The translations under genes and the position numbers were made by a program. From a virus: a stretch of 22,091 bases of DNA. Position 1 is the stretch's first letter. Each line of letters opens with the position of its first letter. The stretch covers positions 1-22,091 of IMG/VR virus record IMGVR_UViG_3300003322_000101; one strand, written 5' to 3'. The notes beneath the pieces were generated by a model, which searched no databases, was not told where the DNA came from, and saw nothing but the letters and a program-made list of their open reading frames with translations. Below, piece by piece: positions 1 to 22,091 of the stretch.

Positions 1-204
1 GTCGATACCTCTGCCGCTGGCAGGACTGACCGCCGTTCCATGGGCGGGCTGGACTCTACTGGCCGGGGCTGTACGCGTCCCGGCGTCCTTTCCTTTGTCA
101 CTTTCCGCAAGGTCCACGCTTGCCGCTCCAACGGCATTCAACCTCGCCTTGCTCAACGCCCTCGTGACCACCTTTTGCACTTCGGTCCCGAGCAGCTTCG
201 CCAT
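1..204 (-). CDS. Unknown phage protein, N-terminal part only (runs off left edge)
   Basis: A minus-strand frame is open from an ATG at 204 to the left edge, giving 68 residues that begin MAKLLGTEVQKVVTRALSKA. A GGAG motif lies 8 bases before the ATG, which is good Shine-Dalgarno spacing. The first 30 residues look like an amphipathic helix. The rest is rich in Ala, Gly, Ser and Thr and includes a GTRTAP stretch. The start loosely resembles small head-tail or neck proteins of rhizobial phages, but that is only an impression and I assign no function. It is the only minus-strand gene I support, and it diverges from the early operon. GC at third codon positions is high at the start and weaker later, so a frameshift or a spurious frame cannot be excluded without the missing sequence. 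Confidence 0.5.
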   Translation of the reverse strand, partial: MAKLLGTEVQKVVTRALSKARLNAVGAASVDLAESDKGKDAGTRTAPASRVQPAHGTAVSPASGRGID

Positions 205-250
205 TTCGAAATCTCCGTCTTGAACGCCCCAAACCTAGACCGAGGCGGAC
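205..250. promoter_or_regulatory. Divergent intergenic region between leftward and rightward genes
   Basis: This 46-base gap separates a leftward gene (start at 204) from the rightward early operon (start at 251, or 290). Both units need promoters nearby, so this gap and the flanking coding ends probably hold them. I cannot point to a convincing -35/-10 pair on either strand. Ribosome-binding sites are visible on both sides: GGAG for the leftward gene and GAGG for the rightward one. Confidence 0.3.
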
Positions 251-661
251 ATGACGAAATCCACGAACATTCTACATCAGGTGAAACCAATGACTGTTGA
301 GGCGGCAAGCGACTTCGCCTCGCGCCTGCTCGATTTGGAGCAGCGCGGGTCATCAGACACGGAAAGCGCGCTCTATCGTCTTGAGCAGCGCTACGGCCTA
401 TCCCCGAACCAAATCATCCACCTTCGGTCTGGACGGGCCAAGTCGTGCGATGTTGGGCTGTTCGCTCGCCTTCGGGCTGCGTACCTTGACCTATGCGAGC
501 GGCAGGTCACCAAGCTCCAGCACGAAATCGCGATCACCCAGGCCACGGACGACGACGATGATCTTCGAGATTTGGAAGCTGATGCTGCGGCTTTGGCGCG
601 CAAGATCAAAGCGAAAAAAGCAGGACTGAGGCTCGCCGCCTCCAATAGGGGGCGGAAATGA
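251..661 (+). CDS. Small conserved phage protein with HTH-like segment
   Basis: This 136-residue, mostly helical protein is the first gene of the rightward operon. Residues about 40-75 (ALYRLEQRYGLSPNQIIHL and the following Arg/Lys-rich stretch) could form a helix-turn-helix. The middle is a long charged helix with an acidic run (DDDDD) near residue 100, and the C-terminus is strongly basic. Similar small proteins occur at the start of early operons in rhizobial prophages, from memory rather than a search. Two starts are possible: ATG 251 after GAGG, or ATG 290 after AGGTGA, which has the better spacing and would remove 13 residues. It overlaps the HNH gene by four bases (ATGA), implying coupled translation. 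A DNA-binding role is inferred, not shown. Confidence 0.65.
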   Translation: MTKSTNILHQVKPMTVEAASDFASRLLDLEQRGSSDTESALYRLEQRYGLSPNQIIHLRSGRAKSCDVGLFARLRAAYLDLCERQVTKLQHEIAITQATDDDDDLRDLEADAAALARKIKAKKAGLRLAASNRGRK

Positions 662-1041
662 GCATCGCAGCGAACCGGATCAACGCCGCGTTCCTCAGGT
701 CGTACCGAGCCAACGCTCTCACGGCTCAGGGCGGCTACTGCAAATACTGCCTTCGCCCGCTGCCTCGCAACGCCGCCACTGCGGATCACCGCCGGCCGAA
801 AGCTGCGGGCGGCAACGATTACCCGTCGAACATCGTAGCCGCCTGCCAGCCTTGCAATAGCGCGAAGGGCAAGATGTCCGAACGCGCCTTCCTGTCAGCG
901 ATCAAGGGCAATGCCAGCATTCCCGTGCCGCTGATGCTCGTCCGCTTCACCCGGCGGCTGTGGCAGGCCACGCATGGCGCTTCGAGGCGCATCAGTTCCG
1001 CCGCTGGCGTTCCGTACCACGGCCCAAAACGGGCCGCCTGA
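658..1041 (+). CDS. HNH endonuclease, phage type
   Basis: This 127-residue protein carries a compact HNH nuclease signature: a first zinc pair C28-x2-C31 (CKYC), a catalytic DH at residues 43-44 (ADHRRP), Asn58, and a second zinc pair C63-x2-C66 followed by N67 (CQPCN). HNH domains use a beta-beta-alpha metal fold to cut or nick DNA. In phages, free-standing ones act as homing nucleases, packaging cofactors, or nucleases against competing DNA. It lies just before two DNA methyltransferases, so a link with modification is possible. It is far from the terminase genes, which makes a packaging role less obvious. AGGGGGCGGAA gives a strong ribosome site, and the ATG overlaps the previous stop. Confidence 0.85.
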   Translation: MSIAANRINAAFLRSYRANALTAQGGYCKYCLRPLPRNAATADHRRPKAAGGNDYPSNIVAACQPCNSAKGKMSERAFLSAIKGNASIPVPLMLVRFTRRLWQATHGASRRISSAAGVPYHGPKRAA

Positions 1042-1073
1042 ACCCGACTGCACCTCAACCAATGGAGACGTGA

Positions 1074-1382
1074 ATGCCCGACCACAACTATTCGACCGCG
1101 ACAAATGCCCCGTTTGCCAAGCAGGCGCCGGAACAGAACCCGGACACGTTCTACGCCGTTGCCGAGCAGGCGAACGGCCGAATGTCCGACTTCCTCATGA
1201 GCCTGTCGGCGCTGACCGATCAGCTTTGCGGTGGCGAACCCCCTCAGGCCGAAGACACCAGCGCCGGGCTCCGCGGCGTTCCCAACGGTCACTTCGCCAG
1301 CGCCGCGGATAACTGCCGGTCGATCATGCTCAAGCTGGAGCAGGCCAACCGGATGCTTCAGCGAGTGCGCGACCAGCTCTGA
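1074..1382 (+). CDS. Hypothetical phage protein, helical
   Basis: The product is 102 residues and I do not recognise a domain. The first 25 residues are polar and rich in Asn, Pro and Ala. The rest appears to be two helices: about 27-52 (AEQANGRMSDFLMSLSALTD), then about 75-102 (CRSIMLKLEQANRMLQRVRD) after a Gly/Pro-rich loop. Such a helical pair suggests a small oligomeric or partner-binding protein. The start is supported by GGAG seven bases upstream. It sits between the HNH and cytosine methyltransferase genes with gaps of about 30-40 bases, and is likely part of the same early transcript. The protein call is firm because of coding bias and the ribosome site; the function is unknown. Confidence 0.6.
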   Translation: MPDHNYSTATNAPFAKQAPEQNPDTFYAVAEQANGRMSDFLMSLSALTDQLCGGEPPQAEDTSAGLRGVPNGHFASAADNCRSIMLKLEQANRMLQRVRDQL

Positions 1383-1420
1383 CTCCCTCTCCACCATAAC
1401 AGAACACGGGGCGAAAGAAG

Positions 1421-2056
1421 ATGGGCAAGCTACGGGCGTTGGATTTGTTCTGCTGCGCTGGCGGCGCCAGCATGGGGCTTTCGAAGGCTGGCTTCGAGGT
1501 GGTCGGCGTCGATATCCGGCCGCAGCCGAACTACCCGTTTGAGTTCCACCTGGCAGATGCGCTGACGTTCCCGCCTGAGGGCTTCGACTTCATATGGGCA
1601 TCGCCGCCCTGCCAAGCCCATTCGAAGACCAGGGCAATTCACGGCAAGGACTACCCTGACCTCATACCGCAAACTCGTGAAAAGCTCAAAAAATCCGGGC
1701 TTCCATTCGTCATTGAAAACGTTCCGGGCGCTCCTCTGGAGGGCTCCTTCATGCTCTGCGGGACGATGTTCGGCCTCAAGGTAATCCGGCATCGAAACTT
1801 CGAAGCAAGCTTCACGGTCCTGACGCCCGAGTGCGGCCGGCACGGGTCGACCAATTCGCACCGTGGCTACAGCACCGGGGCAGAGTTCGTCACTGTCGCG
1901 GGCAACAACTACCGCCGCGTCGAGGGCGCCGCCGCTATGGGCATTGATTGGTACATGCCGCGCTCGGAATTGAGCCAAGCCATCCCGCCCGCCTATTCCG
2001 AGTTCATCGGGCGCGCTGCCATCGACCATATCGAAGCTCAGAGGATGGCAGCATGA
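1421..2056 (+). CDS. Small C5-cytosine DNA methyltransferase (phage type)
   Basis: This enzyme would transfer a methyl group from S-adenosylmethionine to carbon 5 of cytosine in DNA. Motif I is clear at residues 8-20 (DLFCCAGGASMGL, the SAM pocket). Motif IV is ASPPCQAHS at 60-68 with catalytic Cys64, motif VI is ENV at 99-101, and an RHRNFE segment near 123 resembles motif VIII. The C-terminal SQAIPPAYSEFIG at 185-197 fits motifs IX/X. At 211 residues it is much shorter than standard enzymes of over 300 residues, so the target-recognition region between motifs VIII and IX is minimal. This compact form is common in phages. The likely role is protecting phage DNA from host restriction. There is no adjacent cognate restriction enzyme other than the HNH gene. 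The next gene starts within its stop codon. Confidence 0.87.
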   Translation: MGKLRALDLFCCAGGASMGLSKAGFEVVGVDIRPQPNYPFEFHLADALTFPPEGFDFIWASPPCQAHSKTRAIHGKDYPDLIPQTREKLKKSGLPFVIENVPGAPLEGSFMLCGTMFGLKVIRHRNFEASFTVLTPECGRHGSTNSHRGYSTGAEFVTVAGNNYRRVEGAAAMGIDWYMPRSELSQAIPPAYSEFIGRAAIDHIEAQRMAA

Positions 2057-2382
2057 ACCTGCTTGGCATCTTCTCCCAGCGCCATCCCGCCCCCGACCGC
2101 GAGTTCATCGAAACCCGCACCGAGAACCTGTTCCTCCGCGCCAAGGCCGAAGCTGCGTCCATCGTAGCTGCTGAAAGCATCGGACGGGCCTTCGCGCTCG
2201 AAAGCTACATCGACCGGCTGTCGCGTCCCCGTCGTGAGCCCCGCAGGGACAAAGGCTCCGTAGCTGAAGCCAAGCGGGTAATGACAGCGCAGCTCACGGC
2301 TGAGAACAAGCTTTCCGCGCAAGTCAACGCCGCCATTGCCCGTGCATCTGTTCGCCAAGAGGCGGGGAAGGAGGGACGGTGA
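2053..2382 (+). CDS. Unknown protein between the two methyltransferases
   Basis: This 109-residue protein starts at ATG 2053, overlapping the cytosine methyltransferase stop by four bases, and ends overlapping the GTG start of the next methyltransferase by four bases. It is almost entirely helical and Ala/Glu/Arg-rich, with a probable long helix at residues 20-55. A basic patch RPRREPRRDKG around 58-68 could contact nucleic acid, and a second helix covers about 70-105. No zinc motif, membrane segment or catalytic motif is visible. The double overlap implies it is made in step with both enzymes. A role as partner or accessory to DNA modification is a reasonable guess from position only, and I do not recognise the family. 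Confidence 0.65.
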   Translation: MNLLGIFSQRHPAPDREFIETRTENLFLRAKAEAASIVAAESIGRAFALESYIDRLSRPRREPRRDKGSVAEAKRVMTAQLTAENKLSAQVNAAIARASVRQEAGKEGR

Positions 2383-3149
2383 GCCCGCGCAAGGAAGTTC
2401 TGGCTGAAGGCGTGGAAGTGTGGCTGGGGGATTGCCTCGAGGTGCTGCCGACCCTTGGGCTGGTCGACCACGTCATCAGCGACCCTCCGTACGAAGACGA
2501 ACTGCACAAGGCGATGGGGCGGATTCGTCGCAACGATGGCCAAGAGATGGTGCAGGATCTCGGGTTCGATGGCGTCAACGCCGATCGTAACTCAATCGCG
2601 GCCGCTTGTGTAGGTGCATCGTCTGGGTGGGTGATCTTGTTCACCTTGGCGGAGGGTGTCCGCGCGTGGCGTGACGACCTGCAGGCCGCTGGCGCGAAGT
2701 GGGACACAACATGCTTTTGGGTGAAGCCTGACGCCAGCCCGAGGTTCAATGGGCAGGGCGCGGCAAGGGGCGCTGAATGCTTCGTCACCTGCTGGGCAGG
2801 TAAGGGGCACCGCTCATGGAACGCTGGCGGCAAGCGCGGGGTATACACGCACCTCGTGAACTACGGGCGTCAGGGCGAGCACCCGACAGAGAAGCCCATC
2901 CCGCTCATGTCGGAGATCATCGCCGATTTCACCAAGCCAGGTGACTTGGTGTGCGACCCGTTCTGCGGATCTGGCGCCACTGGCGTTGCCGCTGTCAAGC
3001 ACGGGCGCCGCTTCGTTGGCATAGAGCAGAACCAGCGATGGTTTGACCTGTCCTGCCACCGCATTTCTGACGCGCTGAAGCAAGGCGACATGTTCGTTGC
3101 GCCGCCGGCTAAGGCCGAACAACTCTCCATTCTGGACGGTGCAGCATGA
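2379..3149 (+). CDS. DNA amino-methyltransferase (N6-adenine or N4-cytosine), beta-class order
   Basis: This 256-residue enzyme would methylate an exocyclic amino group of adenine or cytosine using SAM. The catalytic DPPY lies at residues 35-38, before the SAM-binding FxGxG motif DPFCGSGATG at 193-202. That order, with the target-recognition region between them (about 39-167), defines the beta class. HPTEKP at 168-173 is the conserved segment before the SAM site in this family. DPPY is most often seen in N6-adenine enzymes but does not exclude N4-cytosine. The start is GTG 2379, overlapping the previous stop as GTGA, with GGAGGGAC as the ribosome site. Like its neighbour it is probably an orphan modification enzyme that shields phage DNA or alters gene expression. 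No partner restriction gene is evident. Confidence 0.9.
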   Translation: MSPRKEVLAEGVEVWLGDCLEVLPTLGLVDHVISDPPYEDELHKAMGRIRRNDGQEMVQDLGFDGVNADRNSIAAACVGASSGWVILFTLAEGVRAWRDDLQAAGAKWDTTCFWVKPDASPRFNGQGAARGAECFVTCWAGKGHRSWNAGGKRGVYTHLVNYGRQGEHPTEKPIPLMSEIIADFTKPGDLVCDPFCGSGATGVAAVKHGRRFVGIEQNQRWFDLSCHRISDALKQGDMFVAPPAKAEQLSILDGAA

Positions 3150-3277
3150 CTCTCCCCCAAGAGGCATCAATGCGTGAGCCCAAGAAGATAGACCGCAAGC
3201 TCTACGTGGCGATCAACAAGGTCCACAGGTCCAACAAGGCAAAGCTCAGGGACGTGGTGGAGGGGGCGAAGAAATGA
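3146..3277 (+). CDS. Very small basic protein (43 aa)
   Basis: A 43-residue frame starts at ATG 3146, overlapping the methyltransferase stop by four bases, and ends overlapping the next ATG at 3274 by four bases. The product is strongly basic, with 13 Lys or Arg in 43 residues (for example EPKKIDRKLY and VHRSNKAKL), and would form one or two helices. An alternative in-frame ATG at 3170 would leave 35 residues. The perfect overlap at both ends, continuing the pattern of this operon, is the main evidence that it is real. Nothing identifies a function. A small nucleic-acid-binding or inhibitor protein is possible but unproven. Confidence 0.5.
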   Translation: MTLPQEASMREPKKIDRKLYVAINKVHRSNKAKLRDVVEGAKK

Positions 3278-3531
3278 GCAAGTCTGTCAAGGAATCAACC
3301 GTCGAGATACTGGCGCTCTACTCGCTTGGCGTCCCGCTGGCGGTGATATGCACCGAGTACGAGATCAGGCCCGATACTCTGCGCAGTCTCGCCAGCTATC
3401 ACAAGGTCCGGCGCCCCGACGACAGCGATGCTGTGTTCTTCCATCGCATCGCCCGGTGCGAACGCATCAGCCGCCACGTCAAAGAATACCCTGGAACGTC
3501 GCTGTTCTCAACTCTGGAGGCGGCGGCATGA
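3274..3531 (+). CDS. Small putative helix-turn-helix protein
   Basis: This 85-residue protein has, at about residues 5-48, a pattern typical of simple helix-turn-helix units: a first helix (STVEILALYSLGV), a turn, then AVICTEYEIRPDTLRSLASY as the second and recognition helices. This resembles sigma-region-4 or resolvase-like folds, where a sensing helix precedes the recognition helix. The second half (FHRIARCERISRHVKEYPG) is basic and helical. A GGAGGGGGCG stretch precedes the ATG, which overlaps the stop of the 43-residue gene. Its stop in turn overlaps the next gene. It may be a small transcription regulator of the phage early or late switch. This rests on fold pattern alone, and I do not recognise a named family. 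Confidence 0.6.
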   Translation: MSKSVKESTVEILALYSLGVPLAVICTEYEIRPDTLRSLASYHKVRRPDDSDAVFFHRIARCERISRHVKEYPGTSLFSTLEAAA

Positions 3532-3926
3532 GTGTCGTGATGGAGCAGCACCGGCGCTGGAAGGGCGCAAATGCGCGCCTGATGGGCACGGGAGCTCCGC
3601 CGCCGAAGCTCATCTGCCCTTGCTGCGGCCAAGAGGTGGAAACCACCGGGTCTAGCGCGGCAAGAGCCCTGGCTTTCGTCAAACTGTCTCCCGCCTGCCG
3701 GAAGCTGGTCAACATGCTGACTGCGGCCTATCCGAAGCCGGTGCTGGGCGCCGATATCGCGAACGTCCTCTGGTACGGGATGCCACGGCCGCCACTCACT
3801 CGCAATCGCGTCCTCGCTGTCTACCGCGCCAACATCAACAAGGTGGTGCGACCCTACGGCTGGGAACTGCAAGGGGCGTACCTCGACGCCGGGTCAACTC
3901 GTCTTGTGAAAGTGCGTGGGGCCTGA
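3528..3926 (+). CDS. Zinc-knuckle plus winged-helix protein, putative regulator
   Basis: The product is 132 residues. A short cysteine cluster CPCCG at residues 30-34 resembles a zinc knuckle, with C57 a possible further ligand. Residues about 52-130 have the layout of an OmpR/PhoB-like winged helix: a helix at 53-68 (LSPACRKLVNMLTAAY), the segment LGADIANVLWYG, a recognition-like helix at 92-107 (NRVLAVYRANINKVV), and a beta wing (YGWELQGAYLD...TRLVKV). There is no receiver domain, so it would not be controlled by a kinase. It is probably a DNA-binding regulator of phage genes or of the origin. The start is ATG 3528 overlapping the previous stop (ATGA). It ends just before a 95-base gap, the first real break in the chain of overlaps. 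Confidence 0.62.
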   Translation: MSVVMEQHRRWKGANARLMGTGAPPPKLICPCCGQEVETTGSSAARALAFVKLSPACRKLVNMLTAAYPKPVLGADIANVLWYGMPRPPLTRNRVLAVYRANINKVVRPYGWELQGAYLDAGSTRLVKVRGA

Positions 3927-4021
3927 CGCGGGCCCGTCAAGAACGTAAAGTGAACGAACAGACTTGTTTAGACGCGGAGTCGTTAGCCCAACAGGGCGAC
4001 GCAAAGGAGTAGAATCCACGC
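3927..4021 (+). promoter_or_regulatory. Intergenic gap with small hairpin, before the replication genes
   Basis: This 95-base gap is longer than the usual spacing in this operon. It contains a hairpin GCCC-AACA-GGGC at 3986-3997, extended by GTC/GAC (3979-3981 with 3998-4000) around a four-base bulge. A direct repeat GAACG occurs near 3935-3955. The AAGGAG at 4004-4009 is the ribosome site for the next gene, at a rather long 12 bases. A promoter or operator for the replication genes could be here, but I cannot identify -35/-10 boxes. Confidence 0.22.
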
Positions 4022-4198
4022 ATGACAAACGTGATTTCTATCAGGGTCGCAACGGAGCGCCGCGACCTAAGTGTAGAGCAGGCATGGGAACGCTACATCG
4101 CGGCCATGCAGAAGTCCAAGGAGACGCTTCGCATCGAAGACGGCATTGCGGCCGGTAAAGCGTATCGCCAGTTTCTCGAGCTGTACGCGAGGAACTGA
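4022..4198 (+). CDS. Short protein before the helicase (58 aa)
   Basis: A 58-residue frame starts at ATG 4022 and ends in TGA that overlaps the helicase ATG (TGATG). It begins with a beta-like MTNVISIRVA, followed by two helices (LSVEQAWERYIAAMQKSKET and IEDGIAAGKAYRQFLELYA). The composition is balanced and the coupling to the helicase is tight, so it is likely real. Small proteins in this position in phage replication modules can be helicase loaders or inhibitors, but nothing in the sequence shows that here. It may simply be a conserved phage protein of unknown role. The ribosome site AAGGAG lies about 12 bases upstream, slightly far. Confidence 0.58.
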   Translation: MTNVISIRVATERRDLSVEQAWERYIAAMQKSKETLRIEDGIAAGKAYRQFLELYARN

Positions 4199-5544
4199 TG
4201 ACCACGCTCGCGGCCAACATCGCCCTTGACGAAGTAGACAACGAAATCTCGCTTCTCGGCACGTTGCTCATGGCGCCAGAGGTGTTCCCCGCCGTGTGCG
4301 GCCGTGTGCGTCCCGAGTGGTTCTCGGACGGGCTGTTGCGCTACATGTTCGAGACCGCCTGCGGCATCGTCGGCGATGGCTCGCGTCTGTCGCCCCAGCC
4401 CATCATCGCGGCGCTTCCTGCCGACTGCGGCGCCATTCGTCGCGAAGACCTCTACGCCCGCGTCTGTGGCGCCGCCATGCCCGTGTCCAGCCTTGGAGGC
4501 ATGATAGCCGTCGCCAAGGACCGCTGGGCTCGGCGCGAATTGCTAGCGCGTGCGGATGACATCCGGGCCCGTGCGGTGATGACGAACGAGAATCCGTTCG
4601 ACCTCGCCACCGACTTGGTTCTTGGCCTCGACCAGGTGAACGCCGATCGCACCGAAAGCCGCATCAAGACCTTGGACGATGCGATGGCCACTTTGGATGA
4701 CGCCCCCGCCAAACGCCGCGGCGCCACCACCGGATTGCTGGCACTCGACAAGAAGCTCAACGGCTACGTGCCGGGGCAGCTCTATGTCATCGCAGGACGG
4801 CCTGGCATGGGCAAGTCCGCCTTCATGTGTTCCTCGCTGCGGCGCACCGCGCAGTATGGCAAGGGCGTAGCGATCTTCTCGCTCGAGATGACCGCAGAGG
4901 AGATCAGCGCACGGTGCCTGTCGGATTCGCTCGATAGCACGGCCGCCCCGATGTTCGGCGCCATTCTCAACGACCAGATGAGCGCCGATCAGAAAGACAT
5001 GCTGGTTTTGGGCAAGGATAGCCTGGCGGGCCTCCCGCTCTATATCGAGGACGAAGCACGCCTCACTTTCACACAGATCATCGCCAAGGCGCGCGAAGTG
5101 AAGGCTAAGCTCAACGCGGCCGGGTTCCCACTGTCGGTCGTGTGCATCGACCACATGGGACTGGTGACGCCTTCGAACCGCTATGCCGGCAACAAGGTGG
5201 CTGAGGCGGGTGAGGTGTCAGGGCAGGCTAGGGCGCTGGCGAAGGAGTTGGACTGCTGCGTCGTCCTTCTGTGCCAACTCAGCCGCGAAGTCGAGAAGCG
5301 CGACGACAAGCGTCCCGTCATGTCGGACCTTCGTTGGTCCGGTGAAATCGAGCAGGACGCGCACGTCATCGGCTTCCTCTATCGCGAGGCCTACTACCTG
5401 GCGCAAGACGCCAACGCCGATCCTTACAAAGTCAGCGAAGTAAGGAATCGACTGGAATTTCTCATCCGAAAGAACCGCAACGGCGAGACCGCTGATGTCT
5501 CTCTGTGGTGTTCAATCGGCCACTCCATGATCCGGGACGAATAG
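4198..5544 (+). CDS. dnaB-like: DnaB-type replicative DNA helicase
   Basis: This 448-residue helicase would unwind the fork ahead of the phage replisome, loading as a hexameric ring. The N-terminal helical domain (about 10-115) matches DnaB, with a linker up to about 170. The RecA-like domain carries Walker A GRPGMGKS at 200-207, a FSLEM segment at 228-231, Walker B VVCIDHMG at 314-321, QLSREVEKR at 360-368 (sensor/DNA-binding region) and the IEQDAH element at 384-389. The usual DLRESG is DLRWSG here (377-382), replacing a strongly conserved acidic residue. Length is close to bacterial DnaB (about 470). Its presence suggests a semi-independent replication module that still borrows host primase or polymerase, unless those are encoded outside the window. 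Confidence 0.93.
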   Translation: MTTLAANIALDEVDNEISLLGTLLMAPEVFPAVCGRVRPEWFSDGLLRYMFETACGIVGDGSRLSPQPIIAALPADCGAIRREDLYARVCGAAMPVSSLGGMIAVAKDRWARRELLARADDIRARAVMTNENPFDLATDLVLGLDQVNADRTESRIKTLDDAMATLDDAPAKRRGATTGLLALDKKLNGYVPGQLYVIAGRPGMGKSAFMCSSLRRTAQYGKGVAIFSLEMTAEEISARCLSDSLDSTAAPMFGAILNDQMSADQKDMLVLGKDSLAGLPLYIEDEARLTFTQIIAKAREVKAKLNAAGFPLSVVCIDHMGLVTPSNRYAGNKVAEAGEVSGQARALAKELDCCVVLLCQLSREVEKRDDKRPVMSDLRWSGEIEQDAHVIGFLYREAYYLAQDANADPYKVSEVRNRLEFLIRKNRNGETADVSLWCSIGHSMIRDE

Positions 5545-5546
5545 CA

Positions 5547-6371
5547 ATGAGCGAACCCTGGATGAAGTTCTACCCCCGCGACTGGCGCGGTGACCAAGCT
5601 CTCAGGGCCGTCAGCGTGGCTGCGCGCGGGCTCTGGATCGACTGCCTCTGCATCATGCATGAGGCGAAGCCGTATGGGCACCTGGTGCTCAACGGCGCTC
5701 CCGTAGACGACGACACCCTAGCCCGGATGACAGGCGCATCGGTGGACGAGGTCTCGGACCTCATGACCGAACTGAGACAAGCCGGAGTGCTGAGCACCAC
5801 AGGCAAAGGTGTCGTCTTCTCGCGCCGCATGACGAAGGATCATGCTCGCGCCCAGAAAGGGCGAAAAGCTGCCAACAAGCGTTGGTCGCAAGTGCCTGAT
5901 GGCGAACAACAATCAGGCGCACCCAATGGGTCACCCAGTGGGATACCTACTACTCATATACCAGAAACCAGAAGCCATAAGGCTTCTGGTGATGGTTTCT
6001 TACTCGACAAAGTGGTTGAGGCCGCGAGCGTCAATGGGGCTTGCCATCCAGGCATTTCCCCATCGATCGGTCTCATCTTCGACCTCGTAACCACCAAAAA
6101 CTACAACCTCGAAACCGACGTGTTGCCAAGCATTCGGCGCGTTGCCAGCCCCGAAATCTCGAGCTGCGCCTACTTCGTCAAGGTCATCGTTTCCGACGCG
6201 AAGAAGCGGGCCGCTGTCCCTTCCAAAGCCCCGGTGCCCGGTGAGGATTGGCAGGGTCGCATGGCGGTCTGGGACGCCAACAGAACGTGGGTTCACGGCT
6301 GGGGCCCGAAGCCCGGCGAACCTGGCTGCCGCGTTCCCCCCTCCCTCCTCAATACGAGAGCAGCAGCATGA
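5547..6371 (+). CDS. DUF1376-like replication-associated protein
   Basis: This 274-residue protein starts at ATG 5547, two bases after the helicase stop. The N-terminus (about 4-105) has the feature set of DUF1376-like phage proteins: WMKFYPRDWRGD, a VSVAARGLWIDCLCIMHEA helix, then a winged-helix-like part (LARMTGASVDEVSDLMTEL and VFSRRMTKD). A basic stretch follows (ARAQKGRKAANKRW, 106-119), then a low-complexity linker rich in Gly, Ser and Pro (about 120-150). The C-terminal region (about 160-274) includes a WQGRMAVWDANRTW motif. Such proteins sit beside helicase genes and are thought to act in replication initiation or helicase loading, which fits the context. The linker DNA holds a strong inverted repeat (5963-6000). 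The exact biochemical role is unknown. Confidence 0.72.
   Translation: MSEPWMKFYPRDWRGDQALRAVSVAARGLWIDCLCIMHEAKPYGHLVLNGAPVDDDTLARMTGASVDEVSDLMTELRQAGVLSTTGKGVVFSRRMTKDHARAQKGRKAANKRWSQVPDGEQQSGAPNGSPSGIPTTHIPETRSHKASGDGFLLDKVVEAASVNGACHPGISPSIGLIFDLVTTKNYNLETDVLPSIRRVASPEISSCAYFVKVIVSDAKKRAAVPSKAPVPGEDWQGRMAVWDANRTWVHGWGPKPGEPGCRVPPSLLNTRAAA
5963..6000. repeat. Inverted repeat inside the DUF1376-like gene
   Basis: The arms 5967-5976 (ACCAGAAGCC) and 5981-5990 (GGCTTCTGGT) are perfectly complementary over 10 bp around an ATAA loop. An outer pair, AGAAACC (5963-5969) with GGTTTCT (5994-6000), allows an alternative or extended stem. It lies in the stretch encoding the low-complexity linker, where protein constraint is weak. 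There is no T run after it, so it is not a standard terminator. It could be a transcript-stability, pausing or protein-binding element. Confidence 0.6.
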
Positions 6372-6613
6372 CAGTGGTAGCTAAACTCTTCGACGCTGAA
6401 GTCTTTGCCCGCCGCATCCGACTTTGGCGACATTATGCGATGTGGCGGCAGCTCTCTGGCCGCGTCGGCGCCCTCCCGCTAAGGAACCCCTCAATCCCCC
6501 ACAGGAAAGCACGGAGAAGACACGATGATCGCACCCAAGTGCACGAGCATGTGGGGCCACAAGTTCGAGCCGCGGTACAGCACGACAGGAGCGGCGCCGG
6601 TATCGATCGATGA
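6368..6613 (+). CDS. Possible small protein overlapping the next gene
   Basis: An 81-residue frame starts at ATG 6368, four bases inside the stop of the DUF1376-like gene. Its first 35 residues (MTVVAKLFDAEVFARRIRLW and after) look like a normal amphipathic helix with Trp and Arg. Beyond about residue 50 it becomes Arg/His-rich and overlaps the gene at 6525 for 89 bases in another frame, so its tail looks like a by-product of that gene. It may be a short real protein whose end is unconstrained, or a decayed gene. The ATGA overlap is the main support. No family is recognised. Confidence 0.38.
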   Translation: MTVVAKLFDAEVFARRIRLWRHYAMWRQLSGRVGALPLRNPSIPHRKARRRHDDRTQVHEHVGPQVRAAVQHDRSGAGIDR

Positions 6614-6737
6614 CTTGGGCGTCCAGTCCATTAGCGAACTAAGCCTGCACGAGCTGACGAAACTAAAGCAGGCCAAGACCTACGAAGGCGACGTATGCGT
6701 TCGCTGCGGCTGTGTCGTGAACCGGAAGCCAGCGTAA
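6525..6737 (+). CDS. Small conserved phage protein with two metal-binding half-sites
   Basis: The product is 70 residues. The N-terminal half has C6 and H12 in a CTSMWGHKFEPRY context, and the C-terminal half has C58, C61 and C63 in CVRCGCVV. Together these could form one split zinc site. I recall similar small proteins with a GHxFE.RY start and a CxRCG end in rhizobial phages, function unknown. A Ser/Glu/Leu-rich helix (ISELSLHELTKLKQAKTYEG) links the halves. GGAG lies about nine bases before the ATG. It is near the end of the early operon and reads in the same direction as its neighbours. A regulatory or protein-interaction role is possible. Confidence 0.68.
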   Translation: MIAPKCTSMWGHKFEPRYSTTGAAPVSIDDLGVQSISELSLHELTKLKQAKTYEGDVCVRCGCVVNRKPA

Positions 6738-6769
6738 CGTTTTTCTCAACCAGGGGTACTAGAACCACT

Positions 6770-7330
6770 ATGGGGCGCAAGAAATCTCCGGGCGTGAAGC
6801 GAACGGCCTCAGGGCGCAAGTCCCGAGCCGCTTCGGCCTATCAGGAAAACCTCGAGCCGATCCTTACCCGCATGCGCTTGTTCGGCCTGTCGGAGAAGGA
6901 CGCGCGCGACCAGAAGGCATCCACCTTCATCGGTCGGCTACAGCTCACCAAGGCTATCAGCCAGGCACAGTACGACGCAGCGCAGGAGTACCTGCAAATC
7001 TACGAGGCGTTCCAGCGTGCGATCAAGGCGCCGGACGCGCTGCGCAGCTCCAACGGTGGTGGTGACCAAGGCGAGAGCGACACCTATGCCGCTTGGTGCA
7101 ACAACGCCATCATCCGTTACGAGCGCGCCAAGCGCGCCGTCATGGACGAGCAGTGTACCCTAGCCAACCGTGGGCGCAACCTGTTCGCCGGGCTGGACTA
7201 CGTGGTCTGTCGCGGCGAAGAGCATTGGCATCTCGTCGGTGACTGCCGGCTGGCGCTCAATGCGCTTGTGCATCACTTCAGCGGAGCCAAGCGCCGCCCG
7301 GTTGACAATGCAAACCAAATCGCGGCATAG
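6770..7330 (+). CDS. Conserved phage protein, last gene of the early block
   Basis: This 186-residue protein has a basic N-terminus (MGRKKSPGVKRTASGRKSRA), typical of a nucleic-acid contact, then a helical body. Residues about 45-85 (ARDQKASTFIGRLQLTKAIS, then QYDAAQEYLQIYEAFQRAI) match a recurring pattern in alphaproteobacterial phages, where a protein with KxTxxGRLxL-like and QYxAAxxY segments precedes the terminase genes. The C-terminal third (CNNAIIRYERAKRAVM, then HLVGDCRLALNALVHHF) is also helical. Its place just before a terminator and the packaging genes would suit a late-gene activator or antiterminator, but this is inference from position. The ribosome site is weak: an AGGGG lies 13 bases before the ATG, so the start is less certain than most. 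Confidence 0.6.
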   Translation: MGRKKSPGVKRTASGRKSRAASAYQENLEPILTRMRLFGLSEKDARDQKASTFIGRLQLTKAISQAQYDAAQEYLQIYEAFQRAIKAPDALRSSNGGGDQGESDTYAAWCNNAIIRYERAKRAVMDEQCTLANRGRNLFAGLDYVVCRGEEHWHLVGDCRLALNALVHHFSGAKRRPVDNANQIAA

Positions 7331-7399
7331 AGGACGTAATGCGACGTTGAGATTTTCGTCTCCGTTGCGCCCATTCTCCCGACGACCACCCCCAACAAC
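7331..7399 (+). other. Non-coding stretch before the terminator
   Basis: These 69 bases follow the last early gene. I see no gene or clear signal apart from a C-rich tract leading into the terminator stem. Confidence 0.3.
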
Positions 7400-7443
7400 G
7401 CCCGCCACGCTTCCACTCAGCGCACCAGGCGGGCTTCCTTTTA
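7400..7443 (+). terminator. Rho-independent terminator ending the early operon
   Basis: GCCCGCC at 7400-7406 pairs perfectly with GGCGGGC at 7428-7434 around a 21-base loop, followed by TTCCTTTTA. This stem and T-rich tail match an intrinsic terminator reading rightward. The loop is longer than usual. Its position between the early block and the small-terminase candidate supports a break between early and late transcription. Confidence 0.7.
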
Positions 7444-7542
7444 GAAAATTCGTATCGCCAAATGAGGATCCGAACGCGGGGTGGAGAGCAATCCATTCTA
7501 CGCGAGCCCGTTTGTTTCGGTTCAAAGGCTTAGGTGAATTAA
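7444..7542 (+). promoter_or_regulatory. Probable late-operon leader and promoter region
   Basis: About 100 non-coding bases lie between the terminator and the first late gene. This is where a late promoter would be expected. A TTGTTT near 7510 with a poor -10 candidate is not convincing for host sigma-70, so the late promoter may need a phage activator. AGGTGA just before ATG 7543 is a good ribosome site. Confidence 0.25.
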
Positions 7543-7845
7543 ATGGCAGGTCGCCCGCCTAGCGAGAAAACCTTCGCCAACATGCTCCGCGTCGCGCTCA
7601 AGGAAGCGCACGCCGAGGGTGGCGACAAGCTCCGCAAAGTCGCTGACGCCTTGGTCGAAAAGGCCATGACCGGCGATGTGCCGGCGATCAAGGAAATCGC
7701 GGACCGTCTCGATGGTAAGGTCCCGCAGGCCATCGAGGGCGAACTCAACCACACTGCAGACGACACCATAGCCGGGCTGCTGGCGCGCATAGCCGTCCAA
7801 GGTGGCCGGCTGGTCCAAGAGCCTCAGGAGAACGACGATGCCTGA
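7543..7845 (+). CDS. Putative terminase small subunit / DUF5681-like
   Basis: This 100-residue protein begins MAGRPPSEKTFANMLRVALK and continues with helices (DKLRKVADALVEKAMTGDVP) ending in AIKEIADRLDGKVPQAIEG. The GRP start and the xGDVPAIKEIxDRxDGKVPQA segment are typical of short phage proteins encoded near the terminase, often annotated as DUF5681 or small terminase. In packaging, the small subunit recognises phage DNA and directs the large subunit. It is the first gene after the terminator, with AGGTGA upstream. Three other genes separate it from the large subunit, which is unusual, so the role is likely rather than certain. Confidence 0.62.
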   Translation: MAGRPPSEKTFANMLRVALKEAHAEGGDKLRKVADALVEKAMTGDVPAIKEIADRLDGKVPQAIEGELNHTADDTIAGLLARIAVQGGRLVQEPQENDDA

Positions 7846-8338
7846 CCAGATCATCACGCAGCCGGGGCTCATGAGCGGTATCGTCGCGACCGCTTCATTC
7901 ACGCCGGCCGCTGCCGCTTACAGCGCTGGCGATCTCATCAGCGTTGCCCAGGAGTTCGTGTTCACCTACGCGGATGGTTCGCGAGTACCCGGCGGCTCTC
8001 TCATTCGCATCCTGACCACGGTGCTGAAGATCGATCAGACAGCGATTATCTCTGGCGAAACCAGCTACAGCCTGCCGCTTTACAACATCACCCCGCCGAG
8101 TGCGCAGGCTGACAATGCCGCATGGACGCTGGCCAGCGGCGACCTGTCAGCCTACCGTGGCACGCTTTCGCTCGGTACGCCGGTTGATCTCGGGGCGGCC
8201 TGCTTCGTCAAGACTGGCTCTCTGGTGGAGGATATACGTCTTCAGGGCACGTCGCTGTTTGGGCAGCTCGTCACGGCTGGCGGATTCACGGCCACCGCTG
8301 TTGCGCGGCAAGTGTCGCTGTACGGGATCGTGCTCTAA
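7838..8338 (+). CDS. Unknown structural-like protein, beta-rich
   Basis: This 166-residue protein starts at ATG 7838, overlapping the previous gene by eight bases, with GGAG as ribosome site. It is rich in Ala, Thr, Ser, Gly and Leu, with alternating hydrophobic patterns (SLIRILTTVLKIDQTAIISG, ATAVARQVSLYGIVL) that suggest a beta-sandwich. There is no signal peptide or membrane helix; the only aromatic-rich spots are FVFTYADGSRVPGG and SYSLPLYNI. It precedes the lectin-like gene and could be a virion decoration, fibre or collar component. I do not recognise a family, so the structural role is inferred from composition and neighbours. Confidence 0.6.
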   Translation: MPDQIITQPGLMSGIVATASFTPAAAAYSAGDLISVAQEFVFTYADGSRVPGGSLIRILTTVLKIDQTAIISGETSYSLPLYNITPPSAQADNAAWTLASGDLSAYRGTLSLGTPVDLGAACFVKTGSLVEDIRLQGTSLFGQLVTAGGFTATAVARQVSLYGIVL

Positions 8339-9487
8339 GTGCTGTCTAATCGGGTTGTCACCCGCATACAGGGCGTGGGGTCGCCCCTCGCGCAGCTCCT
8401 CTTCGGCAACGGCGAAGACGGCTTCCTGTTCGCTGATTGGAGCGAGCTAGACGAGCTCTACCAGAGCGCGCTGAACGGCAGCACGCTGGTCAGCGCCGAC
8501 AATGATTCCGTGGGCCTCGCCCTCAACGATGCCAAGTGGAGGGGGCAGACGAAGGCGGCAATAGCCGCAGCGGCGTCGGAGCTTGCCAATGTGGGCACCC
8601 AAACCTTGGGGGCGGCCACGGGATCGGCAAGCAGCGGCGGCTGGAACATCACTGCCACCAGCAACTTCGCCAGCGTGACGCAGCCGGGGATTTGCACCGC
8701 GGGCGATGCGTTCCTCGTCGATGTCGAATGGTCCGGCAATGACGAGGCCCGAAACGTCTCGCTCGTCGCGGGCAGCGGTGCCGATATCGCGATTTCGACG
8801 GCGGCGTCGGGAACCGCGACCCGTCTCGTCTGGTGCTCCGCTGCCGGTTCGGGCGGCCTCTCGCTGTATCTCAGTGGTTCGACCTTGGGAGATACGTGCT
8901 TCCTCAAGATCACCTCGATCCGCCAGCTTCCCGGCAAGCACGCGGGCAACATCACCGGCTCTCAGCGCCCGGTGTGGCGCGCGAACAGCGGCAAGCCGTA
9001 TCTGAGCTTCGACAATTCCGACGATCGCCTTCCCATCAACATCCTGCCAGGTGCCAACGGGACCATCGCAGCGGCCTTCCGCGCAGGGCAGGCAACCGAT
9101 GTGATCCTTGGCGGTGGGGCAACGACCGGAGGCAAGCGCGCCTTCCTCTGCGTCGATAGCGGCGGCGGCATGGCCTACGGGCTCGGGGACCAGAATACGC
9201 AGGGCGGATCAACGAGCAGCATTTTGGACGCCGACCACGTTGCGGTTCTGACGTGGCAGGGGCTCGCCGGTCAACTCTATCTCGATGGTGCCCTGTTTGC
9301 CAGCATCACGATGGGCAGCGGACCCGATGGAACCGGCGGCGGGCTGACGCTCGGGGCTTACAACAACAACGGCACCTTCGGCTCATTCCTCTCCGGTCGC
9401 ATCTACGCTGCATTGGCGCTCAACCGTCGTGTGACCGCCGCCGAGATTGCCCGGATCACCCCCGATTTCCAGAGGACGTACCAATGA
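8339..9487 (+). CDS. Lectin/LamG-like virion protein, possible receptor binding
   Basis: This 382-residue protein starts at GTG 8339, immediately after the previous stop. Residues about 20-62 (LFGNGEDGFLFADWSELDEL and after) match an N-terminal pattern I associate with phage structural proteins that carry C-terminal LamG domains. Residues about 88-198 look like a jelly-roll carbohydrate-binding module. After a PVWRANSGKPYLSFDNSDDR join, residues about 240-372 form a concanavalin/LamG-like domain (VAVLTWQGLAGQLYLDGALF, GGGLTLGAYNNNG, LSGRIYAALALNRRVTAAEI). Such domains bind sugars, so a role in binding host surface polysaccharide is likely. It lies before TerL rather than in a distal fibre locus. 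The next gene starts in its stop (ATGA). The receptor role is inferred. Confidence 0.72.
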   Translation: MLSNRVVTRIQGVGSPLAQLLFGNGEDGFLFADWSELDELYQSALNGSTLVSADNDSVGLALNDAKWRGQTKAAIAAAASELANVGTQTLGAATGSASSGGWNITATSNFASVTQPGICTAGDAFLVDVEWSGNDEARNVSLVAGSGADIAISTAASGTATRLVWCSAAGSGGLSLYLSGSTLGDTCFLKITSIRQLPGKHAGNITGSQRPVWRANSGKPYLSFDNSDDRLPINILPGANGTIAAAFRAGQATDVILGGGATTGGKRAFLCVDSGGGMAYGLGDQNTQGGSTSSILDADHVAVLTWQGLAGQLYLDGALFASITMGSGPDGTGGGLTLGAYNNNGTFGSFLSGRIYAALALNRRVTAAEIARITPDFQRTYQ

Positions 9488-9897
9488 CCACTCAGCATGG
9501 AATTCTCGCGATCTGCACCGCTGCGGCGCGGACCAACCTCAACCTCGTCTTCGCCGCGATGGGCCTGGGGCCGGACAACATTTCGCGTCGCCTCACCGAC
9601 GACCCCACCCCGACCGTATCGAGCGAGGTGACGCACTACGCCATGTACAATGCGGCTGCGCTCGCCACTGATGCCCAGACCTACGACCAGGCCAAGCTCG
9701 GCTTCCCACCGAACGAGACGGTGGAGGGCTTTCCGATCTTCTGGGGCCAGAACGGCGTCATCAGCGAGCCCGACGCGGTGGCCGCCTTTCAGTCAATGCA
9801 GTTCTGGCTGAACTCGTCCGACATGGAGCCGAGCGTTTTTGCCGAGGAGGCCATCATGCCGACCCTCGGGCTCTCCTACGTCCCCGACGAGACCTAA
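9484..9897 (+). CDS. Unknown protein next to the lectin-like gene
   Basis: The product is 137 residues, starting at ATG 9484 with a four-base overlap on the lectin-like gene. The N-terminus (GILAICTAAARTNLNLVFAA) is mildly hydrophobic but not a clear signal or membrane segment. The remainder is mixed, with aromatic motifs EGFPIFWGQNGVISEPDAVA and SMQFWLNSSDMEPSVFAEEA. The coupling suggests it works with the lectin-like protein, for example as a chaperone or partner of a fibre. I do not recognise a family. Coding bias and the perfect overlap support a real gene. Confidence 0.58.
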   Translation: MTTQHGILAICTAAARTNLNLVFAAMGLGPDNISRRLTDDPTPTVSSEVTHYAMYNAAALATDAQTYDQAKLGFPPNETVEGFPIFWGQNGVISEPDAVAAFQSMQFWLNSSDMEPSVFAEEAIMPTLGLSYVPDET

Positions 9898-9908
9898 GAC
9901 AAACTGAC

Positions 9909-9914
9909 AGGAGG
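9909..9914 (+). promoter_or_regulatory. Ribosome-binding site that fixes the TerL start
   Basis: AGGAGG lies eight bases before GTG 9923 but only two bases before the upstream in-frame TTG 9917. The spacing makes GTG 9923 the likely start. Confidence 0.65.
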
Positions 9915-9922
9915 CGTTGTGC

Positions 9923-11452
9923 GTGGCAGCGCAACTCAATGCCGAGCAGTTCCTTGACCCTCACTGGCGGTTGAGCAACCTCTACTCAATTATCGACAAG
10001 CGAGGCAAGGCCGTCCGCTTCCAGCCAAATTGGGCACAGTTACAGTTCCTTGACGGCATCCATAGCCGCAACCTGATCCTCAAGGCGCGACAGCTCGGAT
10101 TCACTACGTTCTGTTGTCTGATCTACCTCGATGACTGCCTGTTCACGCCGAACACTGAGGCGGCGGTCATTGCGCACAAGATCGATGACGCCAAGAAGAT
10201 ATTCAAATCAAAGGTCAAATACCCCTACGACCATCTGGACGATGGGATTAAGGCGGCGGTGCCTCTCACCCAGGACAGCGCGGATACGCTGACGCTCGCC
10301 AACAACAGTTCCCTGCGGGTTACGACATCGACACGCTCCGGCACGGTCAAATGGCTACACGTCTCGGAGTACGGCAAGATATGCGCCCAATTCCCTGACA
10401 AGGCCGAGGAAATCCGCTCCGGTGCGTTTCCCTCGGCTGAACAGGGTGTCATCACCATCGAGAGTACGGCCGAAGGCGAGGGCGGCGATTTCTACGACAA
10501 GGCCAAAGACGCTGAGGACATGGCGCTGCGCGGTATCGACCTGACCCGCAAGGACTTCAAGTTCTTCTTTTTTCCTTGGTGGCGTGAGCCGGCCTACGCA
10601 ATGGCCCGGACCAATGTGCCGACCTCGCCGGAGGATACCGAGTATTTCGACCGCATCGAGCGGGAGGCTGGAACGATCCTCACACCCGAGCAGCGCAACT
10701 GGTGGGTGACGGAGGAGCGGCAACAGGGCGGCAACATGAAGCGGGAGTATCCGGCCACGCCCAAGGAAGCATTCGAGCAGGCGATAGAGGGCGCGATCTT
10801 CGCCGACGACATCGCCATTGCCTACAAGCACAAGCGCATCGGCAACTTCCCCTTCGACAAGACGCGACCAGTCAACACGTTCTGGGACTTGGGGCATTCG
10901 GACGAAACTGCCATCTGGCTCGAACAGGACTTTGGTGGCCAGCCCACGATGGTCGGCTACTATGAGAACTCCGGCGAGGGCATCGAGCACTATCTGCGCT
11001 GGCTCAAAGACTGGGGCACCGAGCGCGGCGCGGTGTTCGGGCAGCACTACCTGCCGCATGACGGTGACCGCAAGACGATCTGGACGCCCGAAGGCTCCAT
11101 GGTCGTCATGTCACGGCTGGGGTTCCGACCGAAGATCGTCAACCGCCATCCGGACAAGTGGGAGTCGGTGAAGATCGGGCGCCGCAAGTTCGGCCTGGTG
11201 GCCTTCGATGAGGCGGGCTGCAAGGAAGGCCTGACGCGGCTCAAGTCCTACCGCAAGGAATGGGATGAGCGCCGGCTGGTATGGCGCGATCATCCGCATC
11301 ACGGCCCGGAATCGAATGGCGCCGATGCCTACCTGACCTTCGCCAACTCGGGACATGTCCCCGAGACGGCGCAAATGCCCGAAAGCGACGATCCGCATCG
11401 CCGCCGTTTCTACGACCGTGAGGACGCTGGTGAGTCATGGCTGACGTTCTGA
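9923..11452 (+). CDS. Terminase large subunit (TerL)
   Basis: This 509-residue ATPase-nuclease would cut concatemeric DNA and pump it into the prohead through the portal. The ATPase half has a Walker A-like LKARQLGFTT at 53-62, where the basic R-Q-x-G-x-T/S form is typical of TerL. The Walker B/coupling region KWLHVSEYGKI at 143-153 has Ser before the catalytic Glu149, where Asp is usual. The ITIESTAEG motif at 177-185 fits motif III. The nuclease half has the acidic positions of an RNase H fold: D322 in WDLGHSDETAIW, HDGD around 379-382, and a final acidic cluster ESNGADAY near 463-470. It starts at GTG 9923 after AGGAGG. Length and layout fit P22-like headful enzymes, but packaging type cannot be read directly. 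Its end overlaps the portal gene. Confidence 0.92.
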   Translation: MAAQLNAEQFLDPHWRLSNLYSIIDKRGKAVRFQPNWAQLQFLDGIHSRNLILKARQLGFTTFCCLIYLDDCLFTPNTEAAVIAHKIDDAKKIFKSKVKYPYDHLDDGIKAAVPLTQDSADTLTLANNSSLRVTTSTRSGTVKWLHVSEYGKICAQFPDKAEEIRSGAFPSAEQGVITIESTAEGEGGDFYDKAKDAEDMALRGIDLTRKDFKFFFFPWWREPAYAMARTNVPTSPEDTEYFDRIEREAGTILTPEQRNWWVTEERQQGGNMKREYPATPKEAFEQAIEGAIFADDIAIAYKHKRIGNFPFDKTRPVNTFWDLGHSDETAIWLEQDFGGQPTMVGYYENSGEGIEHYLRWLKDWGTERGAVFGQHYLPHDGDRKTIWTPEGSMVVMSRLGFRPKIVNRHPDKWESVKIGRRKFGLVAFDEAGCKEGLTRLKSYRKEWDERRLVWRDHPHHGPESNGADAYLTFANSGHVPETAQMPESDDPHRRRFYDREDAGESWLTF

Positions 11453-13434
11453 CAGACACCAAGATTACCCAGGGCGACCCGGTCCCGATGACCTTCCGCC
11501 GGTGGTATATCCAGGACCGCGACCACGCCGCCCCGTGGAAGGAAGAAGCCAAGGAGGACTTCGATTTCGTCGCCGGGAGGCAGTATTCCGATGACGAGAT
11601 CAAGAAGCTCGAGGCGAAGAAGCGCCCGGCCGTGGTGTTCAACCGCGTCGGACCTGTGATCGACGCCATTACGGGCTATGAGATCGGCAACCGCCGCGAG
11701 GTTCGCTACATCCCGCGCGAGATGGGCGACGTTCAGGCCAACGAACTGCTCACCGCCGCGGCGCAATGGTTCCGTGATGAGGGCTACGCCGACTTCGCCG
11801 ATAGTGCCATGTTCGCCTCCACTGTCATTTGCGGCATGGGATGGACCGAAAGCCGCCTCGACTTTTCGCAGGGGCCGACGCCAAAACCCATCGTTGACGA
11901 GATCGACGCGATGGAGATGGCCTGGGACCGAGATGCCCGCCAGCGCAACCTCCGCGATGCCCGCAGGGTGTGGCGCGTTCGTCGCCTGCCGCTTGCCGAA
12001 GCCGAGAGCATGTTCCCCAACTACGACAAGGGGCAGTTGAACGCTAGCTGGACGCAGGTCAATTCTGAAGCCGACCTCTACCGGGACAGCGAGCCAGAAG
12101 GCACGGGCGACGACGGTTACGTGACCATCGCGCAGTGCCAGTGGGTGGAGAAGGAGACCTACTACGTCGCGCAGGACCCGTTCACGGGGCAGCAGACCGA
12201 GTTCACTTCCTCGGAGTGGTCACAGGCCAACAAGCGCCTGAAGGCCATGCTCGGGATGGAAATGCAGGGCGCCCGTTTCCGCCGTAAGGTGCGCAAGCAG
12301 GCATTCATGGGCGAAGTGGTGCTGAGCTACGGCCCGGCGCCGTGCAATGACCAGTTCTCGCTTCAATGCGTGACCGGCAAGTACGACCGCAACAAGGGGA
12401 CGTGGTACGGCATCGTCCGGGCGATGAAAGACCCGCAGCGCTGGGCCAACAAGTGGCTGGCACAGATGATGCACATCATGAATTCGAACGCCAAGGGCGG
12501 GATCATGGCCGAAAAGGGGGCCTTTGCAGATCCCCGCAAGGCACAGGCCGAATGGTCAAGCCCGGATAGCGTCACGCTGATGGAAGACGGGGCGATTTCT
12601 GGCCAAAAGGTCAAGGAAAAGCCGCAGGCGCAGTTCCCGGTGGGTTTCCAGCAGCTCACCGAGTTTGCAATTCAGTCCATCCGCGATGTTTCGGGCGTGT
12701 CGGTGGAGTTCCTTGGCCTCCGTGAGAACGACCAGCCCGCCAGTCTCGAATATCAGCGCCGCCAGGCAGGAATGAACATCCTGCAATGGGCGTTCGACGG
12801 CATGAAGCTCTATCGTGAGCTTCAGGGCGAAGTGCTGCTCTACTACCTGCAAAAGGATGTGCCAGAAGGCACGCTCATCCGCATCGCGGGCAAGGATCAG
12901 GAGCAGTACGTGCCGCTGGTGCACGAGGCCGACAAGGATTTCGACATCATTGTAGATGACGCACCGACAGCGCCGAACCAGAAAGAGCTCATCTGGAGCG
13001 TAGTGTCGTCGCTGATCCCGATGATCGGCAAGGTGATCCCGCCCGAATACATCCTCAAGGCGCTGAAATATTCGCCACTCCCGGCTTCGGTGGTTGCCGA
13101 ACTCGAGGAAATGGCCAAGGCCCCCAATCCGCAGGCTCAGGAACAGGCGGCAATGGCTGCTCGCGCCGCGGCGGCCGAAATCGAGAAAACCGAGTCCGAA
13201 ACCCAGCTCAATCTTGCCAAAGCGGAGTCGGAAGGCGGCTCCGGGCAGATCGAACAGGTCAAGGCGGCGGCGCAGATGCAGAACGACGAGCGCGATTTTG
13301 CCATGCAGATGGCTGGCAAGCAGGCAGACCAGCAGATGTCCCGCGAAAAGCACGCCATGGATATGCAGAAGGCCGCCGTTGGCCTTGCTGCGACGGTTGC
13401 GAAGGCGAACCAGCCCAAGCAGCCCGCCAACTGA
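11437..13434 (+). CDS. Portal protein, P22-like
   Basis: This 665-residue protein is the dodecameric gate through which DNA enters and leaves the capsid. The N-terminus (RDHAAPWKEEAKEDFDFVAG, then RPAVVFNRVGPVIDAITGYE and IGNRREVRYIPRE) is characteristic of P22-type portals, as is the ISSLEYQRRQ-like segment here seen as DQPASLEYQRRQAGMNILQW near residue 430. P22 portal is 725 residues, so the length is comparable. The C-terminal roughly 100 residues are Ala/Gln/Glu/Lys-rich and helical (QEQAAMAARAAAAEIEKTES), matching the barrel region of podovirus portals. The gene overlaps TerL by 16 bases and has only a weak GGTGAG ribosome site, so its translation may depend on TerL translation. The short tail architecture is supported by this family. 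Confidence 0.92.
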   Translation: MADVLTDTKITQGDPVPMTFRRWYIQDRDHAAPWKEEAKEDFDFVAGRQYSDDEIKKLEAKKRPAVVFNRVGPVIDAITGYEIGNRREVRYIPREMGDVQANELLTAAAQWFRDEGYADFADSAMFASTVICGMGWTESRLDFSQGPTPKPIVDEIDAMEMAWDRDARQRNLRDARRVWRVRRLPLAEAESMFPNYDKGQLNASWTQVNSEADLYRDSEPEGTGDDGYVTIAQCQWVEKETYYVAQDPFTGQQTEFTSSEWSQANKRLKAMLGMEMQGARFRRKVRKQAFMGEVVLSYGPAPCNDQFSLQCVTGKYDRNKGTWYGIVRAMKDPQRWANKWLAQMMHIMNSNAKGGIMAEKGAFADPRKAQAEWSSPDSVTLMEDGAISGQKVKEKPQAQFPVGFQQLTEFAIQSIRDVSGVSVEFLGLRENDQPASLEYQRRQAGMNILQWAFDGMKLYRELQGEVLLYYLQKDVPEGTLIRIAGKDQEQYVPLVHEADKDFDIIVDDAPTAPNQKELIWSVVSSLIPMIGKVIPPEYILKALKYSPLPASVVAELEEMAKAPNPQAQEQAAMAARAAAAEIEKTESETQLNLAKAESEGGSGQIEQVKAAAQMQNDERDFAMQMAGKQADQQMSREKHAMDMQKAAVGLAATVAKANQPKQPAN

Positions 13435-13458
13435 TCCCGCGCCGGGCGGGTATCCCGG
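13423..13458 (+). other. Hairpin-forming sequence at the portal gene end
   Basis: Two mutually exclusive stems can form: CCGGG (13442-13446) with CCCGG (13454-13458) around a seven-base loop, or CCCGCC (13423-13428) with GGCGGG (13445-13450). Neither is followed by a T run. They may attenuate or stabilise the transcript between portal and scaffold, or simply reflect high GC. Confidence 0.25.
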
Positions 13459-13482
13459 TGAAATCTGGCAGAAAGTGAACCA

Positions 13483-14445
13483 ATGGCACGTTCCACCCCG
13501 ACCGAGGCCGATCTTGGCCTTGCCCCGACTGACGACGAACTGAGCTCCCCCGTTGTTGTGGCAGAGCCGGCAGCAACAGACGACGATATTCCCCTATCCG
13601 ACGACCAACCAGTGTTGACCAAGCCAGGTGACGGCAAGGGCGACGATGCCGACAACAAACAGCCTGGCGAGGGCGAGGGAAAGGCAGCAGAGCCGGCCAA
13701 GCTGGTCGACGTTCGCGCGCTTCAAGAGGCCCGCGCCAACGAGCGGGAGATGCGGCAGCGGGCAACGCTGCTGGAACAGCGCCTCGACGCGGTACTCGCA
13801 TCGCTTCAGCAGCCTGCGACCGCTGCACAGCCGGAAAAGTCAGCGGCGGACGAACTCCCTGGCGAGGAAGATGTTGTCGGGCGCATCAACTGGCTCGTTG
13901 CCCAGATGCAGAAGCAGGGGCAGCAGCAGGCACAGGACCGGCAGGCCAGTGCCGAGCAACAGCAGCGAAGTGAGCTTCAGGGGCGCGTTGCCGCCGTGGA
14001 GCAGCAGTTCCGCGCCACGACGCCAGACTACGACGACGCGATCAACTTCATGGCGGAATCGCGCGACCGTGAGCTACAGATGCTCTATCCGTATTCGACG
14101 GCGGAGCAGCGTTCGGCTTACATCCGTAACGAATGGGCCAGTATCGCCCAAGGCAGCGTGCAGGCTGGGCTGAACGTTGCCGAGCAGGTTTACAATCTCG
14201 CCAAGGCGCGTGGCTTTGCGCCAAAAGCGGCGCCACAGCCCCAGCAGCAGACGGCGCCGGGTTTGGATGCGGCGGCGTTGGCCAGCGCGCAGCAGCGTCA
14301 CCAGAGCCTTTCCGATGCGGGCGGCGGCGAAACTGTCGCGCCTATCGACGCGAAAGCCCTTGCGGCAATGGATGACAAGGCGTTCAACGCCTGGCTCAGC
14401 CAGAAGGGCAACGACAAGAAACTCGAAGCAATCCTTGGCGCCTGA
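13483..14445 (+). CDS. Capsid scaffolding protein (putative)
   Basis: This 320-residue protein lies between portal and major capsid, the usual scaffold position. It is highly acidic and disordered at the N-terminus (about 1-75, rich in Asp, Pro, Ala), followed by coiled-coil-like helices (ALQEARANEREMRQRATLLE) and a Gln-rich region at about 105-175 (KQGQQQAQDRQASAEQQQR). A folded helical part (about 180-245, FRATTPDYDDAINFMAESRD) and a Gln/Ala linker precede a C-terminal helix-turn-helix-like tail (FNAWLSQKGNDKKLEAILG), which in scaffolds often touches the coat protein. The acidic, Gln-rich, helical layout is typical of internal scaffolds. No protease motif is visible. The ribosome site (GAAAGTG) is weak. 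The scaffold call depends on position and composition. Confidence 0.82.
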   Translation: MARSTPTEADLGLAPTDDELSSPVVVAEPAATDDDIPLSDDQPVLTKPGDGKGDDADNKQPGEGEGKAAEPAKLVDVRALQEARANEREMRQRATLLEQRLDAVLASLQQPATAAQPEKSAADELPGEEDVVGRINWLVAQMQKQGQQQAQDRQASAEQQQRSELQGRVAAVEQQFRATTPDYDDAINFMAESRDRELQMLYPYSTAEQRSAYIRNEWASIAQGSVQAGLNVAEQVYNLAKARGFAPKAAPQPQQQTAPGLDAAALASAQQRHQSLSDAGGGETVAPIDAKALAAMDDKAFNAWLSQKGNDKKLEAILGA

Positions 14446-14623
14446 TCTGCCAGTCGGGTGCTTCTGATGGCCTACGCATAGGGGCCTAAAACCGATGCTT
14501 CGGACGCCGGGACCGTAAGACCGGCAACTCCTACTGGCGGCCTTCCAGTGAATGGCCTTCGCCTTGCCCAGCGGGCGTTATCGCGCGGCGCAACCCCAAC
14601 ATTCCCAGCTACAGGAGCTAGAA
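14446..14623 (+). promoter_or_regulatory. Structured leader upstream of the major capsid gene
   Basis: This 178-base non-coding gap is the longest in the late operon. It holds a series of short perfect hairpins: CCTA/TAGG (14471-14482), CCGA/TCGG (14492-14503), GCCGG/CCGGC (14506-14525), ACTGG/CCAGT (14533-14549) and GCCC/GGGC (14566-14576). An ACAGGAG ribosome site before ATG 14624 follows. This could be a cis-acting RNA raising or timing capsid synthesis, a late promoter region, or chance structure in GC-rich DNA. I recall similar leaders before capsid genes in related phages but cannot name a family. Confidence 0.42.
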
Positions 14624-15736
14624 ATGGCCAACACGACCTTTGGTGTCAACGACACCAATGCCGTGAAGCTGTGGGCGAAGCGTCTCGGTTTCCAGATCAT
14701 CTACCGGACTGAGCTTGCCCCGCTGATCGGCGACTCCCCCAACTCCATCATCCACCGTAAGTCGGAAACCTCCAAAGGCACCGGCGACCAGGTGACCTTC
14801 TCGCTAATGACCAAGCTCACGGGCGACGGCTTCACCGAGTCGGAAAAGGCATCGGGCAACGGCGAAAGCCTGAGCATCTATGCCGATGCCGTGGTCATCA
14901 ACGAACTCGGCCACGTCGTATCGATCCCGAACGAAGGCCGTTCGATCGATGCACAGCGCGTCCCGTTCACCCTGCGCGATGCAGGCAAGATGGGGCTGAG
15001 CGGCTGGTGGGATGAGCGCCTGTCCACGATCTTCTTCAACCACGTCTGCGGCTACACCCCGGAGACGCGCGCGAAGTATCGCGGCAACAACACCATCCTC
15101 GCCCCGTCGTCCGGCCGACACATCTGGGTCGACGCCGGAAGCAACAACTCGGACGGCGACGAAAACCTCGCGTCCGACGATGTGTTCTCGCTGCGCTACA
15201 TCGACTATGCCCGTGAGACGGCAGAGACGGCGACCAACCCGGTTCGCCCGATCAACGTTGAAGGCTATGGCGACGGGCAGGACATCTCGGGCGGCAAGTA
15301 CGTCATGTACCTGCATCCCTACCAGGTGACCGACCTGCGCACCAACACGTCGACGGGGCAGTGGCTCGACATCCAGAAGGCGGCTCTCGCCAACGGGCAG
15401 GCCAGTCGCAACCCGATCTACACCGACGCCCTCGGCGAATACAACAACGTGATCCTGCGCAAGGCGAACCACGTCACGCAGGGCGCGAGCTCGGCGGCTT
15501 CCGGCACTGCCGTGACCACCGTTCGCCGTGCGGTGCTGCTCGGGGCTCAGGCTGTGGCCATGGCCAACGGCAAGGGCGGCGGCGCCACCGACTACATGTG
15601 GAACGAGGAACTCGAGGATCACAAGCGCATCCTCGAAATCTCGGTCATGTCCATCTTCGGCATGAAGAAGACCCGCTTCAACAGCGTCGATTTCGGCACT
15701 GTTGTCGTGTCGTCCTATGCCGTGGCTCACACCTGA
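14624..15736 (+). CDS. Major capsid protein, N4-gp56 family (HK97-type fold)
   Basis: This 370-residue coat protein would build the icosahedral head. The N-terminus (NDTNAVKLWAKRLGFQIIYR) and the segments KGTGDQVTFSLMTKLTGDG, RSIDAQRVPFTLRDAGK and GLSGWWDERLSTIFFNHVCG match N4-gp56/DUF4043-type coat proteins. Later features are KYVMYLHPYQVTDLRTN and the C-terminal EDHKRILEISVMSIFGMKKT. The length fits the family (about 350-400). The start is ATG 14624, six bases after ACAGGAG. An in-frame ATG at 14552 lacks a ribosome site and lies in the structured leader, so it is not preferred. High expression is expected and is consistent with the strong ribosome site and the flanking hairpins. Confidence 0.9.
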   Translation: MANTTFGVNDTNAVKLWAKRLGFQIIYRTELAPLIGDSPNSIIHRKSETSKGTGDQVTFSLMTKLTGDGFTESEKASGNGESLSIYADAVVINELGHVVSIPNEGRSIDAQRVPFTLRDAGKMGLSGWWDERLSTIFFNHVCGYTPETRAKYRGNNTILAPSSGRHIWVDAGSNNSDGDENLASDDVFSLRYIDYARETAETATNPVRPINVEGYGDGQDISGGKYVMYLHPYQVTDLRTNTSTGQWLDIQKAALANGQASRNPIYTDALGEYNNVILRKANHVTQGASSAASGTAVTTVRRAVLLGAQAVAMANGKGGGATDYMWNEELEDHKRILEISVMSIFGMKKTRFNSVDFGTVVVSSYAVAHT

Positions 15737-15752
15737 TAGGAGGGCCTGAACA

Positions 15753-16184
15753 ATGGCTACCAACACTGCCGGCGATCCCGGCCAGCTCTACCAGACCAAC
15801 CAGACGCACTACCTCGTGAAGCGCGTCACCTACCTGACGCTCAACGCCACCGGCACCGCCGCCGGCACGGCCAATGCGACTGTGACGGTTGGCTGGCTCC
15901 CGCCCAAGGCACTCGTGCTTCGCGGGTATACCAAGATCATCACCGGCTTCGATGACACCAATGGCGATGACCTCGACATCGGTGTTGCCGGCGACGACGA
16001 CGATCTGTTCGCGTCCGCCGTGGACATGAACACTGCCGCCACGACCGCATTCGATGACCTCGCGACCGCCAACGACTATTCGGCGAGCGCGCGGCGCGTG
16101 ACCTGCAACTTCACCACCGCTCCGTCCGGCAACGGAACGGCGGGTGAAGCGCTGGTCGTGCTCGAATACGCGGTCATTCCGTAA
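15753..16184 (+). CDS. Probable capsid-associated protein (head decoration or similar)
   Basis: This 143-residue protein follows the major capsid with a strong AGGAGGG ribosome site. It is rich in Thr, Ala, Gly and Asp and appears to be a beta-sandwich: LVKRVTYLTLNATGTAAGTA, TVTVGWLPPKALVLRGYTKI and AGEALVVLEYAVIP are alternating strands, separated by acidic loops (DDTNGDDLDIGVAGDDDD). Small proteins in this position in N4-gp56-type phages often cover or stabilise the capsid surface. The acidic loops could bind cations. It may be transcribed at capsid level, as the next hairpin comes only after it. The decoration role is inferred from position and composition. Confidence 0.66.
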   Translation: MATNTAGDPGQLYQTNQTHYLVKRVTYLTLNATGTAAGTANATVTVGWLPPKALVLRGYTKIITGFDDTNGDDLDIGVAGDDDDLFASAVDMNTAATTAFDDLATANDYSASARRVTCNFTTAPSGNGTAGEALVVLEYAVIP

Positions 16185-16191
16185 GGCCTGT

Positions 16192-16213
16192 GAGGCGGGT
16201 TTCGGCCCGCCTC
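16192..16213 (+). terminator. Strong hairpin after the capsid genes, possible attenuator
   Basis: GAGGCGGG (16192-16199) pairs perfectly over 8 bp with CCCGCCTC (16206-16213) around TTTCGG. The stem is very stable, but there is no T run after it, only CCTCATGAAGG. It could be a partial terminator that lowers expression of downstream genes relative to capsid, or a 3' stabiliser. Confidence 0.45.
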
Positions 16214-16233
16214 CCTCATGAAGGAGAACTCAC

Positions 16234-16716
16234 ATGGCTACTACGGGCACTCACGACCTCTACAAGGACTCCGGCGTCAAGGTCGGCACGCTGCAGATGA
16301 CCGGCAGCCCGATTGCCGTTCCAGACGCCAACACGACCATCCTGGCAGAGAACAGCGGCAAGCCTCACCTTGTCGCCAATGTCTCGGCAGACCGCACGTT
16401 CACGCTTCCGGCGGCTGCGGCCGGGCTCGATTTCGAGTTCATCGCCACGGTGGGCGCGGCGGACGGGCACGACTGGATCATCAGCACCGGTTCGGACACG
16501 AACTACTACGTCGGCGCCATCGTCCATCTCGACACCGACTCTGATGCGGCTGGCGATGAGATCGTTGTCGTCGCTCCGGACGGCAACAGCAATTCCAAGT
16601 TGCAGATCAACCTGCCGCAAGGCGGAACGCGGGTGCGCGCGATCTGCGATGGTACGCTGTGGACCGTCACCGGCTTTGCGATATCGACCACGGCACCGAC
16701 ATTCGCGGACCAGTGA
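16234..16716 (+). CDS. Beta-rich structural protein
   Basis: The product is 160 residues, with AAGGAG before the ATG. The chain alternates strands and Gly/Asp turns: HLVANVSADRTFTLPAAAAG, LDFEFIATVG, DEIVVVAPDGNS, KLQINLPQGGTRVRAICDGT and LWTVTGFAIST. A TFTLPAAAAGLDFEFIAT-type pattern recurs in phage tail and head proteins with small beta-barrels that often form surface or fibre elements. It follows the capsid-associated gene and hairpin, before the adaptor. It is likely a virion component such as a decoration protein. Its stop overlaps the next start by one base (TGATG). Confidence 0.65.
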   Translation: MATTGTHDLYKDSGVKVGTLQMTGSPIAVPDANTTILAENSGKPHLVANVSADRTFTLPAAAAGLDFEFIATVGAADGHDWIISTGSDTNYYVGAIVHLDTDSDAAGDEIVVVAPDGNSNSKLQINLPQGGTRVRAICDGTLWTVTGFAISTTAPTFADQ

Positions 16717-16847
16717 TGGACATCGCGACTTTGCATCTGTGGTCGGCGGGCTATGACCTGCCGGTCACGCCTCAACCCGAGGCGAAGCCGGAACCCAAGC
16801 GGCGCGGCAAGAAGGCGGCCAAGGCAAAGCGAGCGAGGAAGCCATGA
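16716..16847 (+). CDS. Short basic-tailed protein (43 aa)
   Basis: A 43-residue frame starts at ATG 16716 inside the previous stop and ends overlapping the adaptor ATG at 16844. The first half is neutral (MDIATLHLWSAGYDLPVTP). The second half is a Pro/Lys/Arg/Ala tail (KPEPKRRGKKAAKAKRARKP) likely to bind nucleic acid or an acidic partner. Small basic proteins near head-completion genes are seen in other phages, generally of unknown role. The overlaps on both sides support its reality. It might also help neutralise DNA near the portal, which is speculative. Confidence 0.55.
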   Translation: MDIATLHLWSAGYDLPVTPQPEAKPEPKRRGKKAAKAKRARKP

Positions 16848-17467
16848 GCACCAGGGCAGCCATGATTTCCGAGATGGAAGACGACATGGAACGGTCGGAC
16901 TCGACCGCATTCACGTCCAAAATCAACGCCGCCATACGACAGTACCAGCCGAAGCGTTTCTGGTTCAACGAGAGCCGCAGCGTGACGTTTTCGCTGGTGG
17001 CGTCAACCGATACCTATTCCTTCACCACCATCGGCACGGAGTTCTACCGCATCGATGGCGTGTTCCTGACCGTCGACGACGTGCGCGAACTCGATCGGTG
17101 GGATTACACCCGCATGATGGAACGGCTCGCCGATGAGCAGACCGAAACGGATGTCCCGTCCGCATGGGCCTACATCAGCAGGGGAATGAGGTTCTGGCGC
17201 AGCCCGGATGACGCGTATTCGGTGCGCCTCACCGGGCATGTGAAGCTTGCCGCCCCAGCAACGGACAGCGAGGCCGACAACCTGTGGATGACCGAGGCTT
17301 ACGACCTCATCATGTGCCGGGCCAAGGCCGAACTCTACGCTCACAGGTACGAAGACCCGGCCAATGCGCAGACCATGCGAATTGCCGAGCGTGATGCGCT
17401 GAACCGACTGCTCGGGGCGACTGAGGACAAGGTTGCACCCGGCTATCTTGAGGCGACGGAGTTCTGA
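16844..17467 (+). CDS. Head-tail adaptor protein, SU10/P22 gp4-like
   Basis: This 207-residue protein matches adaptors that attach below the portal ring and join it to the tail. The N-terminus (RAAMISEMEDDMERSDSTAF, then INAAIRQYQPKRFWFNESRS) is the recognisable part: an acidic helix followed by a helix ending in KRFWFNE, a motif common in SU10-type adaptors. A beta region follows (SVTFSLVASTDTYSFTTIG), then YRIDGVFLTVDDVREL. The C-terminal half is helical (TEAYDLIMCRAKAELYAHRY). P22 gp4 has 166 residues, so this is longer. GAGG precedes the ATG. It lies directly before the tail hub, as in other podoviruses, and its stop overlaps the hub start (TGATG). Confidence 0.84.
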   Translation: MSTRAAMISEMEDDMERSDSTAFTSKINAAIRQYQPKRFWFNESRSVTFSLVASTDTYSFTTIGTEFYRIDGVFLTVDDVRELDRWDYTRMMERLADEQTETDVPSAWAYISRGMRFWRSPDDAYSVRLTGHVKLAAPATDSEADNLWMTEAYDLIMCRAKAELYAHRYEDPANAQTMRIAERDALNRLLGATEDKVAPGYLEATEF

Positions 17468-18867
17468 TGCAGTTCCCGTTCACCCGTTGGCGCCCCGATG
17501 ACAAGAGCGCCAATGCCGGGCTCCTGCAATCGGTTGAGGGAGCTATCCCTATTCCCGGCGGATGGGGGCCGTTCCCGCAGCTCGTCACCCCGGATGGAGC
17601 CGAGGCCCTGTCGGACACCCCTCGTGGCATCCGCTCATTCCAGAAGCCGGATGACTCGTGGGTGGTGTTCGCGGCAACCGGCACGACCATAGAGGAATTG
17701 CAGGCTGATTTCACCTGGGATGACATCGAGACCGGGCGCACTGTCACTGCCGGCGATGATGTCTCCATGGTGCTGTTTGGAACCAAGCTGATCAACACCG
17801 ACACCACGGACGGCATGAAAGCCTATGACGTGGTGTCCGGTGGCGCCAATGGAGCGATCTCAGGCGCTCCCGATGCGCGGGCCGTTTGTGTCATCGGCAA
17901 TGCGCTGTTCGGGCTGGGGGATGGTACCTCTACCCGCCGTTTCGGCTCGACGGCGGTGGGGGACCATACCAAGTGGACGGGCGGCGGCGCGGTCGGTGGC
18001 ACTTTCCCTGACGGTGGGGCATTGGTGGGCGGGCTGGAGCTGCGCGACCGTATCGGGGTGCTGTTCCAAGCGGGCGCTATCCGTGGCGTTACCTTCGGAG
18101 CAGGTGCATCGACCTACGCCATCACCAAGATCGAAACCGACGTAGGGTGTGTGGCGGAACGCACGATCTGCGGCGGTGGCGGGAGGGCGTTCTGGTGGAA
18201 TGAGGATGGCCCTTGGGCCATTGCGTCCGGAGGTGCCCCCACTCCCATCGGCGCCGACAAGATCAACGGGTGGGCCGCCGACAATATCGGCCGTCAGAAT
18301 TTTATGAGCCTTCAGGGCACGGTCGACCAAGCCCGGAAACTGGCGCTGTGGCGCATCGATGAAAGCCGTTTGCTGGCGTTCGATTGGTTGAAGGGCGAGT
18401 TCACCATCCTGCCCGCCACGACCACGGCTCTGGCCCGTATTGCCACCCCGGCGCTGGCGGTGGACGACCTCACCGGCACGGTGGATGCGTTGACCGGCTC
18501 CGTTGACGACCTCGGGGGTAGCACCGCTCCGCAGTTGGGCGGACTGAACCTCAGCCGCAAGTATGCGACGTTCACCGGATCGAATATGGCGGTGACACTG
18601 GAAACCCGGCCGACAAACAACCCGGTTCCGGGGCTCATCAACAGGGCCACGCCCATTGACGATGCGATGGGTGGCACCCTGCAGCTCGGCGTGTCCGACC
18701 GTCTCGATGCCGCGCTGACGTGGAAGACCGGCGAGGCGAAGCAGACCAGCGGGTCCGTGGCCTTGCGGGGCAGGGGCAAGAACATCGCCTTCCGTCGCAA
18801 CATTCCAGCCGGCGCAACGTGGACATACGTCAACGGCGTTGACCATCTGAACGTGAGCCAGCGATGA
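17467..18867 (+). CDS. Tail hub / packaged DNA stabilisation protein, P22 gp10-like
   Basis: This 466-residue protein is close in length to P22 gp10 (472), which plugs the portal-adaptor complex and holds packaged DNA in. The sequence suggests a beta-propeller, with repeated Gly/Trp/Phe blades: GWGPFPQLVTPDGAEALSD, DDSWVVFAATGTTIEELQAD, GNALFGLGDG, DRIGVLFQAGAIRGVTFGAG, GRAFWWNEDGPWAIASGGAP and KLALWRIDESRLLAFDWLKG. The C-terminal part (about 335-466) has a second beta domain with GTVDALTGSVDDLGG, which looks like a short internal duplication of LTGTVDALTGSVDDL. Its order after the adaptor and before the ejection proteins agrees with P22. A CGGAG ribosome site lies five bases before ATG. Family call by pattern, not search. 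Confidence 0.8.
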   Translation: MQFPFTRWRPDDKSANAGLLQSVEGAIPIPGGWGPFPQLVTPDGAEALSDTPRGIRSFQKPDDSWVVFAATGTTIEELQADFTWDDIETGRTVTAGDDVSMVLFGTKLINTDTTDGMKAYDVVSGGANGAISGAPDARAVCVIGNALFGLGDGTSTRRFGSTAVGDHTKWTGGGAVGGTFPDGGALVGGLELRDRIGVLFQAGAIRGVTFGAGASTYAITKIETDVGCVAERTICGGGGRAFWWNEDGPWAIASGGAPTPIGADKINGWAADNIGRQNFMSLQGTVDQARKLALWRIDESRLLAFDWLKGEFTILPATTTALARIATPALAVDDLTGTVDALTGSVDDLGGSTAPQLGGLNLSRKYATFTGSNMAVTLETRPTNNPVPGLINRATPIDDAMGGTLQLGVSDRLDAALTWKTGEAKQTSGSVALRGRGKNIAFRRNIPAGATWTYVNGVDHLNVSQR

Positions 18868-19223
18868 GCCTGTTCAACCTTCCGATCGGTTCCGTTCAGG
18901 AAATCGCCAAGAAGATCACCGGCAGCTCCGCCACGACCATTGTGGGCGGGACTGACGATGCCTGGTACGTACCGTGGCTGGCGGTGGGCGAGAATAACGG
19001 CTCCACCCCCAATCTCACGGTCGATATCTACGACGGTTCGACTGCCTACTATCAGGTTGCGGCGTCTACGCTTTGGGTGGCAAAGGTGGTCACCGCCAAG
19101 CAGGGCGTCATCTTCTATGACCTGTACGTTCCGGCGAACTGGCTCCTGCGCGTCACCTCTTCGGACGCGGCCGGCCGGTTCGATGTGACCGGCACGGCAG
19201 CGACGATCACCAAGGTTTCGTGA
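18864..19223 (+). CDS. Unknown beta-rich protein after tail hub
   Basis: This 119-residue protein starts at ATG 18864, overlapping the hub stop by four bases. It appears to be a small beta-sandwich: SSATTIVGGTDDAWYVPWLA, TPNLTVDIYDGSTAYYQVAA, GVIFYDLYVPANWLLRVTSS and GRFDVTGTAATITKVS. Such small domains can be tail or fibre accessories or capsid decorations. No transmembrane segment or enzyme motif is seen. The coupling suggests equal expression with the hub. I do not recognise a family. Confidence 0.6.
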   Translation: MSLFNLPIGSVQEIAKKITGSSATTIVGGTDDAWYVPWLAVGENNGSTPNLTVDIYDGSTAYYQVAASTLWVAKVVTAKQGVIFYDLYVPANWLLRVTSSDAAGRFDVTGTAATITKVS

Positions 19224-19532
19224 GTGGACTTGCCGCCGTTCCCGATCACCCGTCCAGAGGGGACGGTTACCATGGTTGTGCAGGTCTTTGAGGAAGCGGA
19301 CGGCACGAAGGTCTGCGGCATCCGCCAGATGTTCGGCACGATCAAGGCCCCGCCCAAGGCGTGGGTGCGAGCCGTGCGCGAAGAAGTCGGGAAGATCGAG
19401 GACGTGGCACGCAAGGCCGGGTGCGATGAACTGCGCATCGCCGGCCGCGACTGGTCGCGTATCTTCCCCGAATACGAACAGGTTCTGGACCTCCGGAACG
19501 GGCTGAGAAAAAGGCTAAACGATGGGCAGTGA
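19224..19532 (+). CDS. Small protein resembling a reduced GNAT-like phage accessory
   Basis: The product is 102 residues, starting at GTG 19224 directly after the previous stop. A later ATG at 19272 would remove 16 residues. The second half (VREEVGKIEDVARKAGCDEL, then RIAGRDWSRIFPEYEQ) resembles the end of GNAT-like proteins encoded near portal and tail genes of many podoviruses, where a helix, a strand and a GR-x-W motif occur. The N-terminal acetyl-CoA region is too short, and I see no clear Q/RxxGxG/A loop, so it may be a degenerate or non-catalytic version. It may have a structural or chaperone role. The family link is tentative. It overlaps the next gene by 11 bases. Confidence 0.55.
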   Translation: MDLPPFPITRPEGTVTMVVQVFEEADGTKVCGIRQMFGTIKAPPKAWVRAVREEVGKIEDVARKAGCDELRIAGRDWSRIFPEYEQVLDLRNGLRKRLNDGQ

Positions 19533-20214
19533 TACTCAGACCACATCGACGGGCATCAACAATGCCGCGCTGAACAAGACGCTCACGAAGGTGGCAACCG
19601 GCCTTGGCGATCTCTATAAGCCTGGCGGCACGAGCTACACCGCGCCATCGTCAACTACCACGGGCGCATGGGATTCGTCGCTGAACGCAGCGGGCAATCC
19701 TGCCTATTCTGGTGGCATTGCCGGGGCGCTGGAGTCGTACGGCAAGAGGGCGGCCGGTAGCGAACTGGGCATCAACGACCCGCTCTATGCCGCACAGCGT
19801 GCCCGGCTCACCGATGACGTGATGACGAACGTCAACAACGCCTTCAACAATTCCGGGCTGTTCGGTTCGGACAACAACCGCGAGGCAGCCGGAAGGGGCT
19901 TGGCCGAAGCGCTTGGCGGCCTTGACCTCGCCCAGCGCACCGAAAGCTACGGCCGGCAGGCAGAAGCGGCGAACCTGTTGCCCCAGCTCTTTGCCGGCGC
20001 TCAGGCCCCATCCTCAATTGCAGCCTCCGTTGGTGCGTCCAAGGATGCCGACGCCGCGGCGAAGGCGAATGGGCAGATCGACTACCTGTCCCGCATCATC
20101 GGTACGCTCAACGGTGCATCGGGCGCCGCTGGAACATCCACGACCACCACCACCCAGCAAGACCCGTGGCGCCTGCTGCTCGGCGGCGGGCTTGGGCTGC
20201 TCTCCCTGCTCTAA
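19522..20214 (+). CDS. Putative DNA-ejection or internal virion protein
   Basis: This 230-residue protein lies where P22-type phages encode ejection proteins. It is rich in Ala, Gly, Asn, Ser and Thr. It has a conserved-looking central part (DPLYAAQRARLTDDVMTNVN, then NNSGLFGSDNNREAAGRGLA), a likely long helix (LDLAQRTESYGRQAEAANLL) and a Thr-rich stretch (TSTTTTTQQDPW). The C-terminal end is hydrophobic (RLLLGGGLGLLSLL), which could insert into membrane during DNA delivery. I recall a similar NxFNNSGLFGSDNN-like motif in ejection-type proteins of alphaproteobacterial podophages. The specific role (gp7/gp16/gp20-like) cannot be assigned. It overlaps the previous gene by 11 bases. Confidence 0.66.
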   Translation: MGSDTQTTSTGINNAALNKTLTKVATGLGDLYKPGGTSYTAPSSTTTGAWDSSLNAAGNPAYSGGIAGALESYGKRAAGSELGINDPLYAAQRARLTDDVMTNVNNAFNNSGLFGSDNNREAAGRGLAEALGGLDLAQRTESYGRQAEAANLLPQLFAGAQAPSSIAASVGASKDADAAAKANGQIDYLSRIIGTLNGASGAAGTSTTTTTQQDPWRLLLGGGLGLLSLL

Positions 20215-20223
20215 GAGGCGACA

Positions 20224-21366
20224 ATGGCAGTCAACCCTGTTACCGCTTCGCTTCAGCCTACCTCTGGCGGCCGTGCCTCGCTGCTGGGCTGGAAACCCAA
20301 CCCCTTCACCGACTACATCGGCAGCAACCGCTCGGCCCTCCTCGGGCTGGCGGCTGGGCTGGTGGGTGGTTCGACATGGGGACAGGGGCTCAGCTCGGGG
20401 TTCCAGATGGCGGCTCAGGGCCGGCAGATGGACCAGCAGCAGGCCGAGAAGCTGAAGGCTGAGGCCCAGGCCGAAAAGAGCCTGAACGCGACCCGTGACT
20501 GGCTGGCGCAGAACTACCCCGATCTGGCACAGGCGGTTGACGCTGGGTTGCCGGTAAGCGAGGCGTGGAACGAGGCGTTCCGCCGCAAGAACGCCAAGGT
20601 GGCGGCCGACCCGTACCAGGAGCGCTTTGCGGCCGGGCAGAACTATGGCCTTACCGGCGACGAACTGAACCGCTTTGCGCTCACTGGCGATCTGCCGACC
20701 GGGCGCGGCGCTTCGGCAGAGGTGAGCTTGCAGCCGACCTGGCTCGTCGGCCCGGATGGCAAGCCGGTTCTCGGTCAGATGACAAAGGGCGGTGAAGTGA
20801 TCCCCTCTGCGCTGCCTGAAGGCATGACCATCATGGACCCTGGCATGTTGGCCGGGTCGAAAACCGGCGCTACCGTCGATGCCAAGACCGCCGCGGCGGC
20901 CCGCGCTGCCCTTCCCGGCGCTGAGCAGATGATGGAGATCACGAACAAGGCGATTTCCGAGGTGCGCAACAACGCCAAGGGCATGAACGAATGGTTCAGT
21001 CAGTGGGGACCGCGCGGCGTCTACGTCAATCCCGGCTCGGATATGGGCAAGTTCATCGCCGCCTCGAGCCCGACGAACGCACAGGCTTTCATGCAGGCCC
21101 GCAATATGCTGAAGGGTGGCGGGCAGATCACCGACTATGAAGGCCGCCGGGCGGAAGATGCCATTTCCCGCATGCAGGCGGCCCTCGATAAGGGCGATCA
21201 GGACCAGTACCTCCGCGCGCTGGCTGACTTTGAGCAGGCCGTGGCCGAGGGCTACGCCAAGTTGAAGGCAACGGCGCAAGGGGCGTATTCCGCTGGCTCC
21301 CCGGCTGTTGGCGGGCAGGGCGGCAACCGCACATCTACCGGGGTGACGTGGAGCGTTGAACCGTAA
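20224..21366 (+). CDS. Putative internal virion / ejection protein
   Basis: This 380-residue protein follows directly after the previous virion gene (AGG before ATG, nine-base gap). An N-terminal segment (RSALLGLAAGLVGGSTWGQG) is hydrophobic and Gly-rich, a possible membrane-active stretch. A Gln/Lys-rich helix follows (MAAQGRQMDQQQAEKLKAEA), then a folded mid-region (DPYQERFAAGQNYGLTGDEL) and a helical C-terminal half (AAAARAALPGAEQMMEITNK; KGDQDQYLRALADFEQAVAE). Mixed amphipathic and membrane-like composition matches ejection proteins that leave the head with the DNA to cross the host envelope. No lysozyme or transglycosylase motif is seen. The exact role is inferred from position. Confidence 0.65.
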   Translation: MAVNPVTASLQPTSGGRASLLGWKPNPFTDYIGSNRSALLGLAAGLVGGSTWGQGLSSGFQMAAQGRQMDQQQAEKLKAEAQAEKSLNATRDWLAQNYPDLAQAVDAGLPVSEAWNEAFRRKNAKVAADPYQERFAAGQNYGLTGDELNRFALTGDLPTGRGASAEVSLQPTWLVGPDGKPVLGQMTKGGEVIPSALPEGMTIMDPGMLAGSKTGATVDAKTAAAARAALPGAEQMMEITNKAISEVRNNAKGMNEWFSQWGPRGVYVNPGSDMGKFIAASSPTNAQAFMQARNMLKGGGQITDYEGRRAEDAISRMQAALDKGDQDQYLRALADFEQAVAEGYAKLKATAQGAYSAGSPAVGGQGGNRTSTGVTWSVEP

Positions 21367-22091
21367 ATGGCTACCCTCACGATCAATGGTCGAAAGGTCA
21401 AGGTTGACGACTCGTTTTTGTCGCTCACGCCAGAGCAGCAGAATGCGACGGTTGACGAGATCGCGGCCAGCTTCGCCACGCCGGGAAACGTCAGCAATCC
21501 GTCTCAGGCGTTCACCGACGCCACGGCCAATGCCAGCGCCATGGGGCTGAAGGGCAAGGTCGAACAGCCTGCGGCTCCCGAACCGAGCCTGCTCGACAAG
21601 TTCATGACCGCTACGGCTGCCACGGCCAATGGGTTGAGCTCTGTCGTGCCAGGGCTGCAGAATGTCACCGACGCGATCGGTGGGACGGTATCGCAGTTCA
21701 CGGGCGGCAACTACGACGACTATGTCAATCGGCAGCGTGCGTTGCGCGAGCAGTATGCGAAGGAAGCCCCGTACGCTCGGCTGTCCGGTGAGGTTGGTGG
21801 CTATCTGGCGGGTGGCTCGCTGTTGGGCGGCACCAAGCTAGGCGCCGAAGCGCTCGGCATGACCGGCTCGCTCGGAACGCGGGCTGCCAATTCGTTCCTT
21901 TCCACAGCCGGTCTGTCGATGGCAGACGCCCTCACCAACGGAAAGACTGGTGTGGATGCGCTGGCGGCTGGCGGTGTTGGCGGCCTCGCTGGGCTGGCTG
22001 GCTTTGGCGCTGGTGAGGCTGTTGGCGCAGCGGGCAAGAAGATTGCCGATACCTTCACAAGGGGGACGCAGCGGGCGGCGACCAAGACCGC
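21367..22091 (+). CDS. Large internal virion protein, N-terminal part (runs off right edge)
   Basis: The frame begins at ATG 21367 immediately after the previous stop and stays open to the window end, giving 241 residues. The N-terminus (MATLTINGRKVKVDDSFLSL, then TPEQQNATVDEIA) is a short module I associate with big ejection proteins of rhizobial and related phages, which often carry a transglycosylase or similar domain further on. Two Gly/Ala-rich hydrophobic segments (VGGYLAGGSLLGGTKLGAEA and AGGVGGLAGLAGFGAGEAVG) could insert in membranes. A polar middle (NYDDYVNRQRALREQYAKEA) links them. The enzymatic part, if present, is outside the window. Function as a cell-entry protein is inferred. 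Confidence 0.7.
   Translation, partial: MATLTINGRKVKVDDSFLSLTPEQQNATVDEIAASFATPGNVSNPSQAFTDATANASAMGLKGKVEQPAAPEPSLLDKFMTATAATANGLSSVVPGLQNVTDAIGGTVSQFTGGNYDDYVNRQRALREQYAKEAPYARLSGEVGGYLAGGSLLGGTKLGAEALGMTGSLGTRAANSFLSTAGLSMADALTNGKTGVDALAAGGVGGLAGLAGFGAGEAVGAAGKKIADTFTRGTQRAATKT

Follow-up and report, generated by a model that had tools for sequence, protein, structure and literature searches.

A predicted chain of tandem pseudoknots before the major capsid gene of alphaproteobacterial phages

What, if anything, is written into an untranslated gap that stands directly before the gene of a major capsid protein? The question is raised by the virus record IMGVR_UViG_3300003322_000101 (22,091 bases, called the window here), in which positions 14446-14623 split a scaffold-like gene from the capsid gene. 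The upstream neighbour, an open reading frame of 320 amino acids (13483-14445, plus strand) between the portal and capsid genes, has no family match; its putative name rests on position and acidic make-up. Such a gene is present in 19 of the 19 compared phages that bear the array of structural units described below. The capsid gene (14624-15736, plus strand) belongs to PF13252 (Phage_capsid_3; E=2.7e-91) and phrog_334. An earlier account, made from the letters of this DNA and called here the sequence-only reading, described the 178-base gap as non-coding and the ribosome site behind it as strong; the gap is indeed non-coding and lies between the two frames, and AGGAG at 14613-14617 (plus strand) is a good site.

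Stems in the capsid leader

The sequence-only reading also drew five short hairpins in series across the gap, and took their number and position as signs of a structured RNA leader. All five stems are present letter for letter: CCTA/TAGG at 14471-14482, CCGA/TCGG at 14492-14503, GCCGG/CCGGC at 14506-14525, ACTGG/CCAGT at 14533-14549, and GCCC/GGGC at 14566-14576. The number of short stems alone, however, proves nothing, because shuffled sequence folds just as well as the gap (z = +0.56); the folding-energy program cannot form pseudoknots, and folding energy is uninformative in G+C-rich DNA.

We turn to relatives. The comparison drew on 12 near relatives and on over 100 leaders that belong to related capsid genes (PF13252, phrog_334); the hairpin test used 111 distinct leaders. 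The capsid-protein scan gave 80 loci in IMG/VR and 76 more in GTDB genomes; the closer GTDB loci are mostly Rhizobiales prophages (Rhizobiaceae, Shinella, Methylobacterium, Bartonella, Bradyrhizobium), and Rhizobium phage RHph_Y1_10 is among the named relatives, as is Paracoccus phage KLEP18-1. In these two phages, HNH endonuclease genes lie just 5' of the capsid leader, as if inserted (L082:31826-32401 and L083:5945-6523, respectively). The relatives' leaders share a common loop, CGUNA, in hairpins with differing stems, and the strict CGTNA unit is absent from 19 of the 111 leaders. A similar hairpin array, with the loop GGCCUYA, precedes the capsid gene of a divergent capsid lineage in Sphingomonas baiyangensis (L132).

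Set against the 12 relatives, the structured leader stands and its shape changes, since covariation points to tandem pseudoknots instead of five serial hairpins. CCTA/TAGG (60% of cells paired) and CCGA/TCGG (halves at 91% and 50%) are not kept as drawn, and GCCC/GGGC competes with a better conserved CGCC/GGCG. GCCGG/CCGGC is the sole listed stem kept as a conserved hairpin, and the only one that passes on the MAFFT alignment. ACTGG/CCAGT reaches just 46% on the sequence alignment, but by position it is real, as helix a of the third pseudoknot, with the counterparts ACGGG/CCCGT, CGGG/CCCG, AGCC/GGCT, AGAC/GTCT and AACC/GGTT. Missing covariation or an unconserved gap, which the sequence-only reading had named as fatal to its proposal, were looked for; the helices covary, and the gap is kept before homologous capsid genes. 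That reading did not see that the helices form pseudoknots, nor that loop 3 carries a conserved UNA.

Pseudoknot units and covariation

Each unit follows the plan of an H-type pseudoknot, with interleaved strands a-b-a'-b' and both helices supported by covariation: strand a, often of the form UU-CG-X, is followed by strand b and then by strand a' (X'-CG), which lies in the loop; a short crossing loop, mostly UNA or UNAN, leads on to strand b'. Helix a often has three pairs only, and the leaders of relatives contain one to about five units. The four units of the window, all on the plus strand, span -155 to -35 relative to the capsid start codon; the last ends about 40 bases 5' of the AUG and about 25-30 bases 5' of the ribosome site.

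In pseudoknot 1 (14469-14498), helix a joins GGCC 14469-14472 to GGCC 14483-14486, and helix b joins GCAU 14476-14479 to AUGC 14495-14498. Pseudoknot 2 (14501-14525) has CGG 14501-14503 with CCG 14513-14515 as helix a, GCCGG 14506-14510 with CCGGC 14521-14525 as helix b, and UAAGA as loop 3. Pseudoknot 3 (14533-14557) is formed by ACUGG 14533-14537 with CCAGU 14545-14549 and by GGCC 14539-14542 with GGCC 14554-14557, with loop 3 GAAU; it is also recovered by the whole-pseudoknot search. In pseudoknot 4 (14560-14589), CGCC 14560-14563 pairs with GGCG 14574-14577 (helix a) and GCG 14571-14573 with CGC 14582-14584 (helix b), loop 3 is UUAU, and helix b is extended by GCC 14566-14568 with GGC 14587-14589.

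Both helices of every unit are kept in the 12 near relatives, with 2, 2, 8 and 3 distinct versions of helix a, and 8, 6, 10 and 6 of helix b, in units 1 to 4. Thus, helix b of pseudoknot 1, in a register picked by eye, is replaced by AUGAG/CUCAU, AUGAA/UUCAU, UCCA/UGGA and others; in pseudoknot 4, helix a changes from CGCC/GGCG to CGCU/AGCG, and helix b from GCG/CGC to AGC/GCU, AUC/GAU, UGC/GCA or GUGC/GCAC. The tally of 383 paired cells out of 384 (four units, 12 relatives) was fitted by eye and is a description, not a test. In an independent count on the MAFFT alignment, the hairpin version of the structure has 26 double-change cells, compared with 11.3 ± 2.3; the alignment of the last two units, not being structure-aware, was left out.

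To avoid circularity, the hairpin test counted all CGTNA sites of the leaders, without regard to the sequence on either side. Four or more contiguous Watson-Crick pairs enclose the loop at 133 of the 228 distinct leader sites (58%), as opposed to 274 of 2876 sites elsewhere in the loci (9.5%; p=1.8e-65), and these hairpins comprise 64 distinct stems, with all four pair types at every position. The strand bias in the leaders is pronounced (74% on the plus, or mRNA, strand and 4% on the minus strand). Two further queries added new loci, with 23/59 in the leader and 60/563 elsewhere (p=1.4e-7); their leader minus strand is also raised, at 10/51, duplicates not removed. When IMG/VR was scanned by DNA pattern alone, 13 of 14 loci had a PF13252 capsid gene directly downstream. 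In the fourteenth (L213, a 371,739-base virus contig) the last-unit pattern stands before an unrelated gene, likely by chance.

Helix a leaves a separate trace, in that the linker base after CG (position X) pairs with the loop base before CG, as in CGCC/GGCG, CGCU/AGCG, CGUC/GACG and CGGG/CCCG. With the nearest upstream YYCG as anchor, and pairing not required, position X is Watson-Crick in 149 of 220 units (CG 77, GC 41, UA 24, AU 7), compared with 72.6 ± 6.2 when partners are shuffled (maximum 92 in 2000 shuffles). The next position, Y, is weaker (83 vs 60 ± 5.8). After the leaders are thinned to capsids of less than 55% identity, position X still gives 19/21 against 9.7 ± 1.9; position Y loses significance once thinned below 65% identity. 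The same helix-a test gives no signal elsewhere in the loci (155 vs 145 ± 10).

A search for whole units, in which both helices and the loop 3 UNA were required, gave 1.46 per leader, compared with 0.137 in dinucleotide-preserving shuffles, 0.126 on the minus strand and 0.063 inside the capsid gene; two or more whole units occur in 46% of leaders and 0.5% of shuffles. The unit was defined after viewing the data, and the shuffles, thinning and controls guard against this. Judged from these sequence comparisons, the capsid leader is almost certainly a real conserved structure, and what is conserved is shape rather than sequence: the helices may vary as long as they pair, with the UNA and, in helix a, the C-G pairs as the fixed elements.

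Where the array phages are complete, units cluster most clearly at the capsid leader, and other two-unit clusters look like background. There is a second array before the scaffold gene in the phages behind L012 (L203:7774-7854) and L018 (L182:3459-3508), about 1.1 kb before the capsid frame and, in the L018 phage, between the portal gene and the scaffold gene; RHph_Y1_10 has a similar one.

Several known or simpler elements were also considered. Rfam 15 has no match in the window, in the leader (E up to 10) or in 16 relatives. A pseudoknot riboswitch, such as preQ1-I, was rejected, as there is no conserved pocket sequence, and only CG..UNA is kept between free helices. A tetrapeptide frame, MAYA (14467-14481), and a minimum-free-energy pairing of 14460-14466 with the ribosome site are not conserved. 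Sigma-70-like sites occur in 3 of 110 leaders, with no excess, and a promoter in the leader was likewise rejected. In KLEP18-1 (L083), a near-consensus sigma-70 promoter (TTGACA, 17 bases, CATAAT) lies 141-112 bases upstream of the capsid start; since it stands directly before the array, the array would there be the 5' end of a capsid mRNA. A limited check of the open literature yielded no description of such an element.

Proposed capsid control and its alternatives

A sister clade of capsids offers a natural counterpart. It includes phages of Burkholderia, Pseudomonas, Erwinia and Klebsiella, together with prophages of beta- and gammaproteobacteria, and it carries a CsrA-like gene between the scaffold and capsid genes (e.g., BcepIL02, Skulduggery, Pavtok and Klebsiella ZX1), mostly with a GCANGA hairpin (L084, L131, L134-L151, L165-L167); L150 and L151 have two CsrA-type hairpins each. 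This hairpin is found in 25 of 27 leaders, at a median of -45, and the last pseudoknot core of the array phages has its median at -50. The two clades thus have a homologous capsid gene and a small RNA element at a similar distance from the AUG, but one combines the GCANGA hairpin with a CsrA-like protein and the other has a chain of CGUNA pseudoknots without CsrA. CsrA was found in none of 29 array-phage records, and the array leaders do not look CsrA-regulated: their units expose CGUNA, where a CsrA target would present GGA in a hairpin, and the CANGA hairpin test scores 16 of 111. In the capsid tree, the array and CsrA clades are parted by one branch with full support, which shows clade separation only, because the labels were assigned by clade and not by leader. 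Action of CsrA on the capsid mRNA of sister-clade phages would be a candidate role; the paper on phage CSP3 mentions a gene of the CsrA family upstream of its capsid gene but does not connect the two (PMC10269572).

The fixed place, the single orientation, the free helices with kept shape nucleotides, and the RNA-protein alternative of the sister clade together point to post-transcriptional control of the capsid gene. The array probably acts as RNA on capsid expression; the chain would work in the mRNA, post-transcriptionally, and so fix how much capsid is made. Most likely, a protein would bind the row of knots cooperatively and alter ribosome loading or the life of the mRNA; we put the array as a protein-binding operator somewhat short of an even chance. 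With about 25-30 bases between the last unit and the ribosome site, it is not obvious that binding to one unit would block that site directly. No small regulator gene is common to all array phages, whose universal genes are structural or packaging genes, so the best candidates for the ligand are structural proteins, i.e., the capsid or scaffold protein of the phage, a tentative assignment that is rather doubtful at present. Small protein clusters obtained with BLAST were rejected as regulators, being mostly shadow frames of other genes. Taken as a whole, control of the capsid gene by a leader pseudoknot chain, most likely a protein-bound operator, has about an even chance of being correct; we infer its function, its ligand and its expression as RNA.

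The main rival to a protein-binding operator is a ligand-free stabiliser or nuclease barrier, judged rather unlikely. Compact knots would keep exonucleases away from the 5' portion of the capsid mRNA, or mark a processed 5' end; the capsid mRNA would outlive the upstream operon mRNA, and the conserved UNA would be purely structural. A 5'-3' RNase J is known from alphaproteobacteria. Freedom of helix sequence with kept shape nucleotides, variable tandem copy number, an array that stays clear of the ribosome site, and the missing universal small regulator all speak for a stabiliser. However, POI1126 and PBC5, relatives that belong to the other clade and infect Rhizobiales, use a CsrA-type hairpin, so the choice of element does not depend on host nucleases alone.

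It is improbable that the hairpins gate transcription before the capsid gene, as sites for pausing, attenuation or antitermination on nascent RNA. Such a gate would be in keeping with Bartonella-type prophages, where an intrinsic-terminator-like hairpin (CCGGCTTTAAGCCGG followed by a T-run) lies 43-49 bases before the capsid start in 15 loci (L114, L116, L122, L130 and 11 within L261-L295), the site of the last pseudoknot elsewhere. But terminators need neither a conserved loop nor a pseudoknot, and there is no U-run after the hairpins in the window, nor any G+C-rich stem with a U-run, of terminator or attenuator kind, within 13900-16000.

Less probable still is an element that works as DNA, for example as a packaging site, as a cruciform or as a single-strand promoter hairpin. 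Wobble pairs do not favour RNA over single-stranded DNA, as the stems have 21 G-U and 19 A-C oppositions and hence no G-U excess, which speaks for a DNA element; it may be, though, that helices as short as 3-5 pairs cannot accommodate wobble. An interleaved pseudoknot, however, cannot form as a cruciform in duplex DNA, orientation and distance from the start codon are fixed, and no phage RNA polymerase of the type that uses promoter hairpins was seen. Chance hairpins in G+C-rich DNA, where short stems are common and the folding energy of the gap is ordinary, are practically dismissed by covariation in two interleaved helices, strand bias, the controls, the new loci, and the persistence of hairpins even in AT-rich Bartonella leaders (e.g., L104).

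Significance and known systems

The ratio of capsid to scaffold protein must be fixed, and its post-transcriptional tuning in dsDNA phages is poorly known; one capsid family with two RNA elements at about the same site provides a natural comparison for the control of capsid synthesis. A series of H-type pseudoknots in which the helices vary freely and the UNA is fixed appears to be an undescribed RNA architecture, absent from Rfam and widespread in Rhizobiales prophages, and the chain could serve as a tunable leader part. As a speculation, to which we give rather low odds, a clade of alphaproteobacterial phages may possess a new evolvable class of RNA operator, a multivalent feedback sensor of capsid assembly that is read by the capsid or scaffold protein and has been swapped, in the sister phages, for a CsrA-like protein with its hairpin at that very site.

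Known systems resemble the chain in part. The upstream pseudoknot domain of TMV, a eukaryotic RNA virus, has several H-type pseudoknots in series in the 3' untranslated region, a likeness that implies no homology. The coat-protein operators of leviviruses (MS2, PP7) share with the chain an RNA element at a phage gene and conserved loop nucleotides; each is a single hairpin that overlaps the start site in an RNA phage and is bound by a structural protein, whereas here tandem pseudoknots lie well upstream in a DNA phage, and binding of a structural protein is only a candidate. The leader of T4 gene 32 is an autogenous translational operator with one pseudoknot and gp32 as its ligand; the present leaders string together as many as about five pseudoknots, and the gene behind them encodes a capsid protein. 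The two cases agree in that an H-type pseudoknot precedes the ribosome site by tens of bases, in the mRNA leader of a phage protein that is made late and needed in large amounts; the position upstream of that site, typical of the gene 32 leader, is the one found here.
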